Positions 1 through 64,000 of a stretch of 64,000 nt of DNA are shown piece by piece. A program made the position numbers and the translations under genes. The DNA lies in NCBI RefSeq assembly GCF_000262545.1, contig NZ_JH660660.1, positions 706,975 through 770,974 on the forward strand, in the 5' to 3' direction. Every line of letters begins with the position of its first letter. The stretch's first letter is position 1. This stretch comes from Prevotella bivia DSM 20514 (lineage in GTDB: Bacteria; Bacteroidota; Bacteroidia; Bacteroidales; Bacteroidaceae). The notes beneath the pieces were generated by a model. That model was not told the DNA's origin. It made no database searches and saw only the letters and a list, made by a program, of their open reading frames with translations.

Positions 1-537
1 GTAACCCTGAAGGAGCTGATAGGTAAACTCGGTGAAAGAAAGACCATCTGAAGCCTCACCATTCAAACGACGCTTTACACTATCCTTTGCCATCATATAG
101 TTTACGGTGATATGCTTACCAACAGTACGTGCAAAATCAAGGAAGGTAAAGTCCTTCATCCAGTCGTAGTTGTTCACCATTTCAGCTTTGTTAGGCTCAG
201 TACTATCAAAATCGAGGAACTTGCTTACCTGCTTCTTAATAGCCTCTTGGTTATGATATAGTGTCTCTGTATCGAGGAGATTGCGCTCTTGGCTCTTGCC
301 AGAAGGGTCGCCAATCATACCTGTTGCACCACCAACAAGCAAATAAGGCTTATGTCCGCAACGCTGCAAATGGCGCAACATCATAATACCGCAAAGGTGT
401 CCAATGTGTAAAGAGTCGGCAGTTGGATCAGTACCTAAGTAGGCTGAAACCATTTCTTTCATCAAAAACTCTTCTGTTCCAGGCATCATTTGTGCCAACA
501 TACCACGCCAACGTAGTTCTTCTACAAAGTTCTTCAT
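1..537 (-). CDS. tyrS: tyrosyl-tRNA synthetase, N-terminal part (cut by window edge)
   Basis: Charges tRNA-Tyr with tyrosine in the cytoplasm. The 179 visible codons run open to the left edge, so the C-terminal tRNA-binding part is outside the window. The class I signature HIGH is at residues 44-47 ([10 protein letters not shown]), followed by the tyrosine-pocket segment [21 protein letters not shown], typical of bacterial TyrRS. The start is the ATG at 535-537. It is the last visible gene of a minus-strand series with metK, DUF4271, hemD, rnpA and yidD, 71 bases after yidD. No T-box or other leader structure was seen. Identification is firm. Confidence 0.95.
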
Positions 538-608
538 TCTTATATCCGTTTAAAGTTTCGATAGAAACTCAATTTATTAATATCTTATAGGGGTAGCTTT
601 TGCTAGGT

Positions 609-884
609 TTATGGCACTGGATCGTATCCACTTCCACCCCAAGGGTTACATCTTAATATGCGCCAAATAGCTAGCGCTAAGCCTTTAATGGGCCCGTGCT
701 TCATAATAGCTTCCTTCGCATAAGCCGAACACGAAGGCGTAAAACGGCATGAAGGCGGTGTGAAAGGTGAAATAAACTGCTGATAAAACACAATAGGTAC
801 GCACAAAAGCCATGAAAGAGTATGCGATACAAAATGCACTATACGCTTTACCCAATTGGTATTTTTATCATTTGCTAGTTTCAT
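609..884 (-). CDS. yidD: membrane protein insertion efficiency factor YidD
   Basis: Small membrane-associated protein that helps YidC insert membrane proteins. The 91-residue product has an N-terminal amphipathic/hydrophobic stretch ([20 protein letters not shown]) and the family's Cys-rich core ([13 protein letters not shown], then [13 protein letters not shown]). A longer frame could begin at 920, but the ATG at 882-884 overlaps the rnpA stop codon (ATGA) and has GGAGAGG just upstream, so I chose it. The length then matches the usual 70-100 residues. The rnpA-yidD pairing is widely conserved. Confidence 0.93.
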
Positions 885-1378
885 TTCTTTACCTCTCCAA
901 TACGTTTTAACAAGTGGCATACACGCTGTTCTACAGTTTCTGAACTATGAAGGCTATCGTCGAGCCATATCATTGCAAGCAGCAACTGTTCGCCTTTATG
1001 CTCCGCAAGCACAACATTGAGCAAGGTACGGTTCTTCCTAAAAGCTTCACGCACTTGACGCTTCACTCGGTTTCGCCTTACAGCACGCTTAAAACACTTC
1101 TTGGGAACGCTAATAAGCAATTGTGTTTGGGTATTAAAAGCAAGCGGTTCTTCGGTTTCCAACGTGGTATCCTTACTAGTCTCAACGTTCTCACGAGCTA
1201 TAAAACGAAAAACTGCTCTTAAAGGAAATGCCGTCATCGATTTGCTGGCACCGCCTTCAAAGAGCAGTTCTATTTGTTTTTTACTACACAGACGTTCAGC
1301 CTTACGGAACTTAAACTTTGATAGATTATGTTCCGACAGACTAGCGTTTGAACATACATCTGTGTGTAAATCAGACAT
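881..1378 (-). CDS. rnpA: ribonuclease P protein component
   Basis: Protein subunit of RNase P, which trims 5' leaders from pre-tRNAs. The family RNR motif is clear (residues about 99-118, [17 protein letters not shown]), preceded by the hydrophobic strand [13 protein letters not shown]. At 165 residues it is longer than the usual 110-130; the extra length is an acidic/Thr-rich insertion around residues 60-82 and a polar N-terminus. It starts 9 bases after hemD and overlaps yidD by four bases, so the two are probably translationally coupled. Highly diverged outside the RNR motif, as is normal for the family. Confidence 0.92.
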
Positions 1379-1387
1379 TATCTGTTG

Positions 1388-2134
1388 TTATTTATTCTTT
1401 TCTAAGTAAGCTTTTAAAGCACCTGTCATAGATGGATGTTCGGCTGTTGGTGCTTCAAGATCGAGACGATAACCTTCATCTACAACGGCTTTAGAAGTGG
1501 CTGGACCAAAAGCAGCTACCTTAACCTCGCCTTGCTCCAAACCTGGCACATTCTCTTTCAAGGCTTTTACGCCTGTGGTTGAGAAAAGAACCACCATATC
1601 ATAATCAAAACTCTTAACCTCTTCTTCTGACATATTATTGGTTACCGTGCGATACATTACACACTCGGTATGCTTCAATTTTTGTGCATCTAACAAAGAA
1701 GATATTGCGTTATTGTGAACAGAGCTTTGTGGAACAAGAAACCTTTCGTTCTTATGTTTTTGCATGAGTGGGATCAAACTATCAATCTTACCCGTATCAC
1801 CAAAGAACACTTTACGCTTTCTATACTGTACATATTTCTGAATATAGAGTGCTATTGTCTCGATAACACAGAAATACTTCATATCTTCAGGAATAGTAAC
1901 ACGCATCTCTTTTGCCAACTTAAAATAGTTATCAACGGCATGACGAGAGGTAAATACCACAGCAGTATAGTCTAACAAATTAATCTTTTGCTGACGAAAC
2001 TCTTTAGAAGAAAGTCCTTCGACTTTAAAGAAGGGTCTAAAAACCATTTCCACACCTAAGTCAGAAGCTATATCATAATAAGGCGACTTATCGCTTGTTG
2101 GTTTAGGTTGTGAAACCAAGATTTTCTTTATCAT
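1388..2134 (-). CDS. hemD: uroporphyrinogen-III synthase
   Basis: Closes and isomerises hydroxymethylbilane to uroporphyrinogen III in tetrapyrrole synthesis. The 248-residue protein has the two-lobed HemD pattern: MIKKILVSQPKP at the N-terminus, YTAVVFTSRHAVDNYF around residue 57, and the conserved MVVLFSTTGVKAL and VAAFGPATSKAVVDEGYRL in the C-terminal half. HemD is poorly conserved in sequence, but these segments and its place between a DUF4271 gene (6 bases upstream) and rnpA are as in other Bacteroidota. No other heme gene is in the window. Confidence 0.88.
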   Translation of the reverse strand: MIKKILVSQPKPTSDKSPYYDIASDLGVEMVFRPFFKVEGLSSKEFRQQKINLLDYTAVVFTSRHAVDNYFKLAKEMRVTIPEDMKYFCVIETIALYIQKYVQYRKRKVFFGDTGKIDSLIPLMQKHKNERFLVPQSSVHNNAISSLLDAQKLKHTECVMYRTVTNNMSEEEVKSFDYDMVVLFSTTGVKALKENVPGLEQGEVKVAAFGPATSKAVVDEGYRLDLEAPTAEHPSMTGALKAYLEKNK

Positions 2135-2140
2135 CGTTTT

Positions 2141-3073
2141 TTAAATGTTTATATTCAAATAGTTCCCAGTTAATTCTAATACTCCCCATAGCAGAATTAA
2201 TGGTATTATTTCAAGGGTGCAAAAGTACAAAATTATTTGCAAACTGGCTGATTTTCTGCTAAAAAAGATAGCATAGCTCTTGTAAAGTTGCAGGATTTTG
2301 ACTGAAAATACCACGATTACGCTATAAATAAGTGCTATATGAAACGACAGATGAAAATATACTAAAAGCAAAACAAGTGGGAATAACAAAACCCCTTCTA
2401 TGGTACTAAGAAAGAGCCACACCTTTGCCCATGTATGATTTTGCTCTCTTTCAAAGAAAGTCCAATCAATTATCGAGTAAAAAAGACGCTTTAAGACGAA
2501 GTAAACTATAAATTCTCCGAAGTATATTCCTATTTTAATAAGTTGTGTTCCAGCCTCATACGTATCTCCAGAGATACGACTCCACGCTATAAAAAAGATA
2601 ACGCTAAGTAGTAAAGAAGTTTGCAACATAAGTAGTGGCATCACCTTTCCTTTAGGCTCATTCTCTGCTATTGCACGCTTGCGACGCGACTCTTTAAAGA
2701 AAGTTTGCAACTGATTAACAATAAAACTACGAGAAGCCGAAAAACTAAGCATTGCAATTATAAAACAAGCTAGTAACACTCCTGCTAGCGTATTGTCCGT
2801 ATTAAGGGTATAAGGAACAGGATCTCCCAATTCTGTTCCATATCGAACACTATTCTTTCCAGTCTTAAAATACTTGCTTCCTTTAAAATATCCTTCTTCC
2901 TCAAAATGCAAATCAGAAAGCTTGAAGGACTTTATTGCCTTCAAGCTTACTAGTCCGAGGGAGTCGGTTGATGCCTTCTCTTTCGGCTTTACATTTGTTT
3001 CAGCCTTACACATCTTAGCTACTGTCGATCGCAATAACATAGATGGACGAGCTATGGAGTCTGTTTTTACCAT
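2141..3073 (-). CDS. DUF4271 integral membrane protein
   Basis: Function unknown. The 310-residue protein has a polar N-terminal ~95 residues (Lys/Glu-rich) and about six hydrophobic segments near residues 96-113, 146-164, 180-200, 217-240, 243-262 and 276-300, so it is an inner-membrane protein with a cytoplasmic or periplasmic head. Its position directly upstream of hemD, and its topology, match the Bacteroidota family DUF4271; I assign the family mainly on that basis. It begins 8 bases after the metK stop codon and is read as part of the metK operon. Whether it serves heme synthesis is not shown by the sequence. Confidence 0.8.
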   Translation of the reverse strand: MVKTDSIARPSMLLRSTVAKMCKAETNVKPKEKASTDSLGLVSLKAIKSFKLSDLHFEEEGYFKGSKYFKTGKNSVRYGTELGDPVPYTLNTDNTLAGVLLACFIIAMLSFSASRSFIVNQLQTFFKESRRKRAIAENEPKGKVMPLLMLQTSLLLSVIFFIAWSRISGDTYEAGTQLIKIGIYFGEFIVYFVLKRLFYSIIDWTFFEREQNHTWAKVWLFLSTIEGVLLFPLVLLLVYFHLSFHIALIYSVIVVFSVKILQLYKSYAIFFSRKSASLQIILYFCTLEIIPLILLWGVLELTGNYLNINI

Positions 3074-3081
3074 TCAGGCGA

Positions 3082-4374
3082 TTACAATCCGAATGCTTTT
3101 TTGATTTCTTCTACACGATTAAGCTTCTCCCACGTGAAGAGTTCTACATCTATATCCTTTGACTCATGATAACGACTCTCGAAGTGCTTCTTTACCACTT
3201 CATTCTTTCTTCCCATGTGTCCGTATGCTGCTGTTTCAAGATACATAGGCTGACGAAGCTTCAAAGTGCGTTCAATAGCTTTAGGACGGAGATCGAATAG
3301 TGCTTTTATTTTGTTGGCAATCTCACCATCTGATAGTTCTACCTTTGAGCGTCCATAAGTGTTTACATATACACTAACAGGCTCTGCAACACCGATTGCG
3401 TAAGCCAACTGTACCAAAATTTCATCGCTCACACCTGCAGCTACCATATTCTTTGCTATGTATCGAGTGGCGTATGCCGCTGAACGATCCACTTTTGATG
3501 AGTCTTTTCCAGAGAAAGCACCACCACCGTGTGCGCCTCTACCGCCGTATGTATCAACGATTATCTTACGACCAGTAAGCCCTGTATCGCCATGAGGGCC
3601 ACCAATCACAAACTTTCCTGTTGGGTTTACTAAATATTTTATCTGCTCATTGAATAAAGCTAGCACCTTATCCGATGTGATTTGTGCCTTCACACGTGGC
3701 ATAAGGATCTCAATAACATCTTTACGTATCTGTGCAAGCATCTGCTCATCAGCCTTCAACTGTGCTTCACGAGAGTCGTTTGTAGGCGCTATGAAGTCAT
3801 CGTGCTGAGTAGATACAACAATCGTATCTATACGTTGTGGAATATTATCATCGCTATACTCTACGGTAACTTGGCTCTTTGAGTCGGGACGAAGATAGGT
3901 CATTTGCTTACCCTCCTTACGAATATCTGCTAAAGTAGTCATCAATAGATGCGCTAAGTCTAGCGTTACAGGAATAAAATTATCGGTTTCGTTACATGCG
4001 TAACCGAACATCATACCTTGATCGCCTGCTCCTTGGTTCTCGTCATCGCCATTTTCTACACCACGATTAATATCATCGCTCTGCTCATGGATAGCCGACA
4101 ACACACCGCAACTATTACCATCAAACTGGTATTCAGCCTTAGTATAACCAATCTTGTTGATTGTTTTGCGTGCTACTGTTTGTAAATCGACGTACTCTTC
4201 CGAGCGAACTTCGCCCATAATAACTACTTGTCCTGTGGTATTAAAGGTTTCAATAGCGCAGTGAGAATGCTCATCGTAAGCCAAAAACTGGTCTAATAAT
4301 GCATCGCTTATTTGGTCAGCCACCTTATCTGGGTGTCCTTCTGAAACTGATTCTGATGAAAATAAATATGCCAT
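3082..4374 (-). CDS. metK: S-adenosylmethionine synthase
   Basis: Makes S-adenosylmethionine from methionine and ATP; cytosolic tetramer. The 430-residue product begins [21 protein letters not shown], carrying the N-terminal MetK signature. It also has [12 protein letters not shown] (the adenine-binding hexapeptide region) and [19 protein letters not shown] (the phosphate-loop signature GGGAFSGKD). Slightly longer than E. coli MetK (384) because of internal insertions common in Bacteroidota. A -7 box TAACTTTG (4405-4412) gives a leader of about 25 nt, so no SAM riboswitch fits. It heads the operon that continues to tyrS. Confidence 0.97.
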
Positions 4375-4404
4375 AATTTGTTATCTTAAATCTTAATAGG
4401 GGTG

Positions 4405-4412
4405 CAAAGTTA
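4405..4412 (-). promoter_or_regulatory. metK operon -7 promoter box
   Basis: TAACTTTG on the minus strand fits the Bacteroidota -7 consensus TAnnTTTG, about 30 bases before the metK ATG. The -33 position holds only a T-rich tract. Confidence 0.6.
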
Positions 4413-4475
4413 CTGAAAATTAGCTGGATAATAAAATTATCGCAAATTATTTAGCTATAATTAAAAACAACAATA

Positions 4476-4504
4476 CCCACGTAAGACTATTTATCTTACG
4501 TGGG
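4476..4504 (-). terminator. hairpin terminator after the M16 protease gene
   Basis: Perfect 11-bp stem CCCACGTAAGA / TCTTACGTGGG with a 7-nt loop. Reading on the minus strand it is followed by a T-rich stretch (TTGTTGTTTTTAATT). It lies 26 bases after the M16 stop codon and upstream of the metK promoter. Confidence 0.8.
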
Positions 4505-4529
4505 CATTTATATTATAGTAAAGTAAAAA

Positions 4530-7346
4530 CTACTTTGCAGGGGTCATCACAACCTCTATTTGATTACCAGATTGATATACACCCTTCAAGAAGTTAGCCA
4601 ACTTTTCAGGAGTCATAGCATTTACAACTTTCTTGTAATCAGTATGGAAGTCAACACCAAAGCGGTCAAGTTCCTCAATTACAGAAGCCCAATGATTGTT
4701 GCTCTTAGCATCAATATCAGCATTCTTGAGCATATTATCCTTTACCTTCTGTAGCTTGTCAGTGTCAATCTTCATTGTATTATTCTTGAAACCATCATGA
4801 AGTAATTTAACAGCAAGATCAGACTTTGTTGGATCCATAGGGCAATAAGCCTGAATTTGGATATAAGACTTGTTGCCTTCTTTTGACAAACTACCTCCAG
4901 CACCTACTGAATAAGCAGCACTAGCATCCTCACGAATATCCTTTAAATATACCATACTCAACACCTGACCAGCAGCATCAGCCAACACACTGTTTTCTAA
5001 AGTATAAGAAGCTGGCTGTCTCCAAAACTCGAAAGCAATAGCTTTTGGTGTTTCAGACTTACGCGTAAACTTGTTAGAAACCTTACCATCTACAAGACGA
5101 CTGTACTGAACAAAGTTTTCAGCCTTACCAGTTGGCAAGCAAGCAAGATACTTTTCTATCAATGGACGAAGCGTAGCCTCATCAAAATTACCTACAAACA
5201 TATAAGTGAACTGACCAGGACTAGCAAAGCGTTCCTTCCAAATCTGAAGAATACGATCTATGTTTGCCTTCTGAACAGTGCTTAACTGTAGCGGAGAAAA
5301 ACGAGGATTATGACCTGTAATGGTATAAGTAAGAGAGTCTGAATATACAGCCTCTGGAGACAAATCCTTATTCTTCAAAGCTGTTTCCAACTGCGCCTTA
5401 ATAACACCTAGTTCAGCTTCGTCCTTACGAATATCCGTAAAATGAAGATAAGCTAGCTGCATCATTGTTTCCACATCCTTAGGAACGCAGCTACCACCGA
5501 TACGCTGTGATATTTCAGTTAAGCTAACATTCATATTAACTTCCTTACCAGCCAAAGCCTTTGAAAGCTCCTGATTAGTAAAATTACCCAAACCACAAGT
5601 GCTTAAATATATATCGAAGAGCTTTAGATTATCAAAGTCGGCAGCACCATAAAGGCTCTTACCACCCTTAGAATAACCTGTAAACTGAATTTCATTATCC
5701 TTATAATCAGTTTTCTTCAACAATACACGTGCGCCATTGCTCAATGTAAGCACCTTGTATCCTAGCACCTTATTCTCTGTTTCCTTTACAATCTTACCAG
5801 CCTTTGGAAGCTTAGTTTCGTCCAAAAGTGGTTCCTGCTTTACGTTATCCACCCATGCTTCTAGCTTTTCTGCACGCACATTTTTGATAACATTAGCCAA
5901 CTGTGCTTCTGTAATATATTGCTTACCAGCCTTCTCTTGCTCAAACAATGATACAACAAGATTGCTATCCTTGTCAGAAATCAATTCCTTTACATACATA
6001 TTAATAGCGTTCACATTGAGAGCAGGCATTTCTGCAATACGCTTCAAGAGTTGGTATTCGTCCTCAGGGCTAGGAATTGGTTCGTTAGCCAAATAGTGAT
6101 CGCGAAGCTCATCACCATAACTATTATTAGTCTTTTTGTTACGGTTTGTATATTGAGATTCTTTCTCTGACAAGTAGTTAGCCTTAGCTCTTTCAAATTC
6201 TGTTGCTGTAAAACCGAATTGGCGAATACGCAAAGCCTCACGATAAATACTTGCCAATGCTTCTAGGCCCTTACCTTCTTTAGCTGTTGCATCAAGTATG
6301 AAAGCCCCCTTAGTCTTAGACAAAATATAGTTGCCATCATATCCATAAGCAGAAGTGAAAGGACAATCGGCCTTCTGTAAAAGCTCTGTTAAACGCTGGT
6401 TAAGCATCATACCAATAAGACTCTTAGCATAACCATCGATATAATAAGTTTGATCATTTTTCTCGCTATCAGGATATACATCATGCTTCATTGCCAAAGA
6501 AACAGAGGTGTTTTGCAACTCCTTATCCTTATCTACAATATAAATAGCCTCCTTATTATCTGGAACAAGCTCATCTACTACCTTAGCAGCATTAGCTGGT
6601 GTAACCACATTCGCCCAAAGCTTTTTGATTTGTGCCTCTGTATGGTCTACATCTACATCGCCCACAACGATGATACATTGATTGTCTGGTCTGTACCATT
6701 TCTTATAATAGTCGCGCAAAGCCTTGTAAGGGAAGTTGTCTACCACACTCATCAAGCCTATCGGTAGGCGATAGCCATACTTAGACCCTGGATACATCTT
6801 AGGTAAAACGCGCTCATAGATACGCATACTAGGGCTTGATCCCAACTGCCATTCCTGATGTATCACACCACGTTCTTTGTCGATTTCTTTATCAGCAAGT
6901 GTCAAACCATTTGACCAGTCTTTCATAATCAACAAACAAGAGTCGAGTGCTGACTGGCGTTTTGTAGGCACATTGCATACACGATACACCGTTTGATCAA
7001 TACTAGTATAAGCATTCAAATCAGTGCCAAACTCCACGCCGAGGCTACGTGTAAACTCTAACAAGGTAGAGTCTGGAAAATTCTCAGAACCATTAAATGC
7101 CATGTGTTCCAAGAAGTGAGCCAAACCACGTTGGTCGTCATTCTCTTGAATAGCACCTACACGCTGAGCAATGTAGAAGTTAGCAACATGCTCTGGCCAC
7201 TCATTATGCAAAATGTAATAAGTAAGACCATTGCTTAATTTACCTTGTCTTACATTCTTATTCGTAGGAATAGGTCCCATCTGCTGAGCCGAAACCATTC
7301 CTGCAACGAAACAGAAAGATAATAATAGCAATTGTTTTAATTTCAT
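4530..7346 (-). CDS. secreted M16 (pitrilysin-type) zinc metallopeptidase
   Basis: Probable periplasmic or outer-membrane-associated zinc peptidase. Residues 1-21 form a signal peptide (hydrophobic core, then VSAQQ). The inverted zinc motif HxxEH is present at residues 77-81 (GLAHFLEHMAFNG), with the downstream zinc-ligand Glu expected in the IDKERGVIHQEW segment. The length (938) fits a fused protein with two M16 half-pairs, as in pitrilysin/PqqL-like proteins of Bacteroidota; the second half lacks HxxEH, as is normal. It has its own promoter (7390-7397) and terminator. Substrate is unknown. Confidence 0.9.
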   Translation of the reverse strand: MKLKQLLLLSFCFVAGMVSAQQMGPIPTNKNVRQGKLSNGLTYYILHNEWPEHVANFYIAQRVGAIQENDDQRGLAHFLEHMAFNGSENFPDSTLLEFTRSLGVEFGTDLNAYTSIDQTVYRVCNVPTKRQSALDSCLLIMKDWSNGLTLADKEIDKERGVIHQEWQLGSSPSMRIYERVLPKMYPGSKYGYRLPIGLMSVVDNFPYKALRDYYKKWYRPDNQCIIVVGDVDVDHTEAQIKKLWANVVTPANAAKVVDELVPDNKEAIYIVDKDKELQNTSVSLAMKHDVYPDSEKNDQTYYIDGYAKSLIGMMLNQRLTELLQKADCPFTSAYGYDGNYILSKTKGAFILDATAKEGKGLEALASIYREALRIRQFGFTATEFERAKANYLSEKESQYTNRNKKTNNSYGDELRDHYLANEPIPSPEDEYQLLKRIAEMPALNVNAINMYVKELISDKDSNLVVSLFEQEKAGKQYITEAQLANVIKNVRAEKLEAWVDNVKQEPLLDETKLPKAGKIVKETENKVLGYKVLTLSNGARVLLKKTDYKDNEIQFTGYSKGGKSLYGAADFDNLKLFDIYLSTCGLGNFTNQELSKALAGKEVNMNVSLTEISQRIGGSCVPKDVETMMQLAYLHFTDIRKDEAELGVIKAQLETALKNKDLSPEAVYSDSLTYTITGHNPRFSPLQLSTVQKANIDRILQIWKERFASPGQFTYMFVGNFDEATLRPLIEKYLACLPTGKAENFVQYSRLVDGKVSNKFTRKSETPKAIAFEFWRQPASYTLENSVLADAAGQVLSMVYLKDIREDASAAYSVGAGGSLSKEGNKSYIQIQAYCPMDPTKSDLAVKLLHDGFKNNTMKIDTDKLQKVKDNMLKNADIDAKSNNHWASVIEELDRFGVDFHTDYKKVVNAMTPEKLANFLKGVYQSGNQIEVVMTPAK

Positions 7347-7389
7347 TTTATTTATGTTTTTAATAATAAGACTTTCAAACTATTAAGCG

Positions 7390-7397
7390 CAAAGATA
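7390..7397 (-). promoter_or_regulatory. M16 protease -7 promoter box
   Basis: TATCTTTG on the minus strand, 43 bases upstream of the M16 ATG, matches TAnnTTTG. A clear -33 partner was not found. Confidence 0.55.
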
Positions 7398-7441
7398 GAA
7401 AAAAATCTAATACACTACAAGTATTGAATTATTTTTAATTT

Positions 7442-7645
7442 TTATTTATTATATGCTAAAATATCACCGGGCTGACAATCGAGTGCTTCACAAATAGCTT
7501 CCAATGTAGAGAAGCGAATAGCTTTGGCTTTCCCTGTCTTCAAAATTGACAAATTAGCAGGTGTTATACCTATCTTTTCCGCCAGCTCACCACTCTGCAT
7601 CTTGCGCTTAGCCAGCATAACATCGAGATTTACGATTACGCCCAT
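7442..7645 (-). CDS. small HTH regulator (Cro/C1, YozG type)
   Basis: DNA-binding protein of 67 residues. The start is the ATG at 7643-7645, which has a GGAGGGG ribosome site six bases upstream; a longer frame from 7687 would overlap the DUF2975 gene and lacks support. The whole protein is one helix-turn-helix domain: MLAKRKMQSGELAEKIGITPANLSILKTGKAKAIRFSTLEAICEALDCQPGDIL shows the two scaffold helices and the Leu/Ile-rich closing helix. It lies 16 bases after a DUF2975 membrane protein, a pairing common in Bacteroidota and Firmicutes. It probably represses its own operon through the operator cluster at 8369-8451 (inference). Confidence 0.88.
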   Translation of the reverse strand: MGVIVNLDVMLAKRKMQSGELAEKIGITPANLSILKTGKAKAIRFSTLEAICEALDCQPGDILAYNK

Positions 7646-7661
7646 TTTACACCCCTCCGTA

Positions 7662-8312
7662 TTATATTGTGAGTTCCTGCTCCTCACGCATCTTACGAGC
7701 CATCACAAATATTTGCTCAATAATTAACAATCCAACACCCGATACGAGTAGCAAGACCGATGGGTGTTCGCCTAAAACAATATCATAATCCTTGAGCATT
7801 AGCTCAATATTTGCAAGCGAGTAGTCAATAAAAAGCAACAACCATTCTAAAGCATAACCCACAATCATTAACCAGCCAAGACGCTGAAACTTTCGCTCTG
7901 TAGATATATCAAAGATTTCTCCACGATTAACCTGCCTAATCAGTTTTATGAAAATATAGCACAACCGTATTAATACATAGATATAAACTAGTTCGACGAT
8001 AATCTTCAAAATATCCCACACACTGTGTGTAAAAGTAGGTTTGTAAAGCGTTTCATACATAACGGTCGACCGTCCTGTATATACCTTTCCGCCCGTTTTG
8101 ACATTGGCAAGGGTATCAGGGAAAAAAGTTTTCTTACCCTCTAGCTCACACCTATTGATCGCCATCTCCATTGTTGGAGTATCTTTTTTTATCAATTCAT
8201 CAGCAAGATACCATCCTCGCCCAAAGGAATAACCCGCACTATACAATTCGTACACTACCGACACAAACATTATTCCTAGCAGGAGCGTGCAAAGAAAATT
8301 AAATTTTTTCAT
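7662..8312 (-). CDS. DUF2975 membrane protein
   Basis: Integral membrane protein of 216 residues with unknown role. Hydrophobic segments lie near residues 6-26, 100-125, 146-166 and 184-206. A soluble loop of about 75 residues (Lys/Thr/Glu-rich) follows the first segment. The motif FIKLIRQVNRGEIFDISTERKFQRLGW, joining the second and third segments, is typical of DUF2975. It is co-transcribed with the downstream HTH gene. By analogy with similar pairs, the membrane protein may control or sense for the HTH partner, but nothing in the sequence proves a signal. Confidence 0.85.
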   Translation of the reverse strand: MKKFNFLCTLLLGIMFVSVVYELYSAGYSFGRGWYLADELIKKDTPTMEMAINRCELEGKKTFFPDTLANVKTGGKVYTGRSTVMYETLYKPTFTHSVWDILKIIVELVYIYVLIRLCYIFIKLIRQVNRGEIFDISTERKFQRLGWLMIVGYALEWLLLFIDYSLANIELMLKDYDIVLGEHPSVLLLVSGVGLLIIEQIFVMARKMREEQELTI

Positions 8313-8368
8313 AACGTTTTACCTTTTTCATTGTCATGCACAATAGCATACTGAATAAAAATATATTC

Positions 8369-8451
8369 TTATCGTTTTTCGATAAGGCAAAGATATACAT
8401 GATTTTTTATACGTGCAAGAAAAACGATATTTTTTTATTGAAAAACGATAA
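8369..8451 (-). promoter_or_regulatory. operator cluster and promoter of the DUF2975-HTH operon
   Basis: The minus-strand promoter has -7 TATCTTTG (8388-8395) and -33 TTG (8416-8418) with a 20-base spacer. A perfect palindrome TTATCG-TTTTT-CGATAA (8369-8385) covers the expected transcription start, and two direct half-copies GAAAAACGATA lie at 8419-8429 and 8440-8450, 21 bases apart, just upstream of the -33 box. The spacing and repetition make autoregulation by the small HTH protein likely. Confidence 0.7.
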
Positions 8452-8887
8452 TTTTCCCTTTAATCCTCTATTTTTGCTTTCTCTATACCTTCTATACCGC
8501 CATACCCATTATAAAATGAGGTAATGCTGTAATACGCTTCCATATAGAAACCCACTAGATGATTATTCCACGAAATGGGCATTATTAACGGTTCTGCCCA
8601 TAAACTAGATGCAAATATATAAAATTAGGAAATCACTACCAAACGAAAATACTATGTTTTAAATAGCAAAAGATAAGCTTTTAATGGTTAATACATAAGC
8701 TTTTAAGTGTTTATACATGACCTTTCGACTTGAAAAATAATTTATTTTTAGTTCGTTTTTAATTTGTTTTTAATGCAAAAATAAATTATTTTTCAAATCA
8801 AAAGTTTACCTATTTATATATAATAGGTAAGCTATTACTACTCAAAAGGTAATATTATGCTATATGAGCAACGATCTTTCACTTCAA
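8452..8887. repeat. intergenic region with AT-rich inverted repeat
   Basis: No gene seen. A 7-bp hairpin ATGGGCA/TGCCCAT lies near 8574-8603. An AT-rich inverted repeat spans about 8737-8803, with arms of the form GAAAAATAATTTATTTTT and AAAAATAAATTATTTTTC around a centre carrying TTTTTAATTTG. Short words of the type AAAAGnnnACCT and AGCTTTTA flank it. Related elements occur near 33 kb, 43.1 kb and 54 kb. Confidence 0.6.
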
Positions 8888-9820
8888 CTATAGCCCATGT
8901 TCCTCCCGATAACGGATATTACGGGGATGATGATTGAGGATCTCTTGTCGCAGGGTTGTAGTGTCAATATGGGTATAAATTTCTGTAGTTACCACACTTT
9001 CATGCCCCAACATAGCTTGAATGGAACGAAGATCGGCACCCCCTTCAAGCAGAGCAGTGGCAAAAGAGTGGCGAAGCGTGTGGGGAGAAATGGTCTTTTT
9101 AATACCAGCCCCTTTAGCATAACGCTTTAACATAATAAGGATCATAGTGCGGGTAAGATGAGCGCCACGCCGATTTAGGAATACATAATCTTCTTCTCCC
9201 TCCTTTATCACCATCTGGTTACGATCTAAAAACCAATAGTTCAGCTCCTCGACAGCACGTGGCGAGATAGGGACAAGGCGTTCTTTTGAGCCTTTTCCCA
9301 TCACACGGATATACAGATCGTCAAGATACAGGTTGGAAAGTTTCAGATTGGTAAGTTCGGACACACGCAGCCCGCACGAGAAAAGCATTTCTATAATAGC
9401 CTTATTGCGCTGCCCCTCCCACTTTGAGAGGTCAATGCTTTGTAAGATAATATCTACTTCGGCTGTGGAAAGCACCTCGGGAAGATGTTGCGGCTGCTTG
9501 GGCGACTCGAGCAATTCGGTAGGATCGGCTTCTAAATAGCCATCTAAAACTAGAAAGCGATAGAAGTGGCGCACCCCGCTTAGAATGCGCGCCAATGACC
9601 TGGCGCCAATACCAATTTCAGAAATAGAGGCGGCAAAGTGTTCCAAATCATCAAGCTTCACATCCAACACATCCACCTTTTCGGCTTTAAGATAGGACGA
9701 AAGTTTCTCAATATCGTGCATATAGGCATCGACAGTATTCTCGGAATGTCCCTTTTCGAGCTTCAGATAACGGCGAAACTTGCGTACAACGTTGTCGGAT
9801 GATTTCTTGTTGGTCTCCAT
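8888..9820 (-). CDS. xerD: site-specific tyrosine recombinase XerD
   Basis: Resolves chromosome dimers at dif together with XerC. The 310-residue protein has an N-terminal SAM-like core-binding domain (about 10-100) and a C-terminal catalytic domain. Catalytic residues are visible: Arg152 (SCGLRVSEL), the beta-hairpin Lys in GKGSKER, His247 and Arg250 (HTLRHSF), His273 (LGHES) and nucleophile Tyr282 (IYTHI). All are intact. It stands alone and is divergent from the restriction-modification genes. A second XerC is not in the window, so D rather than C is an inference from overall similarity. Confidence 0.9.
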   Translation of the reverse strand: METNKKSSDNVVRKFRRYLKLEKGHSENTVDAYMHDIEKLSSYLKAEKVDVLDVKLDDLEHFAASISEIGIGARSLARILSGVRHFYRFLVLDGYLEADPTELLESPKQPQHLPEVLSTAEVDIILQSIDLSKWEGQRNKAIIEMLFSCGLRVSELTNLKLSNLYLDDLYIRVMGKGSKERLVPISPRAVEELNYWFLDRNQMVIKEGEEDYVFLNRRGAHLTRTMILIMLKRYAKGAGIKKTISPHTLRHSFATALLEGGADLRSIQAMLGHESVVTTEIYTHIDTTTLRQEILNHHPRNIRYREEHGL

Positions 9821-9871
9821 TTAAATTGCTATTTTTGCAAAAGATGCTAATTATTAGTACATACAAAGATA
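9808..9871. promoter_or_regulatory. divergent promoters between xerD and the methyltransferase
   Basis: Plus strand: -7 TATTTTTG at 9830-9837, with TTG at 9810-9812. Minus strand: -7 TATCTTTG at 9864-9871. The two boxes face each other across 26 bases, so the transcripts overlap slightly at their 5' ends. Both match TAnnTTTG. Confidence 0.5.
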
Positions 9872-9879
9872 CTATTTAA

Positions 9880-11226
9880 ATGTCAGAAACAACTCTAAAT
9901 AAAAATATCTTCAATATTTCTGCTCCCTTAAAAAGTAAATATGCTGTGGGGAAAGAAGGAGCAAAATGTAAATCTGATATGGAAAATAAAGCATTTCCAT
10001 GCGCTGAACAGCTTGCTATAATATCTCATTACCTACATAATAAATCTTATAAGTCAGTGCTACCATATAGAGAAGAAGGAGAGAAGCATATAAGATCCAT
10101 TTATAATATAGAAGAGGGTTGTGATTTATCGGTATCAAATGTAGCAGAGCCTTTGCTTGAAGCAAGTCTTTTTAACGACTATTTTTCTGTGCCATTTTTA
10201 CCAAAACCAAAAACTACTTTTACCTTTATTGATCTATTTGCAGGTATAGGTGGGTTTAGAATGGCGATGCAAAATCTTGGAGGGCGATGCGTATTTTCTT
10301 CAGAATGGGATATTCAAGCACAAAAAACATACTTCTTAAATTATGGTGAAGTGCCTTTTGGCGATATAACCCAAGAACGAACGAAAGCATATATTCCCGA
10401 CCATTTTGATATTTTATGTGCAGGATTTCCATGCCAAGCTTTCTCCTTAGCAGGTAAGAGATTAGGGTTCGAAGAAACTCGAGGAACACTGTTTTTTGAT
10501 GTTGCTGAAATCATCAAAAGAAAACAACCTAAAGCCTTCTTCCTTGAAAATGTGAAAGGGTTACTAATACATGATAAAGGAAAGACCATCAATACTATAT
10601 TGAACGTATTACGAGAAGATTTAAATTATTACGTTCCTGACCCTGAAGTTCTCAATGCTGCCAATTTTGGAGTACCACAGCATAGAGAAAGAGTATATAT
10701 TGTAGGCTTTAGAAAAGACTTGAATATTAAGGCTTTTAATTACCCTATGCCGACAGATAACTCGAAGACATTTGCTGATATTAAAGAAGCAACTACCGTT
10801 TCTTCCAAATATTATTTATCTACAACCTATCTCGATACGCTTATTGCGCATAAAGCACGGCATGCCGCAAAAGGACACGGCTTTGGATATGAGATAATTT
10901 CTGACACAGGAATAGCAAATGCTATCGTTGTAGGCGGTATGGGTAGAGAGAGAAACTTAGTAATAGATCATAGGTTAAAAGATTTCACTCCCACTACTCA
11001 CATCAAAGGTGAAATTAATAGGGAGGGCATTCGCAGAATGACACCTAGGGAGTGGGCTAGATTGCAAGGATTTCCCGACAACTTTATTATAGGTGTTGCT
11101 GACACAAACGCATATAAACAATTTGGCAATTCGGTAGCAGTTCCTGCCATTCAAGCAACTGCTGAAAAAATAATAGAATGTCTTAACCTAAACAAACCTT
11201 ACGCCTATGGAACTAAAAGGAAATAA
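9880..11226 (+). CDS. DNA (cytosine-5) methyltransferase, HpaII/MspI-like
   Basis: Methylates cytosine C5 in DNA and protects it from the partner endonuclease. The motifs are in order: I FIDLFAGIGG (116-125), IV with catalytic Cys185 (GFPCQAFSL), VI ENV (223-225), VIII QHRERVYIVGFR (267-278), IX RMTPREWARLQGFPDNF (386-402) and X QFGNSV (414-419). The target-recognition region (about 300-385, GHGFGYEI and VVGGMGRERNL) resembles CCGG enzymes, so CCGG is the inferred site. An N-terminal extension of about 115 residues precedes motif I and contains no catalytic motif. The last 20 bases overlap the endonuclease gene. Confidence 0.92.
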   Translation: MSETTLNKNIFNISAPLKSKYAVGKEGAKCKSDMENKAFPCAEQLAIISHYLHNKSYKSVLPYREEGEKHIRSIYNIEEGCDLSVSNVAEPLLEASLFNDYFSVPFLPKPKTTFTFIDLFAGIGGFRMAMQNLGGRCVFSSEWDIQAQKTYFLNYGEVPFGDITQERTKAYIPDHFDILCAGFPCQAFSLAGKRLGFEETRGTLFFDVAEIIKRKQPKAFFLENVKGLLIHDKGKTINTILNVLREDLNYYVPDPEVLNAANFGVPQHRERVYIVGFRKDLNIKAFNYPMPTDNSKTFADIKEATTVSSKYYLSTTYLDTLIAHKARHAAKGHGFGYEIISDTGIANAIVVGGMGRERNLVIDHRLKDFTPTTHIKGEINREGIRRMTPREWARLQGFPDNFIIGVADTNAYKQFGNSVAVPAIQATAEKIIECLNLNKPYAYGTKRK

Positions 11227-12277
11227 AGGAGAATGGAGCGAACTATATGCGTTTTTAAAGCTACTCGGAGAAGGAAAACTATATTGTGGTGATGGTGCTT
11301 TAAACAGATATGATGACAAGTGTTATCCCATTCTTAAAATATTTAGAAATGATGATGAAGATAGAAACTCATACATCATAAAAACTTCTTCAAAAGAAAT
11401 ATCTATTCAAGGAGAGCATATTAACACAACGCTATCACAGCAAAGATTTAAAGAAGAGGCGCAAACATTATTAGCTCATATAAAAGGTATGGAAGCTACA
11501 GCTAATTTCCCGTATCTATACGAGTTTTTACAAGAAATAGACATTCAACACATTAAAGCTAAATCAAAAGATAAAGCAGATATAAGAATTGTTATTCATA
11601 ACCTGAATACTGGTTCTAAACCAGAACTAGGGTATAGCATAAAATCAAAATTAGGTGCACCGTCTACCCTAATTAATGCAAACAAGAATGGTACAAACTT
11701 TATATATGAAATACAAAATATTTCAGAAGCTGATGTAGCAACCTTTAATAACCTTGATAACTTTAAAAAGAAATTTGAGTTTCTCGATACTACTTCAGCT
11801 AAAATTGTATTCCATAAAGTAGCAAATCATACGCTACATAATAACTTAATGCTGCTAGACTTGGGTATGGAGCGCATTATTGCAGAAACACTGCTGGCAT
11901 ATTATACAAAAAAAGGAAAAGAAGTAGATGAGATTACCCAAATCATTTCACAAACTGATCCGCTTGAAATTGCAAAAAATACGGATCAACCAATGTATGA
12001 ATACAAAATGAAGCAATGGCTATTGGCTTTTGCACTAGGTATGACTTGCACCACTCCGTGGTATGGAAACTTCAATGCTAATGGGGGATATATTATAGTA
12101 AAAGAAGATGGGGATATAGTATGTTATCACTTTTTTGACAGAAACGATTTAGAAAACTATCTGTTCCACAATACTAAATTTGAATCTCCAAGCACATCAA
12201 GACACCTCTTTGGAAATATATATCAGGAAGGAAAGCTGTATTTTATGAAATTAAACCTACAAGTAAGATTTAAATAA
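11207..12277 (+). CDS. HpaII family type II restriction endonuclease
   Basis: Probable endonuclease cutting unmethylated CCGG. The 356-residue length and the start MELKGNKGEWSELYAFLKLL match the HpaII endonuclease family (PF09561, from memory). Candidate catalytic residues lie in the central segment, where KADIRIV and GYSIKSKLG give a D...xxK-type arrangement. The gene overlaps the methyltransferase by 20 bases, so the two are co-expressed. It is more AT-rich than the neighbouring housekeeping genes, consistent with acquisition by transfer. Both genes look intact, with no Vsr or control protein beside them. Confidence 0.88.
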   Translation: MELKGNKGEWSELYAFLKLLGEGKLYCGDGALNRYDDKCYPILKIFRNDDEDRNSYIIKTSSKEISIQGEHINTTLSQQRFKEEAQTLLAHIKGMEATANFPYLYEFLQEIDIQHIKAKSKDKADIRIVIHNLNTGSKPELGYSIKSKLGAPSTLINANKNGTNFIYEIQNISEADVATFNNLDNFKKKFEFLDTTSAKIVFHKVANHTLHNNLMLLDLGMERIIAETLLAYYTKKGKEVDEITQIISQTDPLEIAKNTDQPMYEYKMKQWLLAFALGMTCTTPWYGNFNANGGYIIVKEDGDIVCYHFFDRNDLENYLFHNTKFESPSTSRHLFGNIYQEGKLYFMKLNLQVRFK

Positions 12278-12285
12278 ACAACACT

Positions 12286-12702
12286 ATGCGCATACTTATT
12301 ATCAATGGTCCTAACCTTAATTTGCTAGGCAAACGCGAACCAAGTATTTACGGAAACGCGCCGATGGAAGCATTGCTTCCACAGCTACAGAAGCGGTATC
12401 CACAAATAGAGCTACATTACTATCAGAGCAATATAGAGGGCGAACTCATCGACAAGCTACAAGAAGTGGGCTTCGCCTTTGATGGTATCATACTCAATGC
12501 AGGAGCTTATACGCATACAAGTATTGCACTACTCGACTGCATTCGGGCTATTTCTACCCCTGTTATCGAGGTGCATATTAGCAATGTAAACACGCGTGAG
12601 GAGTATCGCCGACACTCTATGATAGCAGCAGGGTGTAAGGGTACGATACAAGGATTTGGGTTAGACAGTTACCGTTTGGCAATAGAAGCATTCATAGGAT
12701 AA
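12286..12702 (+). CDS. aroQ: type II 3-dehydroquinate dehydratase
   Basis: Third step of the shikimate pathway: 3-dehydroquinate to 3-dehydroshikimate; cytosolic dodecamer in the family. The 138-residue protein starts MRILIINGPNLNLLGKREPS, with the conserved NGPNLNLLGxRE loop and active-site Tyr (SIYG) following. ILNAGAYTHTSIALLDCI and VIEVHISNV carry the substrate-binding residues and the catalytic His. The stop codon of the endonuclease lies only 8 bases upstream, and no -7 box was found between or just before them, so aroQ may depend on the restriction-modification promoter. Confidence 0.95.
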   Translation: MRILIINGPNLNLLGKREPSIYGNAPMEALLPQLQKRYPQIELHYYQSNIEGELIDKLQEVGFAFDGIILNAGAYTHTSIALLDCIRAISTPVIEVHISNVNTREEYRRHSMIAAGCKGTIQGFGLDSYRLAIEAFIG

Positions 12703-12704
12703 AA

Positions 12705-13337
12705 ATGACCGAGCTACTAGACACATATATCAATGCGCATATTGATGCAGAGGGCGACTATCTGTATCGGCTCTATCGTGCCACTAACATACATACCGTA
12801 CACGGACGTATGGCAAGTGGACATTTGCAAGGACGACTTTTGAAGATGCTTGTACACATGGTGCGCCCTAAAAACATTCTTGAGGTAGGTACTTTTAGTG
12901 GTTACTCAGCCCTTTGTATGGCAGAAGGTTTGGAAGAAGGAAGCCAACTATACACCTTCGAGATTAACGACGAAATGGAAGATTTTACACGTCCATGGAT
13001 AGAAAACTCTGCCTATGCCGATAAGATCGACTTCAGAATAGGCGATGCTATCATAGAAGCACCCAAACTAGGCGTGATGTTCGACATGGCTTTCGTAGAT
13101 GGCGACAAGCGCACTTATGTAGAAACTTACGAGGCTTTACTCCCCATTATAAATCAAGGAGGATACATTATTGCCGATAATACCCTATGGGATGGACACG
13201 TTGCCGATGCTGCTTACGATCACGACCAGCAAACGGTGGGTATCCGAAGATTTAACGATATGATAGCCAAAGACGAACGAGTGGAGAAAGTTATCTTACC
13301 GCTTAGAGATGGGCTAACACTGATAAGGAAAAAATAA
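12705..13337 (+). CDS. O-methyltransferase (class I SAM-dependent, COG4122)
   Basis: Soluble SAM-dependent methyltransferase of 210 residues. The SAM motif I is ILEVGTFSGYSALCMAEGL (about 64-82), with the acidic motif II in LYTFEINDEM. MAFVDGDKRTYVETYEALLP and GGYIIADNTLWDGHVAD match the catechol O-methyltransferase-like family, where these Asp and Asn residues bind metal. The substrate is not predictable. It begins 2 bases after aroQ and is clearly in the same transcript. This order (aroQ, O-methyltransferase, rbfA, permease) recurs in Bacteroidota. Confidence 0.88.
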   Translation: MTELLDTYINAHIDAEGDYLYRLYRATNIHTVHGRMASGHLQGRLLKMLVHMVRPKNILEVGTFSGYSALCMAEGLEEGSQLYTFEINDEMEDFTRPWIENSAYADKIDFRIGDAIIEAPKLGVMFDMAFVDGDKRTYVETYEALLPIINQGGYIIADNTLWDGHVADAAYDHDQQTVGIRRFNDMIAKDERVEKVILPLRDGLTLIRKK

Positions 13338-13363
13338 AGGTGCTGTTTCTCATTAAAAATTAG

Positions 13364-13371
13364 TAACTTTG
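13364..13371 (+). promoter_or_regulatory. rbfA -7 promoter box
   Basis: TAACTTTG, 72 bases upstream of the rbfA ATG, matches TAnnTTTG. It suggests that rbfA and the permease form a separate transcript or have an extra promoter. Confidence 0.5.
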
Positions 13372-13443
13372 TACACGCTTAAAAGAGATAAGATAAGCAC
13401 AGACACAAATGGCTTACGCCAAAAATAATTCTCAATTAATTAC

Positions 13444-13779
13444 ATGCAAGAGACAAGACAAAACCGCATATCACGACTACTCCAAAAGGAGCTAGCTAGT
13501 ATTTTCCAATCGCAAACACGTATGTTGCATGGCGTATTGGTAAGTGTTACACGTGTAAAGGTGAGTCCAGACCTCAGTATCTGTACTGCCTATTTGAGCA
13601 TTTTCCCTTCTGACAAGGCGGAAGAACTGCTCAACAACATCAATGCTAACGATAAGACCATACGCTACGAACTAGGACAGCGCACGCACAACCAGCTGCG
13701 CATCATTCCAGAATTGCGTTTCTTCATCGACGATTCTCTCGATTATCTTGATCGCATTGATCATCTTTTGAAGAAGTAA
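13444..13779 (+). CDS. rbfA: 30S ribosome-binding factor RbfA
   Basis: Binds immature 30S subunits during 16S maturation, including cold adaptation. The 111-residue protein shows the KH-like RbfA fold: RQNRISRLLQKELASIFQ at the N-terminus, VSVTRVKVSPDLSICTAYLSIFP in the centre, and RTHNQLRIIPELRFFIDDSLDYLDRIDHLLKK at the C-terminus. The final helix pattern (SLDYxxRIxxLL) is diagnostic. It has its own leader of about 100 bases with a promoter and precedes the permease gene by 5 bases. Confidence 0.95.
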   Translation: MQETRQNRISRLLQKELASIFQSQTRMLHGVLVSVTRVKVSPDLSICTAYLSIFPSDKAEELLNNINANDKTIRYELGQRTHNQLRIIPELRFFIDDSLDYLDRIDHLLKK

Positions 13780-13784
13780 AAAAG

Positions 13785-15017
13785 ATGAATTTTCCCTTTT
13801 ATATAGCACGTCGTTACCTCTTTTCTAAAAAGAGTACCCATGCCATTAATGTGATTAGCAGCATCTCGGTGATAGGTGTGGCTGTGGCAACAATGGCATT
13901 AGTAGTGGTAATGAGTGGTTTCAACGGCTTCTCCGACTTAGTGGCATCGTTCTTTACAGAGTTCGATCCACAATTAAAGATTGAGGCGGTTACGGGTAAA
14001 GCTATGCCTGCCGACGATCCGTTGCTCGTAAAAGTGAAGCAAATGCCAGAGGTTTCGGTATCGACCGAATGTGTAGAAGATCAGGCTTTAGCTATTTATC
14101 ACGGTAAGCAAAAAATGATTACCGTGAAGGGTATGCAAGAAAATTTCGACTCGCTAACCCATATCAGCAATATCTGCTATGGTGAAGGCGACTTGGATTT
14201 GGAGGTAGCCAACTTACAATATGCACTCTTAGGTATTCGTGTGGCACAAGACTTGGGTACGGGCTTGTTATGGCGCGACTATTTACACATCTATGCACCG
14301 CTGCGTGAAGGACAATACGATCCGCTTGATCCCTCACAGAGCTTTGTGAAAGACTCGCTGCTTTCACCGGGAATGGTTTTCCAAGTAAAGCAAAGTAAAT
14401 ATGATGGTGGATACATTATCACCTCGCTCAACTTTGCCAGACGGCTCTTTAACCGCCAAGGAGAAATAACATCGTTGGAGCTAAGAATGAAAAGTGGGGT
14501 GGATATTGACAAGGTACAAGACCAGATCAAGACGCTGCTAGGTGAAAAATATACGGTGAAAAACCGCTACGAACAGCAAGCAGATACGTTTAAAATTATG
14601 CGCATTGAGAAGTTGTTTGCTTACATCTTTTTGAGCTTTATCTTAATGGTGGCATGCTTTAACATCATTGGTTCGCTATCCATGTTAATGATTGACAAAA
14701 AGAACGATGTACAAACGCTGCGCAATTTGGGTGCCTCAGAAAAGCAAATAGTGCGTATATTCCTCTTTGAAGGACGTATGATCTCGGTGGCTGGTGCTAT
14801 CATTGGTATAGCACTAGGCTTGCTATTATGCTGGTTACAACAAGCGTACGGACTCGTTAAGCTAGGCAATGAGGCGGGCAGTTTCGTCGTAAATGCTTAC
14901 CCTATTAGTGTGCATCCATGGGATATTATTGCTATCTTCTGCACGGTTATTATCGTTGGATGGTTGGCAGTATGGTACCCAGTAAACCACATGAGCAAAA
15001 AGTTGACAAAGAAATAA
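13785..15017 (+). CDS. LolC/E-like ABC transporter permease (FtsX family)
   Basis: Inner-membrane permease of 410 residues, probably part of a lipoprotein-release (Lol) or MacB-like exporter. Starts NFPFYIARRYLFSKKSTHAINVIS, typical of LolC/LolE. Four membrane segments: about 21-45 and three in the C-terminal FtsX domain (near 275-300, 325-350 and 385-405), with a periplasmic domain of about 220 residues between. No ATPase gene (LolD) is adjacent, so it must be encoded elsewhere, as is usual in this phylum. A strong hairpin follows at 15144. Confidence 0.88.
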   Translation: MNFPFYIARRYLFSKKSTHAINVISSISVIGVAVATMALVVVMSGFNGFSDLVASFFTEFDPQLKIEAVTGKAMPADDPLLVKVKQMPEVSVSTECVEDQALAIYHGKQKMITVKGMQENFDSLTHISNICYGEGDLDLEVANLQYALLGIRVAQDLGTGLLWRDYLHIYAPLREGQYDPLDPSQSFVKDSLLSPGMVFQVKQSKYDGGYIITSLNFARRLFNRQGEITSLELRMKSGVDIDKVQDQIKTLLGEKYTVKNRYEQQADTFKIMRIEKLFAYIFLSFILMVACFNIIGSLSMLMIDKKNDVQTLRNLGASEKQIVRIFLFEGRMISVAGAIIGIALGLLLCWLQQAYGLVKLGNEAGSFVVNAYPISVHPWDIIAIFCTVIIVGWLAVWYPVNHMSKKLTKK

Positions 15018-15143
15018 TATAGAAAACATATAAAAGGTAGGGAACTAACAATAACACTTTTCCTTCTTGTAATCTATATAATACAATTTATAAAAACACT
15101 TAATCTATTCAGGATCACTGCTAGATTACCGCATAGAAAGCCA

Positions 15144-15181
15144 AAATCCTCCCTCATGCCACTTGGCACAAGGGAGGATTT
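15144..15181. terminator. bidirectional terminator
   Basis: AAATCCTCCCT / AGGGAGGATTT gives an 11-bp stem with an inner TGCCA/TGGCA pairing, between the converging permease and glgP genes. The A and T ends make it usable on both strands. Confidence 0.8.
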
Positions 15182-15241
15182 CTCGCTTTTGATCTATCGA
15201 AAAGTGATAGGTAAAGCGCCTACCACTTTCAGAATATTATC

Positions 15242-17800
15242 TTAACCTATCCATTTTACATAAGCAAAGTCCTGACGGTGTGGTAAGTTTTCGTTCTTTG
15301 GATACATACGAATGCCATACTTATACGCACCTGCCACACTAGGATTGAGTTCTACTTCGAAAGTATAAAGGTTGCCTTCGGTCTTTACCAGCTTGAAAGG
15401 TACAACCTTAAAGACATTAACATCATCGACAGGAGTATTGTGAAGCATTACAAACTCTAGTCCAACGGCATCATGCAAACCTTGCTCGTCGAGTGTAAAG
15501 CTTATCTTTGCTTTCTTACCTGTTACGACATCGTGCAAAGCCTCCAAATTCTTATCTACTACGTTGATGGTATCCCACTTCTGAGCTACTTGTTCTTTCC
15601 ATACAGCAATTTCTTTAGCAAGCTTGTTATCCTTAGCTTGAAGTGTTGCGAAACGCTTAGCCTGACGATTGTAGAACTTGCTATAATAATCGTCTAACTG
15701 ACGCTTCATAGTGTAGTGAGGAGCAATAGTCGCAATAGAATTTTTTACTACTTGGATCCAACCCTTTGAATAACCAGTCTTAGCATCCTTACTAAAGTAA
15801 AGAGGAGTAATCTCATGCTCTAACAAGCTATAGATAGTAGCAGCATCAAGCTGATCTTGATAGTTTTGGTCGCTATAGGTACGCTTTTCAGGTAAAGCCC
15901 AACCAGCACCTTCGCGATAACCCTCAACATACCAACCGTCAAGCACAGATAAATTAACAACACCATTCATCTCTGCCTTTTCACCAGAGGTACCACTTGC
16001 CTCAAGAGGACGAGTTGGGGTGTTCATCCATATATCTACACCAGAAACTAAGCGACGAGCCAACTGCATATCATAATCCTCTAAGAAAATAATTTTGCCT
16101 AAGAACTGTGGCATACGTGATATTTCAAAGATGCGCTTGATAAGTCCTTGACCAGCACCATCGGCAGGGTGAGCCTTACCTGAGAAGAAGAACAATACAG
16201 GGCGTTCAGGATTGTTTACGATTTTATCAAGACGCTCTAAGTCAGTGAACAACAAATGGGCACGCTTATAAGTAGCAAAACGACGACAGAAGCCAATCAT
16301 TAGGGCGTTAGGATTGATCTTTTCAAGTACCTGAACAACCTTAGCAGGATCGCCTTGATTGCGCAACCACTGTTGGGTAAATTTATCTTTGATATACTTA
16401 ATGAGCTTTACCTTTAATGCCATACGGGTTTCCCAAATCTCAGCATCTGGCACTTTATAGATAGCATGCCAAATATCTTCGTTGCTTTGGTCGCTCATAA
16501 AGGTTTTATCGAAGTATTTATCGTATAGCTTACGCCACTCTGAAGCTGTCCATGTAGGGAAATGGACACCATTGGTAACATAACCTACGCTGTTTTCTTC
16601 AGCAAAGTAACCCTTCCAAAGAGGAGCAAACATCTTCTGACTTACCCAGCCATGAAGCTTTGACACTCCATTGATTTCTTGACAAGTGTTACAAGCAAAG
16701 GTACTCATACAGAAACGTTCAGCATGGTCGTCTGGATTGGTACGTCCCATACCAATAAACTCGTCCCAAGAAATACCAAGCTTCTCAGGGTAGCCTCCCA
16801 TATACTTTCCGAAAAGTTCCTCATCGAAATAATCATGGCCAGCAGGAACTGGTGTGTGAACAGTGTATAAAGATGATGCACGAACAAGTTCCATAGCCTC
16901 ATTGAAGCTCAAACCTTCCTCACGATAATCGCATAAACGCTGAAGGTTGCAAAGTGCAGCATGACCTTCGTTGCAATGGTATATGTCCTTCTTAATGCCT
17001 AGCTTCTTTAATGTGAGAATACCACCAATACCAAGAAGGATCTCTTGCTTCAAGCGGTTTTCCCAATCGCCACCATAAAGCGCATGGGTAATAGAGCGAT
17101 CGTATTCAGAATTGAAGTCGTTGTCAGTATCGAGAAGATAAAGCTTAATACGACCTACATTAACACGCCAAACAAGAGCTTTAACTGTGTAATCGCGGTA
17201 AGGTACCTCTACAACAACTTGATTGCCTTCCGCATCAAGTTCGCGCTCAATAGGAAGTGAGTTGAATCGCTGTGCATCATACTTAGCAATCTGCTGTCCG
17301 TCCATAGACAAACTCTGACGGAAATAGCCGAAACGATATAGGAAACCTACTGCGCAAAGGTCTACATTAGAGTCGGATGCTTCCTTCAAATAGTCGCCAG
17401 CCAACATACCAAGACCACCAGAATATATTTTCAATACCTGATCCAAGCCGTATTCCATAGAAAGATAAGCCACAGAGGCACGCTTAGCGTTAGGTTTAAC
17501 ATCCATATATTCACGGAACATTTTATAAACTTCTGCAACGTGCTTCATTAAAGACTTATCTTTGATGATGGCTTGTTGACGCTCACAACTTAAACGTTCA
17601 AGCAAAAGAACAGGGTTATGCCCCACCTGCTCATACAAGTCTTGGTCAAGGCTTTTAAAGAGATTGCGCGCTTGGTAAGTCCATGCCCACCACATATTGT
17701 GTGCAATTTCATCAAGACATACTAACTCTTTAGGAAGAGTAGACTTAACGTTTAACTCAGTAAACTGAGGTGTGTTAGTGTAATCTGACTTAATCTTCAT
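15242..17800 (-). CDS. glgP: alpha-glucan (glycogen) phosphorylase
   Basis: Releases glucose 1-phosphate from glycogen; cytosolic and PLP-dependent (GT35). The 852-residue protein belongs to the shorter bacterial branch (TIGR02094-like) rather than the E. coli type: it begins with the DUF3417-like segment [15 protein letters not shown]. The PLP lysine is in [49 protein letters not shown] forms the N-terminal phosphate region. A C-terminal extension of about 130 residues follows and looks beta-rich. The gene starts 27 bases after the glycogen synthase, so storage and mobilisation are in one operon. Confidence 0.93.
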
Positions 17801-17827
17801 CGTTGTTTTTATTTACTTATTGTGTTA

Positions 17828-19489
17828 TTATATTTTTCCTATGTTTGTAAAACGCTTATTAGCCTTTTGTAAAGCATGATCGTAAGCTATATTGTAATGC
17901 TTTATAAACTTGCTCCAAAGTGCTTTTTTCGATAATTTATGAGCAGATGTACGACATTTATTTACTTGCTTACTGTCGATCGCTGCATACTGTGTAATTG
18001 TATATTTTATAGCATCAGCCACTTCATTATAGTTGTAATCGGTGCGATGAACTACCTGAACACCATCTTCTATCGTACTATAGCTACCCTTTTCCTTATT
18101 TGCCCATAAACCAAAGCCAGCAAGATCAGTAGTAATGCAAGGCACTTTGAAAGCTACTGCCTCTAACGGTGTGTAGCCCCATGGTTCATAATAAGAAGGA
18201 TATACACAAAGATCATTGCCTATTACAAGGTCGTAATAAGCCATATTAAAGATACCATCAGTACCTGTTAGATAACAAGGCACAAAAATAATGTTCACCT
18301 TATTATTATAGTTGTTCGTAAGATGGAGTGAGCGGAACTTATTAAGAATATTGTCCTCATTCATATTATTCAACCAATGGGTTAAATAAGGCTGTTCTAA
18401 TGGTGTATCGAAATGCTGACCACTTTGTAGTCGGTCGATAAGATCTTGACGAGGACTGCCCACCCATGCAGGCACTTCAATGAAGGCTACTACATTCTTC
18501 TGAAGGATAGGATCATCGTTGAGTCGGTGCATGGCATCAATGAAAACATCAATACCTTTATTACGAAATTCATATCGACCAGAGGTAGATACAATAAGGG
18601 TATCATCGGATAATTGGGATCCTAGTAAAGCATTAGCAACAGTGAGCAAACACTTTCTAGCCGCAGAACGGTGTTTTGTAAAGCTGCCACCCTTAGGAAC
18701 AAAACTATCTTCGAAACCATTTGGAAGAACAACATCAGCAGGCTTGTCAAGTAGTTCGGCACATTCTTTTGCCGTAATATCGCTCACGGTGGTAAAACAA
18801 TCTACATAGTGAGCTGTTTGCTTCTCAATAGAATGCTTACTTTCCATATTCAGTTCGTGCGCCATTTGATCGCCATTGTAAGCCCAAAGAAAATCGTATA
18901 AAGGCTTATTATTACCCGCAATGCTACGGCCTATGCAAGTGGCATGGGTAGTAAACACAGAGGCTATCTGTGGTAAGGTTTGCTGAAGCAGGAGTGCTGC
19001 AAACCCTGTTTGCCATTCATTAGCGTGAAAAACGATTTTATGATCTGTGGATAAATGAAAGTGGTAGAAACTTTCCACAACTTTTGAAACAGCCAAAGAG
19101 AAAAGTGCAGAGTCGTCATAATCGCCGTAAGCATGAAGACTATCCACCTGATATTCATTCCATAGCTGAGCAAACAACTCGTTTTTTACATTGGCTAAAT
19201 GGTCATAAGCAACAAGAATAGCTATAGGATGGCTGGGAATATCCCAACGACCAACCTTTATTCGTAAACCTTCGTCCTTGGCTTTCTGCTGCCAAAGCGT
19301 ATAAAGGGTTTTATCTTCTATAAAATATGGCGAACCATTCTCGCCCCAACAGTCAGGACCTAAAAAGATAAGGTTGTCTTTTAGCTTTTCGTGTAGTGTT
19401 TTAGAACGCGTTGAAAGAACGGTATAAATACCACCAACCTTGTTACATACTTCCCAACTAGTTTCGAAGATGAAATCTGGAAATAACAT
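17828..19489 (-). CDS. glycogen synthase, eukaryote-type (GT3-like)
   Basis: Builds alpha-1,4-glucan chains of glycogen. The start LFPDFIFETSWEVCNKVGGIYTVLSTR is like yeast/animal glycogen synthase (FETAxEVxxxVGGIY) and unlike bacterial GlgA. The C-terminal E-x7-E motif, YYEPWGYTPLEAVA, is also of the GT3 form. TTHATCIGRSIAG and HANEWQTGFAALLL give the nucleotide-binding and catalytic regions. The length is 553 residues, shorter than the ~700 of yeast, without the regulatory tails. UDP-glucose as donor is inferred from the family. It is transcribed divergently from the small secreted-protein gene. Confidence 0.9.
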   Translation of the reverse strand: MLFPDFIFETSWEVCNKVGGIYTVLSTRSKTLHEKLKDNLIFLGPDCWGENGSPYFIEDKTLYTLWQQKAKDEGLRIKVGRWDIPSHPIAILVAYDHLANVKNELFAQLWNEYQVDSLHAYGDYDDSALFSLAVSKVVESFYHFHLSTDHKIVFHANEWQTGFAALLLQQTLPQIASVFTTHATCIGRSIAGNNKPLYDFLWAYNGDQMAHELNMESKHSIEKQTAHYVDCFTTVSDITAKECAELLDKPADVVLPNGFEDSFVPKGGSFTKHRSAARKCLLTVANALLGSQLSDDTLIVSTSGRYEFRNKGIDVFIDAMHRLNDDPILQKNVVAFIEVPAWVGSPRQDLIDRLQSGQHFDTPLEQPYLTHWLNNMNEDNILNKFRSLHLTNNYNNKVNIIFVPCYLTGTDGIFNMAYYDLVIGNDLCVYPSYYEPWGYTPLEAVAFKVPCITTDLAGFGLWANKEKGSYSTIEDGVQVVHRTDYNYNEVADAIKYTITQYAAIDSKQVNKCRTSAHKLSKKALWSKFIKHYNIAYDHALQKANKRFTNIGKI

Positions 19490-19523
19490 TTTTAACCTCT
19501 ACTATTACTAATATCTCAATGTA

Positions 19524-19614
19524 CAAAGATAGTATAAATTAAAATAAAGCGCAATTTTAAACCTTTGATTTTAAAAATCTTCCTATCATTACTTGATTTA
19601 AAATAGTATCTTTG
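19524..19614. promoter_or_regulatory. divergent -7 boxes for glycogen operon and secreted protein
   Basis: Minus strand TATCTTTG (19524-19531) serves the glycogen operon, 35 bases before its ATG. Plus strand TATCTTTG (19607-19614) lies 26 bases before the small secreted-protein ATG. Both match TAnnTTTG. Confidence 0.6.
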
Positions 19615-19639
19615 CAAAAAACAAGCAAAAAAGAGAGAT

Positions 19640-20113
19640 ATGAAAGAAGTTAAAATAATACTAATAACTGCACTAACAGCTTTAGCATTAACTACAAATG
19701 CACAGTCGGCTGACACTTTAAAAGGTAAAAAGGTTAAGACAACAGCACTCGAAAAACAAGCTGATCCTTTTAAAGCTCACATGGTTAACGACGAGTTTCA
19801 AGTATGGTTAGATATCGACTTCATTAATAAGAATATCATTATCCCAGGACAAGAAATATTCGGTGAGCTACCAGGATATTTTGGAGCAAAGCGTGATACA
19901 CGCAAATGGATTATCTCTGAAGCTACAGTAAAAGGAAAAACTGCCAAACTACTCATCATAAACGATTATGGGTCGGAAGACTTAACGGCAGAGCTTCGCC
20001 TTAACAGTAATGGCACTTACACGCTAAAGCAGCTAGACGGTAGCACGATAAAGATAGTGGTCAATAACAAATGGCTAAAAATACCAAAGGAGATAGTGTT
20101 CAAAAGACAATAA
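19640..20113 (+). CDS. small secreted protein of unknown function
   Basis: Unrecognised 157-residue protein. Residues 1-23 are a signal peptide (hydrophobic core, ending TNAQSA), so it is exported. The mature part is alternating and beta-rich: FQVWLDIDFINKNIIIPGQEIFGELPGYFGA, then KTAKLLIINDYGSEDLTAELRLNSNGTYTLKQLDG and a final strand. This suggests a small beta-barrel or lipocalin-like fold (inference). No cysteines or lipobox. It has its own promoter. Downstream DNA to the insertion sequence at 20297 holds no gene and no clear terminator. Confidence 0.75.
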   Translation: MKEVKIILITALTALALTTNAQSADTLKGKKVKTTALEKQADPFKAHMVNDEFQVWLDIDFINKNIIIPGQEIFGELPGYFGAKRDTRKWIISEATVKGKTAKLLIINDYGSEDLTAELRLNSNGTYTLKQLDGSTIKIVVNNKWLKIPKEIVFKRQ

Positions 20114-20288
20114 ACTATTATATATTATTAAGGTGAAAAACAGATAGAAATTATACTATCATTACTTAGTAATAATATTTTTATATTTTATTTTGCTATA
20201 TAACAGCTTATACTTAACTGTGTGGTCATCCTAGTTTCGCATAAAATCGAAATAATATAAGAAAAGGCGAACAGTATTACTACATAAT

Positions 20289-20296
20289 ATAAAAGT
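20289..20296 (+). repeat. left target-site duplication of the insertion sequence
   Basis: ATAAAAGT, repeated exactly at 21718-21725 directly outside the right inverted repeat. Confidence 0.9.
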
Positions 20297-20331
20297 GGCT
20301 CAGTAGAAATTTAGTGGGGATATTTTCATAA

Positions 20332-20745
20332 TTGTTTTATTTTTCTTTCCTTTGTATTATGGAAGAGAAATATCTTTATCAGTTAGCCGAGTTAGTTCTT
20401 CCCAGCGAAGTACTTCGGTATTTTTCAATAGTTAGGCTAGAAAAGGATTCTACCTTGTTTCGTATTTATTTAGATGAGAAGATGGAAACGGAACTTCTCA
20501 ATGACCTCCATTTTGAATCAAAGGGTTTTATGGCAGTAGTTGATATAACGGACTTTCCTATTCGTGATCATAAAGTAATTCTTTCCTTTCGCCGTCGTCG
20601 CTGGGTTGATACCCGTACAGGTAAAAGCTTCTCCTTGCCCTTACCCATAGATCTTACTTCCTCTGGAACTCGTTATAGTAAAGAGTTCGGAGCTTTTTTA
20701 AAAGAAACGTATGGAGACATCCCCCGTGACCTGCCGTACGCTTGA
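20332..20745 (+). CDS. ISAon1-like transposase N-terminal protein
   Basis: First transposase frame, 137 codons as drawn; the likely start is the ATG at 20359 (MEEKYLYQLAELVLPSEVLRYF), leaving 128 residues. It matches the small N-terminal-region proteins seen in two-frame ISAon1-type elements of Bacteroidota. RRRRWVDTRTGKSFSLPLPIDLTSSGTRYS is rich in basic residues and could be the DNA-binding part. It overlaps the second frame by 35 bases; the second frame is in the +1 position. A CCCCC run in the overlap (about 20720) could permit a +1 shift to join them, but separate translation is equally possible. Confidence 0.75.
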   Translation: MFYFSFLCIMEEKYLYQLAELVLPSEVLRYFSIVRLEKDSTLFRIYLDEKMETELLNDLHFESKGFMAVVDITDFPIRDHKVILSFRRRRWVDTRTGKSFSLPLPIDLTSSGTRYSKEFGAFLKETYGDIPRDLPYA

Positions 20746-21703
20746 GGAATTTTATCATATAAATGGACATACTTTTGAGAAGCAATACAAGGAAACTTTA
20801 AGTGGTTATAGGGATTGGGAGCAGTTGTCCCATGCTGATAAATGGGTATTGTTTTCCGAGAATATAGGTAAGTTTCTTGCTATTGACGAGGTGGCTCTCT
20901 CGAATGGTGAATTATATACCCTCGTTACTAATCGTGATAAACACGGTAAAGAAGGCTGTTTGGTAGCTATTGTGGCAGGTACAAAATCAGAGGAAGTCTG
21001 TAAGATATTAGATAAAATAGATGAACAACAAAGAGAACAAGTAGAAGAAGTTACTTTAGATTTATCTGATACAATGCGTAAAATTGTACATCATTGTTTT
21101 CCTAAAGCTCAAAGAGTTATTGATAGATTTCATATCCAAAAGTTAGCCTGTGATGCAGTACAACAGATAAGAATAGATTATAGATGGGATGCAATACAGG
21201 AAGCCACTGATGATATGGAAAATGCTAAATTAGAGGGTAAAAAATACGAACCATTTATTTATGAAAATGGAGATACGCGTAAAGAGTTATTGGCAAGGAG
21301 TAGGTATTTACTATTTAAGTCTACTGATAAATGGACTACAACACAAAAGCAGAGAGCTAAAATATTATTTAGAGAATACCCCAAACTCAAGATAGCGTAT
21401 GGACTATGTCATTCGTTAAGGATGATTTTTGCTAAAAACACTATTAAAGATGCTGCAAGACTAAGCATGGCTAAGTGGTATAATAAGGTAGAAGAAGCTG
21501 GATTTCATTCCTTTAATGTGATTGCTGCAACATTCTATGAACATTATAATGATATACTCAATTTCTATAACAACAGAGCTTCAAATGCGGCAGCAGAATC
21601 ATTTAACTCAAAAATAAAATTATTCAGAGCCAATCTAAGAGGAGTTACGGATAAAAAATTCTTTATTTTTAGATTAAGTAAACTATATGGATATCCCCAC
21701 TAA
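20711..21703 (+). CDS. ISAon1-like DDE transposase, catalytic part
   Basis: Catalytic 330-residue frame. Likely DDE residues are Asp in FLAIDEVALSNG, Asp in RVIDRFHIQK, and Glu in SNAAAESFNSKIK; these contexts resemble ISL3/ISAon1 transposases. The protein ends inside the right inverted repeat. If joined to the first frame by a +1 shift, the full enzyme would be about 450 residues. No internal stop codons or frameshifts break the catalytic frame, so the element could be active. Confidence 0.85.
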   Translation: METSPVTCRTLEEFYHINGHTFEKQYKETLSGYRDWEQLSHADKWVLFSENIGKFLAIDEVALSNGELYTLVTNRDKHGKEGCLVAIVAGTKSEEVCKILDKIDEQQREQVEEVTLDLSDTMRKIVHHCFPKAQRVIDRFHIQKLACDAVQQIRIDYRWDAIQEATDDMENAKLEGKKYEPFIYENGDTRKELLARSRYLLFKSTDKWTTTQKQRAKILFREYPKLKIAYGLCHSLRMIFAKNTIKDAARLSMAKWYNKVEEAGFHSFNVIAATFYEHYNDILNFYNNRASNAAAESFNSKIKLFRANLRGVTDKKFFIFRLSKLYGYPH

Positions 21704-21717
21704 ATTTCTACTGAGCC

Positions 21718-21725
21718 ATAAAAGT
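21718..21725 (+). repeat. right target-site duplication of the insertion sequence
   Basis: ATAAAAGT, identical to 20289-20296. Confidence 0.9.
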
Positions 21726-22125
21726 GTCATTGATGCTTTGTTATTGGACTTTCTGAAACCTGAGAAATTTCATTATTATAGGTCAAGAACAAAGTTGAAA
21801 GTGAATGCTACGAGTATGTTAATCAATGTAGCTCGTTGTGTGTATTGAGAGTAATCAATTACCCTCTGCACACTTTCGGAGTTGCAAATAACATATTGAC
21901 GTGGGCATACACTTTGCTTGTTTACCTATAAGAGTTTCTCTGGACCTCAGAAGCGAACAGGCAAAAGTGGAAGTCCACGCTTTTTGTTGTGTATAACTAT
22001 AAATCTAAAATTTATACTTAATACTTAGCTTTACCAACTGGAAAAATCCGCTGACCCTAAATATAGTTTTGATACACAACACGCTTCAATTAGATAACCC
22101 GCTAATTGAATTACAACACAAAAAA
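21726..22125. other. gene-free stretch between insertion sequence and rRNA operon
   Basis: No intact gene. A 43-codon open stretch begins at the insertion site (SVIDALLLDFLKPEKFHYY) and stops at about 21846; it may be a relic, but no family was recognised. Two imperfect long inverted repeats follow: arms 21899-21926 with 21953-21980, then a T-run on the plus strand; and TGTTGTGTAT-AACTATA (21985-22001) with its partner at 22062-22081. A further 9-bp repeat TTCAATTAG/CTAATTGAA sits near 22086-22110. Confidence 0.5.
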
Positions 22126-22157
22126 AAGTCCTAACTACTTTTCAGTAATCAGGACTT
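22126..22157 (-). terminator. rRNA operon terminator
   Basis: Minus-strand hairpin AAGTCCT...AGGACTT (7 bp, extended by TACT/AGTA) followed by a run of eight Ts, about 18 bases beyond the end of 5S rRNA. Confidence 0.88.
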
Positions 22158-22174
22158 CTACTTGCTATAAAAAA

Positions 22175-22283
<109 letters not shown>

Positions 22284-22394
22284 AATAACGGTGACATATT
22301 GTAACTAATAAACTATAAGAGTAGAATACTATCTACTGTCCTAGAAATCAACAGCTCAAAGAATGAACCACTGTGCCAATAGGGAATATTACCC

Positions 22395-25315
<2,921 letters not shown>

Positions 25316-25765
25316 CTCGACTCTAATTGCTAGTAAACTAATACCGCAAAAAGAGTATGTAGCTCATACTTTCAGCTGTTGTGTGATTTCTATTAAAAGA
25401 AATGGAATTCTTTTCTTAGAAACTATTTATTATAATAATATTATAAAAAACAGTTCATACTTACAGTTTATTCATTGTTGCAATATGTCAAAGATCGTAA
25501 AGACTACTCTATAAAAAATAGAGATTTTATAGTCTAATGTGGAGTAGTAGGTCTTGAACCTAGTATATAACTTTCTGTGAGCCTTATTTGGTTTACCAAA
25601 ATTACTCTTACTCCCTTATTTATATAATACAGATTACTCGCAGTACAAGAAGAAAACAAACCAATTTATATTGATAACAATAATATATTGATAAAAATAT
25701 ATCGGTTACTTTAATCTTGTTGTCAAATGTTTGGCTACTTTAGCAAGGTTTTACATCCTGCTCCA
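25316..25765 (-). other. 16S-23S internal transcribed spacer without normal tRNA genes
   Basis: About 450 AT-rich bases. No tRNA-Ile (GAT) or tRNA-Ala (TGC) is recognisable, although many Bacteroidota operons carry them. On the minus strand 25615-25540 is a 76-nt segment whose ends pair (GGAGTA/TACTCC) and which holds a T-arm-like TAGG-TTCAAGA-CCTA. Its left half forms TTTGG-TAAA-CCAAA instead of a D-arm, so it is not a functional tRNA. A boxA-like GATCTTTGACATA lies near 25485-25500. Confidence 0.7.
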
Positions 25766-27295
<1,530 letters not shown>

Positions 27296-27486
27296 AAAAT
27301 ATCATTATAATGTATATCACTAAAAAAATAGTGATAACGTTTGTATCTATAGCTCGAATGTATCCTAAATTCTAAAGTATCAAGTTTAAAAGCACCCTTG
27401 TTAAATAAATCAACGGTTTGTTTTTTACCAATGTGCATAAAAATATGCACTATTGCTTCTTGTACTACTTTGTCTGTTATGTAAAT

Positions 27487-27502
27487 CTTTTCAAAGAACT
27501 CT
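27487..27502 (-). promoter_or_regulatory. boxA-like antitermination signal in the rRNA leader
   Basis: Minus strand GAGTTCTTTGAAAAG resembles boxA (TGCTCTTTAACA) and lies about 200 bases before 16S. A similar GATCTTTGACATA occurs in the 16S-23S spacer. Confidence 0.5.
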
Positions 27503-27554
27503 TTCTTGTTGTGCCTAAACGAATTGTGAATGACTCATTTCGTAAAAGCGAGTG

Positions 27555-27586
27555 CAAAGGTATAGAGTTTAGAACAAAACACCAAA
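27555..27586 (-). promoter_or_regulatory. rRNA operon promoter
   Basis: Minus strand -33 TTTG (27583-27586), 20-base spacer, -7 TACCTTTG (27555-27562): a full match to the Bacteroidota consensus, about 260 bases before 16S. Confidence 0.8.
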
Positions 27587-28033
27587 CTTTAACAAGAAAA
27601 AAATGAGAAAAAAGTTGGTTTTCTACCTCAAAATAGAAGAAAAGAGGAAATACACATTATATTATTATATATAGGCATAATAAAGAGGGAGGGATAGCTT
27701 TACAAAATAGCGAAAGACCTAAATAAGCTAATCCTGACCTAAACATTTCTCAAAAATAAAAAAAGAAAATAGATTTAGGCAAAAACCCTCATCTTAATAA
27801 TAGTGGTAATGCCATATAATCCGATTTTTAAAATAAGAAATGCTCCAGAAGAAGAACCATCAAAATTCTCCATAATGGAATATATTTTTCCAAAGAGGAG
27901 GGTAAGTATTCAGATTTTATTACTACTTTTGCTGTGTCTTGAGTAACATTTACTTAATTGCTTTTGCAACACTAACCTAAGTAAAGTTATAGACATAACA
28001 AAATATTAAACTAATATCGCAACGAAGAGTTAT
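27587..28033. other. intergenic region upstream of the rRNA promoter
   Basis: AT-rich. The only open frame of note runs on the plus strand from 27809 to 27946 (45 codons, MPYNPIFKIRNAPEEE, ending in a Leu-rich hydrophobic run). It has no promoter box or ribosome site in front and I do not call it a gene. No RNA gene seen. Confidence 0.4.
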
Positions 28034-28768
28034 ATGGCAAAAAAAATAGATGACATGATGGAGTTTATCCCTGATACCCCTATGTTTAACCAGAACTCCC
28101 TTGAACAGGAGGACTTAACGTGGATGTTTGGTAATCTGAAAAAAGATCAAATGTTGCGCGTCCTTTACACACAGACCCCTTTAAAGAAAGGAGAAATGGT
28201 TACTTATTGCTTTAAAATCCAGCTAAGAGGTATTACCAAGCCCCCTGTTTGGCGCAAAGTAGAAGTTCCATCGCAGTTTACTTTTGGAGCTTTCCATCTT
28301 ATTATCCAAGCCGCTTTTGGCTGGTATAATTATCATCTTCATAAGTTTGCTTTATTACCATACGGATCACCCGATGAAATTTTCCATAAAACTCCCGACG
28401 ACTGGAATGAACCTTGGAAAGATGAACGCAAGCTAACGTTAGGCGAACTTTTCGGAACTGGCGAAACGATCCAAAAGCTCTGCTATGTTTACGATTTTGG
28501 CGATGACTGGATACATGATATAAAAATAGAAAAGGTTATAGCAGAAAAGCGCAGCCATGCCATCTGCACAAAAGGCAAAGGAGCTTGTCCTTATGAAGAT
28601 TGTGGAGGACCTTACGCATGGCAGGCTTTGAAAGCTATGGACGTTGATCCCTATAACGACCATGATGATGATTTCGACCCAACAGATATAGACCCAAACT
28701 ACTTCGATTTAGATGAAGTAGCAGATGAGGTAGCTTCGATAAAGGCAAAAGATTTTGAGGATTTCTAG
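28034..28768 (+). CDS. pRiA4b ORF3-like protein
   Basis: 244-residue soluble protein of the plasmid pRiA4b ORF-3 family (PF07929), whose function is unknown despite mobile-element associations. The family core is plain: FKIQLRGITKPPVWRKVEVPSQFTFGAFHLIIQAAFGWYNYHLHKF, then CYVYDFGDDWIHDIKIEKV and GACPYEDCGGPYAWQAL. The tail is very acidic (Asp-rich, about 205-244). Cys pairs in the GACPYEDCGG segment may bind metal (inference). It stands alone between the rRNA promoter and a hairpin terminator. Confidence 0.85.
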   Translation: MAKKIDDMMEFIPDTPMFNQNSLEQEDLTWMFGNLKKDQMLRVLYTQTPLKKGEMVTYCFKIQLRGITKPPVWRKVEVPSQFTFGAFHLIIQAAFGWYNYHLHKFALLPYGSPDEIFHKTPDDWNEPWKDERKLTLGELFGTGETIQKLCYVYDFGDDWIHDIKIEKVIAEKRSHAICTKGKGACPYEDCGGPYAWQALKAMDVDPYNDHDDDFDPTDIDPNYFDLDEVADEVASIKAKDFEDF

Positions 28769-28799
28769 TTCTAGACTATGCTTAATAAGCATTACATTA

Positions 28800-28852
28800 C
28801 CAGCATCAGGCATTGTATATTGTACAAGTCAATGTACAATGCCCGATGCTGG
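28800..28852 (+). terminator. long hairpin after the pRiA4b ORF3-like gene
   Basis: Arms CCAGCATCaGGCATTGTA and TACAATGCCcGATGCTGG pair over 18 bases with one mismatch. A modest T-rich stretch follows. Positioned 32 bases after the stop codon. Confidence 0.7.
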
Positions 28853-29213
28853 TTTAAGCAAATTTTAAAATTTATACCCTTGCCTGCTTACATCAAATTT
28901 GCAAATTACTGATATTCAATATAGCCAATTGCAGAATAGTTACTAAACGTGGACGTCTTTGTTAATTAATCATAAACGCATAAAATGTATACAACTACAC
29001 ATTTGCCACAAAACTCGCCATAAACTTAACATAGAAAATAGATTGATCATAATATACTTACAAAAACAGATTATATCTTGCGGAATACTAAAAATAATAC
29101 TTTTTCTTTTAAACGAGTAGAATTTTATTTTTTATTATAAAGATTTGGAGGTATAAGAAATAATTCGCAATTTTGCTCATAATTATAACTTAAACAATAT
29201 ATACACGTTTATT
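28853..29213. other. intergenic leader region of korA
   Basis: AT-rich, no gene or structured RNA recognised. No full TAnnTTTG box was found close to the korA start, so the promoter is not assigned. Confidence 0.4.
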
Positions 29214-31112
29214 ATGGACGCACCTATCGAAGTTAAAAACTTAGATCATGTTGTTGTACATTTCTCGGGAGACTCGGGGGATGGTATGCAACTAGCTGGT
29301 AACATTTTTTCTACAGTTTCAGCCACTGTAGGTAATGATATTTCTACTTTTCCAGACTATCCTGCAGACATTCGCGCCCCGCAAGGCTCCCTAACAGGTG
29401 TTAGCGGTTTCCAAGTCCACATTGGAGCAGGTAAGGTTTATACCCCTGGCGATAAATGTGATGTCCTTGTAGCCATGAATGCTGCTGCACTAAAGATGCA
29501 GTATCACCACTGCAAGCCACAAAGTACCATTATTATAGATACCGATTCGTTTGGATCTCGCGACCTTAGGAAAGCCGATTTCTCAAGTGATGACTATCTA
29601 GGCGAAATGGGTATCGACCCCGATCGCGTTGTGGCATGCCCTATTACCACTATGGTCAAAGACTGTTTAGCCGACTCTGGTATGGACAACAAATCAATAC
29701 TAAAGTGCCGCAATATGTTTGCACTCGGCTTGGTATGCTGGTTATTCAACAGAGAGCTAGCATTAGTTTTTGACTTTTTAAGAAAGAAATTTGCGAAAAA
29801 GCCGAACCTTGTAGACGCTAACATCAAGGTGGTACAAGCTGGTTACAACTATGGTAACAATGTTCACGCATCAGTTCCTAACACCTATCGTGTGGAAACC
29901 ACTGAAAAGGTGCCAGGTCGTTATATGGATATTACTGGCAACAAAGCTACAGCGTATGGTCTAATAGCAGCCGCCGAGAAAGCTGGTTTGCGCCTCTTCC
30001 TAGGCTCCTACCCTATTACCCCTGCAACAGACATTCTTCACGAGCTGACTAAGCACAAGTCCTTAGGCGTAACAACCGTGCAGTGTGAGGACGAAATTGC
30101 TGGTTGTGCGAGTGCTATCGGTGCAGCTTTTGCTGGTGCTTTGGCTGTTACTTCTACCTCTGGACCAGGTATTTGTTTGAAAAGCGAAGCCATGAACTTG
30201 GCTGTTATTGATGAGCTTCCACTCGTTATTGTGGATGTTCAACGTGGTGGTCCCTCTACAGGTTTGCCTACAAAGAGTGAGCAAACTGATCTTCTTCAAG
30301 TACTTTACGGACGAAATGGTGAAAGCCCTATGCCTGTTATCGCTGCTACAAGTCCTACCGATTGTTTTGATGCTGCTTACAACGCATGTAAAATAGCTCT
30401 TGAGCACATGACCCCTGTTGTACTTCTTACCGATGCTTTTATTGCAAACGGATCAGCAGCATGGAAACTTCCTAACATCGATGATCTTCCTGACATTAAA
30501 CCGCACTACGCTACTGACGCACAGAAGTATAAGTACTCTCCCTACAAACGCGACAACCAAACCTTAGCACGTTACTGGGCTATCCCTGGCACAGAAGGCT
30601 ATGCTCACATTCTTGGAGGTTTGGAAAAGGACGGTGAGACTGGTACAATCTCTACCGACCCTGAAAATCACGATATGATGGACCACTTGCGCTGGGATAA
30701 AGTGGCTCGGATCCCAGTACCCGACCTAGAAGTTTTAGGCGACAAGGACGATGCTAGCCTACTAATAGTGGGCTTTGGTAGTACCTTTGGGCATCTTTAC
30801 GCTACGATGAAAGAGTTGCGTGCAAGGGGGCGTAAGGTAGCTTTGGCTCAGTTTAAATATATCAACCCACTGCCCAAAAACACAGCAGAGATATTACATC
30901 GCTACCCTAAGGTCGTAATAGCCGAGCAAAACCTCGGTCAGCTTGCAGCCTTGTTGCGTATCCGCTTAAACAACTTTGTACCTTATCAGTATAACCAAGT
31001 AAAAGGACAACCTTTCGTTGTAAGAGAGCTTGTTAAGCAGTTTGATGAATTAATTACCGCACCACTACCTAAAGAAATAGGTGGTACATTCTATAATAAG
31101 ATCTTACAATAA
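29214..31112 (+). CDS. korA: 2-oxoacid:ferredoxin oxidoreductase, gamma-alpha fused subunit
   Basis: Large subunit of a 2-oxoglutarate (or related 2-oxoacid) ferredoxin oxidoreductase, which interconverts 2-oxoacid plus CoA with acyl-CoA plus CO2 and reduced ferredoxin. The N-terminal ~190 residues are the gamma domain (VHFSGDSGDGMQLAGNIF). The alpha domain follows from about 235 (GSYPITPATDILHEL, then CEDEIAGCASAIGAAFAG and STSGPGICLKSEAMNLAVIDELP), which includes the conserved YPITP and TSGPG loops. The fusion of gamma and alpha and the 632 residues are standard for the two-subunit type. korB follows after 16 bases. Exact 2-oxoacid is inferred. Confidence 0.92.
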   Translation: MDAPIEVKNLDHVVVHFSGDSGDGMQLAGNIFSTVSATVGNDISTFPDYPADIRAPQGSLTGVSGFQVHIGAGKVYTPGDKCDVLVAMNAAALKMQYHHCKPQSTIIIDTDSFGSRDLRKADFSSDDYLGEMGIDPDRVVACPITTMVKDCLADSGMDNKSILKCRNMFALGLVCWLFNRELALVFDFLRKKFAKKPNLVDANIKVVQAGYNYGNNVHASVPNTYRVETTEKVPGRYMDITGNKATAYGLIAAAEKAGLRLFLGSYPITPATDILHELTKHKSLGVTTVQCEDEIAGCASAIGAAFAGALAVTSTSGPGICLKSEAMNLAVIDELPLVIVDVQRGGPSTGLPTKSEQTDLLQVLYGRNGESPMPVIAATSPTDCFDAAYNACKIALEHMTPVVLLTDAFIANGSAAWKLPNIDDLPDIKPHYATDAQKYKYSPYKRDNQTLARYWAIPGTEGYAHILGGLEKDGETGTISTDPENHDMMDHLRWDKVARIPVPDLEVLGDKDDASLLIVGFGSTFGHLYATMKELRARGRKVALAQFKYINPLPKNTAEILHRYPKVVIAEQNLGQLAALLRIRLNNFVPYQYNQVKGQPFVVRELVKQFDELITAPLPKEIGGTFYNKILQ

Positions 31113-31128
31113 GAAGGAGGAAACAACA

Positions 31129-32136
31129 ATGACTACATATACAGCACAAGATTATAAAAAGGGACTTGCTAGATGGTGTCCAGGATGTGGCGACCACTTC
31201 TTCTTAGCAAGCCTACAAAAGGCAATGGCAGAAATAGGGGTAGCTCCATACGAAACAGCCGTTATTTCAGGTATTGGATGCTCTAGCCGCTTGCCTTATT
31301 ATGTAAACACATACGCCATGCAGACCATTCACGGTCGTGCAGCAGCAGTTGCTACAGGCGCAAAAGTTACCAATCCTAACCTTACCGTATGGCAAATTTC
31401 AGGTGATGGCGATGCGTTGGCTATTGGTGGTAACCACTTTATCCACGCTATGCGCCGTAACATCGACCTGAATATGATCCTTCTGAACAACCGTATCTAT
31501 GGCTTGACCAAAGGACAGTATTCGCCTACCAGCCCTCGCGGCTTCGTATCTAAGTCGAGTCCTTTCGGTACTTGTGAAGATCCTTTCCGCCCTGCCGAGC
31601 TTTGTTTTGGTGCACGTGGCAAGTTTTTCGCACGTAGCGTGGCTAGCGACAACGCTGAAACAATGAAAATTCTTCAAGCAGCTTACAAGCATAAAGGTGC
31701 TGCCGTTTGTGAGATTTTGCAAAACTGCGTTATCTTCAACAATGGTTGCCACGATGCTGTTTACTCTTCAGAGGGTCGTAAGACCAATGCCATCTATGTT
31801 CGCCATGGCGAACCATTGGTATTTGGAGAAAACAACGAGTACGGATTAATGCAACAAGGTTTCGGACTAAAGGTCGTAAAGATTGGTGAAAATGGTGTAA
31901 AACTTGAGGACATCCTTATCCACGATGCCCATTGTATGGAAGACACCTTACAGCTAAAGCTCGCTATGATGAGCAACGAAGACGGTTTCCCTGTGGCATT
32001 GGGTGTAATCCGCGATGTAGAAGCTCCTACTTACGATGCTGCTGTGAATGCACAAATCGAGGAAGTAAAGGCGCAAAAGAAGTATCATAACTTCATGGAG
32101 CTACTCGAAACAAATGATATTTGGGAAGTAGAATAA
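31129..32136 (+). CDS. korB: 2-oxoacid:ferredoxin oxidoreductase, beta subunit
   Basis: Thiamine-pyrophosphate and iron-sulfur subunit partnering korA. The start is ATG 31129, preceded by a strong AAGGAGG; an upstream in-frame ATG at 31081 lies inside korA and is rejected. The 335-residue product has WCPGCGDH and GIGCSSR, whose cysteines bind a 4Fe-4S cluster. The TPP-binding GDGDALAIGGNHFIHAMRRNIDLNMILLNN motif ends with its NxxY (NNRIYGLTKGQ). No ferredoxin or delta subunit gene is adjacent. A strong terminator follows. Confidence 0.93.
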   Translation: MTTYTAQDYKKGLARWCPGCGDHFFLASLQKAMAEIGVAPYETAVISGIGCSSRLPYYVNTYAMQTIHGRAAAVATGAKVTNPNLTVWQISGDGDALAIGGNHFIHAMRRNIDLNMILLNNRIYGLTKGQYSPTSPRGFVSKSSPFGTCEDPFRPAELCFGARGKFFARSVASDNAETMKILQAAYKHKGAAVCEILQNCVIFNNGCHDAVYSSEGRKTNAIYVRHGEPLVFGENNEYGLMQQGFGLKVVKIGENGVKLEDILIHDAHCMEDTLQLKLAMMSNEDGFPVALGVIRDVEAPTYDAAVNAQIEEVKAQKKYHNFMELLETNDIWEVE

Positions 32137-32164
32137 TATTCCATTGTTACCAAATTAATAAGTT

Positions 32165-32205
32165 GCGACCACCTTTCGTAAGCGAACGAAGGGTGGTCGC
32201 TTTTT
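32165..32205 (+). terminator. korAB terminator
   Basis: GCGACCACCTTTCG / CGAAGGGTGGTCGC stem followed by TTTTT; textbook intrinsic terminator 30 bases after korB. Confidence 0.9.
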
Positions 32206-32209
32206 ATAT

Positions 32210-32455
32210 TCTCAATAAAATATCGAACATCGGCATCAATCAGTACAAACTTTTTCGTCATTCTGCATCCGGTTAATGCCCATATCATCAAGCAACTGAT
32301 AGTATTTAGCTTGTGATATTAATCCTTTATCATATAGTTCGCGCGCCTTAATATTATAATCGCCTACTAATTCTTTTTTTATTAGTAGGTAAATATAATT
32401 CTGTACTATACCCAAACTCTAATGCTCTCTTGATAACGCTTATTTTTATCAAAAA
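32210..32455 (-). pseudogene. decayed minus-strand gene remnant
   Basis: Minus-strand reading from about 32455 gives ALEFGYSTELYLPTNKK; after removing one A from an A7 run (32372-32378 area) the frame continues ARELYDKGLISQAKYYQLLDDMGI and then a stop near 32240. A second, overlapping frame starts ATGACGAAAAAG (MTKKFVLIDADVRYFIENI) and runs into the korB terminator. The coding-like composition across an A-run frameshift suggests a broken gene pair. The family was not recognised. Confidence 0.4.
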
Positions 32456-32513
32456 AAATAGCGATATGATGTTAGTTGCAAAGAATATAATTATATTTGA
32501 AAAAAATATACTT

Positions 32514-32885
32514 ATGAGCAAATCACAAATAAGTTATAATACCCCACGATTTTTCTTTAGTGCTTTCTTTTTATTGTTTGCTATCTCGCCCTTCTTTGAA
32601 GAAAATGATATGTACTATTACATCAATTTTTCACTATCAATGATATGTTTTGAAATTGCTGTTATTAGTGTTATTTTGTATTTGACAAAGAATAAAGAAG
32701 ATTTCTTCAAAAATTTAACAAGTAAAAGTCCATTTATATACATTGATGTTATAATTTCCATTCTTGCACTTATAATTAGTTTTTGGCTGCATGCTTCTTA
32801 TAAAGTTTGGATATTTTTCCTCATACTTAATACCTTTAATTTAATGGTATCGGTAGCAGGTAGCAAGCGTTCAAAAAAACATTAA
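32514..32885 (+). CDS. small four-segment membrane protein, unknown
   Basis: Unrecognised 123-residue protein. I start it at ATG 32514, which follows the -7 box TATATTTG (32492-32499) by 14 bases; an earlier in-frame ATG at 32430 would precede that box. About four hydrophobic segments are visible (near residues 13-28, 36-58, 76-93 and 97-115), ending in a basic tail (SKRSKKH). It lies between the decayed remnant and the converging kinase gene. Codon use is AT-rich. It could be accessory or strain-specific. Confidence 0.6.
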   Translation: MSKSQISYNTPRFFFSAFFLLFAISPFFEENDMYYYINFSLSMICFEIAVISVILYLTKNKEDFFKNLTSKSPFIYIDVIISILALIISFWLHASYKVWIFFLILNTFNLMVSVAGSKRSKKH

Positions 32886-33189
32886 ATAAATTGCTTGTTT
32901 TTACTATTTAGTAATACTCATTTTACAAGCACTATTAAGAATATTATTTACAACCCACCCGACATAACGAAACAAAACACAAGGCTGTATACCGCTCATT
33001 AACAGAGCATTACAAAAAGGTAACCTTTTACGTTTAAAAAGGTTACCTTTTGCTTAGCAAACGATGACCTTTTGCGGGGCAAAAGGTCATGTATTGCGAT
33101 GGGAAAGATCACGTCTAAGAATTGGACTGCAAATATTTTTTACATCACATCATAAAGTTTACTAAAAATTCGGGTTCAACAATCCCTAC
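32886..33189. repeat. intergenic region with AAGGTTACCTTTT hairpins
   Basis: Convergent-gene spacer. From 33014 to 33092 there are repeated complementary words: AAAAAGGTAACCTTTT, AAAAAGGTTACCTTTT, and a pair ATGACCTTTTG...CAAAAGGTCAT (33064-33090). They can form several competing hairpins and may serve as a terminator for both strands. Same word family as at 43.05, 54.0 and 8.8 kb. Confidence 0.6.
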
Positions 33190-34851
33190 TTAATACTTAA
33201 ACGATGACCCACCTAAAAACTCGCGAAGCAAAGATGTTGGAGGAAGATTTTTATTAGAAAGTGGTGAGAAATAGCGTAAGAACTTACGCAGGCGATAAGC
33301 CTCGGCATACTCTTCGCAGTTTTCAGGCACCTGCTCCAATATTTCAATAGCTTGCTGCTTGATTACAGCTAGTTCAAAAAGCATAGCAGTGTTAAACATC
33401 ACATCGGCTTCTTCCTGATAAGGGAAAATCCATTTATTTTCGCCCGCCCGCACCGATGGCCAGCGGTGAATAGTGTCCTTAGCCGAACAACCACGATACT
33501 TATAATCGCGCACAATGCGACGAAGCAAGCGGTTATCGGTAGTAGGAATATAGTTGTGATCGTCGAGGAGAATAGTAGTGAGGGCAGAAGCATATATCTT
33601 AAACTTCTTTTCATCAGGTATTTGCTGGGTAAGATGAGGGTTGAGCGCATGAATACCCTCCACGATGAGGATATTATGCTCTGACATCTTTAGCCGTTTA
33701 CCACTCTTCTCGCTCACGCCCGTTTGGAAGTTATACTTAGGTAGCTCTACCTCTTCACCACAGAAAAGCGCATTAAACTGCTCATTGATGAGCGGAATAT
33801 TAAGCGAATAAAGACTCTCATAGTCGAGTTCTCCTTTTTCATCCTTCGGTGTATCGGCACGATTAACGAAATAATCGTCTAACGAAATCTGAATAGGTTT
33901 TATCCCACAAGCTAGCAACTGCACCGAAAGACGTTTGCAGAAAGTGGTCTTTCCACTCGATGATGGTCCTGCAATAAGGACTACTCTCACCTTATCATTG
34001 GCTGCTATGGTGTCGGCTATCTGTGATATTTTCTTCTCTTGCAATGCTTCGCTCACATTTACCAAGTCGGTAGCCAATCCCTTTGACACTGCTTCATTAA
34101 AGTCGCCCACTGTGCTAATACCTAAGAGGTTTTGCCACTGGTGGTGTTCCTTAAATACTTCAAACATCTTATCTTGCTTGATGAGTTCGCCCAATTGCGA
34201 GGGATCTTTCACCGAAGGAATACGCAACAACACCCCATCATAATATTGTTTTAGTCCAAAAAGGGTGAGCTGAGCCGTGTTGGTGAGCATAGAGCCATAG
34301 TAATAATCGGTGTAATCGTCAAGCACATAATACACAGTGTAAAGCGAACTAGAGTTTTTCAACAGTTTTACCTTAGCCTCATCGCCCAATTTGGCAAACA
34401 TCTCAATAGCCTCCTCCGTAGTAGCCTCAAAACGCTGAAGCGGTAAATGGGCATCAATAATCTGCTGCATACGCTCTCTTATCTTATCGACATCAGCTTT
34501 GGTAACTTCATGTCCCAAACGAAGATTGCAGTAATAACCATTTGAAACAGGAATATCAATAACCACCTCACTACCCGAATAGAGATCGTGAACAGCCTTA
34601 CATAGCACCATAAAGAGCGACCGCGTGTAAGTACGGATGCCTGAAGATGTGTAAAGATCCAAATATTCTATATCCTTATCATGATATACACGATAATGTA
34701 ATCCTTCCACCTTATTATTTACCCTTGCGCTGACAGGTCCGTACTGGAGACCTAAATCAAGCTGTTTATAAATCTCAGCAAGCGTACTTCCGATAGGAGC
34801 ATTTAGCACCTTCCCATTATTTTTACAACGAATTCTAATTGTCTGTCCCAT
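33190..34851 (-). CDS. nucleoside (uridine-type) kinase with N-terminal TGS-like domain
   Basis: Probable cytosolic nucleoside kinase. The 553-residue protein begins with a ubiquitin-like TGS-type domain (about 1-70, RIRCKNNGKVLNAPIGSTLAEI). A segment like the second domain of threonyl-tRNA synthetase follows. The C-terminal half is a phosphoribulokinase/uridine kinase fold with P-loop GPSSSGKTTFCKRL at about residue 293, followed by ISLDDYFVNR and IVEGIHALNP. This fusion is common in Bacteroidota and Firmicutes; the phosphate acceptor is not certain. Upstream lie three tandem 70-bp hairpin units. Confidence 0.88.
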   Translation of the reverse strand: MGQTIRIRCKNNGKVLNAPIGSTLAEIYKQLDLGLQYGPVSARVNNKVEGLHYRVYHDKDIEYLDLYTSSGIRTYTRSLFMVLCKAVHDLYSGSEVVIDIPVSNGYYCNLRLGHEVTKADVDKIRERMQQIIDAHLPLQRFEATTEEAIEMFAKLGDEAKVKLLKNSSSLYTVYYVLDDYTDYYYGSMLTNTAQLTLFGLKQYYDGVLLRIPSVKDPSQLGELIKQDKMFEVFKEHHQWQNLLGISTVGDFNEAVSKGLATDLVNVSEALQEKKISQIADTIAANDKVRVVLIAGPSSSGKTTFCKRLSVQLLACGIKPIQISLDDYFVNRADTPKDEKGELDYESLYSLNIPLINEQFNALFCGEEVELPKYNFQTGVSEKSGKRLKMSEHNILIVEGIHALNPHLTQQIPDEKKFKIYASALTTILLDDHNYIPTTDNRLLRRIVRDYKYRGCSAKDTIHRWPSVRAGENKWIFPYQEEADVMFNTAMLFELAVIKQQAIEILEQVPENCEEYAEAYRLRKFLRYFSPLSNKNLPPTSLLREFLGGSSFKY

Positions 34852-34870
34852 AGTCTGTTTTTATTTTTAA

Positions 34871-35086
34871 AAGTTAGTGCAAACGAGCGAAATACGAAAG
34901 TTTACTTTCAAGTATTTCCGAGTGCAGCCTAACTTATGTAAAGTTAGTGCAAACGAGCGAAATACGAAAGTTTACTTTCAAGTATTTCCGAGTGTAGCCT
35001 AACTTATGTAAAGTTAGTGCAAACGAGCGAAATACGAAAGTTTACTTTCAAGTATTTCCGAGTGCAGCCTAACTTATGTAAAGTTA
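34871..35086 (-). repeat. three tandem 70-bp hairpin units in the leader of the kinase gene
   Basis: Units at 34871-34940, 34941-35010 and 35011-35080, plus 6 bases of a fourth; the middle unit differs by one base. On the minus strand each unit reads CATAAGTTAGGCTGCACTCG, then GAAATAC-tt-GAAAG-taaa-CTTTC-GTATTTC, and ends GCACTAACTTTA. Outer GTTAG/CTAAC, middle GAAATAC/GTATTTC and inner GAAAG/CTTTC pairings nest. The array ends about 20 bases before the kinase start codon. It is homologous to the 66-bp array at 43277. Confidence 0.85.
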
Positions 35087-35140
35087 ATCAATTTAATTGA
35101 GAGAAATCTTTTTTTCGACAGAAAAATAACACTTAATATC

Positions 35141-35172
35141 TTTGTAACACGTGATATGTTTTTGTAAATTTG
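35141..35172 (+). promoter_or_regulatory. promoter of the Na/Pi cotransporter gene
   Basis: -33 TTTG (35141-35144), 20-base spacer, -7 TAAATTTG (35165-35172); 45 bases before the ATG. Confidence 0.75.
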
Positions 35173-35216
35173 CATCAGAATATAGGAAAAATTAAGTTTT
35201 TCGAGACAACACTTTT

Positions 35217-36929
35217 ATGAATACAAATCACTACATGCTCATATTCATGCAAGTACTAGGGTCGCTAGCACTACTTATGTATGGTATGAAAGCAATGAGC
35301 GAAGCCTTACAAAAGATGGCTGGCTCACAGTTGCGCCACATTCTTGGGGCTATGACTACCAACCGCTTCACAGGAATGCTCACAGGAACTTTCGTTACAT
35401 GTGCTGTCCAATCATCATCAGCCACCACAGTGATGACAGTGAGCTTTGTAAATGCAGGACTTCTCACCCTTGCACAAGCCATCTCCGTTATTATGGGTGC
35501 CAACATAGGTACTACGCTGACAGCTTGGATTATGTCGTTAGGCTTTCGTGTTGATCTTACCATTGCCATTTATCCAGCCTTTTTCTTAGGCATCCTTCTT
35601 ATTTTCAGTCAGCGAAGAAGATATGTTGGCGACTTCCTATTTGGTATTGCCTTTCTTTTCTTCTCCCTCGTACTCTTGAGCGATGCAGGAAACAAGCTCG
35701 ACTTATCTCATAATTCTGCAGCCATACAGTTTTTCTCTTCTTTCGATACAAGCAGCCACAGCAATATATTATTGTTTTTACTCATAGGTACGGTTATTAC
35801 TTGTGTTGTTCAGAGTTCTGCAGCCGTTATGGCTATAACTATTCTTCTTTGCTCTACAGGTGTACTGCCCATTTACTTCGGTATTGCCCTCGTTATGGGA
35901 GAGAATATAGGAACCACAGCAACCGCTAACATTGCAGCCTTGGGAGCAAACACACAAGCACGTAGAGCAGCACTAGCCCATCTATTGTTCAATGTAATAG
36001 GTGTAACTTGGGTGATGTGCTTATTCTATCCATTCGTTGATTTAGTATGTGGTTTTGTGGGATATGATCCTACTAATGACACATTGACCATTGCCCAGCG
36101 TACAAGCATTCTTCCTATAGCACTTGCAGCATTTCATACCTGCTTTAACGTAACAAATACATTTATCCTCATTTGGTTTATACCACAACTTGAGAAGATA
36201 GTATGCCTATTCATCAAGAATAAGAATAAAAAAGAAGAGGACGATTTCCGTTTACGCTTCATCCAAGTAGGCATTATGAAAACTCCTGAATTATCTGTAC
36301 TAGAGGCATCCAAAGAAATACAGTCCTTTGCAGAGCGTATTCACAGAATGTTTACTATGGTACGTGAGTTGCTATATACTAATGACGAGAGCAAATTTGA
36401 TAAGCTGTATAAGCGAATAGAAAAGTATGAGCGCATATCTGACAATATGGAAGTAGAAATTGCAAAATATCTGGACCATGTAAGCGATGCCCACCTTAGT
36501 GATGAAACAAAGGAGAAGGTGCGCGATATGTTGCGTGAGATTAGTGAAATAGAAAGCATTGGCGACTCATGCTATAACCTAGCTCGTACCATAAATCGTA
36601 AACGTAGCTATAAAAATGAAAACTTTACCGATGAGCAACTGAGCCATATTGAGCAGATGTTTGAACTCACAGACAGTGCGCTTTCACAAATGGATAAACT
36701 GATTATAAAGCGTAAGGATAATGATCTTAATCGTGCTTTCATGATAGAAAACGAGATTAATAACTTCCGCAATCAGTTGCGCGATCAGAATATAACAGAC
36801 ATTAATAGTCGCAAATATACTTACGCCATCGGTACTATGTATATGGATATTATCCAAGAATGTGAAAAACTTGGCGACTATGCTATCAATGTAGTAGAAG
36901 CACGGATGCACGTTAAACAAGGAGCGTAA
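35217..36929 (+). CDS. Na+/phosphate cotransporter with PhoU-like tail
   Basis: Inner-membrane sodium:phosphate symporter of the NptA/PhoU-fused type. The 570-residue protein contains the paired family repeats, FVTCAVQSSSATTVMTVSFVNAG (about 58-80) and VITCVVQSSAAVMAITILL (about 190-210). Each QSSS/QSSA motif forms part of the substrate site. About nine hydrophobic segments fill residues 5-330. A C-terminal helical PhoU-like domain (about 360-560) follows, with Glu/Arg-rich helices. It stands as a single-gene unit with a good promoter. No pst genes are nearby. Confidence 0.92.
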   Translation: MNTNHYMLIFMQVLGSLALLMYGMKAMSEALQKMAGSQLRHILGAMTTNRFTGMLTGTFVTCAVQSSSATTVMTVSFVNAGLLTLAQAISVIMGANIGTTLTAWIMSLGFRVDLTIAIYPAFFLGILLIFSQRRRYVGDFLFGIAFLFFSLVLLSDAGNKLDLSHNSAAIQFFSSFDTSSHSNILLFLLIGTVITCVVQSSAAVMAITILLCSTGVLPIYFGIALVMGENIGTTATANIAALGANTQARRAALAHLLFNVIGVTWVMCLFYPFVDLVCGFVGYDPTNDTLTIAQRTSILPIALAAFHTCFNVTNTFILIWFIPQLEKIVCLFIKNKNKKEEDDFRLRFIQVGIMKTPELSVLEASKEIQSFAERIHRMFTMVRELLYTNDESKFDKLYKRIEKYERISDNMEVEIAKYLDHVSDAHLSDETKEKVRDMLREISEIESIGDSCYNLARTINRKRSYKNENFTDEQLSHIEQMFELTDSALSQMDKLIIKRKDNDLNRAFMIENEINNFRNQLRDQNITDINSRKYTYAIGTMYMDIIQECEKLGDYAINVVEARMHVKQGA

Positions 36930-37007
36930 AGCACTAGTATAAAAATTGTTCTGTAGCTCACATCCTCATTAGTATATCGCTTTACATTATAATATTAGGA
37001 GAAAATA

Positions 37008-37865
37008 ATGATGAGCAAAAGAAATTTTATATTGGCATTAGCCATATTAACTGTTATTATAGCCTTTGGATACAAAGGTAATAAGGCGATAATGGCTTAT
37101 GAAGCTGACACTATAAGGACAGAGCGGGTGCATCAAACAACATCCGACTCTGTCTGTATGGGTGATGTAGAAATAGATTATCCCGTGGCGGGACCACAAT
37201 GTCTGATGGACTCTTTGCGAGCAAATATTAATAGAGCGCTTTACGACTCATTCTATTACACAGAAGATAGTACACATATAGTTTGCTTTAAAGGCTCGCT
37301 TACCGATGCTAACAAGCTTGCAAAATTTTATAGCGAGGCTTATTACGACAATCTAAAGTCTCTCTGTGATTATAACGATTCGCGCACACTACAACTCGAA
37401 CACAACGTTGGAATATTAAAGAAGTATGAAAATAAGCAGGTTATAACCTATCTTGTCGACTCCTATGGTTTCTTTGGTGGCGCACATGGTGCAGCTTCTT
37501 CACATGCTTTTATGCTTGACAAAGCGACGGGAAAGCAGTTGGGTTACATCATAGATACCACCCAAGTAGAGGGTATGCAAGAGCTTTTAAAGCAAGGATT
37601 AACCCGTTATCTCACGCAAGAAGGTGATACTCTAGAAAGCGATGTGGTAGAGATATTATCGCTAGAAGATAACAACATAATACCCTTACCATCTGCTTCA
37701 CCTTACTTTACCGCTAAGGGAATTACCTTTGTATATGGTCTGTATGAAATTGGTCCTTACGTCATTGGTATGCCAGAGTTTACGATTAGCTATAAGGATA
37801 TTTATTGTTACTTGACAGATGAAGCTAAAAAGTTGGTAGATATGAAGAATTTAGATGGTAGATAG
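37008..37865 (+). CDS. DUF3298/DUF4163 (RsiV-like) exported protein
   Basis: 285-residue protein with an N-terminal membrane segment (about 6-23, ILALAILTVIIAFGY) acting as anchor or signal. The C-terminal half carries the DUF3298 pattern GGAHGAASSHAFMLDKATGKQLGYIIDT and FVYGLYEIGPYVIGMPEFTISYKDI. This fold is shared with the extracellular part of anti-sigma factor RsiV, which binds lysozyme; no sigma factor gene is nearby here, so that role is not implied. A start is taken at the first ATG of the ATGATG pair. Terminator follows. Confidence 0.82.
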   Translation: MMSKRNFILALAILTVIIAFGYKGNKAIMAYEADTIRTERVHQTTSDSVCMGDVEIDYPVAGPQCLMDSLRANINRALYDSFYYTEDSTHIVCFKGSLTDANKLAKFYSEAYYDNLKSLCDYNDSRTLQLEHNVGILKKYENKQVITYLVDSYGFFGGAHGAASSHAFMLDKATGKQLGYIIDTTQVEGMQELLKQGLTRYLTQEGDTLESDVVEILSLEDNNIIPLPSASPYFTAKGITFVYGLYEIGPYVIGMPEFTISYKDIYCYLTDEAKKLVDMKNLDGR

Positions 37866-37904
37866 GTAGTATTTAAAGAAATAAATACTCACCCAATAAT
37901 ACCA

Positions 37905-37940
37905 AAAGCAGCGACCCTTTGTGATAAGAGTCGCTGCTTT
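37905..37940 (+). terminator. terminator between DUF3298 and DegT genes
   Basis: AAAGCAGCGAC / GTCGCTGCTTT, an 11-bp perfect stem with a 14-nt loop, between convergent genes and usable in both directions. Confidence 0.8.
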
Positions 37941-37971
37941 GGGTATATAACTAGTCGATAAAAGGATCTTA

Positions 37972-39318
37972 TTAAGCTATTGCCTCCTTAATTGATTGCA
38001 CTATATAGGCTACATCGTCATCGGTTACTAATGGACCACTTGGCAAGCATAACCCACGATGAAAGAGATCAACGCTCACTCCATTGTCGTAAGCAGGGCA
38101 TGAAGCATAAACAGGCTGCTTGTGCATAGGCTTCCAAAGTGGACGTGCCTCTATATTAGCTTTATCCAAAGCCACACGCATAGCTTCTACATTGTTATGA
38201 GGTTCACAGTCGGTATGAGCTGTTTCCGCAGTATGTACCACACCGGCAGCACCTCCAACAGCACCTGTAATAATGGTTTTATAAGCATTTTCCTCACCCT
38301 TTACCTTGAGGTTCTCATCTAAAAGAATAGTATTCAACCAAAAGTTTGAGTCGTATTCAGCGCTTGGATTGCCATGAAAAGTAATTCCTTCGATATCTTT
38401 GAAAGCTGCCTCGTATAGATGAGCAATATGGCGATGGTGCGCAATATGCTCGTCAAGTACCGTCATCTGTCCACGACCAATACCTGCACAAATATTACTC
38501 ATACGATAATTAAAGCCAATGTGTACATGCTGATAATAAGGATAAGACTCACGAGCTTGTGTAGCATAATACATTATTTCTGTCTTAGCATCTTTATTTG
38601 GACATATCAAAGCACCACCACCAGAAGTAGTTATCATCTTATTACCATTAAAACTCATTACACCATACTCGCCAAAAGTGCCACACGCTTGCTCGTTATA
38701 ACGTGAACCTAGCCCCTCGGCTGCATCTTCTATCAATGGTATATCATATTTCTTAGCAATAGCCACAATCTCATTGAGCTTTGCAGGCATACCATATAGA
38801 TATACAACTATAATGGCTTTAGGCTTCTTACCTGTTTTCTCAATACGATCATTAATCGCTTTTTCTAATAAGATAGGATCCATATTCCAAGTATCTATCT
38901 CAGAATCGACAAACACAGGAGTTGCTCCTTGATAAGTAACAGGGTGAGATGAGGCACAGAATGTGAAACTTTGACAAATCACTTCATCACCAGTCTTTAC
39001 ACCAAGTGCTACCAATGCAAGATGAACAGCAGATGTTCCTGACGAAAGCGCTACAACCTCTTTTCCTTGCAATTCATCAAACTGCTCCTGCCAAAGTCCT
39101 TCCGAAGTAGTTGTATGCGCTTCAATACTTTTAGGATAACCCTCATCTGCATACGTTTTAGCAGTTGGTTTAGATGTAAAAAAACGCTTCAAATCGTCTT
39201 CAAAACCGTTAACATTAGGTCCCAATGGTACTACCCAATTTTGCTCAAAGGCTTCCTGAATATATTTCTGTTCATTGCCAGACATATGTGCTAAACACAA
39301 CAATACTCTTTTATTCAT
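37972..39318 (-). CDS. DegT/DnrJ/EryC1-type PLP aminotransferase
   Basis: Probable sugar aminotransferase for nucleotide-activated surface sugars; cytosolic. The 448-residue protein starts LCLAHMSGNEQKYIQEAFEQNW, typical of the family. The PLP-binding lysine is in MSFNGNKMITTSGGGALI, where SHK is replaced by GNK as in related enzymes. EDAAEGLGSRYNEQACGTFGEYG and ARPLWKPMHKQPVY complete the signature. An insertion GAVGGAAGVVHTAETAHT near residue 355 is a usual Bacteroidota variant. Promoter at 39345-39374. It is alone, 13 kb away from the glycan region. Confidence 0.9.
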   Translation of the reverse strand: MNKRVLLCLAHMSGNEQKYIQEAFEQNWVVPLGPNVNGFEDDLKRFFTSKPTAKTYADEGYPKSIEAHTTTSEGLWQEQFDELQGKEVVALSSGTSAVHLALVALGVKTGDEVICQSFTFCASSHPVTYQGATPVFVDSEIDTWNMDPILLEKAINDRIEKTGKKPKAIIVVYLYGMPAKLNEIVAIAKKYDIPLIEDAAEGLGSRYNEQACGTFGEYGVMSFNGNKMITTSGGGALICPNKDAKTEIMYYATQARESYPYYQHVHIGFNYRMSNICAGIGRGQMTVLDEHIAHHRHIAHLYEAAFKDIEGITFHGNPSAEYDSNFWLNTILLDENLKVKGEENAYKTIITGAVGGAAGVVHTAETAHTDCEPHNNVEAMRVALDKANIEARPLWKPMHKQPVYASCPAYDNGVSVDLFHRGLCLPSGPLVTDDDVAYIVQSIKEAIA

Positions 39319-39344
39319 AATATAACAAGTTCTTTTAAGATTTA

Positions 39345-39374
39345 CAAAGGTAAAGATTATTATTAAAAAGCAAA
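39345..39374 (-). promoter_or_regulatory. promoter of the DegT aminotransferase gene
   Basis: Minus strand -33 TTTG (39371-39374), 18-base spacer, -7 TACCTTTG (39345-39352). Confidence 0.6.
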
Positions 39375-39491
39375 AATTAAGAGCTGTAAATTAAGTAGTT
39401 AGTACCCATAAAAAGAAAAATATTCCTCTTATATCTAACGAATATAAATATTATACAACTAGTTATTTAAGCACTACTTCACTATTATTAT

Positions 39492-40181
39492 TCAACAATC
39501 TATACTTTTCATCGCCCACACAAACCCCTTTGCTGTACGTGTACCATTGTCTTGAAAATGGTTTCCAGCGTTCCATTCTAAGATTGTATCAACACCTTTT
39601 TGTTTGAATATTTCAGCAAGACGATAAACATCTAACTTGATTGTTTGCATGATCTTTGTCTTAGTATGATCTTCTGTATCACCCAAACTAAGGTAAATAT
39701 GCGATACCTTTGGCTGATGCTGCTCCGCATAAGCTAGCCAATCTTTATACCATGCAGAAGGGGATGCCGACACTGTGGCAATAAAAACAGAAGGTTGATA
39801 TGCCACCCAAAGTGCAAATAAGCCTGCTAAAGAATATCCACCAAGAACAAATTGTGTTGTATTTTGAAAAGAATAAGCTTCATTTAGAAAAGGAATAAGC
39901 TCGCGTTCTATATAAAACAAAGTAGCTGAAGCACCATTACCAAAAGGAATTTTACCAAAGACCGGCGGTGCTTGCCAAGGCGTTAGCTCCTCATTCCATC
40001 GCTTGATAGGCACAGCTACATGCAGAAACGACTGCGCTGTATGGGCAAGAAGATAAGCTATAAGCTTGTCAAGTTCCTCTATATCATGCCCATCCACAGG
40101 CTGAATAAGTACTATCGTAGCATTACTGCTTCCTTGAACAATGCAATCTCTACCACCAATCGTTAGTATTTCCTTCACCAT
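39492..40181 (-). CDS. alpha/beta-hydrolase (esterase-like)
   Basis: 229-residue soluble protein resembling small esterases of the enterochelin-esterase/esterase D kind. The nucleophile elbow is FVLGGYSLAGLFALWVAY (Ser in GYSLAG), with SASPSAWY and a likely acid in LSLGDTEDH. The closing His is in WNAGNHFQDNGTR. No signal peptide. Substrate unknown. It lies between the convergent-free spacer at 39.4 kb and upp, in the same direction as upp, and may share its transcript; a hairpin at 40218-40254 between them would reduce read-through. Confidence 0.8.
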   Translation of the reverse strand: MVKEILTIGGRDCIVQGSSNATIVLIQPVDGHDIEELDKLIAYLLAHTAQSFLHVAVPIKRWNEELTPWQAPPVFGKIPFGNGASATLFYIERELIPFLNEAYSFQNTTQFVLGGYSLAGLFALWVAYQPSVFIATVSASPSAWYKDWLAYAEQHQPKVSHIYLSLGDTEDHTKTKIMQTIKLDVYRLAEIFKQKGVDTILEWNAGNHFQDNGTRTAKGFVWAMKSIDC

Positions 40182-40217
40182 ATAAACTTACGATTAAAAA
40201 GAAAAAGCGCACATAGC

Positions 40218-40254
40218 CTCACACAAATGGTATTAAAACGAAACTTTGTGTGAG
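40218..40254 (-). terminator. hairpin after upp
   Basis: CTCACACAAA / TTTGTGTGAG, a 10-bp perfect stem with a 17-nt loop. On the minus strand a T-rich run follows only after about 14 bases, so it may be a weak terminator. Confidence 0.55.
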
Positions 40255-40308
40255 ACAATGCACGCATTATCTCTATTCTTCATAGCTAGCCAAGGGCTAA
40301 CTATCTTA

Positions 40309-40968
40309 TTAAATTTTCTCGCCGTAGCAAAGATCACCAGCGTCTCCGAAGCCCGGTACGATGTATTTATACTCATTTAGTCCCTCATCAATAGCTGCAC
40401 ACCATATAGTAGTAGTGCTATCTGGGAAAGTCTTTTTAATATGAGCAATACCCTCTGGAGTAGCCAAAACGCAAGCCACATGTACATGTTTTGGAGTACC
40501 TTTGCTAAGAATAGCCTTATACCCTAGTTCCATAGAGCCACCTGTAGCCAACATAGGATCGGCAATAATTAATGTTTTTCCATTAATATCTGGGGTAGCC
40601 AAATACTCCACATGAATGCCCACTTCGTGATGATCCTTATCCGTATATTCACGATAAGCGCTGACAAAAGCGTTGCCAGCGTGATCAAAAATATTAAGAA
40701 AACCATTATGAAAAGGAAGACCTGCACGGAAGATAGTCGCTAAAACAATCTTATCTGAAGGAACATTAACCTTAGCTACACCTAAAGGAGTTGTGATATC
40801 TTTTGCTTCGTAATGCAAAGTTTTCGAAATTTCAAAAGCTTCAAACTCTCCTATACGTACAACGTTGTTACGGAATAATAAACGATTTTTCTGATAATCC
40901 TTATCACGAATCTCTGCGAGATACTGATTAATAATGGAGTTGTTCTCCGAGAAATTAATAATTTCCAT
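40309..40968 (-). CDS. upp: uracil phosphoribosyltransferase
   Basis: Salvages uracil to UMP with PRPP; cytosolic. The 219-residue length is normal. The PRPP-binding loop is LIIADPMLATGGSMELGYKAI, and the uracil-specific C-terminus YIVPGFGDAGDLCYGEKI is diagnostic for Upp. The N-terminus (IINQYLAEIRDKDYQKNRLLFR) also fits. A promoter with -33 TTG (41053-41055) and -7 TACTTTTG (41025-41032) lies 57 bases upstream. pckA is divergent. Confidence 0.95.
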   Translation of the reverse strand: MEIINFSENNSIINQYLAEIRDKDYQKNRLLFRNNVVRIGEFEAFEISKTLHYEAKDITTPLGVAKVNVPSDKIVLATIFRAGLPFHNGFLNIFDHAGNAFVSAYREYTDKDHHEVGIHVEYLATPDINGKTLIIADPMLATGGSMELGYKAILSKGTPKHVHVACVLATPEGIAHIKKTFPDSTTTIWCAAIDEGLNEYKYIVPGFGDAGDLCYGEKI

Positions 40969-41024
40969 TCTTTCATTTAGGTGTTGAAGTGCCCACTTTC
41001 GTTAAGCAAATTACAAAATTTTGG

Positions 41025-41055
41025 CAAAAGTACTAATTTCCTTTCTATTTTGCAA
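41025..41055 (-). promoter_or_regulatory. upp promoter
   Basis: Minus strand -33 TTG, 20-base spacer, -7 TACTTTTG, 57 bases before the upp start. Confidence 0.6.
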
Positions 41056-41146
41056 TACACAACTAGCAATTATAAACACCCGTGTAATAATTTTTAATTA
41101 TTTAACCTACTTCTATCTCTCTTTGATAGAATTTATAAGCGTAATC

Positions 41147-41178
41147 TTTGGGCAAGTTTATTAAAAATGCTACCTTTG
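41147..41178 (+). promoter_or_regulatory. pckA promoter
   Basis: -33 TTTG (41147-41150), 20-base spacer, -7 TACCTTTG (41171-41178): a full match to consensus. The leader is about 63 nt and contains TGTGT/ACACA complementary words. Confidence 0.8.
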
Positions 41179-41247
41179 CGGTGTGTAAAAAATAACACAC
41201 TTCGGAAACAACAGAATTTATTTTTCCAACTAAATACATTTTATAAA

Positions 41248-42870
41248 ATGGCACAGTTTGATAAGAGCGTACTAGAAAAGTACGGTATTACAGGTACAAC
41301 AGAAGTTGTTTACAATCCTTCGTACGAAACATTGTTCGAAGAAGAAACTAAGGCAAGCCTAGAAGGCTTTGAAAAGGGTCAGGAAACAGAACTTGGTGCA
41401 GTTAACGTTATGACAGGTGTTTACACTGGGCGTTCTCCTAAGGACAAGTTCATTGTTGATGATGCCAACTCTCGCAACACTGTATGGTGGACATCAGATG
41501 AATATAAGAATGACAACAAGAAGATGACTGAAGAGGCTTGGGCTGTTGTTAACGACCTAGCTAAGAAAGAACTTTCTAACAAGCGCCTATTCATCGTTGA
41601 CGGTTTCTGTGGTGCAAACAAGGACACACGTATGAAGATTCGCTTCATCGTTGAAGTTGCTTGGCAAGCTCACTTCGTTACAAACATGTTCATCAAGCCA
41701 GTTAACGACGAAGAACTAGCTCAGGAGCCAGACTTCATCGTATATAACGCTTCAAAGGCTAAGGTTACAAACTTTGCTGAACTAGGTTTGAACTCTGAAA
41801 CTTGCGTTGCTTTCAACGTAACAACTAAAGAGCAGGTTATCCTTAACACATGGTACGGTGGTGAAATGAAGAAGGGTATGTTCTCTATGATGAACTACTA
41901 CTTGCCATTGAAGGGCATCGCTTCTATGCACTGCTCTGCTAATACCGACCTAAACGGTGAAAATACAGCTATCTTCTTCGGTCTTTCTGGTACAGGTAAG
42001 ACTACATTGTCAACAGACCCTAAGCGTCTTTTAATCGGTGATGACGAACACGGATGGGACGACAATGGTGTATTCAACTTCGAAGGTGGTTGCTACGCTA
42101 AGGTTATCAACCTTGACAAAGAGTCTGAGCCAGACATCTACGCAGCTATCAAGCGCAACGCTCTTCTTGAGAACGTTACTGTTGCTGCTGACGGTAAGAT
42201 CAACTTTGCTGATGGTAGCACAACTGAGAACACTCGTGTTTCTTATCCAATCAACCACATTGAGAATATCGTATTAAAGAAGCATTCAGTTTCTGCAGGT
42301 CCTGCTGCGAAGCAAGTTATCTTCCTTTCTGCTGACGCATTTGGTGTACTTCCTCCAGTATCTATCCTTAACGCTGAGCAGACTAAGTACTACTTCCTAT
42401 CTGGTTTCACAGCTAAGCTAGCTGGTACAGAGCGTGGTATTACTGAGCCAACTCCTACTTTCTCTGCATGTTTCGGTCAGGCTTTCCTAGAGCTTCACCC
42501 AACTAAGTATGCTGAGGAATTGGTTAAGAAGATGGAGAAGAACGGTGCTAAGGCTTACTTGGTGAACACTGGTTGGAACGGTACTGGCAAGCGTATCTCT
42601 ATTAAGGACACACGTGGTATCATCGACGGTATCTTGAGTGGTGCTATCAACGAAGCTCCTACAAAGACTATCCCATTCTTCAACTTCGTAGTTCCTACAC
42701 AGCTTGAAGGTGTTGATACTAACATTCTTGACCCACGCGACACATACGCTGACGCAACACAGTGGGAAGAGAAGGCTAAAGATCTTGCTGGTCGTTTCCA
42801 GAAGAACTTCGTTAAGTACACAGGTAACGAGGCTGGTAAGGCTCTTGTTGCTGCTGGTCCACAACTTTAA
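41248..42870 (+). CDS. pckA: ATP-dependent phosphoenolpyruvate carboxykinase
   Basis: Interconverts oxaloacetate and PEP with ATP/ADP; in fermenting Bacteroidota it fixes CO2 on the route to succinate. I start at ATG 41248 ([13 protein letters not shown]), since the upstream in-frame codons include the promoter leader; 540 residues. Motifs: kinase-1a P-loop [11 protein letters not shown] (about 247-257), metal-binding [22 protein letters not shown] (kinase 2), and GYSPKD-like substrate loop [12 protein letters not shown] near residue 62. Codon use is strongly biased, as in highly expressed genes. Strong promoter and terminator. Confidence 0.96.
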
Positions 42871-42911
42871 TCGCAAACAACTTCTGAATATTTTAGAAGT
42901 TAAGCATACAG

Positions 42912-42947
42912 AGGGAAGAAGGCTTCACGGTCTTTTTCCCTTTTTTT
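42912..42947 (+). terminator. pckA terminator
   Basis: AGGGAAGAAG...CTTTTTCCCT stem followed by seven Ts, 42 bases after the stop codon. Confidence 0.85.
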
Positions 42948-43036
42948 ATTATACAACTAATTCTCCCAAATTACGTGCTAAGCCAGTATAAAATGGTCTT
43001 ATGTAAGGTTATAGCCTAGGTAAAATCTAATAAAAA

Positions 43037-43262
43037 ACTATCTTCCTCACTATAACCAATCACCTTTCTTGCGATAAAAGGTAACCTTTAATCTGATAAA
43101 AGCTTATCTTTGAAAAGTATTTTTAATTTATTTTTACACTAAAATCAAATTAAAAATAAAACAAAAATAAATTATTTTTGCACACAAAAGTTTATGTTTT
43201 ACTTATCGAAAGGTTATCTTTTACCAGCAAAAAGACAAACTTTTACTACTTCATTGAATATC
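43037..43262. repeat. dispersed AT-rich repeat region before the TSUP array
   Basis: Contains AAAAGGTAACCTTT (43077-43090), AAAAGCTTATCTTT, TTTTTAATTTATTTTTA (about 43122) and the inverted AAAAATAAATTATTTTT (about 43164-43182), then AAAGGTTATCTTTT. Same vocabulary as at 8.7, 33.0 and 54.0 kb. No gene. Confidence 0.65.
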
Positions 43263-43269
43263 TTTTACT

Positions 43270-43475
43270 TACCTTTGCATAAGCTAGGCGGCACTCAGCA
43301 ATTTGAAAGTAAGCTTTCATTGCACTCGCTGGCACTAGCTTTGCATAAGCTAGGCGGCACTCGGCAATTTGAAAGTAAACTTTCATTGCACTCGCTGGCA
43401 CTAGCTTTGCATAAGCTAGGCGGCACTCGGCAATTTGAAAATAAATTTTCATTGCGCTCGCTTGCACTAGCTTTG
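43270..43475 (+). repeat. three tandem 66-bp hairpin units with promoter boxes, leader of the TSUP gene
   Basis: Units start at 43277, 43343 and 43409 (period 66). Each begins GCATAAGCTAGGCGGCACTC, then GCAAT-tt-GAAAG-taaa-CTTTC-ATTGC, and ends GGCACTAGCTTTG. The -7 consensus TAnnTTTG occurs at 43270-43277, 43336-43343, 43402-43409 and 43468-43475, once per junction. The third unit has GAAAA/TTTTC in place of GAAAG/CTTTC, keeping the pairing. The last -7 box is 18 bases before the TSUP ATG. Homologous to the 70-bp array at 34871. Confidence 0.85.
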
Positions 43476-43493
43476 TTTTAAAATTTTAAAATA

Positions 43494-44327
43494 ATGACAG
43501 TTTTAACATTTACGCTGATCTTGATCCTTGCTGCATTTCTTGCAGGATTATTAGGATCGCTCACTGGACTAGGTGGCGGAGTGGTAGTGATACCCGTACT
43601 CACCTTATGCTTCGGTATCGACTTCCACTATGCTATTGGCGCAGCCCTTATAGCCTCTATTGCAACCTCTTCAGGCTCGGCTAGTGCCTATGTGCGCGAA
43701 GGTATTACGAATATCCGACTAGGCATGTTCCTCGAAATTGCAACCACCATTGGGGCTGTATGTGGAGCGTTCATCGCTATTTGGATGCCTACAAATATCA
43801 TTGCCGTTATTTTTGGTGTTGTAATGATTATGACAGCCGTCCTTCAGCAACGTCGCAAAGTGGATCACGAAAATGTTGTAGGAAGCACAATGGCTAAAAA
43901 GTTACAACTCTACGGTAGCTATCCCACCAAAGAGGGCATGAAGAGTTACCAGCTCACCAATGTAGCTGGTGGCTTCTCGATTATGCTTAGTGCAGGTGTG
44001 CTATCGGGACTATTAGGTATTGGTAGTGGCGTTTTGAAAGTATTAGCAATGGATGCTGCTATGAAAGTACCATTTAAGGTTAGCACCACCACTAGCAACT
44101 TTATGATTGGCGTTACAGCCGTTGCTTCGGCAGTGGTTTATCTTCAACGGGGATATATCGACCCAGGTATAGCCTTTCCTATTATCATTGGCGTGTTAGC
44201 AGGTTCGATGTCGGGGGCTCGATTGCTTAAACGTATGAATGTAAGCGTATTGAGAAAGATCTTCTCGGTAGCTATTGCTTTGGTGGCATTGAATATGATT
44301 TATAACGGAATAATGGGTAAATTCTAA
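43494..44327 (+). CDS. TSUP (TauE/SafE) family membrane transporter
   Basis: Inner-membrane transporter, probably an exporter of sulfite, sulfonate or another organic anion; the family does not define the substrate. The 277-residue protein has about eight hydrophobic segments and the paired TSUP motifs GLLGSLTGLGGGVVVIPVLTL (about 19-39) and SGLLGIGSGVLKVLAMDAAMKVPFKVS (about 171-197). DUF1634 follows after 4 bases and is the usual partner. Its leader holds the three 66-bp units. Confidence 0.9.
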   Translation: MTVLTFTLILILAAFLAGLLGSLTGLGGGVVVIPVLTLCFGIDFHYAIGAALIASIATSSGSASAYVREGITNIRLGMFLEIATTIGAVCGAFIAIWMPTNIIAVIFGVVMIMTAVLQQRRKVDHENVVGSTMAKKLQLYGSYPTKEGMKSYQLTNVAGGFSIMLSAGVLSGLLGIGSGVLKVLAMDAAMKVPFKVSTTTSNFMIGVTAVASAVVYLQRGYIDPGIAFPIIIGVLAGSMSGARLLKRMNVSVLRKIFSVAIALVALNMIYNGIMGKF

Positions 44328-44331
44328 GCAC

Positions 44332-44712
44332 ATGGAAGCAAACAATGAAAACAAGAAGATGCAGTTGCTCATCAGCTCTACACTTCGTATTGGTGTCATC
44401 ACCGCATGCACCATCGCTCTAGTGAGTGGTATCTATTATTTAATCAGTCATGGTATGGATCCGATGCCTGACTATCAATCGTTTCATGGCGAAACAACAA
44501 GCCTCACCACGCTATCGGGGATCTTCACGGGAATGCTTCGTATGCAGGCAGAAAACTGGATCCAATTCGGTGTTATCGTGCTGATGCTCACCCCTATTTC
44601 GCGAATTGTCCTTTCCCTTTTCGACTTTGGTATTCAGCGAGATTGGCTCTATGTAGGCATCACAGCCATTGTACTATTCGTAATTGTAGCCAACTCTATA
44701 GGTGGGTTTTAG
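44332..44712 (+). CDS. DUF1634 membrane protein
   Basis: 126-residue inner-membrane protein with three hydrophobic segments (about 14-36, 70-95 and 103-123). MRMQAENWIQFGVIVLMLTPISRIVLSLFDF matches DUF1634, which is regularly encoded next to TSUP transporters and is probably an accessory subunit. It starts 4 bases after the TSUP stop codon, so translation is likely coupled. A terminator hairpin follows. Confidence 0.85.
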   Translation: MEANNENKKMQLLISSTLRIGVITACTIALVSGIYYLISHGMDPMPDYQSFHGETTSLTTLSGIFTGMLRMQAENWIQFGVIVLMLTPISRIVLSLFDFGIQRDWLYVGITAIVLFVIVANSIGGF

Positions 44713-44731
44713 AAAATGACTAATACAAAAT

Positions 44732-44771
44732 AATAATGCTTTATGCGCTTGTGCGTGTGGAGCATTATTTT
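44732..44771 (+). terminator. terminator after DUF1634
   Basis: AATAATGCT / AGCATTATT, 9-bp stem with 20-nt loop, then TTT. Placed 20 bases after the stop codon. Confidence 0.75.
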
Positions 44772-44944
44772 TATGAAAGACTTCGGACATCATAGCACAG
44801 CCATAAATTATAGAAGAAGAATAACTATAATAAAAAGCATTACGATAGAAATACTGCACTACTAAACAACCTTAAAAAACAGATTTATTTCGCTTATTTT
44901 CATAATAAACCGCTAAAAGGCAGTAGTATATAAAGATTTCTAAC

Positions 44945-44952
44945 TAAATTTG
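44945..44952 (+). promoter_or_regulatory. -7 box of the DUF6242 gene
   Basis: TAAATTTG, 27 bases before the ATG. No clear -33 box. Confidence 0.5.
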
Positions 44953-44978
44953 CAGCTAAATCATTTATTCGAATAAAG

Positions 44979-46310
44979 ATGAAATACAAGATATTTACGC
45001 TTATCGCGTTAGCTGCAACTCTGTTTACAACAACATCATGCTTAAAAGATGATAGCCAAACAGACATTGCTACTTACGATGATACAGCGATCACAAGTTT
45101 TTCCTTAGGCGCAATTAAACAAGTTGTAGACACCATTGGGAAGAGTGGAAAAGATAGTACTTATACCAAAAAACTTATGGGTAGTAAGTACAAATTTTAT
45201 ATTGATCAAGCCAATGCAAAAATTTATAACACCGACTCGCTGCCTTACGGCACAAAGACAAGTGCGGTATTGGCTAACATTAAGACTAAGAATGGTGGTG
45301 TAATTGCTATTAAATCGCTTACAAACGAAGCCTTTAAGCCATATTCCAACACCGACTCTATCGACTTTTCTAAGGATCGCCAGCTATACGTTTATGCAAA
45401 CAGCGGAAAGGCATACCGCATCTATACCGTTACACTCAACGTAAAGAAGCAGAAAACGAACACTGCTATATGGACTAGCGTAGCCGATAATACTACCCTT
45501 GGCACACTCTCAGCTACTAAAGCAGCGAGCATTGGCGACAAGATTTTTGTAGCTGGTGTGAGTGACAATGCTACTAAGTTGTTTGTTACAACCACCTCTG
45601 ACGGCAAGACATGGACTACTGCTACCAAAACTTTCTCGGCTTCGGCTTATAAAAATCTTGTAGCACAAGGGGCTACCCTCTTCATTCTTGACAACAACCA
45701 AGTATTGAGTTCTATAGATGGTAACACATGGAGCGTAATGGGCCAAGATAATACTTTATCAAGTCTCTTTGCCACCTCATCAAGTCTTTATGCTGTAACA
45801 ACCGATGGCAAGATAAAAGCATCGAGAGATAAAGGTAAGACTTGGACAGAAGAAACATTATCTGGCAGTGTGGCAAACCTCCCTACAGACAACATTAGCA
45901 GTGCTTTATTCAGTACTAATTCGGGCAAAGACCTAAGCCGAGTGCTACTTGTTGGCACTAGTGCAAGCAATAAAGTAGTGGAATGGACACGCTTGGTAAA
46001 CACAACAAACGCTAGTATTAGCTATAATTGGGCAACCATCGACGCAGTTTCATCTTACAGGCTTCCAGCATATAAGTGCCTCACCGTAGTCAACTATAAC
46101 AACCTTCCACTAGCTTTAGGCTTAACCAGTGAGAACAAAATTGCCACCTTATTATTAAGTGGTGATCAAGGCATTACATGGAAGAGCAATAGCACATATA
46201 CCGTTCCTCCTACAAAAGACACTGCAAACACGCTAGCAGCTACTGTGGACAAAGACGGTTATTTGTGGGTGATAAGTGGTAACAAGGTATGGAAAGGTTT
46301 GTTCAGATAA
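44979..46310 (+). CDS. DUF6242 lipoprotein with BNR-like repeats
   Basis: Exported lipoprotein of 443 residues: hydrophobic start and lipobox TTTSC with Cys21, so it is lipid-anchored. After an N-terminal beta domain (about 30-155) a propeller-like region carries recurring sialidase-type Asp boxes, seen as DGKTWTT, DGNTWSV, KGKTWTE and QGITWKS. This is the make-up of the Bacteroidota family DUF6242. The catalytic residues of a sialidase are not apparent, so a binding or structural role is more likely. Function unknown. Confidence 0.8.
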
Positions 46311-46392
46311 GGCTTTGTCTTACCCATATAAACACCATAATTATAGTAGAATACATTTTAGAAAAAGCATTAAAGCATATTCTTTTTTCAGT

Positions 46393-47151
46393 ATGGAAAA
46401 AACTTTAGATATGACTCGCATCCCTGAACACATAGCCATTATCATGGACGGCAATGGCAGATGGGCACAAAAGCGCAACCTACCACGTACCGAAGGGCAT
46501 AAGGCTGGGGTGGAAACTGTGCGCCGTATTACAAAGGCTTGCGGCGAACTGGGAGTGAAATATCTAACACTTTATACCTTTTCTACCGAAAACTGGAACC
46601 GCCCTTCTGAAGAAGTATCTACCTTAATGGGGCTAGTACTCTCATCGCTTGAGGACGAAATCTTCATGAAGAACGATGCTCGACTTCAGGTTATTGGCGA
46701 TATTGAGCGCCTTCCTAAGGAAGTACAGACAGCACTTCAGCAAACCATCAACAACACTAAGAATAACAAGAGCCTCACGCTAGTAGTGGCACTAAGCTAT
46801 TCTTCACGATGGGAAATTACAAAGGCAACACAAGATATTGCACTCGAATTACAACAACAAAACATTCAGCTCACTGCTGATAACATAAAAGAATACATTA
46901 CAGAAGATACAATCTCAAAGCATCTTACTACTGCTTTTATGCCAGAACCCGACCTATTAATAAGAACTGGTGGAGAGCTGCGTATCTCTAACTATCTGCT
47001 TTGGCAAATAGCTTACTCAGAATTATACTTCTGTGATACCTTTTGGCCTGACTTCTCGGAGAAAGATCTACACCAAGCAATTGCCGACTATCAGCGCCGT
47101 CAGCGTCGATTTGGTAAGACAGGCAATCAAATAGAAAACGAAAACAAATAA
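46393..47151 (+). CDS. uppS: isoprenyl transferase (undecaprenyl diphosphate synthase)
   Basis: Makes the C55 lipid carrier for peptidoglycan and surface glycans from IPP and FPP. The start is ATG 46393 ([20 protein letters not shown]); the frame extends upstream to 46276, but that part overlaps the DUF6242 end and lacks family similarity. Cis-prenyltransferase motifs: [12 protein letters not shown] (catalytic Asp), [17 protein letters not shown], and the C-terminal [26 protein letters not shown]. Length 252 is normal. It is followed by bamA after 15 bases, a conserved pair in Bacteroidota. Confidence 0.95.
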
Positions 47152-47166
47152 GCAAACGCGATATAA

Positions 47167-49785
47167 ATGAGGAATATAAATAAAATATTGATGCTTCTCG
47201 CCATAGCAAGTGGTGGTACATACACTGCTAATGCGCAAGAAAAAATCGTTAATCCCAATATTACTTATGCAGGTAATCCTGTTACCTATCGCCTTGCAGG
47301 CTTACGCGTTACGGGTGTAACAGGTTATGAGGATTATGTATTGACAGGTATTTCTGGTTTGGCTGTTGGGCAAAAAATTGAAGTTCCGGGTACTGCCATA
47401 TCAGATGCTGTAAAGCGATATTGGAAGCATGGACTCTTCTCAGATGTATCTATCAGTGCCGATTCTATCGTTGGTGAAGACATCTACCTTAACATTCATC
47501 TAAAAACTCGACCACGTGTTTCTACCATTAACTATAATGGCATCTCTAAAAAAGAGAAGGAAGACATGGAAAATAAGCTAGGACTATTGAAGGGAGGACA
47601 GATTACTCCTAACATGATCGACCGTGCAAAGGTGCTTGCTAAGAAATACTTTGATGACAAAGGTTATAAAAATGCCGAAATAAATATTGTTCAGCGCGAT
47701 GATAATAACAACAAGAATCAAGTAACACTTGATGTTAATATCGACAAAAAGAAGAAAATGAAGGTTCATAAGATCTACATTGACGGCAATAAAGAACTTT
47801 CAGATAAAAAGCTAAAAGGCGGTTTGTTCAAGAAAGGAGCCTTCTCAAAAATCCATGAATCTGGCACTCTTGCTAGCTTCCTAAAGTCGAAGAAATATAC
47901 ACCAGAACGTTGGGAAGAGGATAAGAAAAACCTTATAGCAAAATATAATGAGTATGGTTATCGCGATGCTACCATCGTTAAAGATAGCGTGTGGAACGTT
48001 GATGATAGCCATGTAGACATCTATGTAAAGGTGGACGAAGGTAAGAAGTACTACATTCGTAACATTACTTGGGTGGGCAACACAGTATATACCACAGATC
48101 AATTGTCGCGCTTGCTCAATATGCACAAGGGCGATGTATATAACCAAAAGTATATGAACAAGCGTCTGTCTGAGGACGAAGATGCTGTGGGCAATGCTTA
48201 TTGGAATAATGGTTATTTGTTTTATAACCTTCAACCTACCGAGGTAAACATTGATGGCGATAGCATTGACCTAGAGATGCGCATCTTTGAAGGACAACAA
48301 GCACACATCAACCGTGTTCGCATCAATGGTAACGACCGTTTGTATGAGAATGTAGTTCGCCGTGAAATGCGTACCAAACCAGGCGACCTCTTTTCTAAAG
48401 AGGCACTGACACGTACTGCTCGTGAATTGGCATCTATGGGACACTTCGACCCTGAACATGTTAATCCAGATGTGAAACCCAACTATGAGACGGGTACAGT
48501 AGACATCAATTGGAACTTGAAACAGAAGTCGAACGACCAAATTGAGCTATCACTTGGTTGGGGACAGACGGGTGTTATCGGTAAGGTTGGTTTAAAGTTA
48601 AACAACTTCTCTATGGCTAATCTCTTCCGCAAGAAGAGCGAACGCCGTGGAATTTTGCCTGTAGGCGATGGCGAAGTGTTGGCTTTGAGCGCACAGACCA
48701 ACGGTACTTACTACCAGTCTTATAGCGTTAACTACTCTACAAACTGGTTTGGTGGCAAACGTCCTATTCAGTGCTCTGTGGGTGCATACTATAGCAAGCA
48801 GACCGATGTAAGTAGCAATTACTACAACAGTGCCTATATGAATAATTTCTATAACTATCAATATGGTTATGGTAATTACAACTATAATAGCTATGAAAAC
48901 TACTACGACCCAAACAAGTCTATCAGATTGTTTGGTGTTAACGTGGGTTGGGGTAAACGCTTAACATGGCCCGACGACTACTTCACATTGTCGCTTCAGT
49001 TGGCATATCAGCGTTATATGTTAAAGAACTGGCGTTATTTCATCATGTCAAATGGTGCTGCCAACAACTTAAACGTAAATGTTTCATTAAACCGTTCATC
49101 AACAGATAACCAACTCTTCCCACGTCGTGGCTCAGAGTTTACAGCCTCGCTCACCATTACTCCACCATGGAGCAAGTGGGATGGCAAGGACTATCGCAAC
49201 TTGGCTAACGATCCAAAGGCAGCTACATACAGTGCAGAACAACAAGAGAAATACAAGTGGATAGAATATCACAAGTGGAAGTTCAAGGCTCGCACCTTTA
49301 CCTCTTTAACAGGTGGTCAGAAGAACTTAGTGCTGATGACACGTGTAGAACTTGGTTTGTTGGGTAGTTACAATAAGTATAAGAAGAGTCCATTCGAAAC
49401 CTACTATATGGGTGGTGATGGTATGAGTGGATACTCTACAGGTTATGCCGAAGAAACTATCGGACTACGCGGATACGAGAATGGCTCGCTAACTCCATAC
49501 GGTGCAGAAGGCTATGCTTACAATCGCTTCACCCTTGAGCTACGTTATCCATTCCTCTTAGGCAATACTACAATCTATGGTCTTGGCTTTATCGAAGCAG
49601 GTAACGCATGGACTGATACAAGTAAGTTCAATCCTTTCGATATGAAGCGTTCTGCTGGGCTCGGTGTTCGTATCTTCTTACCTATGGTGGGTTTGATGGG
49701 TATTGACTGGGCATACGGCTTTGACAAGGTATATGGTCAGAAGGGCGGAAGCCAATTCCACTTCATCCTTGGACAAGAGTTCTAG
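47167..49785 (+). CDS. bamA: outer membrane protein assembly factor BamA
   Basis: Outer-membrane insertase for beta-barrel proteins. Signal peptide at residues 1-23 (ending TANAQEK), then five POTRA domains (about 40-440, for example IYIDGNKELSDKKLKGGLF and INRVRINGNDRLYENVVRREM) and a C-terminal barrel. The barrel includes GLRGYENGSLTPYGAEG, the region of the VRGF/Y motif in BamA loop 6, and ends FHFILGQEF with terminal Phe. One barrel loop (about residues 548-583) is unusually rich in Tyr and Asn. The gene is followed by ompH genes, a standard arrangement. Confidence 0.95.
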   Translation: MRNINKILMLLAIASGGTYTANAQEKIVNPNITYAGNPVTYRLAGLRVTGVTGYEDYVLTGISGLAVGQKIEVPGTAISDAVKRYWKHGLFSDVSISADSIVGEDIYLNIHLKTRPRVSTINYNGISKKEKEDMENKLGLLKGGQITPNMIDRAKVLAKKYFDDKGYKNAEINIVQRDDNNNKNQVTLDVNIDKKKKMKVHKIYIDGNKELSDKKLKGGLFKKGAFSKIHESGTLASFLKSKKYTPERWEEDKKNLIAKYNEYGYRDATIVKDSVWNVDDSHVDIYVKVDEGKKYYIRNITWVGNTVYTTDQLSRLLNMHKGDVYNQKYMNKRLSEDEDAVGNAYWNNGYLFYNLQPTEVNIDGDSIDLEMRIFEGQQAHINRVRINGNDRLYENVVRREMRTKPGDLFSKEALTRTARELASMGHFDPEHVNPDVKPNYETGTVDINWNLKQKSNDQIELSLGWGQTGVIGKVGLKLNNFSMANLFRKKSERRGILPVGDGEVLALSAQTNGTYYQSYSVNYSTNWFGGKRPIQCSVGAYYSKQTDVSSNYYNSAYMNNFYNYQYGYGNYNYNSYENYYDPNKSIRLFGVNVGWGKRLTWPDDYFTLSLQLAYQRYMLKNWRYFIMSNGAANNLNVNVSLNRSSTDNQLFPRRGSEFTASLTITPPWSKWDGKDYRNLANDPKAATYSAEQQEKYKWIEYHKWKFKARTFTSLTGGQKNLVLMTRVELGLLGSYNKYKKSPFETYYMGGDGMSGYSTGYAEETIGLRGYENGSLTPYGAEGYAYNRFTLELRYPFLLGNTTIYGLGFIEAGNAWTDTSKFNPFDMKRSAGLGVRIFLPMVGLMGIDWAYGFDKVYGQKGGSQFHFILGQEF

Positions 49786-49834
49786 CATTAACCAGAGAGT
49801 AAATAACTAGAGAGTAATCAAATAGAGAGAACAA

Positions 49835-50353
49835 ATGAAGAAATTGATATTAATGTCTATGCTAGCCATCTTCTCGATGGTAGCTAGCGCACAGAATTTT
49901 GCACTTGTCGATATGGAGTATGTCCTAAACAACATCTCCAACTATACACAGGCTAACGAACAGTTAAGTCAGGTTAGTAAGAAGGTACAAGAGCAAATAG
50001 ATGTGGTAAATAAAGAAGCTGCCAACCTTTACAAAGACTATCAGAGAGATATAGCGACCTTAACTCTCGACCAAAAGAAGAAGCGTCAAGATGCAATCAT
50101 GGAAAAGGAAAAGAAGGCTGCTAATCTAAAGATGAAATACTTTGGACCCCAAGGCGAACTCGCAAAGAAGCGTGAAAAAATGATCACTCCTATACAAGAA
50201 GCTGTTTATGCTGCTATCAAGCTCATTTCTGAAAAGCGTGGATACAGCATGGTCATCGACCGATCAAGCCAAACAGCAGGTATCATCTATGGATCGCCTA
50301 CTATTGACATCAGCAACGAAGTACTACTAGTACTCAGTGGTGGTGCCAAATAA
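49835..50353 (+). CDS. OmpH/Skp-family periplasmic chaperone (copy 1)
   Basis: 172-residue exported protein with a signal peptide (1-19, MVASAQN). It starts the mature part FALVDMEYVLNNISNYTQANEQL and continues as long charged helices with heptad pattern (about 40-115), the tentacle hairpin of Skp. The end IKLISEKRGYSMVIDRSSQ is the OmpH C-terminal body. It probably escorts outer-membrane proteins to BamA. It is the first of three paralogs here. Confidence 0.9.
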   Translation: MKKLILMSMLAIFSMVASAQNFALVDMEYVLNNISNYTQANEQLSQVSKKVQEQIDVVNKEAANLYKDYQRDIATLTLDQKKKRQDAIMEKEKKAANLKMKYFGPQGELAKKREKMITPIQEAVYAAIKLISEKRGYSMVIDRSSQTAGIIYGSPTIDISNEVLLVLSGGAK

Positions 50354-50394
50354 TAATCAAGAAATTTTATAAACACTTTAAACAAAAAACGAAA

Positions 50395-50898
50395 ATGAAA
50401 AAGTTATTATTGATGTTGATGCTATGCGCACCAATGACAATGTTTGCTCAGAAGTTTGGTCACCTCGATTCACAAGCGCTTTTACAGTCGCTTCCTGAGG
50501 CTACTGCTATCCAAAACAAACTTCAAGCAAAGGGTAAAGAATATCAGAAGCAAATAGAAGATATGCAGGCTGAACTACAGCGTCAGGCTGAAGCTTACGA
50601 TAAAGCAAAAAGCACTATGAACGCAACAAAGCAAGCTGAAACCGAAAAGACCCTACAGGATCTATATAATAAGATCCAGCAAACTGCACAAGATAACCAG
50701 AAAGCTTTCAATGAAGAGCAGCAGAAGCAACTAGGTCCTGTGCTTGAGAAGGTTCGTAACGCCATCGCAGCAGTTGCAAAGACTGGTGGTTACACCTACA
50801 TTATGGAAAAGGCAGCTGGTCAACCCATCTACATCAACGAAGCTATTAGCAAGGATGTAACAGCAGAGGTTAAGGCTCAGCTAGCTAAAATGAAGTAA
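50395..50898 (+). CDS. OmpH/Skp-family periplasmic chaperone (copy 2)
   Basis: 167-residue exported protein. Signal peptide 1-19 (ending MFAQK), then FGHLDSQALLQSLPEATAIQNKL and a Gln/Lys/Glu-rich helical hairpin (about 40-115). The C-terminal body is IAAVAKTGGYTYIMEKAAG. Starts 41 bases after copy 1 and ends at a strong terminator at 50969. Probably works with copy 1 as periplasmic holdase for BamA clients. Confidence 0.9.
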   Translation: MKKLLLMLMLCAPMTMFAQKFGHLDSQALLQSLPEATAIQNKLQAKGKEYQKQIEDMQAELQRQAEAYDKAKSTMNATKQAETEKTLQDLYNKIQQTAQDNQKAFNEEQQKQLGPVLEKVRNAIAAVAKTGGYTYIMEKAAGQPIYINEAISKDVTAEVKAQLAKMK

Positions 50899-50968
50899 AT
50901 ATAACATTGGGGTGTCTTTACCCCCATATAATTTCTAACCCTAGCGTCTAGCAAACAGGGTTTAAGGG

Positions 50969-51014
50969 TGAGGTCACCGCATGAATTTTAATTCTTGCGT
51001 TGACCTCTTTTTTT
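50969..51014 (+). terminator. terminator after the second ompH gene
   Basis: GAGGTCA-c-CGCA-t-GAATT / AATTC-t-TGCG-t-TGACCTC stem, then eight Ts. Strong intrinsic terminator, 70 bases after the stop codon. Confidence 0.9.
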
Positions 51015-51048
51015 TATCACACGGCAGTTAATATCTATCCAGAAAAGA

Positions 51049-51552
51049 ATGAAAAAGTTCTGTTTTACACTGTTACTCATAACATTACCACTCTTGGTGA
51101 ATGCTCAAAACTTAAAGTTTGGCTACTTTAGCTACGACAAAGTGTTCCATGCTATGGCAAGCTATGCCACAGCATCAAACACATACGCTTCGATTAAAGC
51201 TAAGTACGATGCCGAAGTTAAACGTTCGGAAGACGACTTCAATCGTCGCTATGAAGACTTCCTTGAGGTGCAACATAATCTCAATCCCTCCATTCTGCGC
51301 AAGCGTCAAGCTGAAATAGAGGAATTATTACAGCGTAACCGCGCCTTCAAAATAGAAACAGAACGCCTCTTAAAGCAAGCCGAACAAGCCACTTTTGCTC
51401 CTGTTCGCGACAAGCTTAACGCTACATTGCAAGAAATGGGACACGAGAGTGGTTACGCATTTATCCTTAATACGGATAACAACACCATGCCTTACGTTAA
51501 CAATGCTGTAGGCGAGGACATCACAAACGCACTGATTACAGTGCTACAATAG
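51049..51552 (+). CDS. OmpH/Skp-family periplasmic chaperone (copy 3)
   Basis: 167-residue exported protein with signal peptide 1-19 (VNAQNLKF). The helical hairpin (about 45-115) is richer in Arg/Glu than in copies 1-2 (for example RRYEDFLEVQHNLNPSILRKRQ), and the C-terminal body LQEMGHESGYAFILNTDN fits the family. It lies after the terminator, so it is likely a separate transcript, possibly with murI. Sequence has drifted from the other two copies, suggesting a different client set (inference). Confidence 0.88.
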   Translation: MKKFCFTLLLITLPLLVNAQNLKFGYFSYDKVFHAMASYATASNTYASIKAKYDAEVKRSEDDFNRRYEDFLEVQHNLNPSILRKRQAEIEELLQRNRAFKIETERLLKQAEQATFAPVRDKLNATLQEMGHESGYAFILNTDNNTMPYVNNAVGEDITNALITVLQ

Positions 51553-51608
51553 TTGAGAATTGAGAATTGAGAATTCATATCAACTTATCAATGCTTATCA
51601 ATGCTTAT
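51553..51608 (+). repeat. short tandem repeats before murI
   Basis: TTGAGAA occurs three times in a row (51553-51573), then the 10-base word CTTATCAATG twice. No other structure. Confidence 0.7.
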
Positions 51609-51645
51609 CAACACTCATTCCTTCACAAAATCATCCTCAAAAAAT

Positions 51646-52485
51646 ATGCCCTTCTATCCCCAACAGCCAGGTTCTATTGGTGTATTCGACAGCGGTTATG
51701 GTGGCTTAACCATTCTTCATGGCATCCAACAAGTGTTACCTGAGTACGATTATATCTACTTAGGCGACAATGCACGTGCCCCATACGGCTCGCGATCGTT
51801 TGAAGTAGTGTATGAGTTTACACGCCAAGCAGTGCTAAAACTCTTTGAGATGGGCTGCCATTTGGTTATCCTTGGCTGCAACACAGCATCTGCAAAAGCA
51901 CTTCGAACCATACAGCAAAACGACCTGCCCAAGCTAGCTCCCGACCGTCGTGTGCTAGGCGTTATCCGCCCCACAGCCGAGGTTATCGGCTCGCTCACTA
52001 GCTCAAGACACGTAGGCATCCTAGCTACAGAGGGTACTATACGCAGTCAAAGCTATAATATTGAAATCCAAAAACAATCGCCCGACATACAAGTAACAGG
52101 TCTTTCCTGCCCACTTTGGGTACCTATCATTGAGAACAATGAAGCCGATTCGCCAGGAGCCGACTACTTTGTAAAGAAGCGTATCGATCACATCATGCGC
52201 CTAGACCCACAAATCGACACCCTTATTCTTGGCTGTACCCACTACCCTATCCTCATGCCTAAGATCCTAAAATATGTCGATCGAGGCGTGAAGATTGTAC
52301 CACAGGGCGAGTATGTAGCAGCATCTTTAAAAGATTACCTCCAACGCCATCCAGAGATGGATGAGCGATGCACCAAGCATAGTAGTACAAAATATTACAC
52401 AACAGAAAGTCCTACCAAGTTTAAAGAGAATGCACGTATCTTTATGCCCGAAGAAATCAATGTAGAACGTATTACTTTAGAATAG
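51646..52485 (+). CDS. murI: glutamate racemase
   Basis: Converts L- to D-glutamate for peptidoglycan; cytosolic. I place the start at ATG 51646 (MPFYPQQPGSIGVFDSG), as the upstream in-frame ATG at 51601 lies in the short-repeat tract; this gives 279 residues. Signature segments: GVFDSGYGGLTIL near the start, LGCNTASAKAL with the first catalytic Cys (about residue 85), and LGCTHYPIL with the second (about 196). No frameshift. The operon continues to the glycosyltransferase 18 bases later. Confidence 0.94.
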   Translation: MPFYPQQPGSIGVFDSGYGGLTILHGIQQVLPEYDYIYLGDNARAPYGSRSFEVVYEFTRQAVLKLFEMGCHLVILGCNTASAKALRTIQQNDLPKLAPDRRVLGVIRPTAEVIGSLTSSRHVGILATEGTIRSQSYNIEIQKQSPDIQVTGLSCPLWVPIIENNEADSPGADYFVKKRIDHIMRLDPQIDTLILGCTHYPILMPKILKYVDRGVKIVPQGEYVAASLKDYLQRHPEMDERCTKHSSTKYYTTESPTKFKENARIFMPEEINVERITLE

Positions 52486-52503
52486 CAAATCCATAGTCAG
52501 AAC

Positions 52504-53274
52504 ATGGCACAAGACAATAAAATATCGGTAGTGATCAACACCTATAACGCTGAGAAACACCTCCGAGAGGTGCTCGATAGCGTAAAAGATTTCGATGAAA
52601 TCGTAATCTGTGATATGGAAAGTAAAGATAACACACTTGCCATAGCAAGAGAGTATGGGTGCAAGATTGTAACCTTTGAGAAGAAAAACTATACCATTGT
52701 AGAGCCTGCCCGCAACTTTGCTGTACAAAGTGCTACTCACTCATGGGTACTTGTTACTGATGCCGATGAACTTGTTACCCCTGAACTTCGACAATATCTC
52801 TACCAATATATCGCTACCCCCAACTGTCCTGAAGGACTCTTCATTCCACGTCGAAACCGTGATATGAACGTGTTGGATATGGGACGATTGCGCGATTTTC
52901 AGCTACGTTTCTTCCGTCGCGATAAAGTATATTGGCCGCCACTTATCCATTCTATCCCTGAAATAGAAGGAAAAACAACCAAACTCGTCGATAACGATAA
53001 AGCTGTTTTCAATCATCTCGATGAGAATTACTTACACGATAGAATGGAAAAACTCAACCGTTATTCCGACGAAGAACTTGACAAACGCGCTAACAAACAA
53101 TACGGTTTGGGCGCACTAATATGGCGTCCCACTTGGCGTTTCTTTAAAGCATACGTCATGGATCAACAATATAAAAAGGGGCTTCCCGGTCTCATCTCTA
53201 GCTATCTTTCGGGGTTTTACCAATTCCTAATTGTAGCTAAAACAATAGAAAAACGAAAATACAAAACGAAATGA
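52504..53274 (+). CDS. GT2 glycosyltransferase (KdtX/WaaE-like)
   Basis: Cytosolic or membrane-peripheral glycosyltransferase for LPS core or related glycan. The 256-residue protein has the GT-A fold: ISVVINTYNAEKHLREVL at the N-terminus, IVICDMESKDNT, and the metal-binding WVLVTDADELVTPEL (DAD motif at about residue 83). The C-terminal RPTWRFFKAYVMDQQYKKGLPG is basic and may contact membrane. It resembles the WaaE/KdtX branch that adds glucose to the inner core, but the sugar is not certain. It overlaps cdd by four bases. Confidence 0.85.
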   Translation: MAQDNKISVVINTYNAEKHLREVLDSVKDFDEIVICDMESKDNTLAIAREYGCKIVTFEKKNYTIVEPARNFAVQSATHSWVLVTDADELVTPELRQYLYQYIATPNCPEGLFIPRRNRDMNVLDMGRLRDFQLRFFRRDKVYWPPLIHSIPEIEGKTTKLVDNDKAVFNHLDENYLHDRMEKLNRYSDEELDKRANKQYGLGALIWRPTWRFFKAYVMDQQYKKGLPGLISSYLSGFYQFLIVAKTIEKRKYKTK

Positions 53275-53750
53275 AGACAATAGATTTAAGTATCAAGATA
53301 GGTTTTTGCCAACTTGATGAGCTCTCAGAGCAAGATCAAAAACTCATCAATAGTGCTATCGCTGCCACAGCCAATAGCTATTCACCTTACAGCCATTTCG
53401 CCGTGGGTGCAGCCCTATTGCTCGCTGATGGTACAGAGGTACGTGGCGCAAACCAAGAGAATGCCGCCTTTCCCTCTGGACTGTGTGCCGAACGTTCGGC
53501 TATCTTTGCAGCACAATCGGTCCACCCCGACAAAGCCATCACCACTATAGCCATTGCTGCAAAGAATGGTTATGGCTTCACGCAAGACCCTATTGTGCCT
53601 TGTGGATCGTGCCGTCAGGTAATCCTTGAAATGGAAGACCGCTACAAACAACCTATCCGCATTCTCCTCTATGGCACGGATGGCATCTATGTCATCAACA
53701 GTATTAAAGACATATTACCCTTACAGTTTGTAGCCAACTCAATGAAATAA
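53271..53750 (+). CDS. cdd: cytidine deaminase
   Basis: Deaminates cytidine and deoxycytidine to uridines; zinc enzyme. The 159-residue length is that of the homotetrameric type. Zinc-binding and catalytic residues are in GLCAERSAIFAAQ (C-A-E) and VPCGSCRQVILEM (PCxxC). YSPYSHFAVGAALLLADG is the substrate-binding start. It overlaps the preceding GT2 gene (ATGA), and the DUF4250 gene follows after 6 bases. The unrelated neighbour suggests simple operon packing. Confidence 0.95.
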   Translation: MKTIDLSIKIGFCQLDELSEQDQKLINSAIAATANSYSPYSHFAVGAALLLADGTEVRGANQENAAFPSGLCAERSAIFAAQSVHPDKAITTIAIAAKNGYGFTQDPIVPCGSCRQVILEMEDRYKQPIRILLYGTDGIYVINSIKDILPLQFVANSMK

Positions 53751-53756
53751 CCCACT

Positions 53757-53957
53757 ATGGAATATCTACCTAAAGACCCCGCAATACTCGTTAGCACCAT
53801 CAATATGCTATTACGCGATGAAGAGTTCGACGAATTAGAACCACTTTGCTACTCCTTCAACGAAGATCCTAGCGACATCAAAGCTCGCCTCAAAACAGAA
53901 GGATACGTATATAGCGAAGCACAAAAACAGTTCCGCCCTATTGGGTATGATGAATAA
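53757..53957 (+). CDS. DUF4250 small protein
   Basis: 66-residue soluble protein of unknown function. LPKDPAILVSTINMLLRDEEFDELEPLCYSF is typical of DUF4250, a family of about 60 residues found in Bacteroidota and Firmicutes. The sequence is acidic, mainly helical, with no cysteines other than one and no signal peptide. Co-transcribed with cdd by position. Confidence 0.85.
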   Translation: MEYLPKDPAILVSTINMLLRDEEFDELEPLCYSFNEDPSDIKARLKTEGYVYSEAQKQFRPIGYDE

Positions 53958-53972
53958 AAACATATACAGCTA

Positions 53973-54215
53973 AGTAGCTAAAGGTTAGCTTTTTACAGGC
54001 AAAAGCTAACCTTTTTTGTTGCAAAACATCAACTATTAAGAGCAAAAATAAATTAAAAACGGAATAAAAATAAATTAAAAACAGAATAAAAATAAATTAA
54101 AAACAAAGCAAAAGTAAATTATTTTTTAGAGCTAAAAATCACCTTTTTCTACAAGAAAGGTTAGCTTTTACAAGTCAAAAGGTTAAGCTTTGATACCATA
54201 AAGGCTATCTTTCAT
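53973..54215. repeat. AT-rich repeat region with 22-bp tandem unit
   Basis: AAAGGTTAGCTTTT...AAAAGCTAACCTTTT inverted pair at the left (about 53978-54016). AAAAATAAATTAAAAAC then repeats three times with period 22 (54044, 54066, 54088), followed by AAATTATTTTTT, AAAGGTTAGCTTTT and AAAAGGTTAAGCTTT on the right. No gene. Fourth member of the dispersed family. Confidence 0.7.
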
Positions 54216-54279
54216 CAACCACTAAAATAATGAATATCTTTGCAATCATCACAATTATTTCATTACAAGAATAACTTTA

Positions 54280-54311
54280 TTTGCACACTCCACCGATAAT
54301 CGCTAACTTTG
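54280..54311 (+). promoter_or_regulatory. promoter of the polysaccharide deacetylase gene
   Basis: -33 TTTG (54280-54283), 20-base spacer, -7 TAACTTTG (54304-54311), 68 bases before the ATG. Confidence 0.75.
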
Positions 54312-54378
54312 CCTATGATAGAACAGCCAAACATTCTTTACATTTGGCAAGCAGCTATCCACACAAAAATACATAGAT

Positions 54379-55167
54379 ATGATTTTATTAAGTTTTGATA
54401 CAGAGGAGTTTGACGTACCTAAGGAGCATGGAGTACCCTTTACGCTTGCAGAAGGAATGGCGGTCTCTGTGGAGGGAACTACCAGAATACTCGATTGTTT
54501 GAAAGCAAACAACGTAAAAGCCACCTTCTTTTGTACGGGCAATTTTGCGGAACAAGCTCCAAAAATTATGCACCGCATTGTGGCAGAAGGACACGAAGTG
54601 GCGTGCCATGGGGTGGATCATTGGCAGCCTAAACCAGAAGATGTGTTCCTATCAAAAGAGATTGTAGAACGCATAGCAGGCGTTAAGGTATATGGCTATC
54701 GCCAGCCACGTATGTTTCCCGTATCCAATGCGAACTTAGAAAAGGCAGGCTATCTTTATAACTCATCGCTCAATCCTGCCTTTATCCCGGGGCGTTACAT
54801 GCACCTTACCGATCCACGCACCTACTTTATGGAAGGAAAAGTATTACAGATTCCAGCTTCTGTTACTCCTATCATTCGCTTTCCACTTTTTTGGTTATCC
54901 TTACACAACTTGCCACAAGCACTTTATCACGCTATGGTGCGCCGCGTTTTACGTCATGATGGCTATTTCGTAACTTATTTCCACCCATGGGAATTTTACG
55001 ATCTGAAAGAGCATCCAGACTTTAAAATGCCTTATATCATTAAGAAGAATAGTGGCAGAGCGATGGTTAATCGTTTGGATAAACTTATTAAAATGCTAAA
55101 ACTTAGAGGTGAAACGTTTGTTACTTACACCCATTTTACAGAACAAAAAAAGCAAGTAAAATCATGA
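54379..55167 (+). CDS. polysaccharide deacetylase family protein (CE4)
   Basis: 262-residue carbohydrate deacetylase-like protein of the NodB/CE4 fold. MILLSFDTEEFDVP carries the metal-binding Asp pair, and GHEVACHGVDHWQP supplies the HxxxxH metal site. YGYRQPRMFPV is the family RxPxF motif. No signal peptide, so it acts in the cytoplasm or on a membrane-linked glycan at the inner face. It overlaps the following GT2 gene by four bases (ATGA), suggesting a linked step in glycan building. Confidence 0.88.
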   Translation: MILLSFDTEEFDVPKEHGVPFTLAEGMAVSVEGTTRILDCLKANNVKATFFCTGNFAEQAPKIMHRIVAEGHEVACHGVDHWQPKPEDVFLSKEIVERIAGVKVYGYRQPRMFPVSNANLEKAGYLYNSSLNPAFIPGRYMHLTDPRTYFMEGKVLQIPASVTPIIRFPLFWLSLHNLPQALYHAMVRRVLRHDGYFVTYFHPWEFYDLKEHPDFKMPYIIKKNSGRAMVNRLDKLIKMLKLRGETFVTYTHFTEQKKQVKS

Positions 55168-56117
55168 TAAAACTAGCCACGGTATCACCTTGTTACAACG
55201 AGGAAGAAGTTCTTATATCCTCTATTCATAAGCTAACAAACCTTTTTCAGGAGCTTATCCAAAAGGAGATTATTTCAAAAGATAGTTGTATAGTGCTTGT
55301 AAACGATGGGAGTAGCGACCGCACTTGGGAAATCATCAACGAAGAGCAACAACGTAATAAGTTTGTGCGTGGTATCAACCTAAGTTACAATGTAGGACAT
55401 CAAAATGCTATTATGGCAGGTATGATGAAAGCAAAGGATTGGGCAGATGCAGTGATCACCATCGATGCAGATTTGCAAGACGATATTCAAGCTATTCCCA
55501 AGATGATATATGAGTTTACAGAAAACAAGTGTGAAGTAGTGTATGGTGTAAAGACTTCACGTAAGGCAGACCCTGTACTAAAACGTATATCAGCACAAGC
55601 TTTTTATAAATTACAGCATAAGATGGGAGTGAATAGCGTGTTCAATCATGCTGATTTCCGGCTGATGAGTAAGAAAGCACTCAATATTTTAGCCCATTTC
55701 CATGAACGAAACCTTTATCTTCGGGCTTTAATTCCGATGTTACACTTACCTTCGGCAACTGTAGAAGATGTAATTAGAGAACGTGAAGCAGGGCAGTCAA
55801 AGTACACGCTACGCAAAATGCTCAATCTGGCACTAGATGGTATTACCTCGTTTTCTATAAAACCCATCTATTATATTCTTACTACTGGCTTAGCTTTTAT
55901 CGCTATGAGCTTCATCATTGGCATTTATGTACTTCATGCTTTAATTATTGGTACAGCCTATCCCGGTTGGGCATCAATTATGATGAGTATATGGCTCATT
56001 GGTGGCTTGATGCTTCTTTCTATAGGTATTATTGGCATTTATATCGGTAAGATTTACACAGAGGTAAAGCAACGCCCCCTCTATGAAATAGAAGATATTG
56101 TGGGGGAAGAAAATTAA
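55164..56117 (+). CDS. GT2 polyprenyl-phosphate glycosyltransferase (GtrB/ArnC-like)
   Basis: 317-residue membrane glycosyltransferase of the DPM1/GtrB type, which loads a sugar onto undecaprenyl phosphate. N-terminal GT-A domain: LATVSPCYNEEEVLISS, LVNDGSSDRTWEII and the DAD/QD site TIDADLQDDIQAIP; NHADFRLMSKKAL follows. Two C-terminal transmembrane segments (about 232-258 and 266-294) anchor it. The donor sugar is unknown. The pairing with a deacetylase resembles aminosugar transfer systems such as ArnC/ArnD (inference). Confidence 0.88.
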   Translation: MIKLATVSPCYNEEEVLISSIHKLTNLFQELIQKEIISKDSCIVLVNDGSSDRTWEIINEEQQRNKFVRGINLSYNVGHQNAIMAGMMKAKDWADAVITIDADLQDDIQAIPKMIYEFTENKCEVVYGVKTSRKADPVLKRISAQAFYKLQHKMGVNSVFNHADFRLMSKKALNILAHFHERNLYLRALIPMLHLPSATVEDVIREREAGQSKYTLRKMLNLALDGITSFSIKPIYYILTTGLAFIAMSFIIGIYVLHALIIGTAYPGWASIMMSIWLIGGLMLLSIGIIGIYIGKIYTEVKQRPLYEIEDIVGEEN

Positions 56118-56150
56118 AGATTGAGAATGGAAAGTTGAGAACAGTATAGG

Positions 56151-57323
56151 CTAAACACTTTTCTCACTTCTCTCATACTTTACTGTGAGCATTTCATAAC
56201 AAAGCCTCAACCAAACAATAAGGCAGGGCAAGGCCTTAAGAGCATATTGCTGAATAAGTCCGCGCTTAATGCAACGAGGATAAAGGTCGGACGAGCCAAA
56301 ACCAGAGATCATAAACACAAATACGAGCAAGGCTATAGCCCACGTTCCACGCTTCTCAGGACTGCTATACCACCAAATACTCACACCACATAGCGCAATA
56401 ATATAAGAGCTCGACTCGCTTCCTGTACTAAACAATACTACGAACAGCAATACCGAAGCAAGCAGAGCCTCACGAAATTTCACATACTTATATTGCTTAA
56501 AACGCAAATAAGGTAAGGCAAAAAGCACCAAAGCAGGAGCTATTATCCATAAGTCGGAATACGTATTGTTACCCGATATACGACGAACCAAACCCAAAGC
56601 TGATATGTTTTGAGCAATAGATCCTAGGTTTTCACCATTTTTTTCCACTAAACAAGTAAACCATGCTTGATATTGTTCCACCACGTATACTGGCGAACTG
56701 ATAAGCATTGGGGCAACAAACATCACTACAGCCCAAAATAATAGTGAGAGGATAAACTTTCCTTTCTGCTTAGAGAAAAAGAAAAAGGCAAGCCCTACAA
56801 TGCCATAAAGCTTCACAAAAGAGCCTAACATAATGAGGCAGGCAGCCCAAAAGTCGCGTTTATTCTCAATAAGATAAAACGAAGAGATAATGATTGCAGC
56901 AATGGCAATATTAAACTGCTGCATAAAAAGAGCTGTCGACAAGGTGTGAGCACAAAACCAATAAAGAAAGATTTGCTCCTTTTGCTTTAGATTGGAACGG
57001 CTCACGGATACAAAGAGTATCAGCGATAGTCCCACACACCAAAAGAACATACCTAGCCAATCGGGCATAATGGCAAAGGGAGCAATGATCAATGAGAAGA
57101 AAGGTCCATAATGATTGACATCGAAATACTCGTCAGGATAAGCCGCATAAAGCGAAGTACCATTAACAGTATGCCAATAAACACCACGAAATATCTCAAA
57201 GTTGTTATGCTGACGGGTAAACTTAAAAGCCCACGAGAGAATGCCAATAAGTGTCCAAAGACCTAAAAGCGTGCGCTTATCACGAAAAAAAGGATGCCTA
57301 AAGTATTGTTTTAGTGTTACCAT
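56151..57323 (-). CDS. polytopic membrane glycosyltransferase (GT87-like)
   Basis: 390-residue protein with about ten hydrophobic segments, basic termini, and an N-terminal periplasmic region containing NHYGPFFSLIIAPFAIMPDW. This fits GT-C glycosyltransferases of the GT87/DUF2029 kind, which use polyprenyl-phosphate sugars at the outer face of the membrane. The acidic residue near YAAYPDEYFDVNHYGP would be the GT-C catalytic Asp/Glu (inference). It converges with the GtrB-like gene, a possible supplier of its donor. It is 24 bases downstream of the GT4 gene on the same strand. Confidence 0.75.
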   Translation of the reverse strand: MVTLKQYFRHPFFRDKRTLLGLWTLIGILSWAFKFTRQHNNFEIFRGVYWHTVNGTSLYAAYPDEYFDVNHYGPFFSLIIAPFAIMPDWLGMFFWCVGLSLILFVSVSRSNLKQKEQIFLYWFCAHTLSTALFMQQFNIAIAAIIISSFYLIENKRDFWAACLIMLGSFVKLYGIVGLAFFFFSKQKGKFILSLLFWAVVMFVAPMLISSPVYVVEQYQAWFTCLVEKNGENLGSIAQNISALGLVRRISGNNTYSDLWIIAPALVLFALPYLRFKQYKYVKFREALLASVLLFVVLFSTGSESSSYIIALCGVSIWWYSSPEKRGTWAIALLVFVFMISGFGSSDLYPRCIKRGLIQQYALKALPCLIVWLRLCYEMLTVKYERSEKSV

Positions 57324-57347
57324 GAGCGTGTATATAATTAATGATGG

Positions 57348-58532
57348 TTATCGTGGCATATCGCCATCTAACAGACGTCTGAACTTTTCTCCATTTACTT
57401 CCCATGTAAATTGTTTCTTATGTTCAGCTCTCCCCTGAGCAATGCGTTGCTGCAACGCTTTATCAGTCAATGCCTCGTGCATAGCCTTCGCCAAAGCCTC
57501 AACATCGCCAACAGGGGTAAGGAGGCCCGCTTTGCCGTCATTGATGATTTCATGAGGACCAGTGGGGCAATCGGTAGCAACAATCATCTTATCCAACAAC
57601 AACGACTCTATCATCGTAGTGGGTAGACCTTCATATTTTGAACTTTGCACAAAAAGCTGGCATTGGCTTATCCAAGGGTAAGGATTTGACATAAAACCAA
57701 GAAAATGTACGTAATTCTTGACACCTTGCTTCACGGCTTCATCTTGAAGTTGTTGTAGAGCATCTCCTTTTCCTATGATGTATAGTTCTTCATCATGACC
57801 ATACTTTGAGCGTAGAATAGCGTATGCCTTGATCAACGATGTTATATCCTTTGATCCTTCTTCCAATCTTGATACACTTAATAAGAAAGGTTTCTCTATG
57901 CGCTTATCCTCCACAGGCATTTGCGCCTTTCTTTGTATTTGCTCCAAATCCATAGTGTTGTATATCATGGTTATGCGATCCTTAACATTAGGATAATATG
58001 TACAAGCCTCCTTGTACATATCTTTAGCTATGGTAACAATATGATCGTACACCTGAATTCTCTTTTTCATTTTAGCAACTACTCTTGGTTCTCTCTGTTG
58101 CTCTTGGCTTATAGACGAGTGGAAAAAGACTATCTTCTTAGCCTTGACCGACTTCAAAAATGAGGCTTGATCATGGCTAAAATCAATGATTACATCGTTG
58201 TTTCGATCCAACTTAGCCATACGATAGGTCTTTAATCCCCTACGAATGGGATTAATAAATATCTCGTCAAACAACTTTATCGGCTTAGGAAGGCGGTTCC
58301 TCCTTGACTGTTTAGCCCATACAAGAATAGGAGATTTCGCAAAGTAGACAATCTTCACCTCATTGGGTAAGTATTTTTTAAACACTTCTTGCTGACCTGT
58401 ATATTCACCTATAACTAAAGTTATATCGTAGGTATCAAGCTGTACTAGGTAATTGAGATATTGGAGAAGCACTGTCTCTCTTCCACCATCCAAGAAGAAG
58501 CTGATAATAAATGCTATACGTTTTCTTGTCAT
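57348..58532 (-). CDS. GT4 glycosyltransferase (copy A)
   Basis: 394-residue GT-B glycosyltransferase, soluble or membrane-peripheral. N-terminal IAFIISFFLDGGRETVLLQYLNYL is the acceptor domain start. The C-terminal donor domain has LLSVSRLEEGSKDITSLIKAYAIL, YIIGKGDALQQLQ, VHFLGFMSNPYPWI and the E-x7-E signature KYEGLPTTMIESL. It is a clear paralog of the protein at 60604, sharing long identical runs such as IVATDCPTGP. The gene is under the promoter carried in the 88-bp repeat upstream. Probably acts in LPS core or O-glycan synthesis. Confidence 0.9.
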   Translation of the reverse strand: MTRKRIAFIISFFLDGGRETVLLQYLNYLVQLDTYDITLVIGEYTGQQEVFKKYLPNEVKIVYFAKSPILVWAKQSRRNRLPKPIKLFDEIFINPIRRGLKTYRMAKLDRNNDVIIDFSHDQASFLKSVKAKKIVFFHSSISQEQQREPRVVAKMKKRIQVYDHIVTIAKDMYKEACTYYPNVKDRITMIYNTMDLEQIQRKAQMPVEDKRIEKPFLLSVSRLEEGSKDITSLIKAYAILRSKYGHDEELYIIGKGDALQQLQDEAVKQGVKNYVHFLGFMSNPYPWISQCQLFVQSSKYEGLPTTMIESLLLDKMIVATDCPTGPHEIINDGKAGLLTPVGDVEALAKAMHEALTDKALQQRIAQGRAEHKKQFTWEVNGEKFRRLLDGDMPR

Positions 58533-58535
58533 AAG

Positions 58536-58622
58536 AATGTTTCAATAAGTTTACAAAAATATAATTAACCGCAAAAGTAGAAAAAATATCTGAGCCCCCA
58601 AAGCCTAATTAGAAGAATGCTT
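58536..58622 (-). repeat. 88-bp direct repeat, copy 1 (promoter of GT4 copy A)
   Basis: About 87 bases matching 60387-60473 with five substitutions (about 94% identity), same orientation, 1.85 kb apart. Contains minus-strand -33 TTTG (58599-58602), 19-base spacer, -7 TACTTTTG (58572-58579). Confidence 0.85.
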
Positions 58623-58661
58623 TCATAATATGAAAACTCCTCAAAAAGAGGTAATATGCTT

Positions 58662-58707
58662 CAATCGTATCTTAAATATTTTCCTAAAAATATTTAAGAT
58701 ACGATTG
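58662..58707 (-). terminator. perfect 21-bp hairpin across the eptA stop codon
   Basis: Left arm 58662-58682 and right arm 58687-58707 are perfect complements (starting CAATCGTATCTTAAATATTT) with a 4-nt loop CCTA. The right arm encodes the last residues and stop of the eptA-like gene. No T-run follows, so it may be an mRNA 3' stabiliser or a weak terminator rather than a classical one. Confidence 0.7.
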
Positions 58708-60373
58708 ACTTTTTATAAAGTTTTTTTCCACAATATCGTTTCCTATTGATATTAAATTGCTTATTAAAAACACTTAATTGAGGATTATACCCTTCTGCTT
58801 TTATCTCCATTATATCCAAAATGGAATGTATCATATCATCTGTTACAAATGGACGATCTACACATTGCTTGATACGTTGTGCCAGTTTCGGGCGTTTAGA
58901 ACGGAAACTTTTTGACATATAAACCAACATAGGGATTTCTATTATACGATTATTAATGCAAATTTCTCCATGACCTGCCACATTTTTATTTATTTCCATA
59001 ACATCTTCTCCATGATCTGATGTATAAATAACAATAGCATCCCTATTTTCAAATCGCTTTATAATCTCATTCATAATACTATCATTATAACGGATAGCTG
59101 TGTCATAGTTAGCTCTTTCCTCTTTTGCTCTTTCAGATTCTCCCTGTTCTTCACTTACTGAATACGCTTTAAAGGTGTCGGGATAGCGACATCTATAACG
59201 TTGATGAGTTCCTAATAGATGTAAGACTATAAAATTTTTGACTTTTGGATGTGCCATCACCTTATCTAACAGTGGCAACAATGCAGCATCATAAGGTTCT
59301 ACTATGGTCGCCTCTGAAGAATTACGAAGTTTTGTAAAAGCATACATATTACAACGTTCAGCATATACTCTACCATGATTTCCCCATTCTCCAGAAGACT
59401 CTTGATTTGACAGCCACATAGTATAATAACCTGCTGTTTTCAAAATACTAAATAAGTCTGTATATTCATACCATTTACCTCGTTCATGCTGTCTATAAAA
59501 AGTGAAAAGTTTTTCCATCACATGCAGAGTTTGCCCATTAGGACTGATGACATCTGTAAATTTCAACAGATCTCCTTCAGCTTCTCGCTTACTCATATAA
59601 GGAGTGTTATTAAGATTATAGCCATAAATACCCATGTGATGACGTGATGTGGATTCTCCAAGAATATAAACAACATATGGAATAGAACTATTATTCTTCA
59701 AAAGTCGAGAAACAGGGGGATTTTTAAGCATTACTGCCAATTTCTCCATATTAGAATAGCTTTCTGATAAATAAAAACAAGTACGCACCAAAGGAAAACA
59801 TCTATACTTCAGATTATTCATCGTACTTTCACTTTCCTTACATGTATCCTTAACGATGTTCACAATTGTGAAAATAGACGAAAACACCATCCAAAAAGCA
59901 AAAATAGGAATAACCCTAGAATTATACTTCAATTTTATAAGTTGCCTTGAAACAAAATATAAAACTAAAAGAATACAAATAAGAGCAGCATACAACCAAC
60001 CACTAGTTAAATTAGCCCTTGCATATTCCAAGGCTTCAGCTTTATTAGTTGCATATAATGCCTCTATAATAGCTTGATTAGGTATTGCATGGTAATAAAT
60101 TAGAAAGAATACATCAATTATGAAAACAACAACTGCTATCCCTATCAATAATCGCCGTATGCAGTTGCGTAATTTGTTAGGACGAATAACATCTGTTACC
60201 CATGCTAAGCATAATGCTAGAAAAGTTGTATAAAAGTATAAGTGAATAATTCTTCCAAAAGAAATTGGAAGCATAAAAATAGTAAGACTCAGAAATAAAA
60301 GAATAGAGATAAATGCAAAATTTCGTACAGCAAAGTTTATTATAATTACTTTAGCGTTATTGAGAAATTTCAT
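58694..60373 (-). CDS. EptA-like phosphoethanolamine transferase (sulfatase fold)
   Basis: 559-residue inner-membrane enzyme that moves phosphoethanolamine from phosphatidylethanolamine to lipid A or core sugars. Five N-terminal membrane segments (about 14-36, 40-60, 74-96, 125-145, 150-172). The periplasmic alkaline-phosphatase-like domain has the nucleophile region YILGESTSRHHMGIYGY (Thr in GEST), FIVLHLLGTHQRY and the metal site IYTSDHGEDVMEINKNVAGHGE. All expected zinc ligands look present. In other bacteria this change gives polymyxin resistance (family knowledge). It is bracketed by 88-bp direct repeats. Confidence 0.9.
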   Translation of the reverse strand: MKFLNNAKVIIINFAVRNFAFISILLFLSLTIFMLPISFGRIIHLYFYTTFLALCLAWVTDVIRPNKLRNCIRRLLIGIAVVVFIIDVFFLIYYHAIPNQAIIEALYATNKAEALEYARANLTSGWLYAALICILLVLYFVSRQLIKLKYNSRVIPIFAFWMVFSSIFTIVNIVKDTCKESESTMNNLKYRCFPLVRTCFYLSESYSNMEKLAVMLKNPPVSRLLKNNSSIPYVVYILGESTSRHHMGIYGYNLNNTPYMSKREAEGDLLKFTDVISPNGQTLHVMEKLFTFYRQHERGKWYEYTDLFSILKTAGYYTMWLSNQESSGEWGNHGRVYAERCNMYAFTKLRNSSEATIVEPYDAALLPLLDKVMAHPKVKNFIVLHLLGTHQRYRCRYPDTFKAYSVSEEQGESERAKEERANYDTAIRYNDSIMNEIIKRFENRDAIVIYTSDHGEDVMEINKNVAGHGEICINNRIIEIPMLVYMSKSFRSKRPKLAQRIKQCVDRPFVTDDMIHSILDIMEIKAEGYNPQLSVFNKQFNINRKRYCGKKLYKKSIVS

Positions 60374-60386
60374 ACGTTTTTAGAAT

Positions 60387-60473
60387 AATGTTTCAATAAG
60401 TTTACAAAAATATAATTAACAGCAAAAGTAGAAAAAATATCCGAGCCTCCCAAGCCCAATTAGAAGAATGCTT
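60387..60473 (-). repeat. 88-bp direct repeat, copy 2 (promoter of the eptA-like gene)
   Basis: Counterpart of 58536-58622, same orientation. Contains -7 TACTTTTG on the minus strand (60423-60430), 50 bases before the eptA-like start. The -33 TTTG has changed to TTGG. Confidence 0.8.
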
Positions 60474-60524
60474 CTATGATATAAAAAACTCTTCATAAAG
60501 AGATGATGTTTTATGGTTTATAAC

Positions 60525-60553
60525 TATCTTTGTATAAGATAGGCGGCAAAAGT
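60525..60553 (+). promoter_or_regulatory. -7 box and single unit-start of the hairpin-leader repeat family
   Basis: TATCTTTG (60525-60532) followed by TATAAGATAGGCGGCAAAAG, matching the junction and start of the 66-bp units (TAGCTTTG then CATAAGCTAGGCGGCA). The hairpin part is missing. It lies 71 bases before the second GT4 gene. Confidence 0.6.
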
Positions 60554-60603
60554 TCGTACATTAATAGTTATTATTTACGTTTAGAATGTTATAAAATTCA
60601 AAT

Positions 60604-61791
60604 ATGTCATCACCTTTTCATCTTGTTTTTCTCGTCTCAGGACTTCTTGATGGCGGTATAGAAACTGTTTTAATAGAGTATCTAAAACATTTTTCCAAAG
60701 ACAAAAAGTTTAAAATAACGCTTTGTATAGCCAAAGCAATGGGCGAACTAGAAGTATATAAGAAAGAAATACCACCGACCGTAAATATTGTATACTGCTC
60801 GAATACGAAGCTATTAACCCACTTTGCACAGCAAAGAGCATTACGAAAAATATCAAAGCTAGGGAAGCTTTTTGATGAAATAATACTTAATCCCATCAGA
60901 AGATACCAAACTAGACGGGGTATTCAGCAAGTAATAACAGATGCTGACGTTGTTATCGACTTTGATAGTTGTGCCTATTCCCACCTTAAAAGCTGTACGG
61001 CTAAGAAGATAGCCTATTTCCATTTCAGCTTTAAACAGCGCGTAATGCAGGACAGACGACGAATGGAACGACTAGGCAAGGAGCTAGAAAGATACGATAA
61101 AATTGTTACTATTTGCGAAGCAATGAGGGCAGAAGGAGAACAACTCTTTCCACATTTGAAAGAAAAACTTGAGGTAATCTATAACCCAAAATTTCAAAAA
61201 GATGTGCAAGACAAAGCAAAGGTTCGCCCTAACGATAACAGATTTGATCAACCTTTCTTATTGGCTATAGAACGATTAGAAGAGTCGCAGAAAGACATAA
61301 CTACGCTATTAAAGGCATATTCAATCCTTGTTAAGACCTACCAACACACTGAGAGCCTTTACATCATTGGTAAAGGGAAATCGGAAAATGAATTAAGAGA
61401 ACTAGCCAAAGAGTTGGGAGTAGAAGATAAAGTTATCTTCTTAGGGTTTATGCCTAATCCTTATCCTTGGATAAAAAGAAGTAAGCTATTGGTGCATAGT
61501 GCTAAGTTTGAAGGATTACCTACCGTTCTAATAGAAGGGCTAATGCTTAACAAACTTATCGTGGCTACGGATTGCCCTACTGGTCCGGGCGAACTTTTAG
61601 CAGGCGGAAAGGCTGGTTTGCTTGTTCCCGTGGGTGATGCGCAAGCACTTGCCACAGCCATTCATCAGGCACTCACCGATACCGACTTGCAAAAGCAATT
61701 ACTAAAGGGAGCAACGGAACGTGCTTTCGACTTTACATTCACAGCTATTGAAGCAAAGTTGAACAGAATAATGTGTATAGAAGCGTTATAA
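60604..61791 (+). CDS. GT4 glycosyltransferase (copy B)
   Basis: 395-residue GT-B glycosyltransferase paralogous to the product at 57348-58532. Matching segments include FLVSGLLDGGIETVLIEYL, KLFDEIILNPIRR, LLAIERLEESQKDITTLLKAYSIL, VIFLGFMPNPYPWI and the E-x7-E site KFEGLPTVLIEGL. Sugar and acceptor unknown. It faces away from copy A, with the EptA-like gene between, and the two probably add successive sugars of the same surface glycan. Transcribed alone from the -7 box at 60525. Confidence 0.9.
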   Translation: MSSPFHLVFLVSGLLDGGIETVLIEYLKHFSKDKKFKITLCIAKAMGELEVYKKEIPPTVNIVYCSNTKLLTHFAQQRALRKISKLGKLFDEIILNPIRRYQTRRGIQQVITDADVVIDFDSCAYSHLKSCTAKKIAYFHFSFKQRVMQDRRRMERLGKELERYDKIVTICEAMRAEGEQLFPHLKEKLEVIYNPKFQKDVQDKAKVRPNDNRFDQPFLLAIERLEESQKDITTLLKAYSILVKTYQHTESLYIIGKGKSENELRELAKELGVEDKVIFLGFMPNPYPWIKRSKLLVHSAKFEGLPTVLIEGLMLNKLIVATDCPTGPGELLAGGKAGLLVPVGDAQALATAIHQALTDTDLQKQLLKGATERAFDFTFTAIEAKLNRIMCIEAL

Positions 61792-61896
61792 CCGTATACC
61801 CCGAGAAAGACATAGTCCTTATCCTTCACGGAAATGATAAGGCTCAATGTACCTATCCGTTATTTGTGAATATGCAATCTTTGCACGAAATCTAGA

Positions 61897-62709
61897 TTAG
61901 ATGATATGTTTAAAAAGGTGATCAAAATACTCAAACGACTCACGTGTAAGTGGTTTTAGAGGGTCTAAAATCCAATAGAGAGGCACGTTGTGATACATAG
62001 ATGCAGTGAGCGTAAATGTGCTTGGTGCGCCAATAAGGTAATCACAATGCGACAAAAAGCAGAGATCTTCTCCTGGATTGCCATTTGGGAAATGTACAAA
62101 TCCATTGCCAAAAGCATGCTTATAAGCATCGCGATTGAGCTTAGGATCGTTGCCACAGATAAAAATTTCAACAGTTTTATCAGGGTATAGACTCACAAAC
62201 TGTGCGATAACGTGCATAAACTGGTCATCATTATAAAAGTATTTACCGCCTTGCCAACGCGCATAGTCGCCTCGACGAATGTGTACACCAAGCTTAATAG
62301 TGTCCTTAAAGGGCGCAAGCGTTTGGGTTATCTTCTCTTCTATATCATCATGAAAACGGAAAAGACGGAGTATTTCGGCTTTATATTTCAAGAACAAGTC
62401 ATAATAACGCACATACCATCCCTCCACCAATAAGTGTTGATGGGTTAGCATCTGTGTCTCGTTAGCTGAATAATCGGCACTTTCACAATCAAAAGAAACG
62501 GTCTTAAACAACCCTATTTTTGCTCCATACTTTCCTAAAAGATAGAAAAAGAAATTGTGATACTTAGTATCGCTGATGTGAAAATAAGGGTATTTATAGG
62601 CAAAGCGCATAGACATCGACTTACGTCCATGCTCCCTTGCCCAAGCATATACATGTGCATACTGCAAGATATTGTTGCACATTCTGCCTTTATCGCGTAC
62701 AAATAACAT
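61897..62709 (-). CDS. GT11 family glycosyltransferase (alpha-1,2-fucosyltransferase-like)
   Basis: 270-residue glycosyltransferase. The GT11 signature is LGVHIRRGDYARWQGGKYF (HxRRGDY, about residues 147-165), the GDP-fucose-binding motif. The start MLFVRDKGRMCNNILQYAHVYAWA matches the usual GT11 opening GRxCNxxFQYA. The C-terminal LSHCDYLIGAPSTFTLTASMYHNVPLYWI is also typical. Fucose transfer is inferred from the family; no GDP-fucose synthesis genes are in view. It begins 5 bases after the LpxL-like stop codon and is co-transcribed. Confidence 0.85.
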   Translation of the reverse strand: MLFVRDKGRMCNNILQYAHVYAWAREHGRKSMSMRFAYKYPYFHISDTKYHNFFFYLLGKYGAKIGLFKTVSFDCESADYSANETQMLTHQHLLVEGWYVRYYDLFLKYKAEILRLFRFHDDIEEKITQTLAPFKDTIKLGVHIRRGDYARWQGGKYFYNDDQFMHVIAQFVSLYPDKTVEIFICGNDPKLNRDAYKHAFGNGFVHFPNGNPGEDLCFLSHCDYLIGAPSTFTLTASMYHNVPLYWILDPLKPLTRESFEYFDHLFKHII

Positions 62710-62714
62710 AGCTT

Positions 62715-63674
62715 TTACTGGATACCTTTTTCTTTTTTAATAGTTTCTAAATCGCGTAAATCGATGATACCTGTCTCTTTATTCAAGCGGATATTATACT
62801 CTTCATGCGTGCGCTTCCATCGTTTGTGACTCCATAGATAAATACTAGGATCGTAGATAATACTCTTTTCTAGGAGATCGAAGTAAGTATCGGTAAGTTC
62901 ATAATCAGGAAACAGCTTCGGTTGATCGGTTATGAGTTTGAACTCACAGGTATAATAACCACGCTTCACACGACGCACATCACCATAATATACTACCTGA
63001 TCGGTACTTTTTATCATGCGTTCAGCACCTGTAAACACTGGTGTATCGTGGTGAAGGAAGTCGATCCAATGGTGGATATTATTCCAAAAAGGAGCTTGAT
63101 CGGCTATATATCCCAACACAACGGGGATGCCTTTGGCACGATATTTCACAAGTTTACGCAACGATTCATTCATCGGGATACACACCCCACCATAGTGCTG
63201 GCGTGCTTTCAAGAATATTTTATCGAATATTTTATTTTCTAATGGGTGATAAATTTGGGTGCATTTGCCGTCAGAATGGAGCCAAAGTGGCAAGGAAGTA
63301 ATCCACTCCCACTGTCCGTAATGCCCTAAATAAACTGCTACCGAACGCTTATCAGTCCAATTTTTATCTAAGTTTTCACAGCCAATGAACACCATACGGC
63401 GTTTCACCTCTGCCTCACTCATAGTCATTAGCTTAACAGTTTCGACAAAATAATCGCACAACCACGCATAAAAGTTATTGATAATGTGTTTCTTTTTCGT
63501 CTCATCATAGTTGGGAAAAGCTGAAGATACATTCTCCCATATTACCTGATAGCGATACTTTACTATCTTTGCAAGCACAAAATAAAATACATCGGATAAC
63601 ACATAAAGCACCCGAAGAGGTAATAACGATAGTAAATACCAGCAGGAATATACGAGAGTATAGAGTATCTTCAT
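62715..63674 (-). CDS. LpxL/HtrB-like lipid A acyltransferase
   Basis: 319-residue membrane-anchored late acyltransferase that adds a secondary fatty acyl chain to lipid A. An N-terminal hydrophobic anchor (about 3-33, YTLVYSCWYLLSLLPLRVLYVLS) is followed by the catalytic HX4E motif, YLGHYGQWEW (His at about 117). GIPVVLGYIADQAPFW matches the next conserved acyltransferase block. A likely start is ATG 63674. The neighbouring fucosyltransferase shares the operon. Confidence 0.9.
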   Translation of the reverse strand: MKILYTLVYSCWYLLSLLPLRVLYVLSDVFYFVLAKIVKYRYQVIWENVSSAFPNYDETKKKHIINNFYAWLCDYFVETVKLMTMSEAEVKRRMVFIGCENLDKNWTDKRSVAVYLGHYGQWEWITSLPLWLHSDGKCTQIYHPLENKIFDKIFLKARQHYGGVCIPMNESLRKLVKYRAKGIPVVLGYIADQAPFWNNIHHWIDFLHHDTPVFTGAERMIKSTDQVVYYGDVRRVKRGYYTCEFKLITDQPKLFPDYELTDTYFDLLEKSIIYDPSIYLWSHKRWKRTHEEYNIRLNKETGIIDLRDLETIKKEKGIQ

Positions 63675-63761
63675 TGAGCATTGTTTTGCACAAAATTAAC
63701 AAAATCATTGCTACCAACCAAGTTTTTAAAGGGTTATCGTGGCACATTCGCCTTTTTTCTT

Positions 63762-63769
63762 TATCTTTG
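63762..63769 (+). promoter_or_regulatory. -7 box of the right-edge glycosyltransferase
   Basis: TATCTTTG, 24 bases before the ATG at 63794. Confidence 0.5.
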
Positions 63770-63793
63770 AAGTGCTTTTAAAAACTTCATTAG

Positions 63794-64000
63794 ATGAAAG
63801 ATACTCCCATTATCATAGGCTACGATGCCAAACGAATAGTGCGCAATGGCACGGGACTAGGCAATTACAGTAGGACGCTTATCAAGAATATCATCCATAC
63901 AAAAGACTTGCGTTTTACGCTCCGTTTATATGCTCCTGATCAAGGTAAGGAGGCTTTTCGCCAACAGATAAAGGAGACTAAGCAAGTATATTATGTGTAT
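63794..64000 (+). CDS. GT1/GT4-type glycosyltransferase, N-terminal part (cut by window edge)
   Basis: Open to the right edge, 69 codons visible. MKDTPIIIGYDAKRIVRNGTGLGNYSR matches the N-terminus of GT4 mannosyl/glucosyltransferases (IGYDAKR...NGTGLGNY), where the Gly-rich turn contacts the acceptor. It is on the plus strand, diverging from the LpxL-like operon. The -7 box TATCTTTG lies just upstream. The catalytic part is outside the window. Confidence 0.75.
   Translation, partial: MKDTPIIIGYDAKRIVRNGTGLGNYSRTLIKNIIHTKDLRFTLRLYAPDQGKEAFRQQIKETKQVYYVY

Follow-up and report, generated by a model that had tools for sequence, protein, structure and literature searches.

A gene for a TauE/SafE-type sulfite exporter of Prevotella bivia DSM 20514 is preceded by three 66-bp repeats, each carrying a hairpin and ending in a promoter element, which raises the question of what these repeats are and how they came to lie there. 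The first-pass annotation of the window (the whole stretch of 64,000 nucleotides analysed here) regarded each unit as a promoter plus a leader hairpin, whose copy number could tune expression. We consider it likely that the units are instead copies of a non-autonomous miniature insertion element, which inserts into sigma-ABfr promoters with fixed polarity, its site lying within TTTG[C/T]A and directly behind the -7 element.

A dispersed hairpin family in Prevotella

The window carries two arrays of the family, with the following features.

43270..43277, plus strand: native promoter -7 box TACCTTTG, point of array insertion; the P. amnii ortholog has TACCTTTG and no array
43278..43343, plus strand: unit 1, 66 bp; hairpin 43281-43341; new -7 box TAGCTTTG at 43336-43343
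43344..43409, plus strand: unit 2, 66 bp; hairpin 43347-43407; -7 box TAGCTTTG at 43402-43409
43410..43475, plus strand: unit 3, 66 bp; hairpin 43413-43473; gene-adjacent -7 box TAGCTTTG at 43468-43475
43494..44327, plus strand: TauE/SafE-type TSUP sulfite exporter gene, first after the array (PF01925, E 1.8e-50)
44332..44712, plus strand: DUF1634 gene, next in the exporter operon (PF07843, E 5e-29)
34869..35086, minus strand: array of the same family with 70-bp units, native box TAACTTTA at 35079-35086 (covariance model and TRF)
33190..34851, minus strand: 553-aa ORF (MGQTIRIRCKNNGK...), starting 17 nt after the 70-bp array, its end taken from its length

As first described, four boxes stand at exact 66-base spacing (43270, 43336, 43402 and 43468), the last ending 18 nt before the ATG at 43494. 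The attribution of one box to each unit holds for 43336, 43402 and 43468 but not for 43270, which is the native promoter box and lies outside any unit. The hairpin arms that had been named are present, with the GAAAA/TTTTC change in unit 3, and so are the GTTAG/CTAAC and GAAATAC/GTATTTC changes of the 70-bp family. TRF delimits a repeat of 66 bp x 3.1 copies (95%) at 43273-43475 and one of 70 bp x 3.1 (98%) at 34870-35086, the latter being read on the minus strand, with covariance-model hits at 35009-35086 and 34869-34946. Each 61-nt fold of the window hairpins beats shuffled sequence (z -2.8 to -3.9).

A 95-aa open reading frame also runs across the array (43194-43481). It is a spurious by-product, since the 66-base repeat equals 22 codons, a multiple of three, and automatic annotation may call a gene there.

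A spaced-box pattern search followed by a covariance model built from 29 units gave 66 matches in the 2.52-Mb P. bivia genome, corresponding to about 37 arrays or single copies, 56 of the 66 at E <= 1.5e-10. Of 35 other Prevotella genomes, 32 also had matches, whereas the whole genome of P. amnii, the nearest named relative, yielded only four, all weak. In the wider order, at a stricter cut-off, occurrence is sporadic (14 of 295 genomes, that of P. bivia included); several of these copies, for instance in G354, G357 and G421, are placed at promoters in the same way and have cores that diverge further. There are 66 copies of the unit in one genome, and its pairing is kept in 96.3% of cells over 112 units, compared with 39-52% when partners are slid; the repeats of the window are therefore beyond chance, and they are one case of a dispersed Prevotella hairpin family. 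Genome-wide, as had been anticipated, the copies covary and their orientation bias is complete. The unit matches nothing in Rfam 15 at gathering score (best weak match E 1.4) and no description of its sequence was found in open-access papers, subscription literature being outside the search, so that the earlier claim of an undescribed element agrees with both sources.

Two associations with other repeats were observed. In one genome (G369, L284-L289) the hairpin copies are embedded in a dispersed repeat of about 200 bp with both flanks conserved, as though another element had captured them. A second, likewise dispersed hairpin family, CACCTGAAAGGTG...TAGCCGTGGGTTAAGCGNAACGNAGTGGAGNGCAANCTACGGATA, adjoins or interrupts arrays of the first (L047, L060, L061) and lies downstream of, or fused with, the arrays at C3:604960, C3:1696597 and C3:1840207.

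Placement behind -7 boxes and empty orthologous sites

In Bacteroides, the sigma-ABfr consensus consists of a -7 TAnnTTTG and a -33 TTTG (PMC7366714). The arrays are bound to the first of these elements. Among the 37 arrays or copies of P. bivia, 32 have a start codon behind them on their own strand, at a distance of 5-178 nt (median 34). In 31 of the 37 the box that heads the array is TANNTTTG, and for 28 of these 31 a start codon in the sense direction lies no more than 180 bp away, compared with 18.5% promoter-like sites among the TANNTTTG occurrences outside arrays in the same DNA, namely the stretches around the unit copies (P 7e-18 against all such sites and 1e-7 against the non-coding ones). 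Relatives follow the same plan: a sense ORF starts within 300 bp of 56 of 60 arrays or copies, again with a median of 34, and two copies lie directly 5′ of tRNA-Arg genes. Orientation is 87 forward to 0 reversed; two seemingly reversed copies turned out to be ordinary arrays read from the opposite strand. Purifying selection against insertions elsewhere could be a partial cause of this promoter-only location.

Some copies of the hairpin core occur outside TTTG boxes (L041 3622-3692, L332, L334, L189). They carry other outer stems, such as TTGTCG/CGACAA, and the core is thus not always tied to a promoter.

Comparison with P. amnii, whose exporter shares 90% amino acid identity with that of P. 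bivia, reveals the corresponding empty sites. Out of 23 orthologous promoters, 18 carry the TANNTTTG box without an array, in one the box is the variant TAACTTTA, another holds a decayed copy, and three lack a box. Since these 18 promoters each display a single TAnnTTTG box, the arrays are lineage-specific insertions. The cleanest example opposes P. amnii TTTTTCTTATCTTTGCATTACAAT to P. bivia TTTTTCTTATCTTTGCAT, two units, TATCTTTGCATTACAAT; at the rfbC-like gene, TATCTTTGTAGAG in P. amnii corresponds to TATCTTTGTAG, three units, TATCTCTGTAGAG. In front of the exporter gene, the box TACCTTTG of P. amnii is separated from the ATG by 16 nt, that of P. bivia by three units and 18 nt. At the site of the 70-bp array, P. 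amnii has a single TAACTTTACAT where P. bivia has TAACTTTACAT plus three units, all of which share the rare TTTA ending of the native TAACTTTACAT. A nucleotidyltransferase gene has the box without unit in about 40 other species.

At both sides of the arrays, the first and third bases behind TTTG agree (p 5e-5 and 1e-4), as expected if the target is duplicated, even though this agreement is partly expected from the native promoter consensus TTTGCATA. Inverted arms plus TTTGYAK occur on both array sides, the arms overlapping the target sequence; because element and target share sequence in this way, the length of the duplication appears ambiguous, between 5 and 11 bp.

The gpmI promoter is less simple, with an empty box in five species and units in four (P. 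bivia, G003, G025 and G028). These units are of a species-specific type, corresponding to independent insertions or to an old insertion homogenised within each species. Retention for a function could also account for their presence in four species, which counts against the insertion-element reading.

A hairpin probably kept as DNA and an incomplete promoter

The sequence of each unit forms an imperfect palindrome of 61 nt (AAGnnTAG...CTAnnCTT). At its 3′ end the -7 box is formed anew, and TTTG[C/T]A is repeated at the junctions. Across the 112 units, which come from many species, 17 of 18 pairs have changed on both sides. Mutual information adds the pairs 24-60 and 28-56, and a further pair 25-59 is suggested by its counts. 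The irregularities of the stem are also conserved in part: the bulged A65 is kept, the unpaired base 55 varies in identity, and in the symmetric CTCG/CTCG mismatch element T26, C27, T57 and C58 rank with the best-conserved bases of the unit.

Over the 18 pairs we counted 1835 Watson-Crick combinations, 27 G.U and 28 A.C, with 263 double changes. An RNA helix should favour G.U over A.C, yet the two are in the ratio 27:28; the hairpin appears for this reason to be conserved at the level of DNA and not as an RNA leader. The covariation put forward in the first-pass annotation thus stands, but its lack of a G.U preference argues against selection on an RNA leader. Arm-to-arm correction by template switching, without selection, could be another source of Watson-Crick covariation.

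The promoter content of the units is equally partial. Native promoters in the same DNA have a TTG beginning 23 or 22 bases before TAnnTTTG. About half of the units have it at -21, 1-2 bp off this native optimum, and those of the window display CTTTC at the TTG position and no TTG at a usable -33 distance. As judged from these motifs, every unit re-supplies the -7 box, a well-spaced -33 being mostly missing. The suggestion that each unit adds a promoter is borne out for the -7 box and would be no more than a hypothesis for a promoter as a whole.

These observations bear directly on the view of the units as functional modules, each a promoter plus an RNA leader hairpin whose number tunes the downstream gene. 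Every unit closes with a -7 box, transcription from the native box should begin near the first base of the hairpin, start codons follow within 5-178 bp, and gpmI has kept units in four species. On the other hand, A.C mismatches are as common as G.U pairs, the -33 is absent or off-optimum, P. amnii is devoid of nearly all arrays and two copies in relatives precede tRNA genes. Moreover, the genes behind arrays (gpmI, murG, ruvB-, metA-, mutY-, nth-like, rfbC-like and others, names being assigned by eye from N-termini) belong to no common pathway. Because the arrays are lineage-specific and stand before housekeeping genes that have no relation to one another, tuning of expression by copy number is so far without support, and we regard a regulatory module as quite improbable. 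The conserved dyad near promoters would also suit operator sites marking the regulon of a common regulator, yet with unrelated housekeeping genes, lineage-specific presence and species-specific cores this is very hard to believe. According to the insertion-element reading, effects on expression through a shifted transcription start, 5′ hairpins or extra -7 boxes would be secondary.

Array growth, candidate movers and known systems

Neighbouring units share a mean identity of 94%, compared with 81% between arrays, and tandem duplication thus occurs. However, in 5 of the 15 multi-unit arrays neighbours are only 80-86% identical and find their best matches (87-97%) in other arrays, from which it follows that the array end acts as a fresh target. 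The dispersion of the family and these mixed arrays led us to reject slippage as the sole process. Unit number differs between genomes at one orthologous site, with four units in G003 and one in G025. The unit junction CTATCTT-TGCAT-AAGATAG consists of inverted arms around a 5-nt core.

A mechanism consistent with this organisation can be proposed. The element end CTAnnCTTTG would rebuild both the -7 box and the target sequence, so that the gene would keep its -7 box while the array end would become a new target, and arrays would grow both by nested insertion and by duplicating in tandem. Most probably, the hairpin acts as folded DNA and is recognised in this form by a putative recombinase or transposase. 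More tentatively, and as one possibility among others, we picture a site-specific mini-element recognising the Bacteroidales -7 element, perhaps single-stranded in the open complex, inserting as a polar folded DNA hairpin, recreating its target together with the -7 box of the host, stacking on itself and moved in trans by a recombinase. Neither random MITE insertion nor slippage alone agrees with insertions that are polar and bound to one kind of site. Against the insertion-element reading as a whole counts that no mover is linked to the units and that no excised form was observed.

With regard to the mover, an IntDOT- or integron-type tyrosine recombinase, using either the inverted-repeat junction or a single strand in its folded form, would be a sub-case of the insertion-element reading and is a serious, if rather doubtful, candidate. 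The junction has inverted arms on either side of a 5-nt core, element and target share only TTTG[C/T]A with heterologous flanks, orientation is fixed, and the bulged bases and central mismatch recall attC. Integron attC sites carry the R-box consensus GTTRRRY at their hairpin ends. The unit ends TTTGYA/AAG do not match this consensus, and no recombinase is linked to the element. The resemblance of the junction to a recombinase core, and of the -7 box to the core of IntDOT, would be a lead and not a result.

A DDE transposase acting on a miniature inverted-repeat transposon, whose inverted ends are short and whose target duplication measures about 5 bp, would explain the near-perfect AAGATAG/CTATCTT ends and the TGYAK repeated on both sides. 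Symmetrical ends, however, predict a random orientation of the asymmetric core where 87:0 is seen, and only -7 boxes are targeted, which makes this mover unlikely.

From Y1 chemistry one would expect polar insertion behind a fixed short motif, conserved mismatches in an imperfect hairpin, and a foot that covaries with the end motif, and the units show these traits. They could accordingly be REP-like or IS200/IS605-derived elements handled by an HUH Y1 transposase (RAYT), with TTTG as cleavage site and the hairpin-foot AAG as guide; the atypical structures flanking the RAYT subclass 2.6 genes of Bacteroidetes (PMC6006769) would also suit this origin. Yet no unit lies within 1.5 kb of the 31 Y1/RAYT loci sampled in P. 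bivia and related genomes (apart from one chance-level match, E 0.34), the RAYT-type genes inspected by eye are flanked by other GC-rich hairpins, and several unit-rich genomes at least 94% complete have no Y1 gene, among them the single-contig genome G023 with 47 unit matches. We hold this origin to be poorly probable. As for P. bivia itself, its two Y1 transposases were rejected as movers, being part of an IS605-like element with ends unrelated to the unit. In two other genomes, RAYT-type Y1 genes or their neighbourhoods (L226 in G010, L229 in G027) carry GC-rich palindromes of the type GTAGGGGCG..., a different repeat family.

If the insertion-element reading is true, host-associated bacteria of a large group harbour a promoter parasite which spares promoters by rebuilding their box. 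The orthologous positions with 0-4 inserted units would then form a natural promoter series, the insertions could serve to date strain divergence, and the element would lead to a recombinase with promoter specificity. In Prevotella, predicted transcription starts, 5′ leaders and small ORFs across unit repeats call for caution.

The units share several features with known systems. Like REP/REPIN sequences and their RAYT, they are short dispersed imperfect palindromes, non-autonomous, present in many copies and with conserved mismatches. They differ by the 61-nt palindrome, by the -7 box as target, by same-orientation head-to-tail arrays and by the fact that a RAYT is neither nearby nor needed in the genome; the GTAG/CGTC-type foot is absent, the 112 aligned units having AAG...CTT followed by TG. 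The nearest repeats in Bacteroidales are BrickBuilt and PINSR, the only ones to emerge from a literature search on repeats of Prevotella and both different in unit, ends and placement. BrickBuilt, a MITE of Porphyromonas gingivalis, is also intergenic and tandem, is reported to have promoter activity and varies in unit number, but consists of 23-nt repeats in a leader/tail element with GAGACC ends and lies 49-591 nt from genes, without described targeting to -7 boxes (PMC4596501). Neither the 23-nt repeats nor GAGACC-type ends occur in our unit. PINSR of Prevotella intermedia is likewise intergenic, highly amplified and of uncertain mobility, but measures 188 bp, is limited by PCR to the intermedia/nigrescens group and is not described as tandem or promoter-placed (PMC4755523); its sequence being available as a figure only, it is by this description that it differs from the unit. 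Putative mobile promoters, as far as they are outlined in the BrickBuilt paper, spread promoter sequence by small mobile segments (PMC4596501); compared with that outline, the promoter here would be the target, of which only the -7 part is re-supplied.

CTnDOT is a large conjugative element with its own integrase, IntDOT, and the target core GTANNTTTGC. This core would resemble the -7 box, and a short common core with heterologous flanks would be a feature shared with the units, which are, in contrast, gene-free and only 66 bp long.
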